A stretch of 64,000 nt of DNA from Halobacterium sp. DL1 (GTDB lineage: Archaea > Halobacteriota > Halobacteria > Halobacteriales > Halobacteriaceae): assembly GCA_000230955.3 (NCBI GenBank), contig CP007060.1, forward strand, positions 2,046,001-2,110,000, written 5' to 3'. The stretch's first letter is position 1. Each line of letters begins with the position of its first letter. Of this stretch, positions 1 to 64,000 are shown in pieces. A model generated the notes under the pieces. It was given only the letters and a program-made list of their open reading frames with translations, had not been told where the DNA came from and did not search any database. A program made the position numbers and the translations under genes.

Positions 1-21
1 GTGGAGGATGCGGACCGCCAT
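1..21 (-). CDS. possible 5' end of a divergent gene leaving the window
   Basis: An ATG on the minus strand at 21 opens a reading frame (MAVRILH) that runs off the left edge. It would be divergent from the gene at 98. Seven residues are too few to identify a family, and no clear promoter sits at leaderless distance. This is only a possible start. Confidence 0.2.
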
Positions 22-97
22 TGTCGACCGGAGGCGCGCACCCCCAATGAGGGCTTCGACCGCGACTGATAAATGCCGGTAGCGGCTAGCTGGAGCC

Positions 98-337
98 ATG
101 TTGACGGTGGCGACCGACGACGGGGAGACGCTGTACGTCGCCGAGGACGAGGCCGAGCGCGGACAGGACGGCCCGTTCCTCGTCGTCTACCGCACGCCCG
201 AGCGGGAACGCCGGTGGGGCTGGTTTTGCACGAACTGCGAGTCCGTCGACAACGCGATGGACTCGATGGGGCGCATCGAGTGCAACGTCTGCGGGAACTT
301 CAAGAAGCCCGACGAGTGGGACTCTGCTCACGAGTAG
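98..337 (+). CDS. small zinc-ribbon protein, DUF5816-like
   Basis: A 79-residue acidic protein of unknown function. Two CxxC pairs (C44/C47 and C62/C65) are spaced like a zinc ribbon in the C-terminal half, after a short N-terminal segment that looks like beta strands. The tract between them (ESVDNAMDSMG) and the C-terminal PDEWD resemble a haloarchaeal family I recall as DUF5816; the name is from memory. An AT-rich tract (gataaat, 70-76) lies about 25 bp before the ATG, which fits a leaderless transcript. DNA or RNA binding is possible but unproven. Confidence 0.8.
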   Translation: MLTVATDDGETLYVAEDEAERGQDGPFLVVYRTPERERRWGWFCTNCESVDNAMDSMGRIECNVCGNFKKPDEWDSAHE

Positions 338-550
338 CGCGCCCGTCCTCCCGCAAGCCGGACGATATACACAACGTGTCGGGACCTGGGTGCACGAGCC
401 GCGTCGACAGCGAGAAGACGGCGGCTGGGCTCGACTGCGACTACCAGCGCCGGCGACTCCATGAATCGGACAGCTAGAGTTCCACTCCGATTGGTTTCCG
501 TTCGTCCAGTTTTCTGCGTCTTTCTTCGACGTTCTGCACACGGTGGGAAA

Positions 551-560
551 GCTTATAACC
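551..560 (+). promoter_or_regulatory. TATA box for the gene at 584
   Basis: The tract gcttataacc, preceded by purine-rich gggaaa (BRE-like), centres about 28 bp before the ATG at 584. This spacing predicts a leaderless transcript and supports 584 over the longer frame that opens at 461. Confidence 0.6.
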
Positions 561-583
561 TGCTTTGCCGAAGGGTAGTACGC

Positions 584-892
584 ATGGGGACTGTTACCAC
601 CCCTCCCGACGAGCAGGCCCGGTCGATCTTCGCCGACCTCGGGTACAGTCTCGCAGGTGACGGCGCGGAGTTCTCCGCGACTCGCGACTGGAAGGAGATA
701 CGAGTCTCCGCCGTCACAGAGCACGTCGACACGCCCGACGACAGCGGCTATCGCTGTTTCGTCACGTGGGCGGACGAGGCCGACGCACTCGAGCGAGAGT
801 TACGCCGCGTAGATCCGCCCTACGAGTGGGCGGTGATGGGGGTCGAAGAGGACGGCGACTACGAGGTAGCGCGCGCGCCGCCGGTCGAGTAA
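584..892 (+). CDS. small haloarchaeal protein of unknown function (DUF7116-like)
   Basis: A 102-residue soluble acidic protein starting MGTVTTPPDEQARS. It has a conserved-looking core (FADLGYSLAGDGAEF, then ATRDWKEIRV and a C-terminal YEWAVMGVEEDGDYEV). I recall this pattern from haloarchaeal genomes as DUF7116, with no known role. There is no signal peptide, membrane segment or cysteine motif. The ATG at 584 is chosen because a TATA box lies at the leaderless distance; the same frame extends back to 461, but that part reads as non-coding. Confidence 0.75.
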   Translation: MGTVTTPPDEQARSIFADLGYSLAGDGAEFSATRDWKEIRVSAVTEHVDTPDDSGYRCFVTWADEADALERELRRVDPPYEWAVMGVEEDGDYEVARAPPVE

Positions 893-928
893 CCGGCACG
901 CCCGCGGTATTTTTCGAGGAACTGCTGC

Positions 929-2113
929 CTACCGGAGGGACTCCCGCGTCGCCGCGAGTCCCGCGTCGGCGTCGACGTCCGCACCCAGCGCGTCGAAGGC
1001 GTCGGCGAGCGCCGCGACGACCAGGGTCACGTTCTCCGGGCGAGCGCCGTGGCCCATGCAGCCGATGCGGAACACGTCGCCCGACAGGTCGCCGAGCCCG
1101 GCGGCGATCTCGAGGTCGTAGGCGTCGAGCACGTAGTCGATGACCGCGCCGTCGTCGACGCCGTCGGGCACGCGGACGGCGTTGAGACTCGGCAGCCAGT
1201 AGTCGTCTTCCGGATTGAGGCCGAGCCCCATCGCCTCGACGCCGGCCTTCAGCGCGCCCGCCATCTCCAGGTGGCGCTCCCAGCGGTTCTCGATGCCCTC
1301 CTCGGCCACGAGGCGGAGTGCCTCCCGAAGCGCGTAGACGTTCGAGACCGGCGCTGTGTGGTGGTACGCGCGCTCGTCGCCCCAGTAGCCCTCCAGCAGC
1401 GAGAGGTCGAGGTACCACGAGCGAGCGGGCTCCTCGCGGTCCAGAACTTTGTCCATCGCACGGTCGTTCAGCGTCAGCGGACTGGCACCCGGCGGACAGG
1501 AGAGGCACTTCTGCGGGCCGGCGTACGCCGCGTCGATGTTCCAGTCGTCGACGCGCAGTTCGACGCCGCCGATGCTCGTCACTGTGTCGGCGATCACGAG
1601 CGCGTCGTGGTCGTGGGCAGCCTCGGTGATGGCGGGCACGTTCGGCTGCTTCGCGCCCGTGGACGTCTCCGCGTGGACGAACCCGAAGACGTCCGGGTCG
1701 TACTCCTCGCAGGCGTCGGCCACGTCGTCGGGGTCCAGGGGTTCCCCCCACGGGGCGCCGACGCGCACCACGTCGCCACCCGCCCGGCGCGCCATCTCCG
1801 CCATCCGGTCGCCAAAGTAGCCGTTCGTCGGCGCGAGGAACGTGTCCCCGGGTTCGACGAGGTTGCCGATGGCCGCCTCCATCGCCGCGCTCCCCGTCCC
1901 CGAGACGGGAATCGTCCACTCGTTGTCCGTCTGGAACGCGTACCGGAGCAGTTCCTGGGTCTCGTCCATGATGTCGACGAACGACGGGTCGAGGTGGCCC
2001 ACGAGCGGCGTGCTCATCGCCCTCAGCACGCGCGGGTGGACCGGGCTCGGCCCCGGACCCATCAGCGTTCGCTGCGGCGGATTCAGCTCGCCCACGTCTG
2101 GCGCGTCTGTCAT
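929..2113 (-). CDS. class V aminotransferase, alanine-glyoxylate / serine-pyruvate type
   Basis: A 394-residue PLP enzyme of the AGXT group in class V. Members move amino groups between alanine or serine and glyoxylate or pyruvate. The N-terminal signature GPGPSPVHPRVL is clear (residues 19-30). D176 in IADTVTSIGG should hold the pyridine nitrogen, and K202 in GPQKCLSCPPG is the expected Schiff-base lysine. The length is normal for the family. The ATG at 2113 gives the usual short N-terminus; a further ATG at 2140 adds nine residues unlike the family. Substrate preference cannot be read from the sequence. Haloarchaeal members sit in serine and glycine metabolism. Confidence 0.92.
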   Translation of the reverse strand: MTDAPDVGELNPPQRTLMGPGPSPVHPRVLRAMSTPLVGHLDPSFVDIMDETQELLRYAFQTDNEWTIPVSGTGSAAMEAAIGNLVEPGDTFLAPTNGYFGDRMAEMARRAGGDVVRVGAPWGEPLDPDDVADACEEYDPDVFGFVHAETSTGAKQPNVPAITEAAHDHDALVIADTVTSIGGVELRVDDWNIDAAYAGPQKCLSCPPGASPLTLNDRAMDKVLDREEPARSWYLDLSLLEGYWGDERAYHHTAPVSNVYALREALRLVAEEGIENRWERHLEMAGALKAGVEAMGLGLNPEDDYWLPSLNAVRVPDGVDDGAVIDYVLDAYDLEIAAGLGDLSGDVFRIGCMGHGARPENVTLVVAALADAFDALGADVDADAGLAATRESLR

Positions 2114-2200
2114 GGCAACACACGCGTCCGGAGCGAGCAAGAAAGTTCGGGATGCGGGAGTCGTCGGCGGAGTTACGTGACCCCCGTGTGAACGGCCGGT

Positions 2201-2746
2201 ATGCAGACCGACACGCCGTCGTCGCTGACGGAGGTGGTGGACAGGGCCATCGACGGGTTCCTGGGCAACGTCGTCGACGCCCTCCCGGAGATACTCACCG
2301 GCCTCGTCTTCCTCGCGCTCGCGGCGGTCCTCATCAGGCTAGTCGTCGCCGTCGTGCGGTGGTTCCTGCGTCGCATCTACCACAGCCAACCCATCTACGT
2401 CCAGCTGGGCGGCACGCTCGCGTCCATCGGGCTCTGGTTCGGGGCGCTGCTGGCGTTCCTCTCCGCCGTCGGCCTCCCGGAGATCGCGGCCGCGCTCGGC
2501 ACCGCCTCCGGGTTCCTCGCACTCGGCGTCTCCTACGCCCTCTCCGGGATGCTCGCCGACGCCGTCGCGGGCATCTACCTCCTCCGCGACCCGGACTTCA
2601 ACCCCGGCGACACCGTCGTCGCGGGCGACGTGACCGGCACCGTGAAGACCATCGAACTCCGGAAGACGCGCTTCGAGGTCGGCGACGACACCGTGGTGCG
2701 TGCCAACGCGGAGGTCGAGAAGAAGTGGACGAAGAAGGCCGAGTGA
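2201..2746 (+). CDS. small MscS-type mechanosensitive channel domain protein
   Basis: A 181-residue membrane protein with three predicted helices (about 31-55, 68-90 and 95-127), followed by a short beta domain (RDPDFNPGDTVVAGDVTGTVKTIELRKTRF). This matches the pore helix and beta domain of MscS channels. It is short: it stops after the beta domain and lacks the C-terminal alpha/beta vestibule of E. coli MscS. Glycine and alanine in the third helix (ALGTASGFLALGVSYALSGM) fit the tightly packed MscS pore. Likely roles are osmotic release or small-ion passage. It is a single gene, divergent from the aminotransferase. Confidence 0.88.
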   Translation: MQTDTPSSLTEVVDRAIDGFLGNVVDALPEILTGLVFLALAAVLIRLVVAVVRWFLRRIYHSQPIYVQLGGTLASIGLWFGALLAFLSAVGLPEIAAALGTASGFLALGVSYALSGMLADAVAGIYLLRDPDFNPGDTVVAGDVTGTVKTIELRKTRFEVGDDTVVRANAEVEKKWTKKAE

Positions 2747-2780
2747 GCCCCGTTTCGGGGGGCGCCGCCGCACCCGCGTG

Positions 2781-2788
2781 CTTATGAG
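2781..2788 (+). promoter_or_regulatory. TATA-like box for the gene at 2813
   Basis: cttatgag centres about 28 bp before the ATG at 2813, the leaderless spacing seen elsewhere in this window. Confidence 0.45.
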
Positions 2789-2812
2789 TGGGCGCGCCGT
2801 AGGCCGAACATA

Positions 2813-3736
2813 ATGTTCGTCGGCCACGCCACGTTCGCGTTCGGCGTGATCGCCCTCCTCGCGCTCCGCCTCGGGGCGTCCCGGGAGCGCGCGCTGGTCC
2901 TCGGGGTCTTCGCCGGCCTCTTCGCCGCTGTCCCCGACGTGGACATGGCGTACGCGGTCGTCGGCCTCGTCGCCGCGGACCCGACCACGCCGTCCGCCGC
3001 CGTCAACTCGTTCTGGGGCGCCTCGACGGTCGTCCACCGCGCGGTGACGCACTCGCTCGTCGTCGCCCTGCCAGCCGCCGCGGGGTTCGCGCTCGCGCCC
3101 ACGCACCGGCGTGTCGCGGCGAGCGTGCTGGTCGCCATGGTCGCGGCCGTCGCCCTCGTCTCCGGCCCCCTCGGCGTGTTCGTCGTCGCGCTGTTCGCCG
3201 CCGCCGGCTGGCTCGTCGCCGTCGGCGGCCACCGCTTCGGGGTGCGCGGGAAGAGCCTGTTCGGCGTCGCGCTGTTCGGGCTCGCCAGCCACCCGTTCGG
3301 CGACCTGTTCACGGGCCAACCGCCGCGCCTGTTCTACCCCCTCGATGTCGTCGTCTTCGACGGCCGCATCGCGCTCTCCGCGGACCCCACGTTCCACCTG
3401 CTCGGCGCGTTCGGCGTCGAACTCGTCGCGATCTGGGTGGGCGTTGTGGGCGCGCTCGCGCTCGCCGACCACCGGCTCACCGACCACATGGACGGCCGCG
3501 CGGCGGCCGGCACGGCGTACGCGCTCGCTGTGTTCGTGATGCCACCGCCGACCCTCGACGTCTCCTACCACTTCGTGTTCGGCGTCGTCGCCGTCGGCCT
3601 CGTCGCCTCCGTCCCCGTCCCGCGAGGACGCTCGATTCCCCGCCCGACGCCGTTCAACGCGCTCGTGACCGGGCTGACGACGGTCACAGTCGCCGGAGCC
3701 GCCTACGCCGTGGCGTACGCCGCGGGACTCGCATGA
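2813..3736 (+). CDS. membrane-bound metal-dependent hydrolase, YdjM/DUF457 type
   Basis: A 307-residue multi-pass membrane protein. The N-terminus MFVGHATFAFGV, then DVDMAYAVVGLV and WGASTVVHRAVTHSLV, places histidines and aspartates as in the YdjM (DUF457) family, where they are thought to bind a metal near the membrane face; a second cluster is SHPFGDLFTG. At least seven hydrophobic segments follow. The family has no settled substrate. The next gene starts about 50 bp downstream and is also a membrane protein. Confidence 0.85.
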   Translation: MFVGHATFAFGVIALLALRLGASRERALVLGVFAGLFAAVPDVDMAYAVVGLVAADPTTPSAAVNSFWGASTVVHRAVTHSLVVALPAAAGFALAPTHRRVAASVLVAMVAAVALVSGPLGVFVVALFAAAGWLVAVGGHRFGVRGKSLFGVALFGLASHPFGDLFTGQPPRLFYPLDVVVFDGRIALSADPTFHLLGAFGVELVAIWVGVVGALALADHRLTDHMDGRAAAGTAYALAVFVMPPPTLDVSYHFVFGVVAVGLVASVPVPRGRSIPRPTPFNALVTGLTTVTVAGAAYAVAYAAGLA

Positions 3737-3787
3737 CCCGGGTACTGCAGCCAGACGTTTGTTAAGGGAGGGGTGTGAGTTCTGGAT

Positions 3788-4432
3788 ATGACTAAGACTG
3801 ACCGCCTCTCGCCGCTGATCAAGGACCAGCGGACGAACGCAGTAGTCGCGTGGCTGCTGGTCCTGTTCGTCGCGCTCGTCGGCGTCGAGAGCGCGCCCGA
3901 AGACCTCGTCTGGGTGACGTTCTCCGCGGCCGTCGTGGTCGTCGTGCTGGTACCGCCGGTGGCGTTCCGGAACGCGGCCGCGATGCTACCCTGGGAGGTG
4001 CTCCTCCTCGTCGCGCTGCCCGTCTTCGGCCGCGCGTTCACCGCGCCCGGCCTCTCCAGCGACGTGGCGACGTACCTCGCGGTGGCCGGTCTCGCGCTCG
4101 TCATCGCCGTCGAACTCGACGTGTTCACGCCGGTCGGGATGACGAACTGGTTCGCGGTGCTGTTCGTCGTCATCGGGACGATGGCGGCCGCGGGCCTGTG
4201 GGCCGTCGTCCAGTGGACCTCCGACGTGCTCCTGGGCACCTCGTTCATCCTGCCCGCCGAGCCACCGTTGACGGAGGCCCAGGAGTCGGTCGCGCTGAAC
4301 GCGCTGATGTGGGACTTCGTCGCCGCGACGGCCGTCGGCGTGCTCGCCGGCGCCATCTTCGTGGTCTACTTCCGGCGGCGGGCCAACCCCCGCGTTCGTC
4401 TCCCCCAAAACGTCGAGGAGGTGGTCGAATGA
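3788..4432 (+). CDS. haloarchaeal integral membrane protein, function unknown
   Basis: A 214-residue protein with six or so hydrophobic helices, a short basic N-terminus ([17 protein letters not shown]) and a basic cytoplasmic tail ([13 protein letters not shown]). I recognise no catalytic motif. Its stop codon overlaps the ATG of the next membrane gene (ATGA at 4429-4432), so the two are almost certainly co-translated and may form one complex. A purine-rich tract (gggagggg, near 3768) upstream of the start could be a ribosome binding site. Confidence 0.8.
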
Positions 4433-5097
4433 GGCTCCGCGACCGTGTCGGGCTCTCCGAGCACCGCCAGGGCCAGCTCTCGCGGGCGATGCAGCTCACG
4501 CTCGTCGGCTTCGTCTTCGTGGGGTTCTACCGGATGAATCCCGGCATCATCGTCAACTCCGGTCTGGGCCTGCTCATCACGTACGTCCCGGCCGCGCTCG
4601 AACGCGACTACGACATCCCGATGGACGCCGGGCTGACCCTCTGGATTACGGCGGCGGTGTTCCTGCACGCGCTGGGCACCGTCGGCCTCCCCGGGAGTTC
4701 GACGACGTTCTACGGGCCCGGCGGCATCTCGTGGTGGGACCACCTCACCCACGCGCTGTCGTCCTCGCTGGTCGCGGCCGCTGGCTACGCGACCGTCCGC
4801 GGACTCGACGAACACCACGCCGACATCGACCTCCCGCCGAAGTTCATCTTCGTCTTCCTGCTGCTGTTCGTGATGGCGTTCGGCGTCGCCTGGGAGGTCA
4901 TCGAGTTCGTCGTCGGCTATCTGGGCTCCGTCATGGGCGGGAACATCCTCACCATCTACGGCATCGAGGACACCATCCTCGACCTCATCTTCAACACGCT
5001 CGGCGGCGTACTCGTCGCCGTTTGGGGGACGGCGTACCTCACCGACGTCTCGGCAGCCGTCCGCGACCGCTTCGACGGCAGGATGGCCGGCGACTAG
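4429..5097 (+). CDS. haloarchaeal integral membrane protein, partner of the gene at 3788
   Basis: A 222-residue membrane protein with about five hydrophobic segments. The start at 4429 overlaps the previous stop by four bases; the frame is open further upstream, but that part is only a shadow of the first gene. A central [26 protein letters not shown] segment carries two histidines and an aspartate inside or next to the membrane, and a later [10 protein letters not shown] motif recalls small DUF2238-like membrane proteins. No function is assigned. Confidence 0.82.
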
Positions 5098-5105
5098 CTT
5101 TATCC
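5098..5105 (+). promoter_or_regulatory. TATA box of the dodecin gene
   Basis: ctttatcc begins at the previous stop codon and centres about 28 bp before the dodecin ATG (5130), giving a leaderless transcript. Confidence 0.6.
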
Positions 5106-5129
5106 GGCGCGCGGCGGTACACTGTACTG

Positions 5130-5330
5130 ATGGTCTACAAGAAGATCGAACTCATCGGCACCAGCGAGGAGAGCTTCGACGCCGCCGCGGACGACGCCAT
5201 CGACCGCGCCGAGGACACGCTCGAGAACGTGAAGTGGGCGGAAGTCGTCGACCAGGGCGTCGAGATAGCGAACGCGGAGAACAGGCAGTACCAGGTGGAG
5301 ATGAAGGTCGCCTTCGAACTCGAGGGCTAG
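5130..5330 (+). CDS. dodecin, flavin-binding storage protein
   Basis: A 66-residue protein matching dodecins, hollow dodecamers that bind and quench riboflavin-type flavins in pairs; the halophile protein from Halobacterium salinarum is the founding structure. It has [16 protein letters not shown] at the N-terminus, W36 in [10 protein letters not shown] (the tryptophan that stacks on the flavin) and [12 protein letters not shown] near the end. The length is normal. It is expressed from its own leaderless promoter. The stop overlaps the stop of the convergent IscA-like gene in a shared CTAG. Confidence 0.95.
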
Positions 5331-5692
5331 GTGCGGAACGACTCGCCGCAGCCACACTCGCTCTCGACGTTCGGGTTCTGGACGTGGAACCCGGCACCCT
5401 GCAGGCCGCCCTCGTAGGCGAGCTGGCTGCCGCCGACGTAGTTCAGGCTCGACTGGTCGACGAACAGGCGGATGCCGTTGCTCTCGAATATTTCGTCCTC
5501 GGGTTCCGGCTCGTTCTCGAAGCGCATCCCGTAGGAGAGCCCTGCACAGCCGCCCTGCTGGACGTAGAGTCGGAGTCCCGCTACGTCCTCGTCCATCCCC
5601 TCGCTGTCCATCAGCTCCGTGGCCTGCTCGGCAGCGGACTCGGTGGCCGTGACGACCTCCCCTCCCTCGCCCTGTTCGACGGTCGTGCTCAT
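5327..5692 (-). CDS. A-type iron-sulfur assembly protein, IscA/HesB/ErpA family
   Basis: A 121-residue protein that carries or delivers Fe-S clusters. The three family cysteines are present: C49 in [12 protein letters not shown] and C113/C115 in [10 protein letters not shown]. The N-terminal 30 residues are an acidic extension common in haloarchaea. The start is set at ATG 5692; a GTG six bases upstream would add two residues. It lies convergent to dodecin (shared CTAG at 5327-5330) and about 40 bp downstream of hisD, so it could be read from either its own or the hisD promoter. Confidence 0.93.
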
Positions 5693-5732
5693 GAGCACAC
5701 CTTCGCAAGCAGCGGGGAAAAGGATGACGCCC

Positions 5733-7010
5733 CTACTCGTCCGCGAACCGCGCGTCGACGCTCGCCGCGTGTCCCTCCAGTCCCTCGGCGTCCGCGAGCG
5801 TCGTGATGGTCTCCCGGAGTTCCTCCAGCGCGTCCCGGTCGAGGCGCTGGACGGTCGTCGAGCGGACGAACGTGTCGACGCTGAGGCCCCCGGTGACCTT
5901 CGCTAGCCCGTTCGTCGGCAGCACGTGGTTCGTGCCGGTGGCGTAGTCGCCCGCCGCGACGGGGGCGTACGGCCCGAGGAACACCGACCCGGCGCTGTCG
6001 ACGCGGTCGAGGATGGCCTCGTCGTCGTCGGCCTGGATGGAGAGGTGTTCGGCGGCGTACGCCTCGGCGAACAGCACCGCTTCGCTCATCGAGCGCGCCA
6101 CGAACACGCCGCTCGCGTCGCTCCCCAGGGCTTCTTCGATGGTTTCCGCGCGAGCCCGGTCGTCGATTCTTTCCTCGAGTTCCTCGCAGATGGCGTCGGC
6201 CGTCGCCTCGTCGTCGGTCACCGCGACGACGCTCGCGTCCGGGTCGTGTTCGGCCTGCGCGAGCAGGTCCGCAGCCACGAACCCCGGTTCGGCGGTCTCG
6301 TCCGCGACCACGAGCAGTTCGGAGGGACCGGCGAGGAAATCGATCTCCACGTCGCCCCGGACCTCGGCCTTCGCCGCGGTCACCCACTTGTTTCCCGGGC
6401 CGACGACCTTCTGGACGCGGTCGACGGTCTCCGTGCCGTAGGCCAGCGCCGCGACCGCCTGTGCGCCCCCCGCGGCGTACACCCGGTCGGCGCCCGCGGC
6501 GTGGATGGCCGCCAGCGTCACCGGGTTCAGCTCCGCCGCCGGCGGCGTCGCCACCGCGACCTGGTCGACGCCCGCGACGCGGGCGGGAATCACGCCCATC
6601 AGCACCGACGACGGGTAGGCCGCGGTACCGCCCGGAGCGTAGACGCCGACGCGTTCGAGCGGCCGGAACCGCCGCCCGAGCTCTCTCCCCTCACCGAACT
6701 CCTGGCGCCAGTCCTCGGGCACCTGGGCCTCGTGGAACGCCCGGACGTTCGCCGCGGCGTCCTCGATGGCGTCGCGCGTCGCGCCGTCTATCTCGTCGTA
6801 GGCGCGCTCGGCGGCGTCGGTGACGTCGAGGTTGCCGACCTCCACGTCGTCGAACTCGCTGGCGAACTGGCGGAGCGCCACGTCGCCCTCCGTCCGCACG
6901 CGGTCGACGATGTCCCGCACGTCCGAGCGGACGGCGTCGACGCCCGCGTCGCGCTCGAACAGCGCGCGGCGCCGCTCCGGCCCGAGGTCCGCGACGGCTT
7001 CGTAGTCCAT
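5733..7010 (-). CDS. hisD: histidinol dehydrogenase
   Basis: A 425-residue zinc enzyme performing the last two oxidations of histidine biosynthesis (L-histidinol to L-histidine with two NAD+). Visible hallmarks are GPGNKWVTAAKAEV near residue 200, AGPSELLVVADE near 225, the zinc ligands Q252 and H255 in QAEHDPDASV, AAGDYATGTNHVLPT with the third ligand and a conserved histidine, and H414 in LEGHAASVDAR. Full length and intact. No other his gene lies next to it, in keeping with scattered his genes in haloarchaea. Confidence 0.97.
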   Translation of the reverse strand: MDYEAVADLGPERRRALFERDAGVDAVRSDVRDIVDRVRTEGDVALRQFASEFDDVEVGNLDVTDAAERAYDEIDGATRDAIEDAAANVRAFHEAQVPEDWRQEFGEGRELGRRFRPLERVGVYAPGGTAAYPSSVLMGVIPARVAGVDQVAVATPPAAELNPVTLAAIHAAGADRVYAAGGAQAVAALAYGTETVDRVQKVVGPGNKWVTAAKAEVRGDVEIDFLAGPSELLVVADETAEPGFVAADLLAQAEHDPDASVVAVTDDEATADAICEELEERIDDRARAETIEEALGSDASGVFVARSMSEAVLFAEAYAAEHLSIQADDDEAILDRVDSAGSVFLGPYAPVAAGDYATGTNHVLPTNGLAKVTGGLSVDTFVRSTTVQRLDRDALEELRETITTLADAEGLEGHAASVDARFADE

Positions 7011-7068
7011 GCTGCGCCCTACGCAGGGCCGCCGAAAAACGGTTTCTACACGCGGTCGGGGAGCGTCG

Positions 7069-7437
7069 TCACCGGATGGAGGGAAGCTCCAGGCGGGTCG
7101 CTAGCTCGCGGCTGGGTTCGGCGAGCGCGACGAGTTCACGCTCCTGGCTGTACTCGACGACGCCAGCGTCGGCCATCTTCGGCACGTGGACGTGGTAGAG
7201 GTCGGTGTGGATGGCGGCGACGTCCTCGGCGGAGATCTCGGTGATGCGGGCGTCGTGTTCCCAGACGGCGAGTTCGTCGGCCACGTCCGGCAGCGTGAGA
7301 GGGGTGTCGTACTCCGCGAGGCAGGCGACGACGAAGCGCCGACGGGGGTTGGACAGTACGTCCATGAGGTCGTCAGTGTCCACGTCGACGGCGGCGAGTG
7401 CAGCGTGGTCGACCCTGACACCTTCGTCTGCAGTCAT
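7069..7437 (-). CDS. winged-helix regulator-like protein (DUF7344 type)
   Basis: A 122-residue acidic protein. The segment LMDVLSNPRRRFVVACLAEYDTPLTLPDVADELAVWE is the typical opening of haloarchaeal winged-helix domains (a 'dropping N-P-R-R-R' helix, then a helix-turn-helix), and DLYHVHVPKMADAGVVEYSQERELVAL is the recognition helix and wing. I recall this as DUF7344. DNA binding is likely; the target is unknown. It stands alone between hisD and the histidine kinase. Confidence 0.82.
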   Translation of the reverse strand: MTADEGVRVDHAALAAVDVDTDDLMDVLSNPRRRFVVACLAEYDTPLTLPDVADELAVWEHDARITEISAEDVAAIHTDLYHVHVPKMADAGVVEYSQERELVALAEPSRELATRLELPSIR

Positions 7438-7544
7438 TGTGACTTAGATTCGTCCCCACGGTAATGAGCTGTCGGTCTCATAGATAAGGTCTTTAAGAGT
7501 CGTCGGCGGTGATTCGCCAGTTCCCGGCGGCCCCGAAATCGCAC

Positions 7545-7566
7545 ACCGCCGGCTGTCTCCGGCGGT
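7545..7566. other. intergenic hairpin, 8-bp stem
   Basis: Perfect arms accgccgg and ccggcggt with a six-base loop, in the 193-bp gap after the histidine kinase stop. It may end or stabilise the kinase mRNA; on the plus strand it is followed by ttt, but no plus-strand gene precedes it. Confidence 0.35.
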
Positions 7567-7630
7567 TTCGTGGCGCTTCCACCGCGAGGGTGGGCCTGCT
7601 ACGGAGTCGGGGCCGCTGGCTGCACTGGAG

Positions 7631-9226
7631 TCACCCGCTGTAGGTCCCTTCTGTCGGCAGCGTGAACGAGAACGTGGTCCCCTCGCCGGGCGCCGAGTCG
7701 ACTCGGATGTCGCCGCCGTGGCGCTCGACGATGCGTTCGCAGAGCGCCAGCCCGATGCCGGTGCCCGCGTGTTCGTCCTGGCTGTGGAGGCGCTGGAACA
7801 CCTCGAAGACGCGGTCGGCGTTCTCCGCGTCGATGCCGATACCCTCGTCGCGCACCGACACCACCCACTCCCCCGCCTGGCGCTCCGCGGTGACGTCCAC
7901 CCGCGGTGGTTCGTCGCCGCTGTACTCGATGGCGTTGTCCAGGAGGTTCTGGAACAGCTGTCGCAACTGCCCCGGGTCGCCGTCCACGACCGGGAGGGGG
8001 TCGTGCGTGATCGCTGCGTCCGTCTCCTCGACGCGCACCTGCAGGTCGTCGAGGACGTCTGACAGCACCCCGTCAAGGTCGACTGGCTCGAACGGGTCGC
8101 CCTGCGTCTCCACGCGGGAGTACTCCAGCAGCCCCTCGATCATCGCGCGCATCCGCTCGGCACCGTCCACCGCGAACTCGATGAACTCCCGGCCGTCCTC
8201 GTCGAGGTCCTCGCCGTACCGGTCCTCGACCAGCTGGAGGTAGCTCGACACCATCCGCAGGGGCTCCTGGAGGTCGTGAGATGCCGCGTACGCGAACTGC
8301 TCGAGGCGCTCGTTCGACGCCTCCAGTTTCCGCTCGTATTCCTTGCGCTCGGTGACGTCGCGGACGATGCCGGTGAAGAAGCGCTCGCCGTCGTACTCGG
8401 CCTCGCTGAACGAGATGGCGAGCGGAATCTCGGTGCCGTCCCGGTGGCGCCCGGGCGCCTCGACGAGGTCCCAGTCGAGGTTCTTCTCGCCCGTCTCGAG
8501 GTAGTTCCCTAGCGCCTGGAAGTGCCGCTCGGCGACGTCGGAAGCCATCAACATCGCCAACGGTTCCCCCACGAGTTCCGCCGGTTCGTAGCCGAAGATG
8601 TCCTCGACGGCCGGGTTCACCGACTGGACGACGCTTCGCTCGTCGATAGTGACGATGGCGTCGTTGGCCGCCTGCGTGAGCGCCCGGTACTGCTCGAGGC
8701 GCCGCTGGTTGTTCGACCCCTCGCGGTCGAGTGCCGAGGCGAGGACCCCTGCGACGCGCTGGAGGAACGCCCCATCATGCTCCGTGAACGCCCGAGGCTC
8801 GGTCGTATGGACGCTCAACACACCCCACGGGTCCGCGACGGGTCCGACGACCACGCCGACGCCACCCACGGCGTCGTGGCCCTCGAGCAGGTCCGACTCG
8901 GGCGTCCCTTCCACGTCCGCCACAACCGGCTCCTCCGAGGTAAGCACGCCCCACAGCCACGAGTCCTCGTCCGCGGTGACCGTCGCCGTTCCGACCGCGT
9001 CCGTCCGCCAGCCCACCCCCTCGCGGAGCAGGAGTTCGTCGGCGGCGCGCCGTTCGAACACCGCGACGTAGGCGGCCTCCAGGGAGTCCGCGGCAGCCTC
9101 GGCCGCGTGGTGTAGCAGCTCGTCGGTGTCGCTGGTCTCGAGGGCCACCTGGCCGAGTTCCGCGAGGCGTTCCTGTCGGCGGCCGCTCTCCCGAAGCGCG
9201 GCGTCCGAATCGGAGCGCTGGTCCAT
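7631..9226 (-). CDS. GAF-PAS sensor histidine kinase
   Basis: A 531-residue soluble sensor kinase. Order of parts: a short N-terminal coiled segment, a GAF domain (about 20-170, with GVLSVHTTEPRAFTEHD), a PAS domain (about 180-300, with FGYEPAELVGEPL and GIVRDVTERKEYER), a HisKA dimerisation helix with phosphoacceptor H317 in YAASHDLQEPLRMVSSYL, and a HATPase domain with N box (QNLLDNAIEYSG), G1 (VRDEGIGID) and G2 (GTGIGLALC). There is no membrane segment and no receiver domain, and no response regulator lies next door. The ligand or redox cue is not readable. Confidence 0.93.
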   Translation of the reverse strand: MDQRSDSDAALRESGRRQERLAELGQVALETSDTDELLHHAAEAAADSLEAAYVAVFERRAADELLLREGVGWRTDAVGTATVTADEDSWLWGVLTSEEPVVADVEGTPESDLLEGHDAVGGVGVVVGPVADPWGVLSVHTTEPRAFTEHDGAFLQRVAGVLASALDREGSNNQRRLEQYRALTQAANDAIVTIDERSVVQSVNPAVEDIFGYEPAELVGEPLAMLMASDVAERHFQALGNYLETGEKNLDWDLVEAPGRHRDGTEIPLAISFSEAEYDGERFFTGIVRDVTERKEYERKLEASNERLEQFAYAASHDLQEPLRMVSSYLQLVEDRYGEDLDEDGREFIEFAVDGAERMRAMIEGLLEYSRVETQGDPFEPVDLDGVLSDVLDDLQVRVEETDAAITHDPLPVVDGDPGQLRQLFQNLLDNAIEYSGDEPPRVDVTAERQAGEWVVSVRDEGIGIDAENADRVFEVFQRLHSQDEHAGTGIGLALCERIVERHGGDIRVDSAPGEGTTFSFTLPTEGTYSG

Positions 9227-9693
9227 TCGGTCGATAGTAACGAGTCAGCGCGTAAGGCCTTCGTGGCTAGGTGCCCCTGTCTGTCGGACGACGCGGGGTT
9301 AGAAACCGCGGGGGTCGAACGCTGCCGCCCGGTTCAGGGGGTGGACACCGAGTAGACGCAGCTGCTCGGACGGGTCGGTGCGTCGTCACCGAGGGACACG
9401 GTCGGCCGAACAGGCACTCCAGCGGTCCAGCGGTCGGCGTTGGCGCGCGCTGGCTGTCGACGGCGGCTACTGGCACGGAGAACAGTCACCCGCAGTACTG
9501 ACGACGAATCGAGGGGTAGATTCCGGGGCTGCAACTGCAGGCAGTGTTCCCAAACCGGTCGCGGCCGTTCGACTAGGTCGGCACGAACCGAGTGACTCCA
9601 GATGAACCAGGCACCCACCGCCACCACCAGTCCAGTCGCACAGCGGCACTCGAGACAACCCGCGCGGAGCGCACGAACGAGAGGGCGGCGGCG
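9227..9693. other. 467-bp gap without a recognised gene
   Basis: It lies between the divergent starts of the histidine kinase and the SDR gene, so it must hold both promoters, but no convincing TATA box stands out. The short open frames here have no protein-like composition. I see no repeat or RNA fold. Confidence 0.4.
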
Positions 9694-10713
9694 ATGAACG
9701 TGGACCTGAAACCTCTCGACCAGCAGGTGCTGGTCATCACGGGCGCGACCTCCGGCATCGGGCTGGCGACCGCGCGCATGGCAGCCGAGCGCGGCGCGAA
9801 AGTGGTGCTCGCCGCCCGCAGCGAGGACTCGCTGGCCGAACTGGCCGAGGAGATTACGACCGTGGGCGGCGACGCGACGTACGTCGTCGCGGACGTGCGG
9901 AACCGCGAGGACGTCCGCGAAATCGCCCGCACGGCCGAGGAGACGTACGGCGGCTTCGACACGTGGGTCAACGTCGCGGGCGCGTTCCTCTACGGCAGAC
10001 TCGAGGACACGCCCGTCGAGGAGATGCGCGAGCAGTTCGAGACGAACGTCTGGGGGCTGCTGTACGGCAGCCTCGAGGCCGCCGACCACCTGAAGGGACG
10101 GGGCGGCGCCATCGTCAACATCGGCAGCGTCGTCTCCGACCGCGCCATCCCGCTGCAGGGGAGTTACTCCGCGTCCAAGCACGCCGTCAAGGGGTTCACC
10201 GACGCGCTCCGGATGGAACTGGAGGAGGAGGGTGCCCCCATCTCCGTGACGCTCGTCAAACCCGCGGCCATCGACACGCCGTACCCCGAGCACGCGAAGA
10301 ACTACATGGACGAGGAGGCGGCGCTCCCGCCGCCCGTCTACGCCCCAGAGACGGCCGCGCGTGCCATCCTGCAGGCCGCCGAACAGCCCCAGCGGGACGT
10401 CTTCGTCGGCGGCGGCGCGAAGGGAATGGCGGTGCTGGGCAACTACGCCGCGAGCCTCACTGACCGGGTGATGGAGGCCACGTTCTTCGACCAGCAGACG
10501 ACCGGCCGGCCGCCGTCCCAGCCCGACCGGAGCGGCATCGACGAGTCGGTCGGCGACCTCGAACAGCGGGGCGACCACGAGGGCCACGTCGCGAAGTCCA
10601 GCGCCTACACCCGGCTCTCGCAGGGCGGCTCCTCGTCCGGGCGGGCGCTACTGAGCGCCGGCATCGTCGCTGCGGGGTTCTACGGCGCCTACCGGATGCT
10701 CCGTGGACGGTGA
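9694..10713 (+). CDS. short-chain dehydrogenase/reductase with C-terminal membrane anchor
   Basis: A 339-residue SDR oxidoreductase. The cofactor site ITGATSGIGLAT is at 15-26, NVAG at 93-96, and the catalytic triad S145, Y158, K162 sits in IGSVVSDRAIPLQGSYSASKHA. The SDR core ends near 260. The tail is linker-like and closes with a hydrophobic stretch (LLSAGIVAAGFYGAYRML) and a basic end, suggesting a membrane anchor. Substrate unknown. The start is ATG 9694; the frame is open further back, but the core begins properly here. Confidence 0.9.
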   Translation: MNVDLKPLDQQVLVITGATSGIGLATARMAAERGAKVVLAARSEDSLAELAEEITTVGGDATYVVADVRNREDVREIARTAEETYGGFDTWVNVAGAFLYGRLEDTPVEEMREQFETNVWGLLYGSLEAADHLKGRGGAIVNIGSVVSDRAIPLQGSYSASKHAVKGFTDALRMELEEEGAPISVTLVKPAAIDTPYPEHAKNYMDEEAALPPPVYAPETAARAILQAAEQPQRDVFVGGGAKGMAVLGNYAASLTDRVMEATFFDQQTTGRPPSQPDRSGIDESVGDLEQRGDHEGHVAKSSAYTRLSQGGSSSGRALLSAGIVAAGFYGAYRMLRGR

Positions 10714-10749
10714 CTACGGCAGCGGCTACGGCGTGAGAATGTCGCCCGC

Positions 10750-11070
10750 GACACTAACGACCGACCTCATCCGTGGGCGGCGTGCCCCGTTGGCCGGGAA
10801 ACCCTCGTGGCGGGCGGGCGACCTCGTTGAGGTCGCCGAGTGGCGAGCCGGTGAAACCGGCGAGCCGGGTGGCGCATAGCGCCACCAGATGCCGAGCCGA
10901 CTTGCGCCGTCTCGGCGAGTGATTCGTGACGTGAATCGACCGGACGCTGCGGGCGCCGACCGGGCGCGGTGCGGACGCCAGCCGGGAACCGAAGTTCCGT
11001 ATCGCACGCCGGGGTTCTCCGAGCGTCATCGCGTCCGCGTGGACGAACTCGGTCGGGGACAAACGGCGCG
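10750..11070 (+). ncRNA. candidate structured RNA or hairpin array (unassigned)
   Basis: The 390-bp gap between the SDR gene and the regulator at 11104 holds no plausible protein but many strong stem-loops: 10818-10836 (8 bp, 3-nt loop), 10847-10861 (5 bp, tgaaa loop, with facing GA steps below it and a further ggc/gcc stem), 10868-10886 (8 bp, ata loop), 10891-10916 (6 bp), 10921-10937, 10985-10998 (5 bp, cgaa loop) and 11032-11045. A 6-bp closing pair (ccgacc at 10761-10766 with ggtcgg near 11050) could tie the ends. I looked for RNase P and SRP RNA landmarks and did not find them. The strand is a guess, since stems are symmetric; the GA steps and purine loops favour plus. Confidence 0.35.
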
Positions 11071-11103
11071 CACTCGGACGTAGGGACCCGCGTAGAAAGA
11101 GGG

Positions 11104-11331
11104 TTACGCCCCGTCCTCGTCGAGGGCGTACACCTGCTGGCGGCTCTCACAGAGCCCGCAGACGCACTCCGCGAGGCCCGGGTCGGCGAGTTCGGCGAGC
11201 GCCTCGTTGGCCGTCTCCTCGGAGAGGCGCGCCTCCTCGGCCACCTCCGCGGGGGAGAGCGGGCCGCAGTTGTCCAGTACGACGCGCGCGAGCTTCGCCG
11301 CGCACGACAGCGTCCCGGACTCGCTCATCAT
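11104..11331 (-). CDS. small winged-helix regulator with a C-terminal cysteine cluster
   Basis: A 75-residue protein starting MMSESGTLSCAAKLARVVLDNCGPLSPAEVAEEARLS; the helix-turn-helix is about 25-60. The C-terminus ECVCGLCES carries three closely spaced cysteines, with more near the N-terminus (C10, C21), which could bind a metal or sense redox state. The start is uncertain: ATGs at 11328 and 11331, and a longer frame from 11355. It is divergent from the dehydrogenase at 11430. Target unknown. Confidence 0.75.
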   Translation of the reverse strand: MMSESGTLSCAAKLARVVLDNCGPLSPAEVAEEARLSEETANEALAELADPGLAECVCGLCESRQQVYALDEDGA

Positions 11332-11429
11332 TCGACCGTACTCTACTCGCGTCAAAAACCCTTCGTAAACCGGCGAGTCGGGTGCGAGTCGCGGAACGCT
11401 TACGGCTCGCCGCGTCGACCACCCAGACC

Positions 11430-12377
11430 ATGGTCGACATCACCGTCCTCCGCCGAGGAGCGCACGGCATGCCGATGGACGAGTACGCCGCCGCACTCCG
11501 CGAGCGCCTCCCCGACCGCGAGGTCGCGCTCGCACGGACGCCGGGCGAAGAGCGCGCGCTGGTCGCCGACGCGCGGGTCGTCACCGGCAGCGCCATCGAC
11601 GAGGAGCTGCTCGCGGTGGCCGACGAGCTGGAGCTGTTCGCGTGCTCCTACGCCGGATACGGCCACCTGCCGATGGACGCGTTCCACGAGCGGGGCGTCG
11701 CGGTGACGAACGCCGCGGGCATCCACGCGCCGAGCATCGCCGAACAGGTGCTTGGCTACCTGCTGACGTTCGCCCGCGACCTCCACGAGGGGTGGCGGCG
11801 CAAGCAGAACCGCGAGTGGCGGCACTACCAGGCCCGGGAACTCGGTGGCTCGACGGTCACCGTCGTCGGGATGGGCGCCATCGGACACGCCGTGGTCGAG
11901 CGGCTGCAGGGCTTCGACGTCGACACCATCGGCGTGCGGTACACCCCGGAGAAGGGCGGCCCGACGGACGAGGTCGTCGGCTTCGAGGAGGAGGCGTTCC
12001 ACGGCGCGCTCGCCCGGACCGACTACCTCGTGCTGGCGACGCCGCTCACCGACACCACGCGGGGGCTCGTCGACGAGGCGGCGTTCCAGACGCTCCCCCC
12101 GGAGAGCGTGCTCGTGAACGTCGCTCGCGGCGGTGTGGTGGACACGGACGCGCTGGTCGCGGCCGTCCAGCGCCAGGCCATCCGGGGCGCCGCCCTCGAC
12201 GTCACCGACCCGGAGCCGCTTCCCGAGGAGCACGCGCTGTGGAACTTCGAGAACGTCCTGTTGACGCCGCACAACGCCGGCCACACGCCCGAACACTGGA
12301 ACCGCCTCGCGGACATCCTGGCGACGAACGTCCCGCGGCTCGACAGGGGCGAGGACCTGGAGAACAGAGTGGACTAG
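11430..12377 (+). CDS. D-2-hydroxyacid dehydrogenase, NAD(P)-dependent
   Basis: A 315-residue member of the D-isomer-specific 2-hydroxyacid dehydrogenase family, which reduces 2-oxoacids. The Rossmann motif VVGMGAIGHAV lies in the middle. The catalytic Arg, Glu and His are seen in NVARGGVVDTDAL, DVTDPEPLPEEHALW and LLTPHNAGHTPEHW. The N-terminal catalytic lobe (ITVLRRG... TGSAIDEELL) is intact. Family members include glyoxylate/hydroxypyruvate and phosphoglycerate dehydrogenases; no C-terminal ACT domain is present, so it is not a full-length SerA. The start is ATG 11430. Confidence 0.93.
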   Translation: MVDITVLRRGAHGMPMDEYAAALRERLPDREVALARTPGEERALVADARVVTGSAIDEELLAVADELELFACSYAGYGHLPMDAFHERGVAVTNAAGIHAPSIAEQVLGYLLTFARDLHEGWRRKQNREWRHYQARELGGSTVTVVGMGAIGHAVVERLQGFDVDTIGVRYTPEKGGPTDEVVGFEEEAFHGALARTDYLVLATPLTDTTRGLVDEAAFQTLPPESVLVNVARGGVVDTDALVAAVQRQAIRGAALDVTDPEPLPEEHALWNFENVLLTPHNAGHTPEHWNRLADILATNVPRLDRGEDLENRVD

Positions 12378-12399
12378 CAGTACGACCGAGACCGGTTGT

Positions 12400-13437
12400 C
12401 TACAGCCAGCCCTCGCGGGCGAGCAGTTCGCCGTTGAGGAGGCTGGCGCCCGCGGCGCCGCGGACGGTGTTGTGCGCGAGGCAGTTGTACTGGACGCCCG
12501 TCTCGGTCTGCTGGATGCCGCCCGCGGCGACGGCCATCCCGTCACCGAGCATCCGGTCGAGGCGCGGCTGCGGGCGACTCGGGTCCTCGAACACCTCGAT
12601 GAGTGGGTCGGGCGCGCTCGGCAGGTCGAGGGTCGACGCGTCCTCGAACGCCGCGGCGACGTCCGCCGGCGTCGGGTCGTCGGCGGTCTCAGCGAACACG
12701 TTCTCGAGGTGGCCGTCGAGGGTCGGTACGCGGTTGCAGGAGGCGGAGACGACGGCGTCGTGCCACTCGACCTCGGCGCCCGTGAACTCGCCGAGGAGCT
12801 TCCGGGACTCGGACTCCATCTTCTCCTCCTCGCCGCCGATGTGCGGGACGACGTTGTCCAGAATCTCCATCGACGTGACGCCGGAGTAGCCCGCGCCGGA
12901 GACAGCCTGGAGCGTGGAGACGTGGACCCGGTCGAGGCCGAACTCGTCGAGGGCGTTCAGGGTGGGGACCATCGTGATGGTCGAGCAGTTCGGGTTCTTC
13001 ACGAGCGCGCCGTCCCAGCCGCGCTCGTCGCGCTGGACCTCGATGAGGTCGAGGTGGTCGGCGTTCACCTCGGGGATAACGAGCGGCACGTCGTCGGCCG
13101 TGCGCGCGTTCGAGGAGTTCGAGGAGACGACGAAGCCCGCCTCGCAGAGCTCGGGTTCGACGCGCTCGCCGACGCCCGACGGGAGCGCAGAGAACAGGAG
13201 GTCGGTGTCGTCGGGGATGGCGTCTGGGTCGGTATCGCGAACGATGATGTCCGCCGTCGAGTCGGGAATCGGAGTGTCGAGTCGCCAGCCCGCAGCCTCA
13301 CGGTACGGCTTGCCCGCGCTGTCGGAGCTCGCAGTGAGGACGGAAAGTTCGAACTCCGGGTGGTCGTCGAGCAACTGTACGAACCGCTGCCCGACGGCGC
13401 CGGTCGCGCCGAGTACGCCTACAGATACAGGGGTCAT
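12400..13437 (-). CDS. asd: aspartate-semialdehyde dehydrogenase
   Basis: A 345-residue enzyme reducing aspartyl phosphate to aspartate semialdehyde with NADPH, on the road to threonine, methionine and lysine. GATGAVGQRF (10-19) is the cofactor loop, C151 in VKNPNCSTITMVPTL is the acyl-enzyme cysteine, and the conserved QAVSGAGYSG follows. The length fits the archaeal/fungal branch. It lies just downstream of rps17e on the same strand (about 50 bp), an arrangement I recall from other haloarchaea. Confidence 0.97.
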   Translation of the reverse strand: MTPVSVGVLGATGAVGQRFVQLLDDHPEFELSVLTASSDSAGKPYREAAGWRLDTPIPDSTADIIVRDTDPDAIPDDTDLLFSALPSGVGERVEPELCEAGFVVSSNSSNARTADDVPLVIPEVNADHLDLIEVQRDERGWDGALVKNPNCSTITMVPTLNALDEFGLDRVHVSTLQAVSGAGYSGVTSMEILDNVVPHIGGEEEKMESESRKLLGEFTGAEVEWHDAVVSASCNRVPTLDGHLENVFAETADDPTPADVAAAFEDASTLDLPSAPDPLIEVFEDPSRPQPRLDRMLGDGMAVAAGGIQQTETGVQYNCLAHNTVRGAAGASLLNGELLAREGWL

Positions 13438-13488
13438 ACCCGTCTCTCGGGGGCGGGTAGGTGAAACCCCTTCGGATGCGGGAAAAAT

Positions 13489-13668
13489 TCAGTTACGCTT
13501 GTGCGTGATGTAGCCCGCGATGCGGTTGCGGACCTCCTTGGACTCGATGTTCGTCAGCTCCGTGACCGCTTTCTTGTTGTGCTCGAAGTCCTCCCGCGAG
13601 AACGCCTCCTCGTAGCGCTCCATGAGGATGTTCCCGGTCTTCTTGACGTAGTCGGGCTTGATGGCCAT
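13489..13668 (-). CDS. rps17e: 30S ribosomal protein S17e
   Basis: A 59-residue protein beginning [19 protein letters not shown], with the family core [30 protein letters not shown]17e is a small archaeal/eukaryotic ribosomal protein without a bacterial counterpart. The length agrees with other haloarchaeal S17e (about 60). ATG at 13668, stop TGA at 13489-13491. It is followed on the same strand by asd. Confidence 0.95.
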
Positions 13669-13778
13669 ACGCCTCGTTTCTCCCGCCGTTCGTTAAAAGG
13701 ATTCGTTTCGTGGGAGGCGCTAGTGGGTGTCTGTAGCAGAGGGAGTGGTGGTTGAGGGTTAGGCAGATGTCTTCGCCA

Positions 13779-13858
13779 CCTCGAAAGCCCCGAGGCTGTG
13801 AACTCGGGAGACTCGCTGCGCGCGTCGCGGACGGTTCAGCGAGCAGGGGCTTTCGAGG
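13779..13858. repeat. 80-bp palindromic element (13-bp perfect arms)
   Basis: Arms cctcgaaagcccc (13779-13791) and ggggctttcgagg (13846-13858) flank a GC-rich centre holding gactcgctgcgcgcgtcgcg. It sits in the gap between rps17e and dys. I recall very similar units between genes in other haloarchaea, so it is likely a dispersed, non-coding palindromic repeat. A terminator for dys (minus strand) is an alternative. Confidence 0.6.
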
Positions 13859-13898
13859 ATAACAGAATCGACCAGTCCCCGGCAGTAACTGAGTACTG

Positions 13899-14882
13899 CT
13901 ATTCTGGCCGCTCGAACGCGCCAGCAACGAGCAGCGGGAACACGAGCGTCGCCTCGGCCTCGATCTGCGTGTAGTTCGTCTCGGAGTCGTCCTTGATCTT
14001 CCCCCAGGAGACGGCCTCTTCCGGGGGCGCACCCGAGAGCGAGCCGTCGCCCTCCATGCCCGTGGAGATGTAGACGGCGTAGTCGGCGCCGCCGCGGAAG
14101 AGGTTCGTCATGATGGCGTGGTGCTTGGGGACGCCGGCGCCGACGGCGATGAGACCGGTCTTCTCGGCGAGCAGCCCCTCCTCGATGAGCGAGTCGTAGT
14201 CGTCGACGATCTCGATGCCGACCTCGGAGTCGTAGCCCTGGCGGTAGTAGTAGAGGAAGTTCCCGATCTCGGCGTCAGTCAGGGCGGGACAGAAGACGGG
14301 GACGTCCTGGTCGGCAGCGTTCTTCAGGATGGAGTCCTCGTCGTCGAGGGTCTCGCCGAGTTCCCGCGCGAACGCCGTGGGGGTGCGGAGCTTCTCCTCG
14401 GCGAAGAATTCCTCGAAGAAGTCGTAGAGGTACTCCTCCAGCCAGACGTAGCGGTCCGAGGGGACGAAGATGTTGCCGAGGCGGTTGATTCCCTCCTCGC
14501 GGAGCGCGGCCTCGTCGGCGTCCCACTCGCCCATCTTGAACGGCCTGGCGGTCTTGATGACGTCCTCCGTCAGGGACCCGGAGGTGGTGATGATGACGTC
14601 GACGTACCCCTCGCGGACGAGATGCGCGACGACCTCTCGGAGGCCCGAGGAGACGATGTTCGACGTGAACGTGAGGTAGACGGTGGCGTCGTCCTCGTGC
14701 ATCTCCCGGGTGATGTCGACGCCCTCGGCGAGGTGGGTCGCCTGGAAGCCGGTCGTCGCGTAGGCGTCTAGCATCTCGAAGAAGTCGAACTCGCCGCGGA
14801 AGTCGTAGCCGCGCACGTCCGGCGTGTCGAGGGTTTCGTCGCTCCCCGGCAGGACGTTCTCGCGGGTGTCGTCGTCGGTCAT
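13899..14882 (-). CDS. dys: deoxyhypusine synthase-family protein
   Basis: A 327-residue NAD-dependent enzyme that transfers an aminobutyl group (or agmatine in some archaea) onto the conserved lysine of aIF5A. The catalytic lysine K295 lies in EEAVSWGKIKDD. The NAD-site pattern LTFTSNIVSSGLREVV and GMEGDGSLSGAPP are also present. The start at ATG 14882 (MTDDDTRENVLPG) is preferred to the longer open frame upstream. Confidence 0.96.
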   Translation of the reverse strand: MTDDDTRENVLPGSDETLDTPDVRGYDFRGEFDFFEMLDAYATTGFQATHLAEGVDITREMHEDDATVYLTFTSNIVSSGLREVVAHLVREGYVDVIITTSGSLTEDVIKTARPFKMGEWDADEAALREEGINRLGNIFVPSDRYVWLEEYLYDFFEEFFAEEKLRTPTAFARELGETLDDEDSILKNAADQDVPVFCPALTDAEIGNFLYYYRQGYDSEVGIEIVDDYDSLIEEGLLAEKTGLIAVGAGVPKHHAIMTNLFRGGADYAVYISTGMEGDGSLSGAPPEEAVSWGKIKDDSETNYTQIEAEATLVFPLLVAGAFERPE

Positions 14883-14955
14883 GCCCGTCCGTTGTGAGCG
14901 CGCGGATTTGAACGTCCCGACATCCGGCGGACGGCCCGGTCTGCACGCCTGACCG

Positions 14956-15801
14956 CTACTCGCCGGCGTCCGTCCGCCGGTACCGCCACAGCGCATCGTC
15001 GCCGTCGCCAGTACGCTCGACGCCGGGCAGTTCGGCGAGATGGTCCTGGACGAAACCCCACCACTCGTCGGGTGACTCGTAGCCAGCGTCGCGCTCCGGG
15101 TAGACCTGCTCCCGGAACTCGGCTGCCGTCGCCTCGTCGCGCTCGGCGAGCAGTTCGAACACCGCGCGGATGGCCTGCCGTTCGTCGTCCTCGATCGGGA
15201 GGCGTTCGAGCGCGAACTTCACGCTGTTCCGGCGGTTCCCCTTCGGGCCGAGCAGCAGGCGGCCGTCGTCGGTCCGCTGGTCAACGATGGGTGCTCCCTC
15301 GAATTGCCACTCGCCGTTCGGGGAGTCGGGTGCGTCGACAGACGGCAGCGCGGCGAGGCGGTCGGAGACGAGGTCCGCCCACCAGGCGTCGCTGTCGTCG
15401 TACTCCGCGGGGTCCTCGGGGAAGATGGCGTCGACGATCTCGGGCGCGGTCGCCTCCCCCCAGTAGTGGAGGAACGCGAAGGCGTTCCGGACGGCCTCCT
15501 CGCGGTCCGGCCGGAGGTCGAAGGACTGGATGGCCGCCTCGACGTCGGCGGGCGTGTCGATGCGGTTGTCCTGGGTTCCAGCGGGGGACGCTGCCACGAC
15601 GCGCTGGCCGTCCTCGGTGAGCGCGTAGGTGTCCTCCCGGACCTGCTCCACCAGACCGTTGTCGAGGAGCCTCGGGAACCGCTCGCGGATCTGCTCGGGG
15701 CTCGCGTTCACGGTTCCGGCGAGCGACTCGACGTCCGTCTCCTCACCGTGGAGTCGCTCGAGGATGGCCCGGTCGCGGTCGTCGAGCGTGTTGCTCGCCA
15801 T
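14956..15801 (-). CDS. winged-helix DNA-binding protein with two C-terminal repeats
   Basis: A 281-residue protein. Residues 1-70 form a Lrp/MarR-like winged helix (LDDRDRAILERLHGEETDVESLAGTVNASPEQIRERFPRLLDNGLVE). After a linker come two similar units: one with FAFLHYWGEATAPEIVDAIFPEDPAEYDDSDAWWADLVSDRLAALP and one with VFELLAERDEATAAEFREQVYPERDAGYESPDEWWGFVQDHLAELP, apparently an internal duplication of a DNA- or effector-binding helix domain. Targets unknown. The gene is followed by the cofD operon on the same strand but lies downstream of it. Confidence 0.85.
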   Translation of the reverse strand: MASNTLDDRDRAILERLHGEETDVESLAGTVNASPEQIRERFPRLLDNGLVEQVREDTYALTEDGQRVVAASPAGTQDNRIDTPADVEAAIQSFDLRPDREEAVRNAFAFLHYWGEATAPEIVDAIFPEDPAEYDDSDAWWADLVSDRLAALPSVDAPDSPNGEWQFEGAPIVDQRTDDGRLLLGPKGNRRNSVKFALERLPIEDDERQAIRAVFELLAERDEATAAEFREQVYPERDAGYESPDEWWGFVQDHLAELPGVERTGDGDDALWRYRRTDAGE

Positions 15802-15843
15802 ACGTCGACTACGGCCCTCAGGTCCTTCACGGTGACTCCGACA

Positions 15844-16422
15844 CTACCAGTCGTCCTCGGCGAGTTCCCGCACACGCTCGACCGCCACCCGCTCGCGCTC
15901 GCCGCCGCAGGTCTCGGCCACGCTCTCGAAGTAGCGCAGGCGCTCGCGCAGCGCCTCCGTGTCGTAGGCGTCGACATCGAGCCGCGACACCGCCACTGTC
16001 ATCTCGACGACGGCAGCGAACCCTCGGTCGATGGTCCGTGGTGCGGTCCGCACGACCTCTCTCTCGACGGGCCGGAGTTCCCACTGCTCGCGACGAGTTC
16101 CCGCGTCGTCTTCCGTGCCGACGTGGATGGCTTCCACACGCACCCAGGCGTCCGCGGAATCGAGCACCGGGTCGGCCTCCTCCCGAATCGAGAGCGCGGC
16201 CTCGGCGAAGTCCACGGGGTCGGCGACGAACTGGACGTAGCCGCCGCCCTCGCGGTGGAAGTTCCGGCGCGTCCGGGTGTTCCCCCACGTCGTCGCCGTC
16301 GCGGGGTCGCCGTCATCGGGAGCATGCAGGCCCAGCGCTGCGACGTTCCAGCGGTCGTTCGGCCCGCGCGTCGTCACCACCGTCTCGGTGACGCCCGCGA
16401 GTTCGACGGGCCACTCAGCCAT
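15844..16422 (-). CDS. DUF447 family protein, likely flavin-binding
   Basis: A 192-residue protein, last gene of the cofD operon. It has the DUF447 opening (WPVELAGVTETVVTTRGPNDRWNVAALGLHA) and middle (TRRNFHREGGGYVQFVADPVDFAEAAL), a split-barrel fold that binds FMN in solved archaeal homologs. Its start (16422) overlaps the stop of the CitG-like gene by eight bases. Known homologs are archaeal and often near F420 or methanopterin genes. The function is unproven; a flavin-dependent step in cofactor synthesis is an inference. Confidence 0.88.
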   Translation of the reverse strand: MAEWPVELAGVTETVVTTRGPNDRWNVAALGLHAPDDGDPATATTWGNTRTRRNFHREGGGYVQFVADPVDFAEAALSIREEADPVLDSADAWVRVEAIHVGTEDDAGTRREQWELRPVEREVVRTAPRTIDRGFAAVVEMTVAVSRLDVDAYDTEALRERLRYFESVAETCGGERERVAVERVRELAEDDW

Positions 16423-17251
16423 CCACGGACACCCCGCGTTCGAGCGCGACGTACAGCGCCGCGGCGGTGAGGTCCGCCGTCGTCCCGGGGTTGACGCCGC
16501 GTTCGACGAGTTCCTCGGCGAACGCCCGGACCGCTTCGGGGTCGGCGCCCCGGAGTTCGAGCGCGCGCTCCTGGAGTTCGGCCGCGACGCTCTCGCCGTG
16601 TTCGGTGACGACGAGCGTGTCCGGGGCTTCGGCGAGCAACTGCAGGAAGGCGCTGGCTGCGCGGTCCGCGAGTAGTCCGTCGTCGGCCTCGATGCGCGCC
16701 GCGGCGCGGAACACCCGCGGGAACCCCTCGACCCACTCGCGGGCGTTGGCGTCGTGGTCGGCACTCAGTTCCATCACGTCGAAGAGCGTGAGTCCGCGCT
16801 CACGGAGGTCGGGAATGGCGTCGGCACCCCGGCGGACGTCTAGCGCGTCGGCGTCCTCGGGCGGGTCCGGGACGGCCACGTCGGTGTGCTCGAACGCGCG
16901 GTAGAACGCCGCGGCGTCCTCGACCGTGGTTGCCTCGACCACGTCGCTCGCGCGCTCTCTGGTCAGTTCGCCGCTACTGGCGGTGCGGACGAGCGGCACG
17001 AGGAGGAGGAGACAGCCGAACTGGGTGTTCGTGCCGGCCGCGTCGGCCATCCCCGCGACCGCCGTCTCGAACGCCTCACCGACGGCGCCGTCCTGTGCCG
17101 CTTCGAGACCCGCCCGTGCGCCCACGGCGCCAGCGAGGAACTGCTCGAAGCGGAGGTCCGGGAGGTCGCGCTCGCGGTCGACGTTCCCCGGCTTGGGCGC
17201 GCCCGTGACCTCCAGCAAGAGGGCGAGTTCGGCGCGCTCGGCGGGTGTCAC
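16415..17251 (-). CDS. CitG-like triphosphoribosyl-dephospho-CoA synthase family protein
   Basis: A protein of about 278 residues with the CitG signature near its start (LLLEVTGAPKPGNVDRERDLPDLRFEQFLAGAVG) and a later RGLTLFDVMELSADHDANAREW segment. In bacteria CitG makes the prosthetic-group precursor of citrate lyase from ATP and dephospho-CoA. Haloarchaea lack that lyase, so the role here must differ. The start is probably GTG 17251, which overlaps the upstream stop as GTGA; a second GTG at 17260 would add three residues. Third gene of the cofD operon. Confidence 0.88.
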   Translation of the reverse strand: MTPAERAELALLLEVTGAPKPGNVDRERDLPDLRFEQFLAGAVGARAGLEAAQDGAVGEAFETAVAGMADAAGTNTQFGCLLLLVPLVRTASSGELTRERASDVVEATTVEDAAAFYRAFEHTDVAVPDPPEDADALDVRRGADAIPDLRERGLTLFDVMELSADHDANAREWVEGFPRVFRAAARIEADDGLLADRAASAFLQLLAEAPDTLVVTEHGESVAAELQERALELRGADPEAVRAFAEELVERGVNPGTTADLTAAALYVALERGVSVDG

Positions 17252-17979
17252 AGGAACCACTCCTTGACCGCGGCGTATATCGACCGGACGTCGTCGGGGT
17301 CGCGACTCGGCCGACCGACGCTCACCGCGTCGGCACCGTAGGCGAAGTACTCGAAGACGTCCTCCCGGTGGCGGATGCCGTTGTTCGCCACCACGAACAG
17401 GTCCGTGGCCTCGACGACGTCGCGGACGACCCGCCGGGAGTCCATCGCGTCGACGTGTATCGCGTCGGCGCCGGCGTGTTCGATCGCCTTCGCGAGCGTC
17501 GGCAGGTGGACGCCGTCGACCTCAGCGCGCACCTTCACGGAGACGTCGGCGCCCGCGTCGCTGGCGGCTGCGACCTGCTCGCAGAGGCGGTCGGTGTCGC
17601 GGAGCAGCGTCTCGCCCGCGCCCGCTGTGCACATCTCGTCCTGTCGGCAGTGCGCGTTCACCTCCAGGATGGCGTCGTGGTCCGCGCAGACCGCGGCGAC
17701 CTCCCGTAGCGGTTCGACTGTCGTGGTGCGGACGTTCATCCCGGCGCGCAGGAACTCGTCGTCGAGTTCAGATAGCTGGTCGTCGACGAACGCGATGGGG
17801 TCCTCGGGGAGGAACTCCTCGCGGTCCCGGTCGACCATCTCGCGGGCCGCCGCCCGGGTGGGTTCGTCGATGGCGATGCCGCCGAGGAACGCGGCTCCAG
17901 CGGGGTGCGCGCAGGCCGCCGCCCACTCGGCGTCCGACTCGCCGCTGAGGCTGGCGAGCGCGAGGCGCGGCGCGAACAT
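17248..17979 (-). CDS. tRNA-dihydrouridine-synthase-like TIM-barrel protein
   Basis: A 243-residue alpha/beta barrel. The motifs AHPAGAAFLGGIAIDEPT, LEVNAHCRQDEMCTAGAGETLL, VSVKVRAEVDG and DLFVVANNGIRHREDVFEYFAYGADAVSVGRPS follow the order of the Dus family, including the phosphate-gripping NNGI and GADAVSVGR loops that hold FMN. It lacks the RNA-binding C-terminal helical domain of true Dus enzymes and is about 80 residues shorter, so a small-molecule substrate is plausible. It overlaps cofD upstream (ATGA) and the CitG-like gene downstream (GTGA). Confidence 0.85.
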   Translation of the reverse strand: MFAPRLALASLSGESDAEWAAACAHPAGAAFLGGIAIDEPTRAAAREMVDRDREEFLPEDPIAFVDDQLSELDDEFLRAGMNVRTTTVEPLREVAAVCADHDAILEVNAHCRQDEMCTAGAGETLLRDTDRLCEQVAAASDAGADVSVKVRAEVDGVHLPTLAKAIEHAGADAIHVDAMDSRRVVRDVVEATDLFVVANNGIRHREDVFEYFAYGADAVSVGRPSRDPDDVRSIYAAVKEWFL

Positions 17980-18989
17980 CACGCCACCTCCGCGCCGGAG
18001 ACGTGGTCGAGCGCGTCCCGGCACGCACGAGCGACGCGCTCGGCGTCCGCGTCGTCGTCCATCTCGGTGTCCGTGCGGACCACCGGGCGGTCCAGGTCGG
18101 TTGCGTCGGCGTCGTCGAGGACGAACGCGTCCGCGAACGGGTAGGCCGCCGCGACGCCCGCGGTCGAGGGGTCGTAGCCGACCGCGTCCATCAGTTTCCC
18201 GGCGGGGCCGGAGAACACCCGGTCCTCGACGAACGGCGAGACGGCGACCACGGTGGTCTCGTCGAGCGCCTCGCGGATGCCGTCGAGGGCGAGCATCGGC
18301 CCGATGCTCGTCACGGGGTTGGAGGGGCCGATAACTACGGGGCCGTCGCGGATGGCCTCGACGGCGGGGTCGGCGGCGTCGGCGCGCTCGGCGCCCCGGA
18401 ACTCGACGTCCTCGACCGCCGGTTCACCGCCCTCGGCGACCCAGAACTCCTGGAAGTGCAGCGGGCCGTCGGGCGTGTGGACGATGCTCGCGACGGGGTC
18501 GTCGCTCATCGGCACGAGGTCGACGTCGAGGTCGAAGGCGTCAGCGAGTCGTCGCGTGACTTCGGTGAGCGAGTGGCCCTCGTCGAGCAGACTCGTCCGG
18601 AGGATGTGGACGGCGCGGTCGCGGTCACCGATGAACATGAACTCCGAAGCCCCCGAGAACCGCCGCCAATTGGCGATGTTCCGGCCCGCAGTCTGTCGGT
18701 CGTCGGGGAGGTAGCGCGGTCCATCTTCGATGCCGGCGGCGTCCGCGAGTTCGGTCAGGTAGTCGTGGGTCGTGGACTTGTCGCCCTCGATGCCCCACCA
18801 GGTCTCGCGGTCCAGGACGTCGCCGCCCGCGAAGAGGACGGTGTCGACGTCGGGGCAGACGAGCAGGCCGCCGAGTTCCACGTCGTCGCCGGTGTTCCCG
18901 ACCACCGTAGCGTCGGCCGGGTCGAAGACGTCGTGGCTGCCGGCGAGCAGTTTCGGGGTGCCCGTCCCCCCGGCGAGGAACGTCGTCAT
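17979..18989 (-). CDS. cofD: 2-phospho-L-lactate transferase (F420 biosynthesis)
   Basis: A 336-residue enzyme that joins the activated phospholactyl (or related) group to the deazaflavin Fo, giving F420-0. It has the N-terminal loop [14 protein letters not shown], then [22 protein letters not shown] and [17 protein letters not shown], all typical of CofD. First gene of an overlapping four-gene unit with the Dus-like, CitG-like and DUF447 genes. No other F420 gene (cofE, cofG/H) lies in the window. Confidence 0.96.
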
Positions 18990-19061
18990 ACCTCACCGTG
19001 GACGAGCGGCCCGGTAAACCCTTCCGTCACCGGGCGACGTTGCGAGTGAGGAGGAGAGGGC

Positions 19062-19880
19062 TCAGGCCGAAATCGAGGCCGAGGAGGAGTTGCTGTCGGA
19101 CGTGTTCGCGCGCGCCTCGTCGATCCACGCCGGCGGTTCGACGGTCGTCTCGCCGAGGTTCGTGTACCGCTGCGTGACGGCGATTGACGCCTCCTGGCCG
19201 TTGGTCTGCAGGCTGAGTTCGTAGCCGAACTGCTTGACCAGGCCTTCCTCCGTGATGTAGAGGGTCGATCCGACGTTCGAGACGTTCTCCGTGTCGAGGC
19301 CGCTGAAGCCGGGCGCGGACGTGTTGAGGTCCTCTACGCCGCTGGCCTCGTAGACGTGTGCCTGCGTGCCGTTGATCGTCTCGGTGCCGACGTGCTCGTA
19401 GTCGAAGGCCTGGATGAACGAGCCGATCTGACCGCCCGCTATCGCCGACGCGTTGGCGGTCTGCTGGGGGACCATGTAGCGGACGTCACCGCTCGAAAGT
19501 TCGAAGCGCTGGTAGGCCGAACCGTTGCCGAAGACGAACCGCTCGATGGTGCGGCCCCGCGACCGCTGGACGGAGCTGTACGCACCGGTCTCGTAGTTGG
19601 CCTTGAGCGTGCTCTGCGAGGAGACCGACTGGTTGCCCTGGCTCTGGTTGGAGGTGGAGACGAGCGTGAACGTGCCCGCCTCAGCGACAGCAGCCTCGTG
19701 GTTCTCCGCCACCATCGCGCTGTCGAGTGGCGTCTCGTAGACGGCGTCGCCCGCGTCGCTGGCTGTCGTCCCGTTCAGGGCGGCCTGCGTCGTGGTGCCG
19801 TCGCCGCCGCCACCGCCGGCGCTGCAACCGGCGACGACGATGAGCGCTACGACGGCGACCGTGACTAACTTTCGTCGCAC
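19062..19880 (-). CDS. secreted lipoprotein, paralog of the next gene
   Basis: A 272-residue exported lipoprotein. From GTG 19880 it reads VRRKLVTVAVVALIVVAGCSAGGG, a short signal peptide with lipobox VAGC. The mature part opens with a low-complexity Gly/Thr linker and then forms a beta-rich domain with YETPLDSAMVAENHEAAVAEAGTFTLVS, RFVFGNGSAYQRFE and TQRYTNLGETTVEPPAWIDEA. The same blocks occur in order in the protein at 19928-20692, so they are tandem paralogs (DUF7537-like, from memory). It may resemble an LolA/LppX-type lipid carrier, but this is unproven. Confidence 0.85.
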   Translation of the reverse strand: MRRKLVTVAVVALIVVAGCSAGGGGGDGTTTQAALNGTTASDAGDAVYETPLDSAMVAENHEAAVAEAGTFTLVSTSNQSQGNQSVSSQSTLKANYETGAYSSVQRSRGRTIERFVFGNGSAYQRFELSSGDVRYMVPQQTANASAIAGGQIGSFIQAFDYEHVGTETINGTQAHVYEASGVEDLNTSAPGFSGLDTENVSNVGSTLYITEEGLVKQFGYELSLQTNGQEASIAVTQRYTNLGETTVEPPAWIDEARANTSDSNSSSASISA

Positions 19881-19927
19881 GCCACCACGTTCGCCGAGCG
19901 CGCAGAAAACCCCTCCGAAGCCGGGGG

Positions 19928-20692
19928 TCAATCGGTGGCGTTCCGCGCCGCCGGAATCCAGCCCGGCGGGGAGGTGTCGGTGTCGCCGAGTTGCTGGAAG
20001 CGCACGGTGATGCTGGTGAACCGGGACCGGCCGTCGTCCTCGAAGTCGAGCGTGTAGTCGACGCGGCGGAGCGTCCCGTCCTCGCGGAACTGCAGCGTGG
20101 CTTCCGCGTGGTTCACGGTGACGTTCTCCTCCTCGCCGAGATACGACGACCCGAACTCGCCCGGGCGGTCCAGTTCCTCCGCGTGGTAGACGTGGACGCG
20201 CTCACCGTCGACAGTTTTCGCGCCCGCGTAGTCGAACGCGAACAGTTCGAGAGAACCCCGGAGGCTCCCTCTCGCGTAGGTAGTGGCGTTCCCGATGCCG
20301 CGAAGGACTCTGTCGTAGGACACCTCGCCGGAGGACACCAGCCGCGCGTACGACGTTCCGTTCCCGAAGCGGTAGGCCTGCTGGACGTCTCCCTGGGTCG
20401 TCTCGTGCTCGTAGACGGCGCCGGTGTCGAGGTTCCCGCGCACCAGTAGCTCCCGGGCCACTGCGTCGCCGTCGCCGTGCTTCCACGTCGCGTTCGTGTC
20501 GATGGTGAACGTCCCGTACTCCCGCAGGGCCGCGAGGTGGGCGTCGGTCACCGCCTCGGTGTCGAGGGGCGTCTCGTAGAGCGGTTCGGCGTCCGTGTCG
20601 TACGCTGGCGTGGTCGTCGTGTCCCCGCCGGCGCTGCAGCCGGCGACGAGGAGGAGGGCTGCCACGGCGACCGTGGCTGTGGTGCGTCGCAT
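19928..20692 (-). CDS. secreted lipoprotein, tandem paralog
   Basis: A 254-residue lipoprotein: MRRTTATVAVAALLLVAGCSAGG gives a signal peptide ending at a lipobox cysteine (C19). The mature domain shares YETPLDTEAVTDAHLAALREYGTFTI, YRFGNGTSYARL and FQQLGDTDTSPPGWIPAA with its downstream neighbour. The two genes are 47 bp apart on the same strand. The start at 20692 is set by the signal peptide; a longer frame upstream lacks one. Confidence 0.87.
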   Translation of the reverse strand: MRRTTATVAVAALLLVAGCSAGGDTTTTPAYDTDAEPLYETPLDTEAVTDAHLAALREYGTFTIDTNATWKHGDGDAVARELLVRGNLDTGAVYEHETTQGDVQQAYRFGNGTSYARLVSSGEVSYDRVLRGIGNATTYARGSLRGSLELFAFDYAGAKTVDGERVHVYHAEELDRPGEFGSSYLGEEENVTVNHAEATLQFREDGTLRRVDYTLDFEDDGRSRFTSITVRFQQLGDTDTSPPGWIPAARNATD

Positions 20693-20775
20693 GCGGCTAC
20701 CGTGGGTCGCCAGCCCCCAAAAGCTCCGGTGACGGGTCCGCGGTTTTTTACACGAGAACGCCGAATCACGCCCCA

Positions 20776-22002
20776 ATGACCACCATCAAGGACAGCGTCC
20801 ACGACCACATCGAGGTCGGGGGCGTCGCCGCGGACCTGGTGGACACGCCGCCCGTCCAGCGGCTCCGCCGCATCAAGCAGCTGGGCACGGTCCACCTCGT
20901 CTACCCGTCGGCGAACCACACGCGCTTCGAGCACTCCCTGGGCGTCTACCACCTCGCCGACCGCGCGCTCGACCACGTCGAAATCGGCGGCGTGCAGGCC
21001 GAGCGCGTGCGAGCCGCGGCCATCCTCCACGACGTCGGTCACAGCCCGTACAGCCACAACGTCGAGGGCGTCCTCGAACGCCGCACCGGAAAGCGCCACG
21101 ACGACGTCGAGGAACTGCTCGGCGAGGGTCGAGTCGCCGAGGTGCTAGAGTCCCACGGCCTCGACCCAGCGAACATCGCGTCGCTCGTGCGCGGCGAGGG
21201 CGAACTCGGCCAGCTCGTCGCGGGGGAACTCGACGTCGACCGGATGGACTACCTCGTGCGGGACGCCCACCACACCGGCGTCCCCTACGGCACCATCGAC
21301 ACCGGTCGACTCGTCCGGGAGCTGACGTTCATCGACGGCGACCTCGTGCTCGCGGAGGGGAACGTCCAGACCGCAGAGAGCCTGCTGCTGGCGCGCGCGC
21401 TGATGAACCCCACCGTCTACAGCCACCACGTCGCGCGCATCAGCAAGACGATGCTCCGGCGGGCCACGGAGGCGCTGCTGGACACCAGCGAGATCACTGC
21501 CGAGGAGCTCCGACGGATGGACGACCACGAACTCTCGGTCGCGCTGCGGAGCCACGCCGAAACCAGGGAGCTGGGGCGCCGACTCGCCGACCGCGACCTG
21601 TTCAAGCGCGCGGTGTGGGCGGAGATGGGCGACGTGGACCCGGACGTCATCGGCGCCGACCACGACGACGTGCGGGCGTTCGAGGCGGACATCGCCGCTG
21701 ACGCCGGCGTTGACCCGGCCGACGTCGTCCTCGACGTGCAGGGCCAGCCCTCGATGCGCGAGTCGACGACCGGCGTGCTCGTCAACGGGGAGGTACGGCG
21801 CCTCGACAGGCAGTCCACGCTCGTGCGCGCCCTCCAGGTCGCCCAGCGCGAGCAGTGGCGCCTCGGCGTCTACGCGCCCGAAGAGAGCGTGGAGACCGTC
21901 GGGCACTCCGCGGAGCGCGTGCTCGGCCTGAAGACGGACGGGGCGCTCATCAGTGAGGTGAACAGCCCGGGTCGGTACGCCTCGCTCGAGGAGTTCGAGT
22001 AA
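20776..22002 (+). CDS. HD-domain phosphohydrolase (dNTPase-like)
   Basis: A 408-residue metal-dependent hydrolase. The HD core is complete: H53 in TRFEHSLGVYHLADRAL, H85-D86 in AAILHDVGHSPYSHNVEG, and a later aspartate in LDVDRMDYLVRDAHHTGVPYGTID. This layout matches archaeal HD proteins related to SAMHD1 and bacterial dGTPases, which remove triphosphate from dNTPs or cut other nucleotides. The actual substrate is not evident. A T-rich promoter tract (tttttta, near 20742) lies about 30 bp before the ATG. Divergent from the lipoprotein pair. Confidence 0.92.
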   Translation: MTTIKDSVHDHIEVGGVAADLVDTPPVQRLRRIKQLGTVHLVYPSANHTRFEHSLGVYHLADRALDHVEIGGVQAERVRAAAILHDVGHSPYSHNVEGVLERRTGKRHDDVEELLGEGRVAEVLESHGLDPANIASLVRGEGELGQLVAGELDVDRMDYLVRDAHHTGVPYGTIDTGRLVRELTFIDGDLVLAEGNVQTAESLLLARALMNPTVYSHHVARISKTMLRRATEALLDTSEITAEELRRMDDHELSVALRSHAETRELGRRLADRDLFKRAVWAEMGDVDPDVIGADHDDVRAFEADIAADAGVDPADVVLDVQGQPSMRESTTGVLVNGEVRRLDRQSTLVRALQVAQREQWRLGVYAPEESVETVGHSAERVLGLKTDGALISEVNSPGRYASLEEFE

Positions 22003-22033
22003 GCTTCACGGTGGCGGCCCGAGACTGACACGT

Positions 22034-23050
22034 ATGGAACTCTCCGGGACAGTCCTCTGGGGGGAGGACTACGAACCAGTACAGGGGACGCTCGTCGTCG
22101 ACGACGGCGAGATCGTCCGCCTCGACGAGGAGCGGACGGACTCGACCGACGTCGTGTTGCCCGCGTTCGTGAACGCCCACACCCACCTCGGCGACTCTAT
22201 CGCGAAGGAGGCCGGGCGCGGCCTCACGCTCGAGGAACTGGTCGCGCCGCCGGACGGGCTCAAACACCGGTTGCTCCGGGAGGCCGACCGCTCGGAGCTC
22301 GTCGAGGCGATGCGCCGGAGCCTCCAGTTCATGGCGGAGACGGGCACCGCGACGACCCTCGAGTTCAGGGAGGGCGGCATCGAGGGCGTCCACGCGCTTC
22401 GCGAGGCCGCGAAGGGCGTCGGCGTCGAGCCGTTCGTCTTCGGTCGCGGCGACCCCGACGTCGTCGAGGTCGCGGACGGTTACGGCGCGAGCGGCGCCGC
22501 GGACGGCGAGTTCGGCCGCGAGCGCAACGCCACGCGGCGCGTCGGCAAACCGTTCGCCATCCACGCCGGCGAGGTCGACTCCTCGGACATCAACCCGGCG
22601 CTGGACCTCGACCCGGACCTGCTCGTGCACATGGTCCACGCCGAGCAGTTGCACCTCGACCGCGTCGAGGACAACGGCATCCCGGTGGCCGTCTGTCCGC
22701 GGTCGAACCTCGTGACCGACGTCGGCCTGCCGCCGGTCCGCGACCTGCTCGACCGGACGACGGTGGCGCTGGGGACGGACAACGTGATGACGAACAGCCC
22801 GTCGATGTTCCGCGAGATGGAGTTCGTCTCGAAGTGCTGCGACGTCGAGGCCCCAGAGGTGCTGGAGATGGCGACGCGGGCGGGCGCGTCGGTCGTCGAC
22901 GGGAACTACGGCGTCGTCGAGGCCGACCGGGAGGCCCGCCTGCTGGTGCTCGACGGCGACTCGCACAACCTCGCCGGCGCCCGAGACCTGGTCCGCGCGG
23001 TGGTGCGGCGCGCCGGCGCGAGCGACGTGAAGCGCGTCGTTCTGCCATGA
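22034..23050 (+). CDS. amidohydrolase of the cytosine deaminase / chlorohydrolase group
   Basis: A 338-residue metal-dependent hydrolase. Metal ligands are visible in order: HxH in VNAHTHLGD (about 47-52), IHAGEVDSS, HMVHAEQLHLD and LGTDNVMTNSP. This is the ATZ/TRZ-SsnA type pattern, common in deaminases of nucleosides and bases. It is somewhat shorter than typical members (about 400-450), mainly at the C-terminal beta sandwich. It follows the HD gene by 31 bp, so both may serve nucleotide salvage or clean-up, an inference from context. Confidence 0.88.
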   Translation: MELSGTVLWGEDYEPVQGTLVVDDGEIVRLDEERTDSTDVVLPAFVNAHTHLGDSIAKEAGRGLTLEELVAPPDGLKHRLLREADRSELVEAMRRSLQFMAETGTATTLEFREGGIEGVHALREAAKGVGVEPFVFGRGDPDVVEVADGYGASGAADGEFGRERNATRRVGKPFAIHAGEVDSSDINPALDLDPDLLVHMVHAEQLHLDRVEDNGIPVAVCPRSNLVTDVGLPPVRDLLDRTTVALGTDNVMTNSPSMFREMEFVSKCCDVEAPEVLEMATRAGASVVDGNYGVVEADREARLLVLDGDSHNLAGARDLVRAVVRRAGASDVKRVVLP

Positions 23051-23086
23051 ACACTTAACCCCCCACCGCGTGAACACGTAGCACAC

Positions 23087-23530
23087 ATGGGTCGCTACGA
23101 GCGCATTCTCGTGCCCACCGACGGCTCCGAGGCGACGCGCCGGGCCGTCGAGCACGGGATCGGACTGGCCGCCGAGCACGGCGCCACGATACACGCGCTG
23201 TACGTCGTGAACTCGGCGAACTTCGCGGGACTCCCGATGGATTCCTCCTGGGAGAGCGTGGCGGCGATGATGAACGAGGAAGGCGCGAGCGCGCTCGACG
23301 ACGTCGAGGCCATCGCCGACGAACACGGGGTGACGATGGAGCGCGCGCTCGTGGACGGCAACCCGAGCCGCGAGATCGTGCGCTACGCGGAGGACGAGGG
23401 CTGCGACCTCGTGGTGATGGGGACCCACGGCCGGGGCGGCATCGACCGCCTGTTGCTGGGGAGCGTCGCGGAGAAGGTCGTTCGGTCCTCGTCGGTGCCG
23501 GTGTTGACCGTGCGCGTCGGCGAGGAGTAG
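23087..23530 (+). CDS. universal stress protein, UspA family
   Basis: A 147-residue single-domain Usp. It begins YERILVPTDGSEATRRAVEHGIGLA and ends with the ATP-binding loop MGTHGRGGIDRLLLGSVAEKVVRSSSVPVLTVR, matching the G-2x-G-9x-G-(S/T) pattern. It is therefore expected to bind ATP. The role, beyond stress survival, cannot be named. Its stop is two bases from the end of the convergent birA gene. Confidence 0.95.
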   Translation: MGRYERILVPTDGSEATRRAVEHGIGLAAEHGATIHALYVVNSANFAGLPMDSSWESVAAMMNEEGASALDDVEAIADEHGVTMERALVDGNPSREIVRYAEDEGCDLVVMGTHGRGGIDRLLLGSVAEKVVRSSSVPVLTVRVGEE

Positions 23531-23531
23531 G

Positions 23532-24479
23532 CTACGCCGACCGGAGGTGCTGGCAGTCCCCGGAGTGAATCACCCGCTCGCCGTCCGCCGTCTCGACGAC
23601 GAGCGCGCCGTGTTCGGTCACGTCCACGGCGTCGCCGACGACGTCGCCGTTCTGTGTTTCGACGCGGACACGCTGACCGAGCGTCGCCGTCCGCTCGCGC
23701 CACGCGTCCAGAATCGCGTCCGGGTCGTTCCTGAGCGCGTCGAACCGCTCGAGCACGCGCTGGACGAACAGCCGCCGGGGGACGTCGCCGGCCTCCGCCC
23801 TGATGCTCGTCGCGTCGCCGTCGAGGTCGGCGGGGTCGACGTCGGCGTTGACGCCGACGCCGAGGACCACCCAGGACACCCGACTGGCCTCACCCTCCAT
23901 CTCGGTGAGGGCGCCCGCGAGTTTCGCGCCGCCGCGGCCGGAGCTGTCGTTCTCGCGGGGGACGACGACGTCGTTCGGCCACTTGATAGCGGCGTCGACG
24001 CCCAGCTCGCGCGCCGCGTCGGTGACGGCGACGGCCGCCGCGAGCGTCAGCAGCGGCGCACGGGCGGGTGGCAGGTCGGGCCGGAGGACGACGCTCATCC
24101 AGACGCCGCCCGCGGGCGACGACCACTGGCGGCCGCGGCGCCCCCGACCGCCGGTCTGGCGGTCGGCGAGCACGACCACGTCGCTCGCGCCGTCCGCGGC
24201 GAGTTCGCGCGCACGGTCGTTCGTGCTCGGGAGGGAATCGTGGTACTCCACCTCGAAGGCTGCGTCGAGTCCGAACTCGACGGCTTCGGCGCCGTACTCC
24301 GGGACACCCGCGAGCGTGTAGCCGTCCGCGACGCTCTTGACGGTGAAGCCGGCGTCCCGTAGCGCTTCGACGTGCTTCCAGACGGCCGTTCGGGAGACGC
24401 CGAGGTGGTCGGCGAGCTCCGGACCGGTGACCGGGCCGTCGTCGAGGGCGTCGAGGACGGCGCGGCGCGTCTCGTTCAT
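23532..24479 (-). CDS. birA: biotin-protein ligase with N-terminal repressor-type helix-turn-helix
   Basis: A 315-residue BirA. The N-terminal 60 residues are a winged helix (RRAVLDALDDGPVTGPELADHLGVSRTAVWKHVEAL). The catalytic domain has the biotin/ATP loop GGRGRRGRQWSSPAGGVWMSVVL, KWPNDVV, and GVGVNADVDPADL, then a small C-terminal SH3-like domain. It biotinylates the carrier lysine of PccA (27178-29004); the DNA-binding domain means it may also control biotin genes. Substrate and ligase are within 5 kb of each other. Confidence 0.95.
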   Translation of the reverse strand: MNETRRAVLDALDDGPVTGPELADHLGVSRTAVWKHVEALRDAGFTVKSVADGYTLAGVPEYGAEAVEFGLDAAFEVEYHDSLPSTNDRARELAADGASDVVVLADRQTGGRGRRGRQWSSPAGGVWMSVVLRPDLPPARAPLLTLAAAVAVTDAARELGVDAAIKWPNDVVVPRENDSSGRGGAKLAGALTEMEGEASRVSWVVLGVGVNADVDPADLDGDATSIRAEAGDVPRRLFVQRVLERFDALRNDPDAILDAWRERTATLGQRVRVETQNGDVVGDAVDVTEHGALVVETADGERVIHSGDCQHLRSA

Positions 24480-24638
24480 CGCACTGAAGTTGCTCGTGCG
24501 ACGGCAAAAGCCTCCCTGTCGCCAGTGAGATCCGTTGACAATGCCCTCGTCGGCACGTAGAGCGCCAGATAATTTGATTTCGCCGCCAGATTCGGGAATT
24601 TTACAGATATTTTCTATCCGTTATCTTCAAATAGATTC

Positions 24639-24646
24639 AATATATC
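24639..24646 (+). promoter_or_regulatory. TATA box in an AT-rich island before the 44-residue peptide
   Basis: aatatatc lies 24-31 bp before ATG 24670 in a tract (24565-24660) far more AT-rich than its surroundings. A leaderless transcript is predicted. Confidence 0.5.
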
Positions 24647-24669
24647 GGCGGGCTTCTGACCAGTTGACG

Positions 24670-24804
24670 ATGTCAGACAGCAAGCTCACGCAGTTCCTGA
24701 CGGACAACCCGCGAATGATCGGCGTCCTGTTCACGATGATGGTGTTCCTCTCGACCACCGGCGCCGCCGCTGCCAGCAACGCAGGCATCAACTCCGGTCC
24801 TTAG
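24670..24804 (+). CDS. 44-residue membrane peptide convergent to the CHAT protease
   Basis: A small protein, MSDSKLTQFLTDNPRMIGVL followed by a hydrophobic helix (FTMMVFLSTTGAAAASNAG), so one membrane segment or a signal peptide. It is not near-random: it has a clear TATA box at the leaderless distance and a composition unlike the shadow frames. I recall similar haloarchaeal peptides as DUF7503. Its TAG stop overlaps the TAA stop of the CHAT gene (TTAG, 24801-24804). It may be a partner, target or effector of the protease, by analogy only. Confidence 0.7.
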   Translation: MSDSKLTQFLTDNPRMIGVLFTMMVFLSTTGAAAASNAGINSGP

Positions 24805-26885
24805 TTCAGCTGTTTCTCGAGTAGTTCGTCGCTCCAGTCGAGTCCGCCGTCACGAATCACTGGTACGACGCCGTGGTCGAAGAACTCGCGAAGCTCCGCA
24901 GTCGAGACGACGAACGTGTCTATCTCCCCCGAGTTCAGGTAACGGGTCGTGTTATCACCCACGTACGGCGTGAGTAGCGACCCGATCGAGGACCGAGACG
25001 TCGGGTAGCCGTGGATTGTGAGTTCGTAATCCTCGCCGAGTTCGGTCAGTTCGACGGCCATCGGGATACCGCTCCGGTTCTGCACGAGCTGGAGCGTCCC
25101 GTCCCCGATGGTGATGTACTGGCTGCCGAACAGCGTGACGTTGCGCGCCACCGAGAGCCCCGCCTGCAGCGAGAAGCCGTTGTTCAGCAGTCGCGCGAGC
25201 GCCCGCCCGATGCGAACTGCGGGGTCGTTGCTGATGTTGGCGAGCGTGACGATGCCTCCGAGACTCCCGCGGTCGACGAGGGCCTGGCCCTGCTTGTACG
25301 ACTGGCAGGCGTTCAGCAGGAACGCGTCGACTTCGACGGTCTCCATCGTCCGCGCGTCGAACATCCCGTCCGCACACTGGAAGCCGTCCTCGTCGACGTG
25401 CCCGATGTAGTGGAGGAAGTCCGCGTCGCTGTGCAGGACCTCCCGCAGTTCCGCGCCCGTGAGTTCGTAGTAGACGGAGATGTCGAACTCGAAGAGGTCG
25501 CGGGCGCCGTAGAACTCCTCGACGATGTCCTCCTCGCTCATCTCCGTGTCGTTGCAGACGATCTCGATGCTGATCGACCCCGTGTCGCGTTCCGGCCTGT
25601 CGAGGCGCCGCCGGTAGGAATCCGCGCCCGCCTTGCTCGCGCCCAGCGGGTAGCCATCCGCAATCCACGCGTGCTCGATGGAAGTCGTTTCGGCCGGCTT
25701 GACGATTCCGGAGTCCTCGGTGACCGCTCCGGAGGGGGTGCGTTCGAGCGGGTCGGCGCCCCGGTAGAACGACGTGAGTTCCTCGGGTTCGGAGTGGACG
25801 GTCGGGTCCGGTCCGGTTCCCGGAATCCTGATCTCCGCGAGGTCGTTAGTGACGAACGGAATCGACTCGACGTTCGCCGGGTCGGGGGCCACGTCCGCCG
25901 TCAGCTTCCACCTTGGGCGGTGGGGCTCGGTCACCTCGTAGGGGACGTCGAGGTACGCCGCGACCTGTTCGGCGAGGGGGGCGTCATACAGTTCGGCGAG
26001 GTCGAACGGGAGGTCCTCCTCGACGGCGTTCCGCTCGTGGAGGTTCACCGGATAGAACCCCTCCGTCCGCGTCACGCAGTCGAGGAAGAAGACGTGCTTG
26101 AGGAGCGTGTTGACCTCGGATTCGAACCCCCGTGCGGTGTCGAGTGCGTGACGCTCCCCGGCCACCACGAGCGCCCGCTGGTCGGCCGGCACGATGTCGG
26201 CGCCGAGGTAGTACGCCAGCGAACTCACCCGGTAGAGGTCGCCGTAGTCGCGCGGAATCTCGATGGTGACGTCGGTGTCGGGTTTCGTGAGGGCGTCCGG
26301 CGCGTCGAAGCCGTCGCCGCGTTCGACGAGCGGGGGGTGGCCGCGCAGCGTCGGGAACGAGCGCTCGGGGGACGTCGTCTTGAGCGCCGACCCGCTCAGC
26401 GAGAGCGCGCGCATCGCGTCCTCGACGTCGTCGCCGACGGTGATGGTGCCCGCCGGCGACTCGTGGAGTGAGCGGGCGCCGACGGCGGCGGTCACTGGTC
26501 CGTCGAACGCGACGTGCGTCGAGTTCTCCAGGCGTCGAATCGTGACGCTGGCGTCCACGACGATCTGGAGTTTCATCGCCCCGATGTCGACGTCCAGTGA
26601 GTACCGCTTCCGGGGGTACTCGGCGTGTTGCTGGTTCGACGTTTCGTCGACGAGCGTCCCGTCCTCGGACCAGAGGAAGACGTTCACGAGGCGCGGGATT
26701 TCGATCTCCTGGGCCCGCACGGTGACGGCGTCGTCGACCGGAAGGACGAAGCGCTCCGTGTCCGCCGGTTCCGGGTCGATGACCCGGTCTGTGTACAGTT
26801 CGAGTTGCGCGTTCTCGATGGGATCCCGGATCCGGATTCCCGGTGGCTTCTCTATCGGCGTGAACTCCGGTTTCACGCCGACCAC
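24801..26885 (-). CDS. CHAT-domain caspase-like protease
   Basis: A 694-residue protein with a C-terminal CHAT domain (about 440-690). The catalytic pair is visible: histidines H492/H496 in FLHYIGHVDEDG and C527 in AFLLNACQSYKQG. The N-terminal half is a unique beta-rich region (about 1-200, IRIRDPIENAQLELYTDRVIDPEPADT) and a middle region (200-430) without TPR or WD repeats, so the sensor differs from Craspase-type TPR-CHAT. The start is GTG 26885 or GTG 26876; the latter overlaps the previous stop as GTGA, so translational coupling with the upstream small ORF is likely. The known family cleaves proteins, often in death or defence pathways. Confidence 0.85.
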   Translation of the reverse strand: MVGVKPEFTPIEKPPGIRIRDPIENAQLELYTDRVIDPEPADTERFVLPVDDAVTVRAQEIEIPRLVNVFLWSEDGTLVDETSNQQHAEYPRKRYSLDVDIGAMKLQIVVDASVTIRRLENSTHVAFDGPVTAAVGARSLHESPAGTITVGDDVEDAMRALSLSGSALKTTSPERSFPTLRGHPPLVERGDGFDAPDALTKPDTDVTIEIPRDYGDLYRVSSLAYYLGADIVPADQRALVVAGERHALDTARGFESEVNTLLKHVFFLDCVTRTEGFYPVNLHERNAVEEDLPFDLAELYDAPLAEQVAAYLDVPYEVTEPHRPRWKLTADVAPDPANVESIPFVTNDLAEIRIPGTGPDPTVHSEPEELTSFYRGADPLERTPSGAVTEDSGIVKPAETTSIEHAWIADGYPLGASKAGADSYRRRLDRPERDTGSISIEIVCNDTEMSEEDIVEEFYGARDLFEFDISVYYELTGAELREVLHSDADFLHYIGHVDEDGFQCADGMFDARTMETVEVDAFLLNACQSYKQGQALVDRGSLGGIVTLANISNDPAVRIGRALARLLNNGFSLQAGLSVARNVTLFGSQYITIGDGTLQLVQNRSGIPMAVELTELGEDYELTIHGYPTSRSSIGSLLTPYVGDNTTRYLNSGEIDTFVVSTAELREFFDHGVVPVIRDGGLDWSDELLEKQLN

Positions 26886-27133
26886 CGTCCGTCTCCGCCG
26901 GTGGAGGCTGCGAACGGGTCGTCGGGGACTGGAGCGCAGCCGGGCAGAACCACGGGAGAGGGGAGGGCGTGGAGGGTGACTGTGTCGTCGGAGTCCATGG
27001 TGGCGTCGGTAGCTTCCTGCGTCGAGAGGCGCCGGACAGGGATAACCGCCGCGGTGTCCACTGGGAGCGCCCGACGCCCGACTCCGCCCACAGACGGCTC
27101 AGTCGGCGCGCGGGCGGCCCCCTCGGTTGGCAT
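26873..27133 (-). CDS. 86-residue ORF coupled to the CHAT gene
   Basis: The ORF begins at ATG 27133, 25-33 bp after a TATA box (27158-27166), and its TGA overlaps the start of the CHAT gene, so it is the first gene of a two-gene transcript. The first 45 residues are low complexity; the last 41 (from an internal ATG at 26998) read MDSDDTVTLHALPSPVVLPGCAP and have an acidic, protein-like pattern. No known domain. It could be a small regulator or substrate, or merely a leader. Confidence 0.5.
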   Translation of the reverse strand: MPTEGAARAPTEPSVGGVGRRALPVDTAAVIPVRRLSTQEATDATMDSDDTVTLHALPSPVVLPGCAPVPDDPFAASTGGDGRWSA

Positions 27134-27157
27134 CGTACCACAGAGGGGAGCGGGCTA

Positions 27158-27166
27158 TCATAAAAA
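27158..27166 (-). promoter_or_regulatory. TATA box of the CHAT operon
   Basis: On the minus strand the tract reads tttttatga, centred 29 bp before ATG 27133. It lies in the gap of 44 bp after the stop of pccA, so the CHAT pair has a promoter of its own. Confidence 0.55.
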
Positions 27167-27177
27167 TTCGGACGGCG

Positions 27178-29004
27178 TCAGTCGATGACGACGAGCACGT
27201 CGCCCATGTCGACGCTGTCGCCCTCCTCGACGGTCACCTGCGTGACGGTGCCGCCGTGGGAGGCGACCACGTCGTTCTCCATCTTCATCGCCTCGAGCAC
27301 GACGAGCACGTCGCCGGGTTCGACCTCGTCGCCCTCCGCGACGTCCACCGAGAGGATGGTGCCCTGCATCTCCGACTCGACGGTCTCACCCTCGCCCTCG
27401 ACGACGGTCTCGGAGTCGCTGTCGTCGCTCGCGCGCTCGGGGCGCTGGCCGCCACTGCTCCCGCCGCTCGTGGCGAGCTGGGCCGCGCCGCGCTCCTCGA
27501 GGTTGACCTCGAAGCGCTTGCCGTTGACCTCGACGGTGAAGTCGCGCTCGACGACCTCCTCGTCGCTGTCGTCGCTGGTGGTGTCGCCGCCCCACCGCTC
27601 CTGGGCCTCGTCGATGCGCTCGGGGTCGAGCGTCTCGTCGAGGTACTTCGTGGTGTGCGTGCCTGCGACGAACGCGTCGTCGGTCAGCATCAGCCGGTGG
27701 AACGGGACGATGGTCGGGATGCCCTCGATGTCGTACTCGGCGAGCGCTCGCTGCGAGCGAACGATGCACTCCTCGCGGTCGCCCGCGTGCACGATGAGTT
27801 TCGCGACCATCGAGTCGTAGTCCGTGACGAGGTCGTCGCCCTGGCGGAGCGCGTCGTCGACCCGCACGCCGATTCCGCCCGGCGGGTCGTACGTCTCGAG
27901 GCTCCCGCCGGTCGCTGGTGCGAAGTCGTTGGCTGCGTTCTCCGCGTTGATGCGGAACTCCATCGCGTGGCCGCGGAGGTCGACGTCGTCCTGCGCGAAC
28001 GTGAGCTCCTCGTCCGCCGCGATCTTCAGCTGCCACTTCACGATGTCGATGCCCGTCAGCGCCTCCGTGACGGTGTGCTCGACCTGGATGCGCGTGTTCA
28101 CCTCGAGGAAGTAGAAGCCAGTCTCCGGACCGAGCAGTTCGCCGGCCTCGCGGTCGGGGTCCTCCTCGACGAGGAACTCGAAGGTCCCCGCGTTGTAGTA
28201 GCCCGCGTCGTCCGCGCCGCGCCGGGCGGCCTCGCCGATCTCCTCGCGGAGGTCGTCCGTGAGCGCGGACGACGGCCCCTCCTCGATGACCTTCTGGTGG
28301 CGCCGCTGCAGCGAGCAGTCCCGCTCGCCGAGGTGGCGGACGTTGCCGTGGTGGTCGGCGATGATCTGGACCTCCACGTGGCGTGGGTTCTCGAGGTAGC
28401 GCTCCAGATAGACGTTCGCGTTGTCGAAGTACGCCTCGCCCTCGCGCTGGGCCGACTCGAGTTGCTCCTCGGCCTCCTCGGCGCTGCGAACGATCTTCAT
28501 CCCGCGGCCGCCACCGCCGCCCTCGGCCTTGATGGCGATTGGGTAGCCGTGCTCCTCGCCGAACTCGTGGACCTCGTCGACAGACTCCACGGGGTCGGTG
28601 GTGCCGGGGACGATGGGGACGTCGGCGTCCCGCATCGTCTTCCGGGCCTTCGTCTTCTCGCCGAGTTGCTCCATCGACTCCGCGGCGGGGCCGACCCACG
28701 TCACACCCTCCGTGTCCTCGACCTTGCTCGCGAACTCAGCGTTCTCCGCGAGGAAGCCGTAGCCTGGGTGGATGGCGTCGGCGCCGGACTGTTCGGCGGC
28801 GTCGATGATGGCCTCGTGGTCGAGGTAGGAGTCGGCGGCGCGGGCGGGGCCGACGTTGTACGCCTCGTCGGCGTAGCGAACGTGGCCCGCGTGTTTGTCG
28901 GCGTCGCTGTAGACGGCGACGGTGTCGATGCCGAGTTCCTCGCAGGCCCGCATCACGCGGACCGCGATTTCGCCGCGGTTGGCGACGAGTACCTTCTCGA
29001 ACAT
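27178..29004 (-). CDS. pccA: propionyl/acetyl-CoA carboxylase, biotin carboxylase plus biotin carrier
   Basis: A 608-residue fusion. Residues 1-445 are a biotin carboxylase ([27 protein letters not shown]-grasp loop [28 protein letters not shown]). After an acidic linker rich in Asp/Ser/Glu, the last 80 residues are a biotinyl domain with the target lysine in [11 protein letters not shown]. It carboxylates its own biotin with bicarbonate and ATP. The transferase is PccB (30248-31798). The start is ATG 29004; a longer open frame upstream is a palindromic repeat region. Known from Haloferax mediterranei, where PccA, PccX and PccB make one enzyme. Confidence 0.96.
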
Positions 29005-29043
29005 TCTTGGAGTTGGATTCTGGAGACGGCCTACTGATACTGT

Positions 29044-29203
29044 CGGTTCGAATCCGCCTCCGACCCACTGCTGCTTCGTACTCACGCGGACGAGCACCGC
29101 GTAGCGTGTGCGAGTCGCGAGATAGCACGGTGGGGTGTCGCGGATTCGAACCCTGCAAGTCGCGCGCAGCGTAGCGAGCACGTCTTGCTCCGGTTCGGAA
29201 TCG
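29044..29203. repeat. palindromic repeats carrying tRNA T-arm-like sequence
   Basis: The 278-bp gap between the hydrolase stop (29283) and pccA start contains cggttcgaatccg (29044-29056), and an imperfect palindrome with arms cggattcgaaccctgcaag (29141-29159) and cttgctccggttcggaatcg (29184-29203). The core GGTTCGAATCC is that of a tRNA T-arm, yet no tRNA is present. Related units occur at 58000-58070. Confidence 0.6.
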
Positions 29204-29282
29204 TCCACGCCCCACGGGGGCAGGGTTGACGAGTCTACGCCAGCGCTCCCATCACCTCCGCGTACCAATCGAGCGCCGGGAG

Positions 29283-29948
29283 TTAGTCCCGGAGGAAGGC
29301 GAGCGTCTCGGCGACGACCTCGCGTTCCCGGTCGGCCCCACGGAACGAGTGGCCCTCTCCCTCCCGAACGAGTAGCTCGCCATCGTCGACCGCGTCGACG
29401 AGGCGCCGGGAGTTCTCGACGGCGACCACGTCGTCGTCGGAGCCGTGGATGATCCGGACGCTGGCGTCGAGGTCGGCGACCGTCTCGGGGCCGATCTGTC
29501 GCGAGTCGAGTTCCTCGATGGGGGCCGCCGTCACGCCCCCGATGTGGGACTCAGCACCGAAGTCGAAGGCCGCTGGTGCCCACAGCACCAGCCTGTCGAC
29601 GGCCTCCGGCACGTGGGTCAGCGTGACGCCGGCGCCGAAGCTCTTCCCGACGACGGCGATGTCGGTACACCCCTCCTCGCGGAGGCGTTCGACCGCAGCG
29701 TCGAGTTCCGCCTGGAGTTCGTCGAGGGTCTTCTTCCAGACGCCGCTGGGCGTCCAGCTCTCGAAGCGGAAGGCGTGGGCGCCCTCGGCGGCGGCCTCCT
29801 CGGCGAGGCGGTCGAAGATGCCGCCCCAGGGACCGTGACCGGCACCCGACATCACGACGACGCCCCGCCCGTCCGGGGAGTCGGGGACGGTCAGTTCGGC
29901 CTCGTACGAGTCGCCGTGTGCGGTGAGCGTGGCTGCCTCTGAGCGCAT
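29283..29948 (-). CDS. alpha/beta hydrolase of the dienelactone hydrolase type
   Basis: A 221-residue protein with the nucleophile elbow VVGKSFGAG (S in GKSFG), [14 protein letters not shown] forming the oxyanion loop, [15 protein letters not shown] with the acid residue and EGHSFRG with the histidine. It resembles the KANL3/Tex30-type hydrolases. It lies 42 bp downstream of pccX on the same strand and ahead of pccA, so it may be carried in the carboxylase transcript. A role in acyl-CoA or ester clean-up is only guilt by association. Confidence 0.88.
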
Positions 29949-29990
29949 CGTCACACAGACCGTCTGACGAGCCGATAACTCTTCGGGCAG

Positions 29991-30248
29991 TCAGAACCGG
30001 TCGCGGCGGCCCGCCGCGCTCCAGGCGTCCGTCGGCGCGCCGTCCGGCACGCGCACTGGCCCCCCGTCGAGAGCCTCGATGCGCCCGGCGAACGACCACT
30101 TGCGGCCGGTCCACGTCGGTCCCTCCTCGCCCTCCGCGGCCGCGGCTTCGAGGGCCGCGAGGTGGGCGCTGACAGCGGCGGCGATGGCGGCCGCCTCCTC
30201 GTCGCTGGCGTCGTCGGGAACCGCGACGTCGTACTCCTCGGGGGGCAT
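29991..30248 (-). CDS. pccX: small subunit of propionyl-CoA carboxylase, PccX-like
   Basis: An 85-residue acidic protein with an Ala/Glu-rich helical N-terminal half ([26 protein letters not shown]) and a conserved [15 protein letters not shown] tail. It lies between pccB and pccA and its start overlaps the pccB stop (ATGA). In Haloferax mediterranei a protein of this type (PccX) is needed for carboxylase activity, and bacterial acyl-CoA carboxylases have a similar epsilon subunit. Its likely job is to hold the two large subunits together. Confidence 0.85.
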
Positions 30249-31798
30249 CACAGCGGGATGTTGCCGTGTTTCTTCTCGGGCGTGTCCTCGCGCTTGCTCG
30301 CCAGCATCTCGAGGTCCGAGATGAGCCGCGGGCGGGTCTCGGTGGGTTCGATGACGGCGTCGAGGTAGCCCCGGTCGGCGGCCGTGTACGGGTTCGCGAA
30401 CTCCTCGCGGTACTCGTCGATGAGTTCCTCGCGGAGCTCTTCGGGGTCCTCGGCGTCCTCCAGTTCGTCGCGGTAGAGGACGTTCACGGCGCCCTTCGGC
30501 CCCATCACGGCGATTTCGGCGGTCGGCCACGCGTAGTTGACGTCCGCGCCGATGTGCTTGCTCGACATCACGTCGTAGGCGCCGCCGTAGGCCTTCCGCG
30601 TGATGACCGTGAGGAGGGGGACGCTGGCCTCCGAGAACGCGTACAGCAGTTTCGCGCCGTGGCGGATGATGCCGTCGTGCTCCTGGTCAGTGCCGGGGAG
30701 GAAGCCGGGCACGTCCACGAACGTCAGAATCGGGACGTTGAACGAGTCGCAGAGCCGCACGAACCGGCTGGCCTTCTCGGAGGCCTCGATGTCGAGGGTG
30801 CCCGCGTTCACGCGGGGCTGGTTGGCGACCACACCGACCGAGCGGCCGTCGAGGCGCGCGAAGCCGACGACGATGTTCTTCGCGAAGTTCTCGTGGACCT
30901 CGAAGAACGAGCCCTCGTCGGCGACGCTCCCGATGACGTCGGTCATGTCGTAGGGCTTGCGGGGTTCGTCGGGGACGATGGACTCCAGTTCCTCGTCGCG
31001 GCGCTCGGGGTCGTCCCACGGCTCGACGCGGGGCGGGTCCTCGACGTTGTTCTGGGGGAGGTAGGAGAGCAGTCGGCGGATGTCGTCGAGGGCCTGCTCC
31101 TCGTCGTCGCAGGCGAAGTGCGCGACGCCCGATTCGGAGGAGTGGGTGGTCGCGCCGCCCAGCTCCTCGAAGCCGACCTCCTCGCCGGTGACCGTCTTGA
31201 TGACGTCCGGCCCGGTGATGAACATGTGGCTGGTGTCCTTCACCATGAAGACGAAGTCCGTGATAGCGGGCGAGTAGACCGCGCCGCCCGCACAGGGCCC
31301 CATGATGGCCGAAATCTGGGGGACGACGCCGGAGGCCTTCTCGTTACGCGTGAAGATCTCGGCGTAGCCGCCGAGGGAGTCCACTCCCTCCTGGATGCGT
31401 GCGCCCGCGGAGTCGTTGAGGCCGACGACGGGGGCACCGACCTCCATCGCCTTGTCCATCACCTTCGTCACCTTCTCGGCGAACACCTCGCCGAGGCTGC
31501 CGCCGAAGACGGTGAAGTCGTGGGCGAAGACGAAGACGGTGCGGCCGTTGACCTCGCCGTAGCCCGTGACGACGCCGTCGCCGGGGAGCTGTTTCTCCTC
31601 CATCCCGAAGTTGTGGCTCCGGTGGGTGCGGAGGCGGTCGAACTCTTCGAACGTGTCGTCGTCGAGGAAGTAGTCGATGCGCTCCCGGGCGGTCATCTTC
31701 CCCTTCTCGTGCTGGGACTCGATGCGGTCCTCGCCGCCGCCGAGGAGTGCGCGCTCGGTCTTCTCGCGCAGTTCCTCGATGCGCTCTTCCATCGTCAT
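30248..31798 (-). CDS. pccB: propionyl/acetyl-CoA carboxylase, carboxyltransferase beta subunit
   Basis: A 516-residue carboxyltransferase with two crotonase-like halves: N-terminal [18 protein letters not shown] and [17 protein letters not shown]-terminal [32 protein letters not shown] and [19 protein letters not shown], the oxyanion loops of the family. It moves CO2 from biotin to propionyl- or acetyl-CoA. The start is ATG 31798 (or 31792). First gene of the pccB-pccX-hydrolase-pccA run. The product feeds methylmalonyl-CoA metabolism. Confidence 0.96.
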
Positions 31799-31870
31799 CT
31801 GATTGTGCCATGCTTCCAGCACCGAGGGCAAAAGGATTCCGAGACGGGTACAGCCGGCCGAAGAATCCGG

Positions 31871-33304
31871 CTACAGTACCGACCGCGGGCTCCGGAGTCC
31901 GGCGAACGCGGCGAGGACGAGCACAACGCTGGCGACGGCCAGCAATCGAGTCTGGTCGAACGTCACGCCGAGCACCGACACCGGGTCGACGGTGACGCCG
32001 ACTGCGGCGAGGACGCCGGAGACGAGTGTGAACGTGAGAAACAGCGGGATGACGACGCCGACAGCGTACAGCCACGGCGTCCCGAGACTGCTCGCGAACG
32101 CGCCCGCGCCCCGGCGGTACTCGTCGAGCGCGTCGGCGCCCATCACCCACCCGACGAAGAGCAGCAGGCCGACGAGGCCGCCGGTGAGCAGCAGGTCGAC
32201 GAGCGTGCTGGCGACGAAGTCGAACAGCGCGGGGTCGAGCGCGCAGACGGTGCCCGTCGCCGCGAAGAGGCCGGTGAGCCCGGCGGTCGCCGCCCGTCGC
32301 GAGAGGCCGTACTCGTCGACGAGGAACGACACCGGAATCTCCAGCATCGAGATGGAGGAGGAGAGCGCCGCGAGCGAGACGGCGCCGAAGAAGACGACGC
32401 CGACCAGCTGGCCGTACGGCAGCGCAGCGAACGCGCCCGCGAGGCTGACGAACAGCGCGCCCGGGCCGCCGCCGCCCACGCCGACGCCGAGCGCGAACAG
32501 GATGGGGAAGACGACGAGGCCCGCGAGCAGGCCGACGAGCGTGTTGACGCCCGCGATGGCCGTGCCGTCGGTGGCGAGTGAACGGTCCTCGCCGAGGTAG
32601 GAGGCGTACGTGAGCATCGTGCCCGCGCCCAGCGACAGCGTGAACAGCGCCTGGCCCGCGGCGGCCGGGAGGATGGCGAGGAAGTTCGCCCGCAAGTAGC
32701 CGAGGTCGGGGGAGAGGAAGAACGCCAGCCCCTGGCCCGCGCCGTCGAGGCTCAGTCCCCAGGCGGCGAGGCCGACGAGCAGCACGAGGAGCGCCGGAAC
32801 CATCACCTTCGCCGCCCGCTCGATGCCCCGCTGGACGCCCCGCAGGACGACGAACGCGGTGAGACCGAGGAACAGCAGGTGGAAGCCGACCGCTTCGAGT
32901 CCGAAGTTGATGCTCTCGAAGTACACCTCGGGGTCGCCGAAGTAGGCGCCGCCGAAACTGGCGACGACGTAGCGGAGAATCCACCCGCCCACGACGCTGT
33001 AGAACGACAACAGGGCGACGGCGGTGACGACGAACAGGTAGCCGAAGCCGGCCCAGTTGCGGGACCCCGAGAGCGCGCCGAGCGAGCCCACGGGATTGCG
33101 TTTCCCCCGCCGCCCGACGACGAGTTCGCCGAGGAGGCCGGGCACGCCGACGAGCAAAACGATGGCGAGGTAGACGACGAGGAACGCCGCGCCCCCGTTC
33201 TCGCCGGTCATCCACGGGAACCGCCAGAGGTTCCCGAGGCCGACGGCGCTGCCGACGGCCGCGAGGATGAATCCGAGCCGCGTCTTCCAGGATTCGCGAG
33301 TCAT
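31871..33304 (-). CDS. sodium-dependent transporter, SNF (neurotransmitter symporter) family
   Basis: A 477-residue, 11-12-helix transporter. It opens with WKTRLGFILAAVGSAVGLGNLWRFPWMTGENGGAAFL, the first helix with the unwound GSAVGLGN that holds sodium and substrate in LeuT. Further features are GVQRGIERAAKVMVPALL and ASYLGEDRSLATDGTAIAGVNT. The substrate is likely an amino acid or small organic amine. A second family member lies immediately upstream on the same strand (33443). Confidence 0.94.
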   Translation of the reverse strand: MTRESWKTRLGFILAAVGSAVGLGNLWRFPWMTGENGGAAFLVVYLAIVLLVGVPGLLGELVVGRRGKRNPVGSLGALSGSRNWAGFGYLFVVTAVALLSFYSVVGGWILRYVVASFGGAYFGDPEVYFESINFGLEAVGFHLLFLGLTAFVVLRGVQRGIERAAKVMVPALLVLLVGLAAWGLSLDGAGQGLAFFLSPDLGYLRANFLAILPAAAGQALFTLSLGAGTMLTYASYLGEDRSLATDGTAIAGVNTLVGLLAGLVVFPILFALGVGVGGGGPGALFVSLAGAFAALPYGQLVGVVFFGAVSLAALSSSISMLEIPVSFLVDEYGLSRRAATAGLTGLFAATGTVCALDPALFDFVASTLVDLLLTGGLVGLLLFVGWVMGADALDEYRRGAGAFASSLGTPWLYAVGVVIPLFLTFTLVSGVLAAVGVTVDPVSVLGVTFDQTRLLAVASVVLVLAAFAGLRSPRSVL

Positions 33305-33442
33305 TGCAGAGCGTTGCGACCACCCGCATTTGAGAGTTGTGACCGAGGATTCCACAAACTGTCGAGAGCGCGTCGTTTCGAGCCGTAGAGGCAGTTTTGG
33401 CCGGAACCCGTGGTGGCGATTACCACCACTCGGTGAGGATTC

Positions 33443-34792
33443 TTAGACGTACGGCAGCGGCACGTTCGGCGCGGGGTAGATCGTCGTCACGCCGAGGTAG
33501 AGGGTGACGAAGACGCCCAGGAGGACGAACGTCCGCACGGACCAGAGCCACGCCGTCGCGAACGCGTGGCCGCCACCGGTCCCCTTCGTTATCTCGTCGA
33601 CGGCCTCGGGGCCGTACACCCAGCCGACGAAGACGACGCCGAGCAGCACCGAGGTCGGGAGCAACACCTTGTACGCGAGCGTGTCGAACCAGCCGAGCCA
33701 CGCGGTGTTCCACGCGGACAGCGAGCCGAGCAAGAACAGCGCGCCGGCGAAGCCGAACGCGACGGCGGGACGGCTGGCGCCGTAGTTGTCGACGAGGTAG
33801 GCGGTGACCACCTCGAGCAGGCTGATTGCCGAGGAGAGCGCGGCGATGAGCACCACGCCGAAGAAGACGACGCCGAGGACCTGGCCGGCGGCGCCGAGGT
33901 CGGCGAAGGCCTGGGCGACGGAGACGAACAGCGCGCCCGCGCCACCGCCCGCAGCGTCCTCCGGAATCTGGCCGAACTGCACGAACAGTAACGGGAGAAC
34001 GACGAGGCCCGCGAGCAGGCCGACGAACGTGTTCAGCACGACGATGAGGCTGCCGTCGGCGGGGAGGCTGTCGTCGCCGCCGAGGTAGGAGGCGTAGGTT
34101 ATCATCGCGCCCATCCCCAGGGACAGCGAGAAGAACGCCTGACTGACGGCGAACGGGACGATGCTGCCGAGGTTGTTCGCGAGGTAGTCGAAGTCCGGGG
34201 AGAGGTAGTAGCCGTAGGCCGCGGCCGCGCCGTCCAGCGTGAACGCGTACACCGCGAGGCCGACGAGGATGACGACGATGGAGGGCACCATCAGTTTGGT
34301 CGCCTTCTCGATGCCGTCCTCGATGCCGAACGCGACGATTGAGGCCGTGAATCCCATGAAGGCGGCGTGGAACGCGATGGCCTCCCAGCCCATCGAGATG
34401 CGCCCGAAGTAGTCGCCTGGCGTCGCGAAGTACGCGCCCGTGGCGCTGCCGACGATGTACCGCATCACCCACCCGCCGACGACGCTGTAGTAGGAGAGAA
34501 TCCACAGCCCAGTCAGCAGGCCGAGGGCGCCGACGACGGTCCACGCGGGTCGGTTCAGTCGGTCGAACGCCTCGATGGCGTTGATGTTCGAGCGGCGGCC
34601 GACGACGAACTCCCCGAGGATGGCGGGGAGGCCGATGAGGAGCGCCGCGAGGAGGTAGACGAAGACGAACGCCGCGCCGCCGTTCGTCGCCGTCTTGAAC
34701 GGAAACTGCCAGATGTTCCCGAGGCCCACGGCGCTGCCGACGGCCGCGAGAATGAATCCGAGGCGGGTCGCCCAGGTCTCTCGTTCTGCCAT
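33443..34792 (-). CDS. sodium-dependent transporter, SNF family, second copy
   Basis: A 449-residue homolog of the gene at 31871, beginning MAERETWATRLGFILAAVGSAVGLGNIWQFPFKTATNGG. The helix-1 sodium/substrate motif is intact. The two proteins agree at this motif and in the central GIEDGIEKATKLMVPS and ASYLGGDDSLPADGS blocks but are clearly diverged (for example WRFPW versus WQFPF in helix 1), so substrates may differ. The start may alternatively be ATG 34804 (MPDT...). Confidence 0.93.
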   Translation of the reverse strand: MAERETWATRLGFILAAVGSAVGLGNIWQFPFKTATNGGAAFVFVYLLAALLIGLPAILGEFVVGRRSNINAIEAFDRLNRPAWTVVGALGLLTGLWILSYYSVVGGWVMRYIVGSATGAYFATPGDYFGRISMGWEAIAFHAAFMGFTASIVAFGIEDGIEKATKLMVPSIVVILVGLAVYAFTLDGAAAAYGYYLSPDFDYLANNLGSIVPFAVSQAFFSLSLGMGAMITYASYLGGDDSLPADGSLIVVLNTFVGLLAGLVVLPLLFVQFGQIPEDAAGGGAGALFVSVAQAFADLGAAGQVLGVVFFGVVLIAALSSAISLLEVVTAYLVDNYGASRPAVAFGFAGALFLLGSLSAWNTAWLGWFDTLAYKVLLPTSVLLGVVFVGWVYGPEAVDEITKGTGGGHAFATAWLWSVRTFVLLGVFVTLYLGVTTIYPAPNVPLPYV

Positions 34793-34951
34793 TGTGTCCG
34801 GCATCTACCGCCGATGTCACGGAAAAGCGATTCGGATTGAACGATAGAACCGGCACAGTATGCCGTTTCTACGGCTGTTTATGCCCGTGTACTGGGAGTT
34901 TAACTGTTGGCTAATCAGGGGGTTCGGGGAACGACCCCTTCGCCGGTGGGG

Positions 34952-35656
34952 TCAGGCCTCGCCGTAGACGGGGACGGCGGCCCCGCTGGTCGGCGGTGCG
35001 GCGTCAGAACAGAGCGTCACCACGACGCGCGCAATCTCCGCGGGGTCGACCCACGAGTCGTGGTCGGCGTCCGGCATCATCTCGCGGTTGGCGGGCGTGT
35101 CGATGACCGACGGCATGACGGCGTTCGCGCGCACCTCGCCGGCGTTCTCCTCGGCGATGGTCTCGGTCAGCAGGCGCACGCCGGCCTTCGACGCGCGGTA
35201 CGGACCGTCGCCCTCGCCGCCCTCCAGGGAGGCCCGTGCCGAGACGGAGACGATGGCGCCCGAGGCGTCCTGCAGGTGCGGGAGCGCGTGCTTGCTCGCG
35301 AGGAACATCGTCTTCAGGTTCACGTCGAACACCTGGTCGAACGTCTCGGCGTCCGTCTCCTCGATGGGCGACCCGCCCTTCCACATTCCCGCGACGTTAC
35401 AGAGGCAGTCGAGGCCGCCGTGGGCGTCCACGACGCCGGAGACGACCTGCTCGGCCGCGGCGTCGTCGGTGAGGTCGCCGCGGTAGAACGGCACCTCGCC
35501 GCGGTCGAGTTGGGTCTCCTCGTCCGGCTCCACCACGTCCGTCCCACAGACGGTCGCGCCCGCCTCGTCGAAGGCGCGACAGACCGCGCTCCCGAGGGCG
35601 CCCGACGCACCGGTCACCAGCACCACGTCGCCGTCGAAGTCGAACTCCGCGTGCAT
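34952..35656 (-). CDS. short-chain dehydrogenase/reductase
   Basis: A 234-residue classical SDR. LVTGASGALGSAVC is the cofactor loop (13-26), NVAGMW is the NNAG equivalent, and YRASK holds the catalytic Tyr and Lys, with the serine in IVSVSARASL. The start is ATG 35656. It is the last gene of a minus-strand block and its substrate is not evident. It differs from the SDR at 9694 by lacking the membrane tail. Confidence 0.92.
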   Translation of the reverse strand: MHAEFDFDGDVVLVTGASGALGSAVCRAFDEAGATVCGTDVVEPDEETQLDRGEVPFYRGDLTDDAAAEQVVSGVVDAHGGLDCLCNVAGMWKGGSPIEETDAETFDQVFDVNLKTMFLASKHALPHLQDASGAIVSVSARASLEGGEGDGPYRASKAGVRLLTETIAEENAGEVRANAVMPSVIDTPANREMMPDADHDSWVDPAEIARVVVTLCSDAAPPTSGAAVPVYGEA

Positions 35657-35760
35657 GATGCTCACTCACACGCCCAGCACCGTAAACGTACCCGGGCGCT
35701 CCGGTCAGCCCGGTTCCGCCGACCAGCCACTGTTATGTCAGCGCAGTTCGGAGTGGGGAC

Positions 35761-36399
35761 ATGGACCCCGACAGACGCCTCCTCCTCGGTGGCGGCGCGC
35801 TCGTCGCGCTTTCGGCCGTCGTCAGCGTGTTCGCCTACCCCGAGATGCCCGCGGAGATGGCGACCCACTGGAACGCCAGCGGCGACGTCGACGGGACGAT
35901 GTCCCGCGAACTCGGCCTCGCGCTCCTGCCCGCCCTCTCGCTCGGCACGCTCGGCCTGTTCTACGTCCTCCCGCGCGTGGACCCCCGCGACGACTTCGAG
36001 AACTTCCGGTTCGCCTACGACGCCTTCGCGCTCGCGACCATCGCCTTCGTCGGCTACGTACACGGCCTAGTCGTGCTGGTGAACGCGGGCTACGAGTTCG
36101 GCGTCCTGCAGGGCATCGCGCCCGCCGTCGGTGGCCTCTACGTGCTCGCGGGGTACGTCACCGAGCGCACCGAGCAGAACTGGTTCGTCGGCGTGCGGAC
36201 CCCGTGGACACTCGAGGACGAGCAGGTGTGGGCAGAGACGAACCAGCTCGTCGCACGGCTGTTCACGGTCGGCGGCGTCGTGGCCGCTGCCGGCGCGGTC
36301 GTCCCCGAGTACGCCGTCGCCCTGATCGTCGGGCCGCCCGTCGTCGCCGTCGTCGTCTCCGCCGGCTACTCGTACTACCGATACCAGAGGGCGGCGTAG
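35761..36399 (+). CDS. SdpI-like membrane protein (DUF1648)
   Basis: A 212-residue, five- to six-helix protein. The region MPAEMATHWNASGDVDGTMSRELGLALLPALSL is the DUF1648 domain, and the C-terminal NWFVGVRTPWTLEDEQVWAETN is the SdpI signature. In Bacillus, SdpI gives immunity to the toxin SdpC; most archaeal members have no known toxin partner. No toxin gene lies next to it, so an immunity role here is unsupported. Confidence 0.87.
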   Translation: MDPDRRLLLGGGALVALSAVVSVFAYPEMPAEMATHWNASGDVDGTMSRELGLALLPALSLGTLGLFYVLPRVDPRDDFENFRFAYDAFALATIAFVGYVHGLVVLVNAGYEFGVLQGIAPAVGGLYVLAGYVTERTEQNWFVGVRTPWTLEDEQVWAETNQLVARLFTVGGVVAAAGAVVPEYAVALIVGPPVVAVVVSAGYSYYRYQRAA

Positions 36400-36567
36400 G
36401 CCCGGGAAGGAGTGCCGCCGTCGTGGACCAGGACTCTCGCTGGTGGGCGGCGACGTTGCCGTCGACGGCCGCGTGGACGGGTAATAGACGTCGCCGAGTC
36501 GGTGGCGTTTCCCCGCGGTTTCGGTACTTCTAACAGGGACTCGCCGAAACTACGTACCGAGCCCAAA

Positions 36568-37716
36568 ATGAAACTGCACGAGTACCAGGCGAAGCAGGTC
36601 TTCGCCGACGCGGGCATCCCGACCCCAGGGTCGGCGCTCGCAACGTCTGCCGACGAGGTAGTAGAGGTCGCCGACGACCTCGGCTACCCCGTCGCGGTGA
36701 AAGCGCAGGTACACGTCGGCGGCCGCGGGAAGGCCGGCGGTATCAAGCTTGTCGACGACGCAGAGGAGGCCCGCGAGGCCGCCGATTCGATCCTCGGGAT
36801 GGACCTGAAGGGGTACACGGTCGGGAAGGTCCTCGTCGAGGAAGCCGTCGACTTCACGAACGAACTGTACGTGGGTGTCACGATGGACCGCGGCGAGGGC
36901 GAGCCCGTCGCCATGGTCTCCGAACAGGGCGGCGTCAACATCGAGGAGGTCGCCGAGGAGGACCCCGACGCCATCGCGCGCGAGCACATCGACCCGGCGT
37001 TCGGGATGCATCCCTACCAGGCCCGCAAGGTCGTCTACGAGGCCGACATCCCCCGCGACGTCGCGGGCGACGTCGCCAGCATCCTCACGACGCTGTACGA
37101 CCTCTACGAGGCCAAGGACGGCTCCGACATCGAGATCAACCCGCTGATGGTCACCAGCGACGGCGACGTCGTCGCGGCCGACGCCGTGATGAACGTCGAC
37201 GACGACGCGCTGTTCCGTCACCCGGACCTCGCGGAGATGGAGGACGAGGCCGCGGGCGACGACCTCGAGGCGAAGGCCAACGAGTACGGCTTCGACTACG
37301 TCCGCCTCGACGGCAACGTCGGCATCATCGGCAACGGCGCCGGTCTCGTGATGACGACGCTCGACCTCGTCGACTACTACGGCGGGAAGCCCGCGAACTT
37401 CCTGGACATCGGCGGCGGTGCGAAGGCCGAGCGCGTGACCAACGCCCTCGACATGGTGTTCTCCGACGAGAACGTCGACTCGGTCGTCTTCAACATCTTC
37501 GGTGGCATCACCCGCGGCGACGAGGTCGCGAAGGGCATCAACGCCGCCCTCGAACAGTTCGACGAGATTCCCAAGCCGGTGGTCGTCCGACTCGCGGGGA
37601 CGAACGCCGCGGAGGGCCGCGAGATACTGAACGCGGACCTCGTCACCGTCGAGGAGACCCTCGAAGGGGCGGTGCAGCGCGCTGTCGAGTACGCGAACAC
37701 GGAGGCTGAACAATGA
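36568..37716 (+). CDS. sucC: succinate-CoA ligase, beta subunit
   Basis: A 382-residue TCA-cycle subunit with an N-terminal ATP-grasp fold ([38 protein letters not shown]) and a C-terminal CoA-ligase domain ([31 protein letters not shown]). The ATG at 36568 is the only sensible start. Forms the heterotetramer with SucD, whose gene overlaps by four bases. The nucleotide (ADP or GDP) cannot be fixed from sequence alone, though archaeal forms are usually ADP-forming. Confidence 0.97.
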
Positions 37717-38582
37717 GCATCCTGGTAGACGACGACACCCGCGTCGTGGTGCAGGGCATCACGGGCGGGGAAGGCAAGTTCCACGCCGAACAGATGATCG
37801 ACTACGGGACGAACGTCGTCGCTGGCGCCGTCCCCGGCAAGGGCGGCCAGGAGGTCGCTGGCGTCCCCGTCTACGACACCGTCGACGCCGCCGTCGAGGA
37901 GGAGGACGCCGACGCGTCGGTCGTCTTCGTCCCGCCGGCGTTCGCCGCGGACGCCGTCTTCGAGGGGCTCGACACGGACCTCGACCTCGTGGTCGCCATC
38001 ACGGAGGGCATCCCCACGCAGGACATGGCGAAGGTGAACAAGCGCCTGAGCGAGGTCGACACCCGCCTCCTCGGGCCGAACTGCCCGGGCATCATCACGC
38101 CCGGCGAGTCCAAACTCGGCATCCTCCCCGGCAACATCTTCGAGTCCGGGAACGTCGGCCTGGTCTCTCGGTCGGGCACGCTCACCTACCAGGTCGTCGA
38201 CTCCCTCACGTCGCGGGGTATCGGCCAGACCACCGCCATCGGCATCGGCGGCGACCCCATCATCGGGACGGACTTCATCGACGCCCTCGAACTGTTCGAG
38301 GCCGACCCGGACACCCACGCCGTCGTGATGTGCGGCGAGATCGGCGGCGAGGACGAGGAGGACGCCGCCGAGTTCATCGCCCAGAACATGGACACGCCGG
38401 TCGCCGGGTTCATCGCTGGCCGCACCGCACCGCCGGGCAAGCGCATGGGCCACGCGGGCGCCATCGTCTCCGGCAGCGGCACCGGCACCGCCGAATCGAA
38501 GATCAACGCGCTCAACGACGCGGGCGTTCCCGTCGGTGACACCCCCGAGGAGGTCGCCGACGACATCGAGGACCTGCTGTAA
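37713..38582 (+). CDS. sucD: succinate-CoA ligase, alpha subunit
   Basis: A 289-residue subunit that binds CoA and carries the phosphohistidine. [24 protein letters not shown] is the CoA-binding domain, [21 protein letters not shown] is a conserved loop, and H247 in [20 protein letters not shown] is the phosphorylated residue. Its ATG overlaps the sucC stop (ATGA), so the two subunits are translated together. Confidence 0.97.
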
Positions 38583-38751
38583 GGCAACTCGGCCGCTTCT
38601 CCGTTCTCCACGCCGACTAGCGACGCGACTCGACCCGGACGCGACCAGCGACGCCCACAGACAGCGAGTTCACTGTACCGGTTGGTCCAGTCTGGTTTCG
38701 GCCAGGTCCGGCACCCACGACCGGAAATGACGGTTTGTCCCGGGTTAATTC

Positions 38752-38771
38752 GGATTAAGCGTCGCTAATCC
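38752..38771. promoter_or_regulatory. inverted repeat upstream of the gene at 38826
   Basis: Arms ggatta and taatcc separated by 8 bp, about 55-75 bp before ATG 38826 and upstream of a TATA-like ggtttttga (38790-38798). It could be an operator for the small zinc-ribbon gene, or belong to the end of the sucCD transcript. Nothing else in the 243-bp gap is recognised. Confidence 0.3.
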
Positions 38772-38825
38772 AGGGGGTACTGTCGCGCCGGTTTTTGATG
38801 TCCCCGGCAGAACGGAGAGACGACC

Positions 38826-39023
38826 ATGCCTACTACCGCCCCCGAGACGGACCACCACGAGTTCTGCGAGCGCTGCGACCGAGACACCCCCCACAGCGTC
38901 GCGATCGAACTGCGCACGGAGAGCGACCGGTCGGAGAACACCGAGTTCTCACGGGAGCCCTACCGCGTGAGCACCTGTATGAGCTGTGACGGCACGACCG
39001 CCCTCCGGATGAACGACGCCTGA
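38826..39023 (+). CDS. small zinc-ribbon protein (DUF7835-like)
   Basis: A 65-residue acidic protein: HEFCERCDRDTPH near the N-terminus and STCMSCDGTTAL near the end give two CxxC pairs about 40 residues apart, a typical zinc beta-ribbon. Between them is a variable polar strand. I recall the pattern as a haloarchaeal zinc-ribbon family (DUF7835). Function unknown; nucleic-acid or protein contact is likely. Confidence 0.82.
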   Translation: MPTTAPETDHHEFCERCDRDTPHSVAIELRTESDRSENTEFSREPYRVSTCMSCDGTTALRMNDA

Positions 39024-39136
39024 ACCAGTCTGTGGAGCGTCGGTTCTCAGGCTCGCTGTCGGACCGGGATTCCTCTCGTCCCTGTTTCTAATCTCCGACA
39101 CTCCCCCAAAACAAGAGATTCCGCTGCGCTTCGTGG

Positions 39137-40645
39137 TCAGTACGCGGCGTCCCGGATCTCCTCGCGCAGGTCCTCGAACTGCTGGAGGTACTCCTGGCGC
39201 TCGGCGCGGACCGCCGCCAGTTCGCCCTGGTAGTCTTCGACGTGGTCCGGCGGGTAGAACGCCTCGATGTCCATGCCGGGGACGTGCTCGGGGATCTCCA
39301 GACCGAGCGTGTCGTCGCTCCGCCAGTCGATGCTGTCGCGCGCGACCTCGCAGAGGATGGTGACGGACTCCGTGACGCCGACGTCCTTCGTCCCGGCGCC
39401 GAGGTGGCCGGTGTTGATGACGAAGCAGTCGACGTCGTTGGCGGCGACGAGGTCGTGGAAGCGGTTGCCCTCCTCGCCCTCCGAGCCCATGATGAAGGGG
39501 TTGGTGCCGACGACGCGGATGGCTTCCCCGGCCTTCTCGGGGTCGCCCGCGCTGGTCTCGATGGACTCGCCGAGCATGAACGCGATGGCGGCCTGCTCGG
39601 GCGTGAGGCGGGCGACCGGCGGCATCACGGGGTTCCGGGTGATGAAGAACATCTGGTCGACGTCCGGCAGGTCGATCTCCTCGCTCGCGCTCTCGAGGTC
39701 GTCGCGGCGGACGACCGCGCGACCGTTGCTGGTGAGCGTGTCGTCGTCGAAGTCGACGGCGCCGTCGTCCGCGACGGCGACGTTCTCCAGCACGGCCTGT
39801 TCGCGCGTCGCGGCGTGGTGGAGGGCCGGCTGCTCGTCGGCGTCCAGGCCGTCGGTCTTGATGTAGAGGCCGCCGCCCTCCGAACCGGTGACGGTGCCAT
39901 CCGGCAGGAGCGCGCAGACGTCGTCCTGGAGCATCTCCGCGCCCTCGGGGTCGTCGAGCCAGCAGCCGTGACAGGTCAGCGTGGACTTCCCGGTGGCCGA
40001 GAGGCCCAGGAACGCCTGGCCGACGGTCTGGAGGTCGCCGGCCTCGTCCTCGACGCGGACGCGCTTGCTACCGGCGTGGAGGCCCAGACCGCCCAGCTGC
40101 TTCGCGCGGTGCATGTAGAGCCGCAGGAAGGACTTCTTCGCCTCGCCAGTGTAGTCGCTGCCGAGCACGTACGTGACCCCGGCGTCGACGTCCACCCGAA
40201 TCCGGGTGTCGGCCTCGTCGGGCAGCTGGAGCGTCTCGAAGTCCGGTTCGCGGCCCTCCGGTGCCGGCTCCAGCAGTTTCGCCCACGCCAGCGCGATGCG
40301 ACCGTACTCCTTCGGGACGTAGAGCCGGCAGCAGAACGCGGTCTCGTCGTGGCGGCCGACCATGCGGTCGAGGCAGACGAGTTCGCTCTCGCGGGCGCGG
40401 TCCTGCGCGGCGTCCATCAGCCCGCGGTCGGACTCGGTGAACTCGTCGTCGACCGAGTTCTTCGTTCGGTCGGCGCTGCGCGACCGGAACTCGCTCACGT
40501 AGGACGGACTCCCGTACTCCGTCGTCGTCTCCAGGTGCTCGGAGAACGCCCGGAGCTCGTCGAACGAGGGGTCGTACGTGACGTTCTCCGCCGTTCTGGG
40601 GTCCGGGAAGTCGTGCGTGACTGTTTCCGGCACGTGCTCGCTCAT
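39137..40645 (-). CDS. pckA: phosphoenolpyruvate carboxykinase (ATP)
   Basis: A 502-residue ATP-type PEPCK, making PEP from oxaloacetate. It has the P-loop GLSATGKSTLT, the metal/oxaloacetate-side LLPDGTVTGSEGGGLYIKTDGLD, and FFITRNPVMPPVARLTPEQAAIAFMLGES toward the C-terminus. The length fits the ATP class rather than the GTP class. It stands alone and joins the nearby TCA genes (sucCD) to gluconeogenesis. Confidence 0.95.
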   Translation of the reverse strand: MSEHVPETVTHDFPDPRTAENVTYDPSFDELRAFSEHLETTTEYGSPSYVSEFRSRSADRTKNSVDDEFTESDRGLMDAAQDRARESELVCLDRMVGRHDETAFCCRLYVPKEYGRIALAWAKLLEPAPEGREPDFETLQLPDEADTRIRVDVDAGVTYVLGSDYTGEAKKSFLRLYMHRAKQLGGLGLHAGSKRVRVEDEAGDLQTVGQAFLGLSATGKSTLTCHGCWLDDPEGAEMLQDDVCALLPDGTVTGSEGGGLYIKTDGLDADEQPALHHAATREQAVLENVAVADDGAVDFDDDTLTSNGRAVVRRDDLESASEEIDLPDVDQMFFITRNPVMPPVARLTPEQAAIAFMLGESIETSAGDPEKAGEAIRVVGTNPFIMGSEGEEGNRFHDLVAANDVDCFVINTGHLGAGTKDVGVTESVTILCEVARDSIDWRSDDTLGLEIPEHVPGMDIEAFYPPDHVEDYQGELAAVRAERQEYLQQFEDLREEIRDAAY

Positions 40646-40807
40646 CAGTTCTGCCTACCGCCGCCAAGCAGTATAACAATGCGGTTTCTATGCCGAGCGC
40701 GACGGCGCGAACGCAGAGTAACCGTCGCCTACCACCTCGTGTGTAGACCCCGTCCGCCGCTCTCCCGAGCGAAACGCGTATGTGGCCCGCCGCGGACGCC
40801 TGACGTG

Positions 40808-41833
40808 ATGGAGACGACCCACCGCGTCCACGTCGGCGACGCCCGCGACCTGCCGCTCGCCGACGACAGCGCGGACCTCGTCGTCACGTCGCCACCCTAC
40901 CCCATGATCGAGATGTGGGACGAGACGTTCGCCGCACTCGACCCCGCAGTCGGCGACGCGCTCGACGCGGGCGACGGCGCTCGCGCCCACGACCTGATGC
41001 TCGACGTGCTCGACGACGCCTGGGCGGAGGTCGCGCGCGTCCTCCGGCCCGGCGGCATCGCGGTGGTGAACGTCGGCGACGCCACTCGCACGGTCGGTCG
41101 GTTCCGGGTCTACGACAACCACGCTCGCATCACGCAGACGTTCGAGGAGCTGGGCTTCGACCCGCTGCCGGGCGTGCTGTGGCGCAAGCCCGCCAACAGC
41201 GCCGCGAAGTTCATGGGCAGCGGGATGGTGCCGCCGAACGCCTACGTCACGCTCGAACGCGAGCACGTCCTCGTCTTCCGGAACGGCGAGCGCCGCAGTT
41301 TCGAGCCGGGCGCCGACCGGCGCTACGAGGCCGCCTACTTCTGGGAGGAGCGCAACCGCTGGTTCTCCGACGTCTGGACGGACCTCGGCGGCGAGCGCCA
41401 GGCGCTCGCGGACCCCGACCTCCGGGAGCGCTCGGCGGCGTTCCCGCTGGCACTCCCCTACCGCCTCGTCAACATGTACTCCGTCTACGGCGACACCGTC
41501 CTCGACCCGTTCTGGGGGACCGGGACGACGAGTCTCGCGGCGGCCGTCGCGGGCCGCAGTTCCGTCGGCGTCGAACACGACCCCGGATTCGCCAACGCGT
41601 TCGCCGAACGCATCCGGGAGGCGCCCCACCTCTCACGGGAGTTCGCCCGCCAGCGACTCGCCGACCACCGCGAGTTCGTCCGCGGAACCGACGACGCCCT
41701 CGACTACGAGGCCGAAAACTACGACACGCGCGTCCGGACCAACCAGGAGCGCCGCATCCAGTTCTACGAGGTCGCGGACGTGGCGGAGACGCCGGATGGG
41801 TGGCGGGCGACACACGAACCGTACCGGGAGTGA
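40808..41833 (+). CDS. zim: orphan DNA methyltransferase, CTAG type (Zim-like)
   Basis: A 341-residue modification enzyme. The catalytic motif TSPPYP (S28-Y31) comes before the SAM motif (D233 in LDPFWGTGTTSLAAAVAGR), the beta-class order; SPPY is typical of N4-cytosine but also some N6-adenine methylases. The layout matches the haloarchaeal Zim family that I recall as methylating CTAG. No restriction enzyme lies next to it. It is divergent from pckA. Confidence 0.82.
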   Translation: METTHRVHVGDARDLPLADDSADLVVTSPPYPMIEMWDETFAALDPAVGDALDAGDGARAHDLMLDVLDDAWAEVARVLRPGGIAVVNVGDATRTVGRFRVYDNHARITQTFEELGFDPLPGVLWRKPANSAAKFMGSGMVPPNAYVTLEREHVLVFRNGERRSFEPGADRRYEAAYFWEERNRWFSDVWTDLGGERQALADPDLRERSAAFPLALPYRLVNMYSVYGDTVLDPFWGTGTTSLAAAVAGRSSVGVEHDPGFANAFAERIREAPHLSREFARQRLADHREFVRGTDDALDYEAENYDTRVRTNQERRIQFYEVADVAETPDGWRATHEPYRE

Positions 41834-41924
41834 GTGCCGCGGGCCGGGCGCTCGTTCCAACGACGCAACCACCTGGTCGACAGTTGGCCACGGAGCATAA
41901 CCGCCAGCGACGACTGTTATCGGT

Positions 41925-42071
41925 ATGACGTATCAGACCACCGTGGGCTGGTCGCTGCTCAGTTCGGGCGTCGTCACACTGTTGCTCGCGTACCTCCCCG
42001 GCGACTCGGTCTGGTGGGGCGTCGGGCTGCTAGTCGTCGGCGCTGCAGTGCTGCTCTACCGCCAGGTGTAG
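41925..42071 (+). CDS. 48-residue two-helix membrane protein
   Basis: MTYQTTVGWSLLSSGVVTLL and a second helix (WWGVGLLVVGAAVLLY), a short turn with GDS between them. Both helices end cleanly, and the ATG at 41925 follows a tttatc-like promoter region. It is a small membrane protein of unknown role, upstream of a larger membrane protein gene. Confidence 0.6.
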   Translation: MTYQTTVGWSLLSSGVVTLLLAYLPGDSVWWGVGLLVVGAAVLLYRQV

Positions 42072-42146
42072 TCGAGCGGACGATGTACGACGACAACCGC
42101 GGAAGTTGCAGGCAAAGGAGCCCGAGGTCCGCACGGGTGGGACGGG

Positions 42147-43175
42147 ATGAGTGACGGCCGGCCGGATAGCTCTGCCCAGCCCCCCAACCAGAGCCGACTG
42201 ACGAACGTCGGGTTCGTCCGGTGGCTGTTGCTCTCGGGGAGTCGCCGGGTGCTCACCCTCGCCCTCTCGGTGCTCGTCCTCGCCATCCTCCTCACGGTCG
42301 GCACCGTCTGGGAGTTCGAGATGGAGGTGCTGGTCAACGAGACGCGGGCCGTGCAGTCCCTGTTCAACACCCTGCTCGGCGGCATCATCCTCTTCGTCTC
42401 AGTCGTCCTCTCCATCAACATCGCCGTTCTCTCCCAGGAACTCGGCCCGCTGCAGAGCGAGCAGTCACAGATAGAGGACGCCCTCGAGTTCAAGACGGAG
42501 CTGACCGAGGCCGTCGATGCGGACGTCAACACCACCGAAACGGAGACCCTCTACCCCTTCCTCGTCCGGTCGATCCGGCGGGAGTGCGAGCAGCTCCGGG
42601 CGAGCGCCGAGCGGCTGGGCGAGGACCCAGCAGGCGAGGCGGTCGCGGCGTTCGCCTCGTCGGTGGAGCAGGAACTCGCCCGGGTCGAGGACCGCCTTCA
42701 CTCCGACAGCCGCCGGCTGACGCCGACGCTGCTGGCCGGTCTCGACTACGACCTCGCACACCAGATTGCCACGGCACGGCACCTCCAGTTGACCCACGGC
42801 GACAGCCTCGGGGAGTCCGGTAGCGCGGCGCTCGCCAACCTCCTCGAACTGTTCACAGCGTTCGCCTCCGGGCGGGAGTACTTCCAGACGCTGTACTTCA
42901 AGCGGGAGGTCCAGAACCTCACCCGGGACCTGCTGTTCCTCGCGCTCCCGGTCATCGTCTTCACGTCCCACGTCCTGCTCGCCATCGACGCAGGGCTGTT
43001 CCCCCAGTCGGGCGCCCTCGGGATACAGCCCCGGCTGCTGTACGTGAGCATCGGGTACGCCATCGCGCTCTCGCCGTACCTCCTGTTGAGCGCGTACATG
43101 CTCCGCATCGTCAGCGTCTCGCGGCTCGCCACGGCGTCGACGGGCTTCAGATTCGACGACGACGGGTCGGCGTGA
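42147..43175 (+). CDS. haloarchaeal membrane protein, function unknown
   Basis: A 342-residue protein with two helices near the N-terminus (about 34-50 and 72-92), a long charged helical middle (about 95-250, with acidic and arginine clusters), and two or three helices near the C-terminus. The N-terminal 25 residues are polar. No catalytic motif is seen. A coiled coil between two membrane parts suggests a scaffold or transport-linked protein, but this is only a shape argument. Confidence 0.78.
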   Translation: MSDGRPDSSAQPPNQSRLTNVGFVRWLLLSGSRRVLTLALSVLVLAILLTVGTVWEFEMEVLVNETRAVQSLFNTLLGGIILFVSVVLSINIAVLSQELGPLQSEQSQIEDALEFKTELTEAVDADVNTTETETLYPFLVRSIRRECEQLRASAERLGEDPAGEAVAAFASSVEQELARVEDRLHSDSRRLTPTLLAGLDYDLAHQIATARHLQLTHGDSLGESGSAALANLLELFTAFASGREYFQTLYFKREVQNLTRDLLFLALPVIVFTSHVLLAIDAGLFPQSGALGIQPRLLYVSIGYAIALSPYLLLSAYMLRIVSVSRLATASTGFRFDDDGSA

Positions 43176-43327
43176 CGAGCGCCGTCTACCCGGCAGCCTG
43201 CCGGAGGAACTGGTAACCACCCGGCAGTTCCGTGCAGCCAATCGCCGACGAAGTGGCTCCGAACCGCCAGCATCCTGCGAGAACGGTTAATCCGGTAGGA
43301 GTCGCCTACCAGAGTGTTCCACGATCC

Positions 43328-43561
43328 ATGCGCAGTAAGAGCACGTTAACGGTCTTCAGCCTCGTGATGGCGGTCGTCGGTCGTGAGTTCGCGGCGCTCG
43401 TCCGGGGACTGGCGTTCTGGACGGCGGTGATACTGCCGCTCGTCTATCTCGTGCTCCTCGTGGTCGGCTCGCCGACTGTCAGCGACCCCGCCGCCGTGGC
43501 GGTGTTTGCAGCCTTCAACGTCGTCTCACTGGTGCTCGGACACGGCTACGGCGAGCCGTAG
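43328..43561 (+). CDS. 77-residue membrane protein
   Basis: A small protein of three hydrophobic segments (about 8-24, 28-46 and 55-72), beginning MRSKSTLTVFSLVMAVVGREF. It may pair with the neighbouring membrane genes. No family is recognised. The ATG at 43328 starts a clean coding frame; the frame is open further upstream but reads poorly there. Confidence 0.65.
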   Translation: MRSKSTLTVFSLVMAVVGREFAALVRGLAFWTAVILPLVYLVLLVVGSPTVSDPAAVAVFAAFNVVSLVLGHGYGEP

Positions 43562-43587
43562 TCGCGACAGTGGAGCGGTGCCTCGAG

Positions 43588-44160
43588 TTACTCCTCGTCG
43601 CCGCTCCACAGTAGCCGCAGTACGGTGGCGATGCTGACCGCACCGACCGCGACCAGCCCCCCGAGACCGACCGGCCCCTGGGTCTCGTCGACCGTCGGCC
43701 CCGGTGGTTCTCCCACCACCGCCCGCTGGGGGACCGACTCGCAGGAGAGCCCGATCCACTGGTCGTTGCACACCTCGGCGCTGTTGACGATGAAGACGGT
43801 GTCCTCCCGGACCTCGTCCGGTTCGCTGTCCCCGTACGCCACCATCGAGATGGAGAGCGGGACCTCCGACCGCTTGTCGAGCAGGAGCGCGTCGTAGGCG
43901 ATGGACGTGCCGGCCTCCCAGTTCGCGAACGCGCAGTTGTCCGCGACCTCCTCGTGTGGCTCCGTCGTCCCGGTCACTGAGAGCCACTGCCCGACGTAGT
44001 TGTCCTCGAACTCGTCGACCCGCGGGACGATGAACAGCCTCGTCACCCGCGTGTCCTGGTCCTCCAGTCCCCCGAGACCGACGGCCGACGCTCCCAACCC
44101 GACGGCTGACGCGCCGACCGCGCCCGACTGTTCGATGAACTCCCGCCGAGTGTGAGTCAT
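43588..44160 (-). CDS. exported protein with Tat-type signal and C-terminal membrane segment
   Basis: A 190-residue protein. The N-terminus TRREFIEQSGAVGASAVGLGASAVGLGG has the twin-arginine motif (TRREF) and a weakly hydrophobic helix typical of halophilic Tat signals. A middle region contains isolated cysteines (DNCAFANW, VCNDQWIGLSCES) that could form disulfides outside the cell. It ends in a hydrophobic helix (LGGLVAVGAVSIATVLRLLW), a likely anchor, then SGDEE. Function unknown. Confidence 0.78.
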   Translation of the reverse strand: MTHTRREFIEQSGAVGASAVGLGASAVGLGGLEDQDTRVTRLFIVPRVDEFEDNYVGQWLSVTGTTEPHEEVADNCAFANWEAGTSIAYDALLLDKRSEVPLSISMVAYGDSEPDEVREDTVFIVNSAEVCNDQWIGLSCESVPQRAVVGEPPGPTVDETQGPVGLGGLVAVGAVSIATVLRLLWSGDEE

Positions 44161-44377
44161 CAGCTGGTGGCCTCCGGTCCCTAGTTCCTCGCTGAACTGG
44201 AAAAGCCCACTGGCGACCGGCAGTCCCTGGCCGGTAGCTGCCCCGTTACTGGCGGAAGACGCTCTGCTACTGTTGGCCTGTTCTGCCCCCGCTTGTTCGC
44301 TTTCTTAACCTCATCTGGTAACTAACTGGCTTCCATCTCGACAGTAGAGCCATCGGCGTCCGTCGGCTAGTACGCCC

Positions 44378-45838
44378 ATGCGACGGCGCCTCCTCGCGGT
44401 CGGTCTCGTCGTCCTCCTCGTCGGTGCAGCCGGCTGCGTCGGCACCGACCAGGCCGGCACACCGACCAGCGAGACGGCGGGGACGGACGCCACACCATTT
44501 GCGACGACCGGGACGACAGTCAACGGCGGGACGAACGGGACACTCGAGGTCCACTTCATCAACACCGGGCAGGCGAGCGCGACGCTGGTCGTCGGCCCGT
44601 CGAACGAGACGATGCTCGTCGACACCGGGGACTGGCGCGACGGCGGCGAGGGGGTGCTCGACTACCTCCGTGCGCAGAACGTCGACCGGATCGACTACCT
44701 CGTGACCACGCACGCGGACGCCGACCACATCGGCGGACACGCCGAGGTCATCGACTACTACGAGACGAAAGCCGACGGGGTCGGCGCCGTCTACGACCCC
44801 GGCATCGCGTCGGCGTCCGCCACCTACGAGGACTACCTCGACGCCGTCGAGCGCCACGACGTCCCGCTGTACGAGACGCGGGCCGGCGACACCGTCCCGC
44901 TGGACGGCGCGACGGTCGAGGTGCTCTCGCCGCCCCGACCGTACCTCGCCAACGACGAGAAAAACGAGAACAGCGTCGTGCTCGACGTGACGTTCGGGAA
45001 CACGAGCTTCCTGCTCACGGGCGACGCGGGCGAGACCGCCGAGCGACGGCTCGTCGAAGCGTACGGCGACGAGTTGAACGCGACGGTGCTCCAGGCCGGC
45101 CACCACGGCAGCGACACGTCGACGAGCGCGCCGTTCCTGGACGCCGTGGAGCCGTCGCTCGTCGTCATCTCGAGCGCGTACGACTCGCAGTACGGCCACC
45201 CCCACGAGGCCGTCCTCGAACGACTCGCCGCCCGGAGCCTCCCGACGTACTGGACCGCCACCCACGGCGACGTCGTCACGGTCAGTAACGGGGAGACCGT
45301 GACCGTCCTCACCCAGCAGGCGGCGCCCACCGACGCGACGAACCTCCGCGAGGGCGAGCCCATCGAACCGGCGAACGCGACCGGCGTGACCGAGCGGGCG
45401 ACGGTCGAGGGCAGCGCGGTCGAGTCGACGGAGACGACGGCCACGGACGGCGGCACGACGACGGCCACGGCGTCAGAGACCACGACCGCGGAGTCGACCA
45501 CCGCGGGCCAGCTCGCGGTCGAGACGGTCCACCCGGACGCCGCGGGCGACGAACGGGACAACCTGAACGACGAGTACGTTGTCTTCGAGAATACCGGCGA
45601 CGAGCGACTCGACATCTCGGGGTGGACAGTCACCGACGAGGCCGACCACAGCTTCACGGTGCCCGAGGGCGTCAGCCTCGACCCGGGTGAGACAGTGACG
45701 CTGCACACCGGGAGCGGCACCGACACGGCGACGGACCTGTACTGGGGGTCAGGGAGCCCCGTCTGGAACAACGGCGGCGACACCGTCTTCGTCACGACCG
45801 ACGACGGCGAACTCGTCGTGGAGGAGTCCTACTCGTGA
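44378..45838 (+). CDS. exported ComEC-like metallo-beta-lactamase lipoprotein with lamin-tail domain
   Basis: A 486-residue lipoprotein. MRRRLLAVGLVVLLVGAAGC (lipobox C20) anchors it outside the cell. A metallo-beta-lactamase fold follows, with THADADHIGGH near residues 111-121, LTGDAG and QAGHHGSDTS, as in the hydrolase part of ComEC. After a Thr/Glu-rich linker, residues about 385-480 form a lamin-tail domain (DEYVVFENTGDERLDISGWTVTDEADHSF). Such proteins probably cut extracellular DNA or nucleotides; the domain pair is common in haloarchaea. It overlaps the next gene (GTGA). Confidence 0.9.
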   Translation: MRRRLLAVGLVVLLVGAAGCVGTDQAGTPTSETAGTDATPFATTGTTVNGGTNGTLEVHFINTGQASATLVVGPSNETMLVDTGDWRDGGEGVLDYLRAQNVDRIDYLVTTHADADHIGGHAEVIDYYETKADGVGAVYDPGIASASATYEDYLDAVERHDVPLYETRAGDTVPLDGATVEVLSPPRPYLANDEKNENSVVLDVTFGNTSFLLTGDAGETAERRLVEAYGDELNATVLQAGHHGSDTSTSAPFLDAVEPSLVVISSAYDSQYGHPHEAVLERLAARSLPTYWTATHGDVVTVSNGETVTVLTQQAAPTDATNLREGEPIEPANATGVTERATVEGSAVESTETTATDGGTTTATASETTTAESTTAGQLAVETVHPDAAGDERDNLNDEYVVFENTGDERLDISGWTVTDEADHSFTVPEGVSLDPGETVTLHTGSGTDTATDLYWGSGSPVWNNGGDTVFVTTDDGELVVEESYS

Positions 45839-46149
45839 GCGAAACTCGCACCGCAGTCCTCGACCGCTTCGAGACGACCGACGGCGGCGACGAACTCGCC
45901 GTCCTGCTCGTGGAGGCCGACGGCGAGGTGGTCGACGAACTGGTCGTGGACCGCGAACTGCTTCCCGCGGACGGACGCCACGAGAACGCCGTCTTCGCGG
46001 TGACGCTGGCCGACGGCGAACTGACGGAGATAGCGTACCGCCCCGAGGAGACAGAGGCGAGGACGGAGGCCGCGCAGTCACGGTTCGACCGCCTGTCGCG
46101 CCGGCCGCCGTCAGACGAGGAGGAAGCGGAGGACGCGGACTCATCGTAA
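45835..46149 (+). CDS. DUF3006 domain protein
   Basis: A 104-residue acidic protein starting with GTG at 45835, overlapping the stop of the metallo-hydrolase gene (GTGA). The core AVLDRFETTDGGDELAVLLVEADGEVVDELVVDRELLP is the DUF3006 pattern, a small beta-barrel often next to ComEC-like hydrolases. The C-terminal tail is Glu/Asp-rich. A regulatory or accessory role for the hydrolase is inferred from linkage. Confidence 0.87.
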   Translation: MSETRTAVLDRFETTDGGDELAVLLVEADGEVVDELVVDRELLPADGRHENAVFAVTLADGELTEIAYRPEETEARTEAAQSRFDRLSRRPPSDEEEAEDADSS

Positions 46150-46270
46150 GCGTCGGGGTTCGGACGCGCCCAGTTGAACAAGAGTTTTGCTCCAGGGGGA
46201 GCGAGTCGGCGGTAGCAGACGCGGTTCCGACGGGACGACACGCCATGAATCTCCACGCACCTCTGACGCC

Positions 46271-46810
46271 ATGACAGGCGACGCCCCGGGCCTCGACACG
46301 GAGTTCTACGCCATCGAGGGCGACGTCTCCACAGACGAGTTCCTCGCAGTCGCGAGGGTGTACGCCCGCGAGGTGGCGCGGAACTACGACCTCTCGGTGG
46401 CCGTCGACGACCTGGAGTGGGAGGTGAGCAAGCGCGCGAAGCGCCGGGCCGGGGCGGTGAAGTACCGGAACGGGGAGCCAGAGACGGTGTCGCTCACGTG
46501 GGAACTGTTTCAGGAGCGTGGGTGGGGCGCGGCGGCGGAGACCATCCGCCACGAACTGATCCACGTCCACCTGCTGAACGAGGACGGCGACCCCAGCCAC
46601 GGCAGCGAGTTCGAGGCCTGGGCAAATCGATTGCAGACGCCGGTCACCTGCGACCTGTTCGCGGAGCCGAACTACTGGGTCGAATGCAGGGCCTGCGGGA
46701 GTGAGATGGCCCGGTACCGGGAATCGAAGCTCGTGCGCAATCCTGATGCGTACCGCTGTGGCGGCTGTGGCGGCGAACTCCGGTCGCGAGAGACCACCGG
46801 CGCCGACTGA
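46271..46810 (+). CDS. SprT-like zinc metalloprotease domain protein
   Basis: A 179-residue protein. RHELIHVHLLNEDGDPSHGSEF contains the HExxH zinc site and a downstream histidine (SHGSEF), as in SprT/Spartan proteases that remove DNA-protein crosslinks. A C-terminal zinc ribbon (CRACGSEM and CGGCGGEL) completes the usual archaeal layout. It is probably intracellular; no signal peptide. Activity on DNA-protein crosslinks is inferred from the family. Confidence 0.9.
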   Translation: MTGDAPGLDTEFYAIEGDVSTDEFLAVARVYAREVARNYDLSVAVDDLEWEVSKRAKRRAGAVKYRNGEPETVSLTWELFQERGWGAAAETIRHELIHVHLLNEDGDPSHGSEFEAWANRLQTPVTCDLFAEPNYWVECRACGSEMARYRESKLVRNPDAYRCGGCGGELRSRETTGAD

Positions 46811-46913
46811 GCCGCGGGGTGACAGAGCCGCCGGGTCGAGCGCCGCTTCCCGGTTCCGCTATTCGACCGTTCCCGGGCGCCTCGGCCACGGTATTGACCG
46901 ATACCCCAACGTT

Positions 46914-46920
46914 GAATATC
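46914..46920 (+). promoter_or_regulatory. TATA box of the first dipeptidase gene
   Basis: gaatatc lies 22-28 bp before ATG 46942, fitting a leaderless transcript. Confidence 0.45.
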
Positions 46921-46941
46921 GCAGGACGGCTCTTCGTTCCA

Positions 46942-48111
46942 ATGACAGACAAACAGTTCGACGGCTACGAAGCGTACGAGTACCTCGTCGCCGGCGAGGA
47001 CTACCGGACGGTCGAACTGCCGGAGATGCACGCGGGGTTCGAGCCCCACGAGGTCGAACTCACCGCGGAGCAGGAGGAACGGGTCGAGGCGGTCAACGAC
47101 GGGACTATCGTCTCGCTGCACGAACACCCCTTCTACTTCCCGGAGGACGTCCACGAGGACCTCTGGGACTACATCCGCGAGGGCCGCATCCACGCCGCCT
47201 ACGAGGACCTCTCGAAGGCCCCGCTGGACGCGGTGTTCGACTTCCACCTCGACGGCCTCTCCGGCATCCATTCGAAACACGGCTGGAAGTGGGACGACAT
47301 CGTCTCCGACGTCGCCATGCGCGCCGCCGACCAGGCCCACTCCGACTACGCCATCCGCTGTGGCGACGTCGACGACATCCACCGCGCGAACGAGGAGGGG
47401 AACCTCGCGTTCGTCCCGTCCCTGGAGTCGGCCGCGATGGTGGAGAACGAACTCGACCGCATCGACCTCCTCTACGGCATGGGCATCCGCCTCATGGGCG
47501 TCACCTACAACGCCTCCAACAGCATCGGCACCGGCCAGGGCGACATCTACGAGCGCGACGGCGGCCTCACCTCGTTCGGCGTCGACGCCGTCCACCGCAT
47601 GAACGACGTGGGAATGGCCGTCAGCACGAGTCACTCCAGCCCGCAGACCACCCTCGACGTCTGCGAGGTGAGCGAGAAACCCGTCTTCGACACCCACGCA
47701 CTCGCCCAGACCGGCGGGATGAACCAGCGCGGCTCCTCCGACGAGGCACTCCAGGCGCTCGCCGACACGGGCGGCGTCATCGGCGTGCTCTCCTCGACGC
47801 ACCTCCCGGACATCGAGACGTACATGGAGCACTTCGAGTACATGGTCGACCTCGTCGGCATCGACCACGTCGCCTTCGGCCCCGACGTCCTCTACGGCGA
47901 CCACACCGCACTGCTGGAGGTCCTCGCCACCTTCCACGGCGTCGAACTCCCGGACAGTACGATGGAGAACCCCTACGTGAAGGGCCTGGAGAACCCGACG
48001 GAGGCCTGGCAGAACATCCCCCGCTGGCTCGTCAAGGAAGGCTACGACGACGAAGAGATCCAGAAGGTCCTCGGCGGCAACATCCTCCGCGCCCTCGAGG
48101 AAGTCTGGTAG
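46942..48111 (+). CDS. M19 membrane-dipeptidase family protein, copy 1
   Basis: A 389-residue zinc-dependent dipeptidase-like enzyme. FDFHLDGLSGIHSKHGWKWDD, AIRCGDVDDIHRANEEGNLAFVPSLESAAM and GMGIRLMGVTYNASNSIGTG match the renal-dipeptidase core, and STSHSSPQTTLDVCEVSEKPVFDTHA carries further histidines; the N-terminal SLHEHPF provides possible zinc ligands. There is no signal peptide, so the enzyme is probably cytoplasmic despite the family name. A paralog at 50189 lies on the other side of the transporter's binding-protein gene. Confidence 0.92.
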   Translation: MTDKQFDGYEAYEYLVAGEDYRTVELPEMHAGFEPHEVELTAEQEERVEAVNDGTIVSLHEHPFYFPEDVHEDLWDYIREGRIHAAYEDLSKAPLDAVFDFHLDGLSGIHSKHGWKWDDIVSDVAMRAADQAHSDYAIRCGDVDDIHRANEEGNLAFVPSLESAAMVENELDRIDLLYGMGIRLMGVTYNASNSIGTGQGDIYERDGGLTSFGVDAVHRMNDVGMAVSTSHSSPQTTLDVCEVSEKPVFDTHALAQTGGMNQRGSSDEALQALADTGGVIGVLSSTHLPDIETYMEHFEYMVDLVGIDHVAFGPDVLYGDHTALLEVLATFHGVELPDSTMENPYVKGLENPTEAWQNIPRWLVKEGYDDEEIQKVLGGNILRALEEVW

Positions 48112-48340
48112 CGGACGCCGACGCCCGCTTCGAGGCGGGAGCGTCCTCTGACGGAGACGATAGGGAGACGACAGCTGGGGTTTTCGCGGCGCTCGAACGG
48201 CTACCGAGTAGCTCCGGGTGTGTGAGAATCGAATCAGTTCTGTGAACTGCGAGCGGAGTGTGTCGCGACTCGAGAACCCGGTCTGCGGAGAGTCGAGAAG
48301 CGGTGCGGGCGGCGGCTCGTGACCGCCGATTGGGGCTCGG

Positions 48341-50011
48341 TTACTCGTCGAGCCAGACGCGCTCGAAGAACCAGAGCGTGTCGTACGGGTAGTTGAAGTT
48401 CTCCACGGACGGCTGGAACGCCGACGTGATGTTCTGCCAGTACGGGTAGTACTTGCCCGCCTCCTCGTTGTTGATCTCGTAGATGCGCTTGTACTTCTGG
48501 TAGCGCTCCTCGCGGTCGGTCGTCTGCCGGGCCTCTGTGAGGAGCGTCTGGATCTCGTCGTTGACGTAGTTGCCGTAGTTGAAGAACGCGCCGTCGGTGA
48601 GGTTGACGGTGAGCACCTGGTCGGGGTCGTACATCCCGTCGAAGGCGCCCGCCGAGAAGCCGAACTCGAAGTTCGTGGTGCGCTGGAACTGCGTGCTCTT
48701 GTCGACCAGCCGGAGCTCGTGCTCGAGACCGATGGTGTCAGCGAGCTGGGCCTGGAGCACCTCGTAGGCCTTGATGTCGCGTTCGAGGCCCTGGTTGGCG
48801 TAGTTCGTGAACGAGATCTCCGAGGCGTCGACGCCCGCCTCGTCGAGCAGTTCGTTCGCGCGCTCGACGTTCTGGCCCTCGAAGGGGTCGTCGAGTTCGT
48901 CGATGTTCCAGCCGGTCGCGGGCGCGAGCGGCTGGTTGTTGGTGTTCTCGGCGGTGCCGCGGAAGACGACCTTCCGGTAGGCCTCCCAGTCGATGGCGTG
49001 CAGAACGGCCTTCCGGACCCGCGGGTCGTCGAACGGCGGTTTCTGGGTGTTGAACTGGAAGATGCCCATGAACCCGCCGGGGCCGGTGCGGCTAGTCTCC
49101 AGGGAGTCGCTGTTGCGGATGCTCTCGTCGTCCTTTGCGGGGACGACGTCGATCCAGTGGAGTTCGCCCTGGCGAAGTGCCTGGAGCTTCGTGCCGTCGT
49201 CCGGGTAGATGTTCAGCCGGAGTTCGTCGAGGTACGGGAGCGTGTTGCCGTCGTCGTCGGTCTTCCAGTAGTCGTCGAAGGCCTCCAGGTAGACGTGGTC
49301 GCCCTGCACCCACTCGGCGAGCTGGAACGGGCCGGAGCCGACCGGGTTCTGGGACATGTCGCCCTCCTCGTCGGCCTTCTTGTTGACGATGCCGACGACG
49401 AAGCCGACGTTGGATTCGAGCGACGCGAACGGCTTGTCACCGGTGTCGAAGACGGCGGTGTGCTCGTCGCGGGCCTCGACGCTGACCTGCTGGGAGAACA
49501 GCAGGTTCGCGGTGTGCTGCGCGTTGGCCTGCATCGTCTCGAACGTGTGCTTGACGTCCGTCGCGGTCACCGGTTCGCCGTTGTGGAAGACGGCGTCCTC
49601 CGCGAGGTCGAAGACGAGCGTCGTCTCGTCCTCCCACTCCCAGGCGGTCGCGAGGTCGCCGACCAGCTTGAGCTGGTCGTCCTGGATCTCGTACCGGAGG
49701 AGCTTCGAGTAGATATTGTACATCACCTGCATCGACTGCAGGCTGGTGACCGAGCGCCCGTCGAGCGTGAGGACGCCGACGTTCATGCCCGCGTTCAGCG
49801 TGCCGCCGGTCTGTATCTCGGCGGCCTCGGTGGTCGTGGAGTCGTCAGGGGAGTCGCTGTCGGTGGTCGTCGTGCTGTCCGAGTCGGAACCGCCGCCGAG
49901 ACAGCCAGCCAGGCCGAGCAGCCCCGCTGCCGGGCCGAGCGTCTTCAGCAGGTCCCGGCGGCTCGTAGAGGAAACGTCGTCTACGAGAACTTTCTCAGTA
50001 CGCTTTGCCAT
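48341..50011 (-). CDS. dipeptide/oligopeptide ABC transporter, substrate-binding lipoprotein
   Basis: A 556-residue family-5 solute-binding protein. STSRRDLLKTLGPAAGLLGLAGCLGGG is a Tat signal ending in a lipobox, so it is anchored outside the cell. A long Thr/Ser/Asp linker follows, then the binding domain (YSKLLRYEIQDDQLKLVGDLATAW, NPVGSGPFQLAEW, DDPRVRKAVLHAIDWEAYRK). It is divergent from the permease/ATPase genes at 51542-55446, with dipeptidase copy 2 in between. A TATA-like tract on the minus strand (50032-50039) precedes ATG 50011. Confidence 0.93.
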   Translation of the reverse strand: MAKRTEKVLVDDVSSTSRRDLLKTLGPAAGLLGLAGCLGGGSDSDSTTTTDSDSPDDSTTTEAAEIQTGGTLNAGMNVGVLTLDGRSVTSLQSMQVMYNIYSKLLRYEIQDDQLKLVGDLATAWEWEDETTLVFDLAEDAVFHNGEPVTATDVKHTFETMQANAQHTANLLFSQQVSVEARDEHTAVFDTGDKPFASLESNVGFVVGIVNKKADEEGDMSQNPVGSGPFQLAEWVQGDHVYLEAFDDYWKTDDDGNTLPYLDELRLNIYPDDGTKLQALRQGELHWIDVVPAKDDESIRNSDSLETSRTGPGGFMGIFQFNTQKPPFDDPRVRKAVLHAIDWEAYRKVVFRGTAENTNNQPLAPATGWNIDELDDPFEGQNVERANELLDEAGVDASEISFTNYANQGLERDIKAYEVLQAQLADTIGLEHELRLVDKSTQFQRTTNFEFGFSAGAFDGMYDPDQVLTVNLTDGAFFNYGNYVNDEIQTLLTEARQTTDREERYQKYKRIYEINNEEAGKYYPYWQNITSAFQPSVENFNYPYDTLWFFERVWLDE

Positions 50012-50031
50012 GCATTCCCATGTGATGTTGC

Positions 50032-50039
50032 GAATATAG
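50032..50039 (-). promoter_or_regulatory. TATA-like box of the substrate-binding protein gene
   Basis: On the minus strand the tract reads ctatattc, 21-28 bp before ATG 50011. Confidence 0.4.
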
Positions 50040-50188
50040 GGCTGTTGGTAGAAGCAGTGCTTGTCCCGAAAACGGACGGCAGACGGCCCAGCGAACGTGT
50101 ATTTATTCCTGTACTTGTGGTCGTTCAGGCGCCGGAACTGGGGTGGGTCCGCGGAACTGCTAAGTAGCCCGGCAGGCCACCGGGAGTC

Positions 50189-51349
50189 GTGACCAGCCAA
50201 GAGAACTACCGCTCCTACGACTACCTCGTCGCCGGCGAGGACTACCGCGCGTTCGAACTGGCCGAGATGCACGCCGGCTTCGAACCGTACCAGGTCCCCC
50301 TCTCCCCCGAGGACGAGGAACGTCTGGACGACGTGCTCGCCGAGGACACCGTCGTCTCACTGCACGAGCACCCGTTCCAGTTCCCCGCGGACATCGAGGG
50401 TGACACCTGGGACTACATCCGCGAGGGCCGCGTCCACACGCCGTACGACTTCCTCGCCGAGGCGCCCCTGGACGCGGTGTTCGACTTCCACCTCGACGGC
50501 CTCTCCGGCATCCATTCGAAACACGGCTGGAAGTGGGACGACATCGTCTCCGACGTCGCCATGCGCGCCGCCGACCAGGCCCACTCCGACTACGCCATCC
50601 GCTGTGGCGACGTCGACGACATCCACCGCGCACGCGACGAAGGCAAGTTGGCGTTCGTCCCGGCGCTCGAATCGTCGGCGATGGTGGAGAACGAACTCGA
50701 CCGCATCGACCTCCTCTACGGCATGGGCATCCGCCTCATGGGCGTCACCTACAACGCCTCCAACAGCATCGGGACGGGGAAACGGGACATCTACGAGCGC
50801 GACGGCGGCCTCACCTCGTTCGGCGTCGACGCCGTCCACCGCATGAACGACGTGGGAATCGCGGTCAGCACGAGTCACGCGAGCGAGCAGACCACCCTCG
50901 ACGTCTGCGAGGTGAGCGAGAAACCCGTCTTCGACACCCACGCCCTCGCCGCGGGCGTCGGCGACCGCGGCACGTCGGACGCCTGCTTCGAGGCCATCGC
51001 GGAGACCGGCGGCGTGGTCGGCGTCGTCGCGTCGAGCGTGCTCCCGGACATCGAGACGTACATGGAGCACTTCGAGTACATGGTCGACCTCGTCGGCATC
51101 GACCACGTCGCCTTCGGCCCCGACGTCCTCTACGGCGACCACCGGGCGCTCCTCGGGTTGCTCGCCGAGCAGCACGACATCGACCCGCCGGGCGAAATCG
51201 GCGGCCGCTACCACGTGAAGGGGCTGGAGAACCCGACGGAGGCCTGGCAGAACATCCCCCGCTGGCTCGTCAAGGAAGGCTACGACGACGAGGAAATCCA
51301 GAAGGTCCTCGGCGGCAACATCCTCCGCGCCCTCGAGGAAGTCTGGTAG
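50189..51349 (+). CDS. M19 membrane-dipeptidase family protein, copy 2
   Basis: A 386-residue paralog of the enzyme at 46942, with a GTG start. The zinc site and core blocks (SLHEHPFQFP, FDFHLDGLSGIHSKHGWKWDD, VTYNASNSIGTG) are intact. Several DNA stretches are identical to copy 1, including 164 bp (50468-50631 against 47224-47387), while the N-terminus and the last third diverge. It lies just ahead of the permease genes and is likely part of the peptide-use operon. Confidence 0.92.
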   Translation: MTSQENYRSYDYLVAGEDYRAFELAEMHAGFEPYQVPLSPEDEERLDDVLAEDTVVSLHEHPFQFPADIEGDTWDYIREGRVHTPYDFLAEAPLDAVFDFHLDGLSGIHSKHGWKWDDIVSDVAMRAADQAHSDYAIRCGDVDDIHRARDEGKLAFVPALESSAMVENELDRIDLLYGMGIRLMGVTYNASNSIGTGKRDIYERDGGLTSFGVDAVHRMNDVGIAVSTSHASEQTTLDVCEVSEKPVFDTHALAAGVGDRGTSDACFEAIAETGGVVGVVASSVLPDIETYMEHFEYMVDLVGIDHVAFGPDVLYGDHRALLGLLAEQHDIDPPGEIGGRYHVKGLENPTEAWQNIPRWLVKEGYDDEEIQKVLGGNILRALEEVW

Positions 51350-51541
51350 GTCGAGCATCGGTCGGCGTGGGTGCCGCGGCGGGCCTCGTTCTCGGCGGGC
51401 GCCCGACCACCGCGAGTACCGCTCGCCGGACTGACATACGAGTGCGTTTATTCCGGCGCGAGCGCCGCTCAAACCGCCACATAACCCGATATATTCTCGT
51501 GTATCGCAATGTCTTTACGCCGCTGCGCTATTTCTCAACGC

Positions 51542-52498
51542 ATGGCGTGGTACGAATACACAATAAAACGCTTGCTGCTGTTCGTGCCGATTCTCTTCGG
51601 CGTCTCGGTGCTCGTCTTTCTCATCGTGCATCTCGTGCCGGGGAGTCCAGCAGTAGCGATGCTCGGGGTGCAGGCCACCGCCGAGCGCGTCGCGGAAATC
51701 GAAGCGGAACTCGGACTGCACAGGCCGCTGCTCGTCCAGTACGGTGACTGGCTGGCCGGCGTCCTGACTGGCGACCTCGGCAAGTCCTACTCCTACGACA
51801 CCGCCGTCAGTTCGCTCCTCGTGAGCCGGTTCTTCGTCACCCTCGAGATCATCGTCCTCACGCTGCTCGCGTCGGTGCTCGTCGCCGTGCCGCTGGGCAT
51901 CGTCGCGGCGCTGAACAAGAATTCGTTCACCGACTACCTCTCCATCGGCGTCGGCGTCACGGGGGTGAGCATCCCGACGTTCTTCTCCGCCGTCGTGCTC
52001 ATCTGGATCTTCGCGGTGACCTTCAACTTCTTCCCGACGAGCGGCTACGTGGCCCCCAGTGAGGACATCGTCGCCAACCTCAGGCACATGGCGCTGCCGG
52101 TGTTGACGATGACCCTGGTCGCCGTCGCGGTCATCATGCGGATGATGCGCTCGTCGATGCTGGAGACCATCGGCGAGGACTTCATCCGGTTCCACAAGGC
52201 GAAGGGCCTCGACCGGAGGTCCATCCTGTTCAAGCACGCGCTGAAGAACAGCTTCATCCCGGTCATCACGGTCATCGGCCTCCAGTTCGGCTACATGATC
52301 TCGGGAGCGGTCGTCGTCGAACAGATCTTCGCGATTCCCGGACTCGGGCGCACCGTCCTGCAGGCCGTCATCCAGCGGGACTACCCGCTCGTCCAGGGCT
52401 CCGTGCTGATGCTCGCGCTGTGGTTCTCCTCGGTGAACCTCGCGACCGACCTGATCATCACGCGCCTCGACCCGCGCATCATGGAGGGTGGCGAATGA
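51542..52498 (+). CDS. dppB: dipeptide ABC transporter permease (DppB type)
   Basis: A 318-residue permease with six membrane helices, starting MAWYEYTIKRLLLFVPILFGVSVLVFLIVHLVPGSPA, the usual first helix of DppB/OppB. The cytoplasmic EAA-like loop that docks the ATPases is in RMMRSSMLETIGEDFIRFHKAKGLDRRSILFKHALKN. It overlaps the next permease by four bases (ATGA). A TATA-like gatatatt lies at 51489-51496. Confidence 0.93.
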   Translation: MAWYEYTIKRLLLFVPILFGVSVLVFLIVHLVPGSPAVAMLGVQATAERVAEIEAELGLHRPLLVQYGDWLAGVLTGDLGKSYSYDTAVSSLLVSRFFVTLEIIVLTLLASVLVAVPLGIVAALNKNSFTDYLSIGVGVTGVSIPTFFSAVVLIWIFAVTFNFFPTSGYVAPSEDIVANLRHMALPVLTMTLVAVAVIMRMMRSSMLETIGEDFIRFHKAKGLDRRSILFKHALKNSFIPVITVIGLQFGYMISGAVVVEQIFAIPGLGRTVLQAVIQRDYPLVQGSVLMLALWFSSVNLATDLIITRLDPRIMEGGE

Positions 52499-53376
52499 GT
52501 ACCGAGACCAGCGAGGAGTCCGCGGACGAGCGCAGCCACCCGCTCCGGAGTTTCGCCGCTCAGTTCGCCGAGAACCGGCTGGCGCTGTTCGGCTTCATGC
52601 TCGTCGCGCTCGTCGGCGTCGTCGCTGTATTCGCGCCGGAGATCGCGCCGCACTCGCCGACCGCCCAGGACTACAGCGCGCTCCAGGAGTCGCCGTCGCT
52701 GGCCCACCCGTTCGGCACCGACGACCTGGGGCGGGACGTCTTCTCGCGGGTGCTGTTCGGCTACCAGACCGTGCTCACCATCACCGTCGCGGGCGTGCTG
52801 ATGTCGTTCGTCATCGGCACGTCGTTCGGCCTGGTGGCGGGCTACTCTGGCCGGTGGACGGACAGCGTCGTGATGCGGGGCGTCGATGTCTTGATGTCGT
52901 TCCCGTCGCTCATCCTGGCGCTCGCGCTCATCGCCGCGCTCGGGCCGTCGAAGTGGGGCGTGGCGCTCGTCCTCGGCATCGCATACACGCCTATCTTCGC
53001 CCGGGTCGCGCGCAGCGAGGCGGTCTCCGTGAGCGAGGAGCAGTTCATCAAGAGCCTCGACGTGCGCGGCGCCAGCAGGGCCCGCATCATCTTCGGGCAC
53101 GTGCTCCCGAACAGCCTCGGCCCGCTCATCGTCACCGTCACCATCCAGTTCGCGTTCGGCATCCTCACCACGTCGACGCTGTCCTACCTCGGCGTCGGCG
53201 TCCAGCCGCCGGACCCGTCCCTGGGCCTGATGCTGGCCCGCGGGAAGGACTACCTGGACGTGGCGTGGTGGATGAGCATCTTCCCGGGCATCGCCATCAT
53301 GCTCCCCGTCATCGGCTTCAACCTCATCGGGGACGGCCTCCGCGACAGCTTCGACCCCAAGCAAGGGGGTCGCTAA
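52495..53376 (+). CDS. dppC: dipeptide ABC transporter permease (DppC type)
   Basis: A 293-residue permease. A short polar N-terminus is followed by the first helix (NRLALFGFMLVALVGVVAVFAP), then HPFGTDDLGRDVFSRVLFGYQT, the conserved periplasmic motif of DppC/OppC. The EAA loop is SEAVSVSEEQFIKSLDVRGASRARIIFGHVLPN. It follows dppB with overlap and precedes the ATPase genes by four bases. Confidence 0.93.
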   Translation: MSTETSEESADERSHPLRSFAAQFAENRLALFGFMLVALVGVVAVFAPEIAPHSPTAQDYSALQESPSLAHPFGTDDLGRDVFSRVLFGYQTVLTITVAGVLMSFVIGTSFGLVAGYSGRWTDSVVMRGVDVLMSFPSLILALALIAALGPSKWGVALVLGIAYTPIFARVARSEAVSVSEEQFIKSLDVRGASRARIIFGHVLPNSLGPLIVTVTIQFAFGILTTSTLSYLGVGVQPPDPSLGLMLARGKDYLDVAWWMSIFPGIAIMLPVIGFNLIGDGLRDSFDPKQGGR

Positions 53377-53380
53377 CACA

Positions 53381-54406
53381 ATGACTCGACTCTCTACGAA
53401 CGGACTCAGTGTCACGTACCGCACGAAACAGGGGGACGTCCGCGCCGTCGACCGCGTCTCCTTCGACATCAACAGTGACGAGATATTCGGCATCGTCGGC
53501 GAGAGCGGCTGCGGGAAGAGCACGCTCGCGAACACGTTCCTCCGCCTGCTCGACGAGAACGGCGAGATCACCGGCGGCACCATCGAGTACAAGGGCCGGG
53601 ACCTCACCACGCTCACAGAGCGCGAACTCGCCGACGAGGTCCGGGGCAGCGAGATCAGCATGGTGTTCCAGGACCCGAACACCAGCCTCGACCCGGTCTA
53701 CACCATCGGCCAGCAGCTGATCGAGACCATCCGCCGCCACCTCGACGTCTCGAAGCGCGAGGCCCGCGAGCGCGCCATCCAGACGCTGGACGACGTCGGC
53801 ATTCCCTCCCCGGAGGACCGCCTGGACGACTACCCACACCAGTTCTCCGGCGGGATGAAACAGCGCGCCGTCATCGCCATCGCGCTCTCCTGCGACCCCG
53901 ATCTGCTCATCGCGGACGAGCCGACGACCGGCCTCGACGTCTCCATCCAGGCCCAGATCCTGGAGCTCCTCGAGCGCATCAACGAGGAGAAGGACACCGC
54001 GATCATGCTCATCACGCACGACCTGGGCGTCGTCGCCGACGTCTGCGACCGCGTCGGCGTGATGTACGCGGCGAACATGGTCGAGATCGGCGGCGTCGAG
54101 GCCATCTTCGACGACCCGAAACACCCGTACACGCGAGCACTGCTGCGGTCGCTGCCGGAGGCACACAGCATGCAGGACGAGCTGACCGTCATCGAGGGGG
54201 CGCCGCCCGACCTCCGGAACCCGCCGGATGGCTGCCGGTACGCACCCCGCTGCGACGAGCTCTGCTGCGACGCCTGCGAGACGGGCGACATCCCGGCGCT
54301 GTACCGTGACGGCACCGACGTTCGGTGTTACCTCTACGACGAGGCGGAGAATCCGGAGTACGAGGGGCAGACCCAGGTCGTCGCGGAGCCGGAGGTGGAG
54401 CAATGA
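53381..54406 (+). CDS. dppD: dipeptide ABC transporter ATPase (DppD type)
   Basis: A 341-residue ABC ATPase. Walker A is GESGCGKST, the signature is FSGGMKQRA, and Walker B is LLIADEPTTGLD. The C-terminal oligopeptide-transport domain has RSLPEAHSMQDELTVIEGAPPDLRNPPDGCRYAPRCDELC, with cysteines that in this family can hold an Fe-S cluster. It pairs with the next ATPase, and the stop overlaps its start. Confidence 0.95.
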   Translation: MTRLSTNGLSVTYRTKQGDVRAVDRVSFDINSDEIFGIVGESGCGKSTLANTFLRLLDENGEITGGTIEYKGRDLTTLTERELADEVRGSEISMVFQDPNTSLDPVYTIGQQLIETIRRHLDVSKREARERAIQTLDDVGIPSPEDRLDDYPHQFSGGMKQRAVIAIALSCDPDLLIADEPTTGLDVSIQAQILELLERINEEKDTAIMLITHDLGVVADVCDRVGVMYAANMVEIGGVEAIFDDPKHPYTRALLRSLPEAHSMQDELTVIEGAPPDLRNPPDGCRYAPRCDELCCDACETGDIPALYRDGTDVRCYLYDEAENPEYEGQTQVVAEPEVEQ

Positions 54407-55446
54407 GCGACGCCCCGCTGCTGGAGGTCGACGGCCTCGAGAAGGAGTTCGTCGTCAACGGCGGCATCGTCTCCCGGCTGCTCGGCACGACCCGGCGGCT
54501 GCGCGCCATCCGCGACGTCTCCTTCGACATCGAGGCGGGCGAGACGGTCGGTCTCGTCGGGGAGAGCGGCGCCGGGAAGTCCACAGTCGGGAACGTCATC
54601 ACGCGGCAGTTACAGCCGACGGCGGGCGAGGTCCGGTTCCGGGGGCAGAACGTCCACTCGCTGAGCGGCGACGACCTCAGGGAGTTCCGACAGTCCGTCC
54701 AGATGGTGTTCCAGGACCCGCACTCGAGCCTCGACCCGCGGTACTCCATCGGGCGGACGCTCGCCGAACCGCTGAAGATACACACGGACCTGGACAAGTC
54801 CGAGCGCCGCGAGCGCGTCGAGGAGCTGCTGGAGACGGTAAACCTCGACCCGAACTTCCGCAACCGCTACCCCCACGAGCTCTCCGGTGGCCAGCTCCAG
54901 CGCGTCTCTATCGCGGGAGCGCTCACCGTCGACCCCGAGTTCGTCATCCTCGACGAGCCGGTGTCCGCCCTCGACGTCAGCGTGCAGGCCCGCATCCTCA
55001 ACCTCCTGATGCGCCTCCAGGAGGAACACGGGCTCTCCTACCTGCTCATCAGCCACGACCTCGGCGTCGTGAAACACATCTGCGACCGCACCGCGGTGCT
55101 CTACCTCGGTGAGATCGTCGAACACGGCCGCACCCGGGGGCTCTTCGAGAACCCCACCCACCCGTACACGGAGGGACTGCTCGCCTCCATCCCCCAGCCC
55201 GACCCCCACGCCAAGAAGAGCGGCCAGCGGCTCGGTGGCGAGATTCCGTCCGCGGAGAACCCGCCGTCGGGCTGTTCGTTCCACCCGCGCTGTGCGTACG
55301 CGACCGAGCTGTGCGCCCGGGAGAACCCGCCCCTGGAGGCGGTGGCCGACGACCGGGACACCGCCTGCCACCACTGGCGGGAGGTCAGCGACGACCACGC
55401 CGAAGCCCCGGCGAACGACCAGGCCGACGTCGGCGCGAGCGACTGA
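54403..55446 (+). CDS. dppF: dipeptide ABC transporter ATPase (DppF type)
   Basis: A 347-residue ABC ATPase with Walker A GESGAGKST, signature LSGGQLQRV and Walker B FVILDEPVSALD. The C-terminal domain carries SAENPPSGCSFHPRCAYATELC. The protein ends in an acidic tail. It completes the transporter with DppB, DppC, DppD and the binding protein at 48341. Confidence 0.95.
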   Translation: MSDAPLLEVDGLEKEFVVNGGIVSRLLGTTRRLRAIRDVSFDIEAGETVGLVGESGAGKSTVGNVITRQLQPTAGEVRFRGQNVHSLSGDDLREFRQSVQMVFQDPHSSLDPRYSIGRTLAEPLKIHTDLDKSERRERVEELLETVNLDPNFRNRYPHELSGGQLQRVSIAGALTVDPEFVILDEPVSALDVSVQARILNLLMRLQEEHGLSYLLISHDLGVVKHICDRTAVLYLGEIVEHGRTRGLFENPTHPYTEGLLASIPQPDPHAKKSGQRLGGEIPSAENPPSGCSFHPRCAYATELCARENPPLEAVADDRDTACHHWREVSDDHAEAPANDQADVGASD

Positions 55447-55512
55447 TTCGAGGGTTCAGGGTTCGCCGCGACCACCAACCCCTTTGCCCGGGACTGCCTT
55501 CCCGAAGTCGAG

Positions 55513-56385
55513 ATGTACGCCGACGTGAACGGGACCGAACTGTACTACGAACGCCTCGGTGACGAGGCCAACCCGTCGATCCTGACGCTCCACGGCGGGC
55601 CGGGCGTCGGCGACCACCGGAAGGCCAAAGAGGCGTACGAACCGCTCACCGACGACTACGAGGTCGTCGTCTACGACCACCGCGGCTGCGGGCTATCGGG
55701 TGAGGACCCACCCTACACGAACGAACAGTTCGCGAGGGACGCGAACGCGCTCCGCGAGCACCTCGGCCTGGGCACCGTCGTCCTCATCGGCGGCTCCTAC
55801 GGCGGCTTCATCACGCAGGAGTACCTCACTCGGTTCCCGGAGACCGTCGCGGGGTTCGTCCTCCGGGACACGGCGCCGAGCGGCGAGTACGACAAGCAGT
55901 CCCGCGAGAACGCCCGCGCCGGACTCCCGGAGGTTTGGGAGCGAGGGCTCGACGTCCCGGAGATCACCTTCGAGGAGTTCGACCGCGTGATGGACGGCCG
56001 AGCGCGGGACAACGAGGAGTTCAGGCGGGTCTTCCACGGCATCCTGCCGCTGTACGTGCCCGACCTGGACGAGTTCGACGCCGAGGCCGCCCGCGAGCAG
56101 ATCGAGGGCATCCACTACCACTACGAGACCCACAACGCGATGTTCTCCGAGGAACTGCCGAAGATGGACTACCGCGACCAGCTGCGCGAGGTCGACGTTC
56201 CGGGGCTCGTCACCGTGGGCCGCCACGACTGGATTACGCCCGTCGAGGCCAGCGAGGAGATACACGACCTGCTCCCCGACTCCCGCCTGGAGATATTCGA
56301 GGACAGCGGCCATTCGCCGAACCTCGACCAGCAGGAGGCGTACCTCGAGCGCGTCCGCGAGTTCCTCGACGAAATCGGCTACTGA
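55513..56385 (+). CDS. proline-iminopeptidase-like alpha/beta hydrolase
   Basis: A 290-residue serine hydrolase. SILTLHGGPGVGDH has the HGGPG oxyanion motif, VLIGGSYGGFITQEYL the nucleophile serine (GGSYGG), and EDSGHSPNLDQQEAYL the catalytic histidine. This is the S33 proline-iminopeptidase pattern. It lies 66 bp after dppF and probably helps degrade imported peptides, though other hydrolases share this fold. Confidence 0.9.
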   Translation: MYADVNGTELYYERLGDEANPSILTLHGGPGVGDHRKAKEAYEPLTDDYEVVVYDHRGCGLSGEDPPYTNEQFARDANALREHLGLGTVVLIGGSYGGFITQEYLTRFPETVAGFVLRDTAPSGEYDKQSRENARAGLPEVWERGLDVPEITFEEFDRVMDGRARDNEEFRRVFHGILPLYVPDLDEFDAEAAREQIEGIHYHYETHNAMFSEELPKMDYRDQLREVDVPGLVTVGRHDWITPVEASEEIHDLLPDSRLEIFEDSGHSPNLDQQEAYLERVREFLDEIGY

Positions 56386-56478
56386 CCGGCGACAGCCAGC
56401 GGGCCACTCCGACCACCGGCTCCCGGCAAGAGCCGCAGTCCTCCACAGTTTCTTGGCGACAGCGGTGGACAGGACAGT

Positions 56479-57966
56479 ATGAGCCAGGAACCGTCACCAG
56501 CGGACGTCGAGCGGTACGCGGAGCGGGCGGGCGTCCCCGTCGACGAGGAGACGGCTGCGGCGTTCGCCGAGCAGTTCGCCCAGCAGGACCAGTTACTGGC
56601 GGACCTCGACGCGCTCGAACCCCCAGAGCCGCCCGAGCGCGACCACTGGGAACCGACCGAGGAGGACGACCCGCTCGCCGCGTTCCTCACGCGCTGTGAC
56701 GTAGAGGGCGGCTCCGGTCCCCTCGACGGGATGACCGTCGGCGTGAAGGACAACCTCGCGGTGGCGGGAATCCCGATGACCTGCGGGTCGCCGGTGCTGG
56801 AGTCCTACGTCCCGGAGTTCGACGCGACGGTGGTCGAGCGCCTACTGGACGCCGGCGCGCGCGTCGTCGGGAAGACGAACATGGACGAACTGGCGTTCGG
56901 CGGCGAGGAAGCCACGATGCGGTTCCGCCTCGCGGGCAACCCCCACGACCCCGACCGCCACCCCGGCAGTTCCTCGGCGGGCAGCGGCATCGCCGCGGCG
57001 ACCGGCGAGGTCGACCTGGCCGTCGGAAGCGACACCGGCGGCTCCATCCGATTCCCGGCGGCCTGGAGCGGGACGCCCGGTATCAAGCCGACGCGGGGGC
57101 TCGTCTCCCACCACGGCTTCGTCCAGTACGGCAAGACCCTGGACAACGTCGGCCTGCTCGCGCCGACGGTGGAGAACCTCGCGCTCGGTCTAGACGAAAT
57201 CGCCGGCCCCGACGACCGCGACGAGCGCACGCTCGGCGCCGAAGTCGGGAACTACGCGGATGCCGTCGAGTCCGCCGACGGGAGCAGCCTGGAGGGGTTG
57301 ACCATCGGCCTGCCCGGGGAACTGTTCGGGAACGCGCCCGCGCTGGACGAGGTGACCCGGGACGCGCTCGACCGGCTGGCGGCGGACGGCGCCGAGCTAG
57401 TCGACGTCTCGATTCCGGACTACGACCTCTGGCTGCCGTCCTGGCTCGCCATCGGCATGACGGAGGTCGGCAACTACTTCCGCGCGAACGCGACGAACCA
57501 CTGGCTGTTCTCGGAGCCGTGGCCCAGCCTCAACGCCGCACTCCAGGAGGGGTTCGAGGAGCGCGCGGACGAACTCGGCCCCACGTTCGTCGGCGCACGA
57601 CTCTACGCCGAACACCTCTCGGAGGCCACGGGCGACCGGTACTACGGGCTCGCCCACGCTGCCCGCCAGCGGCTCGCGGCGGGCGTGGACGACGCGCTCG
57701 CCGACGTGGACGTGCTCGCCTCCACCACCGTCCCGATGCTCCCGCCGAAGTGGGGCGAAGGCGTCGAGGACGTCTTCGGCGCGCTCGCGAACACCGCACC
57801 GTTCAACGTCTCCGGCCATCCCGCCGTGAGCGTCCCCTCTGGCACCGTCGAGGGGCTTCCAGTGGGCCTCCAGTTCGTCGGCGAGCGCTACGACGAGGCG
57901 ACAATCCTCGCGGCCGCGGCCGAGTGGAGCGAGCGCCACGACTGGGCACAGCCTGAGTTCGAGTGA
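56479..57966 (+). CDS. amidase, amidase-signature family
   Basis: A 495-residue enzyme of the Ser-cisSer-Lys class. The catalytic lysine is in TVGVKDNLAVAG, the cis serine in HPGSSSAGSGIAAATG, and the nucleophile in GSDTGGSIRFPA. The N-terminal extension is longer than in GatA and the sequence around it differs, so a catabolic amidase is more likely than the tRNA amidotransferase subunit. It ends the peptide-use locus. Its substrate cannot be named. Confidence 0.93.
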   Translation: MSQEPSPADVERYAERAGVPVDEETAAAFAEQFAQQDQLLADLDALEPPEPPERDHWEPTEEDDPLAAFLTRCDVEGGSGPLDGMTVGVKDNLAVAGIPMTCGSPVLESYVPEFDATVVERLLDAGARVVGKTNMDELAFGGEEATMRFRLAGNPHDPDRHPGSSSAGSGIAAATGEVDLAVGSDTGGSIRFPAAWSGTPGIKPTRGLVSHHGFVQYGKTLDNVGLLAPTVENLALGLDEIAGPDDRDERTLGAEVGNYADAVESADGSSLEGLTIGLPGELFGNAPALDEVTRDALDRLAADGAELVDVSIPDYDLWLPSWLAIGMTEVGNYFRANATNHWLFSEPWPSLNAALQEGFEERADELGPTFVGARLYAEHLSEATGDRYYGLAHAARQRLAAGVDDALADVDVLASTTVPMLPPKWGEGVEDVFGALANTAPFNVSGHPAVSVPSGTVEGLPVGLQFVGERYDEATILAAAAEWSERHDWAQPEFE

Positions 57967-57991
57967 AAGATGGGTCGGGTTCGTGGTCGCA

Positions 57992-58125
57992 GGTCGGGGC
58001 GGATTCGAACCGGAGGCAGACGGTCGGCCTCGCTGCGCTCGGCCGCTGCGACTGCCAGGGTTCGAATCTGCGACACCACACACCTTCGAACGACGCGAGC
58101 GACACGGCGGTCGCTCGCGGTCGTT
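57992..58125. repeat. palindromic elements next to tRNA-Val, with a 21-bp tRNA 3'-end copy
   Basis: Arms cggattcgaaccggaggcag (58000-58019) and ctgccagggttcgaatctg (58052-58070) form an imperfect palindrome like that at 29141. A second hairpin has arms aacgacgcgagcgac (58089-58103) and a near-complement at 58110-58125. In addition, 57992-58012 repeats exactly 21 bases of the tRNA-Val 3' half (58141-58161). The repeat could be an old attachment-site copy or a tRNA-derived palindrome. Confidence 0.6.
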
Positions 58126-58138
58126 GCGTCAGTAGAAG

Positions 58139-58213
58139 TGGGTCGGGGCGGATTCGAACCGCCGACCTGCTCCGTGTGAAGGAGCCGTCATAGCCTGACT
58201 AGACCACCGACCC
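58139..58213 (-). tRNA. tRNA-Val (anticodon CAC)
   Basis: On the minus strand the 75 bases fold as a cloverleaf: acceptor GGGTCGG/CCGACCC, D-arm GTCTAGTCAGGCTATGAC, anticodon stem GCTCC/GGAGC with loop TTCACAC (anticodon CAC, reading GTG valine), five-base variable loop, T-arm GGCGG-TTCGAAT-CCGCC, discriminator A. CCA is not encoded and there is no intron. A TATA-like element (gccttaatgg on the minus strand, near 58238-58247) lies about 30 bp upstream. Confidence 0.96.
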
Positions 58214-58253
58214 GCAGTCCCGAGTACCCGGGTGCGGCCATTAAGGCTTGCGT

Positions 58254-58301
58254 TTACTGCCGAGTTAGCGCGTCCCGCTCGGCGCCGAACACTGTCCGCA
58301 T
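58254..58301 (-). CDS. possible 15-residue leaderless peptide
   Basis: ATG 58301 opens MRTVFGAERDALTRQ, stop at 58254-58256. An A-rich tract lies about 20-25 bp upstream on the minus strand, next to the palindrome at 58330. Such a short frame may be chance. Confidence 0.15.
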   Translation of the reverse strand: MRTVFGAERDALTRQ

Positions 58302-58329
58302 GGGGCGTGCACCGATGGATTTTTGTTCA

Positions 58330-58345
58330 TTTAGGCCAACCTAAA
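58330..58345. promoter_or_regulatory. perfect palindrome resembling a DtxR/IdeR-type iron box
   Basis: tttaggccaacctaaa has 6-bp perfect arms and a 4-bp spacer, in a tract more AT-rich than its surroundings. It resembles the half-sites (TTAGG...CCTAA) of metal-dependent DtxR-family repressors. It sits in the gap between the adenosyltransferase stop (58446) and tRNA-Val, with no clear gene start on either side. Most of the remaining 58214-58445 stretch holds nothing recognised. Confidence 0.4.
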
Positions 58346-58445
58346 CACTGTCGGCGGACGCGCCGGCCGTTCGCCCACGTCTGTCCCACCACCGTCGGCA
58401 ACCGCGCCCCAGACGGGGCGAAGGCATCATCTCGTCCGCGCGCCG

Positions 58446-58982
58446 TCAGTACGACGGCGACTCCTCGCGGACACCCGCTTCCTTGTTCGCCAGCCGCGCG
58501 AACACGAACAGCGCGTCCGAGAGGCGGTTCAGGTACGCGATAGCCTGCTCGTTGACGCCCTCCTCGTGGTCCGCGAACGCGACCGCGCGGCGCTCCGCGC
58601 GGCGGCAGACCGCCCGCGCCTGGTGGAGTTTCGCGCCCGACTCGCTGCCCCCGGGGAGGATGAACGACTGCAGCGGGTCGAGTCGCTCCTCGCAGGCGTC
58701 GATCCACTCCTCGACCTGGTCGACGTGGTCCTCGCGGACCACCGGGTCGTCCTCGTCCGGCTGGGGGTTTGCGAAGTCGGCCTGGAGGACGTGGAGATGG
58801 TTCTGGCAGGACTCGAGGTAGTCGTCGAGTTCGTCGACGCCCGTCGGTCGCGCGGTCCCGACCACGGCGTTCAGTTCGTCGACGGTGCCGTACGCCTCGA
58901 TGCGCGGACTGGCCTTCGAGACGCGGTCCATGTTCCGGAGGTCCGTCTCGCCGCTGTCCCCGCGGCGCGTGTATATCTTCAC
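58446..58982 (-). CDS. ATP:cob(I)alamin adenosyltransferase, PduO type
   Basis: A 178-residue enzyme making adenosylcobalamin from cobalamin and ATP. It begins MKIYTRRGDSGETDLRNMDR, the ATP loop of PduO-type enzymes, followed by EAYGTVDELNAVVGTA and RAVCRRAERRAVAF. The C-terminal helix carries YLNRLSDALFVFARLAN. The product would serve methylmalonyl-CoA mutase after the Pcc step. Its start overlaps the glutaredoxin-like gene stop (ATGA). Confidence 0.94.
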   Translation of the reverse strand: MKIYTRRGDSGETDLRNMDRVSKASPRIEAYGTVDELNAVVGTARPTGVDELDDYLESCQNHLHVLQADFANPQPDEDDPVVREDHVDQVEEWIDACEERLDPLQSFILPGGSESGAKLHQARAVCRRAERRAVAFADHEEGVNEQAIAYLNRLSDALFVFARLANKEAGVREESPSY

Positions 58983-59218
58983 GCCAGCGTCACCTCGACG
59001 TAGTCAAGGATGTTCTCGCTCTCGGCCATCGTCACGCCGCGCTCCTCGTCGACGAGCACCGGGACGCCGCGCTGGCCGCTCACGCGCTTGACGTCGTTCC
59101 GCTCGGAGTGCAGCGCCTCGACCCACTCCGTCTCGTAGTCGAGGCCGTGTTCGTCGAGGGCGTCCGAGACCGTCTCGCAGTACGGACAGCCGTCGAGTGC
59201 GTACAGGGTCAGAGCCAT
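58979..59218 (-). CDS. glutaredoxin-like redox protein
   Basis: A 79-residue thioredoxin-fold protein with CPYC (C11, C14) in LYALDGCPYCETVSDAL, TGVPV-type loop GQRGVPVLVDEERG and a C-terminal ESENILDYVEV helix. It is a likely electron carrier or disulfide reductant. It is translated with the adenosyltransferase (4-base overlap) and may keep cobalt reduced, an inference from linkage. Confidence 0.9.
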   Translation of the reverse strand: MALTLYALDGCPYCETVSDALDEHGLDYETEWVEALHSERNDVKRVSGQRGVPVLVDEERGVTMAESENILDYVEVTLA

Positions 59219-59303
59219 ACCCGAAGTTGACGCGGCGCAACCAAGAAGGTGGCCCCGAACGCCCGCCCGAACACTCTTGCTCGGGGCACGTCTGTGGCCG
59301 CCC

Positions 59304-59627
59304 ATGGCAGACAGTCTCTTCGAGACGACGTTCCGCGTCGGCGAAGTCGTCGACGCCGAACCGTTCGAGGAAGCCCGGAAGCCCGAACTCGCGAAACTCC
59401 AGGTCGACCTCGGCGACGAGGTCGTCAACTCGGCCGCACAGACCGGCTACAACTACACCCCAGACGAACTGGTCGGGCGGCAGGTGCTGTGTGCGACGAA
59501 CCTCGGCACCGTCAACATCGCCGGCTACGAATCAGAAGTGCTCACCGTCGGTGTCCCAGACGAGGACGACCACCCCGTGCTCGTCGCGCCGGACGAGGGC
59601 GTGCCGCTGGGCGGCGAACTCTACTGA
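59304..59627 (+). CDS. tRNA-binding (CsaA / EMAP-type) domain protein
   Basis: A 107-residue OB-fold protein: FRVGEVVDAEPFEEARKPELAKLQVDLGDE, AAQTGYNYTPDELVGRQVLCATNLGTVNIAG and VLTVGVPDEDDHPVLVAPDEGVPLGGEL are the CsaA/MetG C-terminal pattern. Stand-alone members bind tRNA or act as chaperones. The start is ATG 59304. Its stop overlaps the end of the convergent DUF547 gene by seven bases. Confidence 0.9.
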   Translation: MADSLFETTFRVGEVVDAEPFEEARKPELAKLQVDLGDEVVNSAAQTGYNYTPDELVGRQVLCATNLGTVNIAGYESEVLTVGVPDEDDHPVLVAPDEGVPLGGELY

Positions 59628-60334
59628 GGTTCCTCGGGGGCCTTGCGGCGCTCGTCGTCCCCTCCCGCGGACGGCGTGGGAGCGACGTACGAAAGTCGCG
59701 GCTTCGCGTCCTCGGGGAGCACCTCGTGCTCGGCGAGTAACTCTCGAACGCCGTCGGGGCCGCCGAAATCCCCCCGGTACCAGAGGAAGACGCGGGGAAC
59801 GCGAGCGACGTCCGAGCCGTCGTCGTAGACGACGGTCGCGTCGAGATACCGGGCTGTCACCCCTCCCAGGTCGTCGTCCACGCTCTCGGCCCTGAACGAC
59901 GGGACGAGCCGTGGCGCTCGGCGCGCGGCCAGCACGGCGAAGTGGACCCGCGGGTCGAGTTCGTCGAGGCTGTGACGGCGCGCGAACTGTCCGGGGAGCG
60001 GGTCGGGGAGGTAGCCGAAGCCGTACTTCCAGCGGCCGGCGCGCAACAGCTTGTGTGCGACGTGGTCCGCGTCGATGCGCGTCCCGGCGACGAGACAGGA
60101 GTCGTTCGTCGGCCCGTCGCGGGACTGCTCGGCGAGCGCACCGTGGACGTTCAGCCAGAACGCCTTCGCTGCGAGCTGGTCGTCGCCCAGACGATCGAGG
60201 ACGCGCTCCTCGAGGGCCGCCAGCGAGTCGAACAGTCTCGCGTCGCCGTTGCTGTCGTGGACGGCGTGGCGCAGCCGCCGAGACGCCGCTGTCAGGTCTC
60301 GGGCCGCCGTGGTGTCTGCGTTCGGCGCGAACAT
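59621..60334 (-). CDS. DUF547 domain protein
   Basis: A 237-residue protein. KAFWLNVHGALAEQSR, AGRWKYGFGYLPDPLPGQFARRHSLDELDPRVHFAVLAARRAPRLVPSF and TARYLDATVVYDD match the DUF547 core, which resembles papain-like or transglutaminase folds. The start is taken as ATG 60334 (MFAPNADTT); the frame is open upstream to 60427. Function unknown. Confidence 0.82.
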   Translation of the reverse strand: MFAPNADTTAARDLTAASRRLRHAVHDSNGDARLFDSLAALEERVLDRLGDDQLAAKAFWLNVHGALAEQSRDGPTNDSCLVAGTRIDADHVAHKLLRAGRWKYGFGYLPDPLPGQFARRHSLDELDPRVHFAVLAARRAPRLVPSFRAESVDDDLGGVTARYLDATVVYDDGSDVARVPRVFLWYRGDFGGPDGVRELLAEHEVLPEDAKPRLSYVAPTPSAGGDDERRKAPEEPQ

Positions 60335-60531
60335 TTGGGGGAATCCACACGGCCGGTTCCGTGTTACTCTGTGCCACAAAATCCGGCGCTCAGCTACATA
60401 CGTCTGACGGCGACCTCTAGTAGCCAACAGAATTCTTCGTCGAAGAAATCGCCGGACGCGACCCTTTCACGCCCACACAGAACGGGCGCCCCCTCGCGGT
60501 GTCCAGAAGCTCGCCCGAATTTTTCTATATC

Positions 60532-60550
60532 GTGGTATGAAGTTTACCAC
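60532..60550. promoter_or_regulatory. inverted repeat just upstream of a TATA box
   Basis: Arms gtggta and taccac with a 7-bp spacer, directly followed by cataaatacc (60550-60559), a TATA-like box. Between the divergent DUF547 and zinc-ribbon genes, it is placed as an operator for the gene at 60618. The rest of the 283-bp gap holds nothing recognised. Confidence 0.4.
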
Positions 60551-60617
60551 ATAAATACCCCCCGGCAGAGTTCCCGAAACCAGTACGTTGAACTGCCTCG
60601 CAATTCGAGTGCGTCGT

Positions 60618-60788
60618 ATGGCCCGCGAACTCGAACACGACTGCCCCAGCTGCGAGACTGAGCGGACGTTCTACCGCGCCGCCGCGACGAACCTCCACCT
60701 CGGGTTGAAGACGAAGTGGTACTGCCCGGAGTGCAGCTACGGATTCATCCGCATCGACGGCGACATCGACTCCTCGGTCTCGGCGTAA
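60618..60788 (+). CDS. 56-residue zinc-ribbon protein (HVO_0649-like)
   Basis: MARELEHDCPSCETERTFYR carries the first CxxC pair and YCPECSYGFIRIDGDIDSSV the second, with a 29-residue spacer. This is a small treble-clef or ribbon of a type common in haloarchaea (I recall it as DUF7838). Zinc binding is likely; function unknown. A palindrome and TATA box lie at 60532-60559. Confidence 0.8.
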   Translation: MARELEHDCPSCETERTFYRAAATNLHLGLKTKWYCPECSYGFIRIDGDIDSSVSA

Positions 60789-61066
60789 CGTTTCACCAGC
60801 GCCCAGCCGACTGGATCGTCGAACCCTATTCTCCACCCTCGAACCCCTGGGGTGGCCTCCACGAGAGCGTATCTCCGAACTCGCGTTTCGGTGTCCTGAG
60901 CGGGCCACCGATATTTCGCCCTCTCGGAGAGGGCGAGAACGGTTTCGCCCTCGGCAGCAAGTAGCAGTGCTGAGCAAACGTGCTGGAGCGTTGAATTCGA
61001 GTTTCCCTCAGTCCAGCGAGCGTAGCCGACGGCAACGCCGTTTGCTGCGTCCAAACTGGTGAAACG
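60789..61066. mobile_element. candidate MITE-like element with 11-bp terminal inverted repeats
   Basis: cgtttcaccag (60789-60799) and ctggtgaaacg (61056-61066) are exact inverted copies 278 bp apart end to end. The interior holds a strong hairpin near 60920 (cgccctct and agagggcg) but no convincing gene; a 105-residue minus-strand frame (60737-61054) overlaps the real zinc-ribbon gene. No clear target-site duplication is visible. It may be a degraded insertion or a coincidence. Confidence 0.3.
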
Positions 61067-61542
61067 CCGCCACCGAGTCGATTTTGCGTGGTTTCGAGTC
61101 TCATGAGGATGGCCTGGCCGGCTCCTGGCCCAACATTCTCGCTACAAGTCAGGAGAGGAGTCACTGGGCAGGAGATCGTCCCGCGTCCGGTCGAGTAACT
61201 GACTCCACGCGGGCGAGTTGCCGAGACGAGGCCCGGGGTTCGAGATACCTCCTGTCCTCTGACGGATGCCCCCGCCAGAGTTTCATCGAGGCCATCCGCC
61301 CGCACAGCGACTCGAATCCGACCAAAATCGGCGTTCCAATCCCTCACCGGCTGATATTCCGCCGCCGACCGGCGTGCAGAACCGGGCGAATGAATCGTAT
61401 TCTGCGATATAGAATCGGGAGACGGCTCGGGGGCAACACCCTTCGCGCCGGGAGGAAACTAAGCAGCCGCTACGGCGGGAGAATCGGGAGACCGAGGAGC
61501 GCTACGCGTCGAGTTCGGCGGAGAACGGGCGGGTCGCGCTGG
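61067..61542. other. gene-free stretch of about 480 bp
   Basis: The open frames are short or read poorly, and codon bias does not fit the neighbours. I see no repeat, tRNA or strong fold. Together with the element at 60789 it forms a 754-bp gap, the longest in the window, and may be decayed sequence. Confidence 0.4.
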
Positions 61543-61968
61543 TCAGGTCTCGGAGAGAGCCGTGAACCCGTCGACCGGAATGACCGAGTAGTCGACGGAG
61601 AGCGTGTCCTTGGTGGCGCGGATGCGGCCGACGAACTCCGATATCTCGGAGAGCTTCCCCTCGAGGATGAACAGTTCCATGCAGTAGTGGTCGCCGACGT
61701 GGTTGTGGACGTTCGACGTGACGAGGCCCTCGTACTCGTGGCGGAGGCCCATCATGCGCTCCTCGACGGTGGAGTTCTCGTAGCTGAACAGGACGGTGAC
61801 GACGCCGATGAGCGGGCGGTCCTCGAGCTGTTTGTCCTCGAACTCGCCGAGGAGGTTCCGGCCAGCCTCGCGGATGACCTCGCTGCGGCCGGTGTAGCCG
61901 TGGTCCTCCGCGAACTCGTCGATGCGTTGGAGCAGTTCGTCCGGCATCGAGACGCTGACGACGGTCAT
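61543..61968 (-). CDS. nikR: nickel-responsive regulator, NikR family
   Basis: A 141-residue regulator. Residues 1-45 are the ribbon-helix-helix DNA-binding domain ([38 protein letters not shown]); the rest is the ACT-like tetramer domain. The high-affinity nickel ligands known from E. coli NikR are all in place: H77, H88, H90 and C96 ([10 protein letters not shown]). No nickel transporter lies next door. A near-perfect 25-bp palindrome between its TATA box and ATG suggests autoregulation. Confidence 0.92.
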
Positions 61969-61970
61969 GT

Positions 61971-61995
61971 ATTAATCGAGGCCGCGTCGAGTAAT
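61971..61995. promoter_or_regulatory. palindrome between the nikR TATA box and start (candidate NikR operator)
   Basis: Arms attaatcga and tcgagtaat (one mismatch) with a 7-bp spacer cover the space between ATG 61968 and a TATA-like tract (ccttattac on the minus strand, about 61992-62000). Bound protein would block initiation. The spacing differs from the 16-bp spacer of the E. coli nik operator. Confidence 0.5.
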
Positions 61996-62018
61996 AAGGA
62001 TTTGCTACTCGTGGGGCG

Positions 62019-63494
62019 TCACTCGAGGTCCTGCCAGGAGAGCCGGGGATTGCGCGCGGCGCTCGTCTGGTCGATGCGCCGGGCCGTCGTGCGGGTCGGC
62101 GCGTCCGCGAGGGTCGCCTCGTCCTCGCCGGCGACCGCGTTGAACGCGTCCGCGAGGTCGTCGAGGTTCGCCTTCGTCTCGACCTCCGTCGGTTCGGTCA
62201 TCAGCGCCTCGTCGACGAGTTCCGGCCACTTCGTCGTCGGCGGGTGGACACCGTAGTCGAGCATGCGCTTGGCGACGTCGGCGGCGTCCTGGTCGCCCGC
62301 GCTGGCGACGAACTCGTGGTGGAACGGGCCGAGCGGAATGTCGTAGTCGACCTGCTCGGCGAGGTAGTTCGCGTTCAGCACGGCCTTCGCGGAGGCGTCC
62401 GCGAGCCCCGCGTCGCCGAGTCTGTCGATGTACGCGAACGCCTTGATGAGCACGAGCCAGTTGCCCTGGAAGCCGTGGACCTTCCCGACGCTCTGCTCGG
62501 GGGTGTACAGTTCGTAGTTGCCGGCGGTCGCTGCTCGCGGGTCGCTTCGCTCCCCGCTCGCACGTCCCGTGTCGCGGCGCGACACGCGCCGGACGTGCGG
62601 GTCGGGGAGGAACTCCGCCAGGTCCTCGGAAACGCCGACCGGGCCTGCGCCGGGGCCGCCGCCGCCGTGGGGCGTCGCGAACGTCTTGTGGACGTTGAAG
62701 TGCATGATGTCGAAGCCCATGTCTCCCGGGCGCGCGCGACCGAGTAGCGCGTTCAGGTTCGCGCCGTCGTAGTAGAGCAGGCCGCCCGCGTCGTGGACGA
62801 GTTCGGCGATCTCCTCGATGTCGTGCTCGAAGAGGCCCAGCGTATTCGGGTTCGTGAGCATCAGCGCGGCGGTGTTCTCGCCGAGCGCTGCCTCGAGGGC
62901 CTCGGGATCGACGCGACCGTCGTCGCCGGAGGGGAGTTCGATGACGTCGTAGCCGCCGAGCGCGGCAGAGGCGAAGTTGGTGCCGTGGGCGGCGTCCGGG
63001 ACGACCACCTCGTCGCGGTGGCCCTCGCCGTTGGCCTCGTGATAGGCCTCCGCGAGCAGGATGCCCGCGAACTCGCCGGCGGCGCCCGCGGGTGGCTGGA
63101 GCGTGACGGCGTCCATGCCGCCGATGCGTCCGAGGTAGTCCTGGAGGTCGTGCATGAGTTCCAGGGTGCCCTGCGTCGAGCGCTCCGAGCGGTCCGGGTG
63201 GACGCTCGCGGCGGGGAGGGCGGCGACGTCCTCCGTGAACCGCGGGTTGTACTTCATCGTACAGGAGCCCAGCGGGTACGGCCCGGAGTCGACGCCGTAG
63301 TTCTGCTGGCTGAGTCGGACGTAGTGGCGGGCGAGTTCGGGCTCCTCGAGGCTCGGGAGCGTGAGTTCGTCCCGGGTCAGGTCGTCGGGGAGCGAGGAGT
63401 CGACGTCGACGGTGGTCTCGTCCTTCTCGGAGAGCAGCGACTCGTACTGGTCGCCGTCGGCGGGCGCGTAGCGCGCCTGGTCGTAGAACTCCAT
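62019..63494 (-). CDS. gcvPB: glycine dehydrogenase (decarboxylating), subunit 2
   Basis: A 491-residue PLP subunit of the glycine cleavage system P-protein, which decarboxylates glycine and hands aminomethyl to lipoyl-GcvH. The PLP lysine K270 is in FNVHKTFATPHGGGGPGAGPVGV, and the start ends with PLGSCTMKYNPR. Between LPDPHV and GNYELYTPEQSVGKV there is an unusual Arg/Ser-rich stretch (about 300-325) encoded by a palindrome at 62560-62598. The start overlaps the gcvPA stop (ATGA). Confidence 0.95.
   Translation of the reverse strand: MEFYDQARYAPADGDQYESLLSEKDETTVDVDSSLPDDLTRDELTLPSLEEPELARHYVRLSQQNYGVDSGPYPLGSCTMKYNPRFTEDVAALPAASVHPDRSERSTQGTLELMHDLQDYLGRIGGMDAVTLQPPAGAAGEFAGILLAEAYHEANGEGHRDEVVVPDAAHGTNFASAALGGYDVIELPSGDDGRVDPEALEAALGENTAALMLTNPNTLGLFEHDIEEIAELVHDAGGLLYYDGANLNALLGRARPGDMGFDIMHFNVHKTFATPHGGGGPGAGPVGVSEDLAEFLPDPHVRRVSRRDTGRASGERSDPRAATAGNYELYTPEQSVGKVHGFQGNWLVLIKAFAYIDRLGDAGLADASAKAVLNANYLAEQVDYDIPLGPFHHEFVASAGDQDAADVAKRMLDYGVHPPTTKWPELVDEALMTEPTEVETKANLDDLADAFNAVAGEDEATLADAPTRTTARRIDQTSAARNPRLSWQDLE
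62560..62598. repeat. 39-bp palindrome inside gcvPB
   Basis: gcacgtcc-cgtgtcgc / gcgacacg-cgcc-ggacgtgc: two nested 8-bp perfect arms, three-base loop and a four-base bulge. Flanked by a serine/arginine-coding GC tract (62524-62560). It keeps the reading frame of gcvPB. Confidence 0.75.
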
Positions 63495-64000
63495 CAGTTC
63501 GCCACCTCCGCGAAGGCCGCGACGAGCGCATCGGTCGAGTGTTCGTTCGCGTCGGTCACGCAGACCTGCACCGTGTGGTCGTCGACGGCGTGCACCGCGA
63601 ACCCCTCGGCTTCGAGGTCCGCGACGATGGCGGGCGCGGGCTGGTCCGTGCGCGCGAGGAACTCCCGGAAGTGGTGGCGGTCGTGGACGGGTGCTCGCAC
63701 GCCCTTCACGTCGTCGAGGTCGGCAGCGAGGTCCCGAGGGAGGTCGACCATCCGCTCGGCCAGGTCGACGAGGCCGTCGGCGCCGAGCGTGGCGGCGTGG
63801 ATGGCGGCGCGGAGCGCGACCCACGCCTGGTTCGTGCAGATGTTCGACGTCGCTCGCTCGCGGCGGATGTGCTGCTCGCGCGTCTGGAGCGTGAGTGTGT
63901 ACGCGCGGTTGCCCGCGTCGTCCTCGCTCGCGCCGACGAGGCGGCCCGGCACCTGCCGGAGGTACTCCTCGCGGCAGGCGAACACGCCGAGGCCCATCCC
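63494..64000 (-). CDS. gcvPA: glycine dehydrogenase (decarboxylating), subunit 1, C-terminal part
   Basis: About 168 residues at the C-terminal end of GcvPA; the start lies beyond the right edge. [69 protein letters not shown] is the typical stretch after the cofactor-facing domain. It forms the P-protein with GcvPB, whose start overlaps its stop. Confidence 0.95.

Follow-up and report, generated by a model that had tools for sequence, protein, structure and literature searches.

A two-hairpin box H/ACA guide RNA in a hairpin-dense intergenic region of Halobacterium sp. DL1

A hairpin-dense region between two genes

Does the hairpin-dense DNA between two genes of Halobacterium sp. DL1 encode an RNA and, if so, on which strand and of which family? 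The locus lies in the window, the whole stretch of 64,000 nucleotides that was analysed, and an earlier note made from its letters had proposed a new structured RNA, read on the plus strand. On the evidence below, we hold with a probability of about 96% that this region carries, on its minus strand, the gene of a two-hairpin box H/ACA guide RNA that has its own promoter and uridines of 23S rRNA as its targets.

The intergenic region (10714-11103, 390 nt) is bounded by a plus-strand and a minus-strand gene:

9694..10713, plus strand: short-chain dehydrogenase gene, convergent neighbour, outside the RNA
11104..11355, minus strand: 83-aa winged-helix-like gene, upstream on the same strand as the RNA and outside it

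The upstream 83-aa gene is DUF7342-like by a match below the cut-off. Relative to dinucleotide shuffles, the intergenic region folded better on each strand (z = -2.41 on both), with 1 and 0 of 100 shuffles on the two strands folding as well, which bears out the dense hairpins described earlier. Being equal on both strands, this score leaves the strand undecided by folding alone. No conserved protein reading of the region was found, in agreement with the earlier note, and the comparison of the region with Rfam gave no match at threshold. Weak matches to SAH, guanidine-III and RNaseP-T in the region were all far below threshold and were rejected. Size and GC content are all that would recommend the reading of the region as RNase P RNA or SRP RNA, and its probability is negligible, as both RNAs were located elsewhere in the genome as single matches (149.5 and 179.7 bits); the earlier note had likewise set both aside.

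Conservation, strand and promoter

In a DNA search, 48 of 59 relatives shared the region, in the form of two conserved blocks with a variable middle between them. R1, a plus-strand covariance model made from the sequences of 20 of the 48 relatives, matched 381 of the 392 genomes of the order, including 342 of 345 good genomes, nearly always with one copy each, and at the phylum level it matched methanogen genomes over the full model length. An exception to the single-copy rule is the genome G251, with two copies (C1:1714657-1714853 and C1:3469976-3470172) of 183.8 bits each. The earlier note had also offered dispersed haloarchaeal hairpin repeats as a simpler explanation. The variable middle, which in Halobacterium is indeed an array of hairpins, lends this reading of repeats that carry no RNA function some appeal, but at the order level the element is nearly always a single copy with conserved pockets and covarying stems, and the hairpin module of the array is not dispersed. 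When scattered copies of the hairpins were looked for, the whole query matched its own genome once and the hairpin pattern of the middle proved rare in the genus, leaving the repeat explanation unsupported and, in our judgement, extremely unlikely.

The Rfam family HgcG (RF00064) coincided with R1 at the loci L050 (88.9 bits), L042 (52.6 bits) and L033 (22.2 bits), each time on the strand opposite to R1, and a phylum-wide HgcG search gave other coincident places, for example in G623, G542, G625 and G456. The position of HgcG on the strand opposite R1 at the shared loci indicates that the real RNA is on the minus strand. After this overlap, a plus-strand reading with helices P1-P5 was dropped, and R1, which had found homologs but in antisense, gave way to R2, a minus-strand covariance model built from 30 haloarchaeal sequences only. 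In the window, R2 in RNA sense matched 11076..10736 of the minus strand over its full length (1-194) with 107 bits (E 3.9e-28). R2 recovered all ten of the Rfam HgcG loci tested (18-31 bits) on the HgcG strand, with a 3' end within a few nt of the HgcG 3' base, and found 20 of 20 other distant Halobacteriota loci.

The variable stem pairs, when read on the minus strand, comprised 54 G-U against 5 A-C (p 2e-11), and this excess settles the strand independently. An alignment of haloarchaeal loci (A3) showed 98.0% of stem cells paired, and all six helices covary. Covariation had been named beforehand as a check that would support an RNA, and the alignment supplied it: in 15 of 31 pairs both partners had changed, and none of 500 shuffles did equally well.

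The RNA and its parts, together with the upstream signals, are placed as follows, all on the minus strand:

11081..11098, minus: core promoter by position, from the profile of 66 loci
11093-11098, minus: TATA-like TTTCTA, weak in the window
11081-11083, minus: -10 element CTA
10736..11076, minus: whole gene of the two-hairpin box H/ACA guide RNA (R2 match)
11000..11073, minus: HP1, the 5' hairpin, homolog of Pab40/Pf7 stem II (covariation, fold, conserved arm)
11065-11071 with 11004-11010, minus: HP1 lower stem
11060-11064, minus: HP1 left pocket arm
11012-11016, minus: HP1 right pocket arm AACCC, nearly invariant in 65 loci
11000-11002, minus: HP1 box AUA
10817..10999, minus: variable spacer between HP1 and HP2, a hairpin array (comparison across haloarchaea)
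10740..10816, minus: HP2, the 3' hairpin, homolog of Pab40/Pf7 stem III (covariation, invariant motifs, helix-69 complementarity)
within 10798-10809, minus: HP2 left arm GAGGGUU
within 10752-10760, minus: HP2 right arm GUUAG
near 10765-10772, minus: GAUGA of the predicted HP2 K-turn
10740-10742, minus: HP2 box ACA

On the minus strand the order is thus HP1, a spacer of 183 nt, and HP2. The hairpin density first described at 10750-11070 is real, and the true extent of the RNA is about 10736-11076. Through the alignment of 66 loci on the first base of HP1, we observed AT peaks upstream of HP1 in RNA sense at -34/-33, -28..-25 and -11/-10, with an AT content of 95-97% at -27/-26 and 91% at -10. 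These peaks reproduce the archaeal promoter profile of BRE, TATA and -10 elements. A start at the beginning of an H/ACA motif has a parallel in Pyrococcus, where the Pab40 transcript also begins at the first position of such a motif (PMC4652768).

A plus-strand transcript that forms a new structured RNA without relation to any known family would account for the plus-strand folding of the intergenic region (z -2.41), for the homologs that R1 also finds, and for the GNNA loops and tandem G-A of the spacer hairpins on that strand. We regard it as very improbable: the A-C mismatches of the plus strand turn into G-U on the minus strand, a promoter profile was looked for on the plus strand of the same 66 loci and none was found, HgcG matches the minus strand, and R2 scores above R1 at all 20 distant loci. 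In isolation, HP2 folds as expected on the minus strand, while on the plus strand it is no better than shuffles (z -0.03). The first reading on the plus strand therefore gives way to the minus strand, which the HgcG strand, the G-U count and the promoter all support.

Guide hairpins and predicted 23S rRNA targets

For the box H/ACA guide RNA, the six covarying helices and the isolated folds revealed in each hairpin the lower stem, internal pocket and upper stem of archaeal H/ACA RNAs; HP1 alone folded on the minus strand with z -2.98. Few letters are as well conserved as those of the pocket arms (AACCC for HP1, GAGGGTT with GTTAGTG for HP2), and in the haloarchaeal loci the HP2 motifs GAGGGTT, GTTAGTG and GATGA are invariant. 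The GATGA of the predicted K-turn, in the upper stem, is nearly invariant in HP1 as well, and the predicted K-turn of HP2 in the window has, on the strand opposite GATGA, AA where most relatives carry GA. Following the lower stem, an ACA or ATA was present in 61 of 65 rows for HP1 (ACA 53, ATA 8) and in 66 of 66 for HP2, and the right arm begins 14 nt (HP1) or 16 nt (HP2) before this ANA box, within the range of about 13-16 nt of the class.

Pocket complementarity was scored against the 546 uridines of the 23S rRNA of the same genome. The HP2 pocket paired with U1946 through 7+4 bp, ranking first of the 546, and with U1948 through 6+4 bp, ranking third of the 546 under one arm definition. These two uridines lie in helix 69 (E. 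coli 1915/1917, literature 1956/1958), so that HP2 has the two-part complementarity expected of an H/ACA guide towards a known pseudouridine site, and U1946/U1948, its best match by complementarity, are its predicted targets. The HP1 pocket paired with U2611 through 3+5 bp, first under one arm definition and not under another. U2611, in the peptidyl-transferase centre (E. coli 2586, literature 2621), is the likely target of HP1, an assignment that leans more on the literature than on complementarity. The genes for Cbf5, Nop10 and Gar1 are present in the genome, and the Cbf5 frame is intact (296 aa); an apparent stop inside Cbf5 was merely the gene's own stop.

In the mechanism that we propose, the guide RNA would be transcribed from its own promoter, with a start near the first HP1 stem. 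By analogy with the family and with published work, Cbf5-Nop10-Gar1 would bind each hairpin, with L7Ae at the K-turn, and each pocket would pair with the 23S rRNA to either side of a target uridine, HP2 thereby positioning U1946 and U1948 of helix 69 and HP1, as the family and literature suggest, positioning U2611. Cbf5 would then isomerise the positioned uridines to pseudouridine, as expected for this family from the literature, and the spacer would be a fast-evolving linker between HP1 and HP2.

A weak HP2-like match was also observed at 48889-48953 of the window (R2, 15.9 bits), antisense to a gene like those for ABC-transporter substrate-binding proteins; it is probably due to chance.

Relation to known RNAs and the variable spacer

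The window RNA is the haloarchaeal H/ACA pseudouridylation guide RNA HP1/HP2, which is already known (Grosjean et al. 2008, PMC2584109); of the proposal of a new structured RNA, a discrete, conserved and covarying RNA is upheld and its novelty is not. In H. volcanii and other halobacteria, HP1 and HP2 were described as homologous to Pf7 stems II and III with a long spacer between them, and their predicted targets as 2621 and 1956/1958 (PMC2584109). A later source, which lists them as Hvo1 and Hvo2, includes H. volcanii in its set of experimentally validated organisms and cites Blaby 2011 for this (PMC4652768). The window RNA shares with this sRNA the two hairpins, the long spacer, the predicted targets and the halobacterial occurrence (PMC2584109, PMC4652768). 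We see no essential difference between the two, the spacer in the window being a long hairpin array. The Hvo1/Hvo2 RNA is, we believe, the same as sR-h45 of the Gupta-lab literature.

By sequence and structure, the window RNA is homologous to stems II and III of Pab40/Pf7/HgcG (RF00064), with the same strand, order and 3' end. Unlike HgcG, it is without stem I, its hairpins are separated by the spacer, and its score is below the Rfam threshold; by the position of the promoter the RNA starts at HP1, which is stem II, so that the three hairpins of HgcG are not all present. Stem I is likewise absent from the haloarchaeal RNA described previously (PMC2584109). The eukaryotic H/ACA snoRNA U19 and yeast snR191 modify the equivalent helix-69 uridines (PMC2584109), which is a functional analogy only.

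RF00064 had no match over the gathering threshold in the window and none at E 0.001 in the genome itself or in the other listed haloarchaea, and it also missed most of the methanogen and DPANN loci tested. The region looked new because Rfam misses this RNA in haloarchaea; the Rfam scan that the earlier note proposed found nothing at threshold, yet the RNA is a homolog of RF00064 stems II-III. This is an annotation gap, and the RNA-sense alignment together with R2 suffices to extend RF00064. Guides for helix-69 pseudouridylation are therefore conserved well beyond Thermococcales. On eight Woesearchaeota/Nanoarchaeota contigs (L130, L133, L138, L146, L149, L155, L181 and L197), R2 matched a single HP2-like hairpin at 22-39 bits; Rfam made no call on these hairpins, and HP1 was not visible upstream.

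The spacer is about 10-250 nt long across haloarchaea, nearly absent at the locus L028, and long and hairpin-rich in Halobacterium, where it accounts for the bulk of the hairpins first noted. In the window and at L001-L013 it consists of alternating, genus-specific hairpins, one type having, on the plus strand, GNNA-like loops together with tandem G-A; by reading, both features look tidier on that strand. The tandem-GA internal loop of the earlier note and the GNNA-like loops belong to the plus-strand reading of the spacer hairpins, and in the actual transcript they become U-C mismatches and UNNC loops.

It is possible, if unlikely, that the array is a second functional module of extra guide or regulatory hairpins, adding to the guide RNA rather than replacing it. 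Compensated spacer hairpins are kept across the genus and a spacer-like module occurs in two other families, but the hairpin copy number differs between species, the spacer all but disappears at L028, and no reported function for the array was found. That the spacer is instead a separate element, such as an antisense structure or one at the DNA level, carried within a housekeeping guide RNA seems to us quite unlikely. The modules resembling spacer hairpins in the other families are single ones, at L017 and L020. In three Halobacterium genomes, a spacer-type hairpin is found at a distance of about 40-44 kb from the guide RNA (G001 C1:1644578, G009 C1:1672221 and G012 C2:676444) and is perhaps another conserved element.

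In the family f8, some genomes (L066, L072, L073 and L082) have sequence matching the 23S/5S end of the rRNA operon no more than about 1 kb away from the guide RNA, a proximity that may explain many hits near contig ends.
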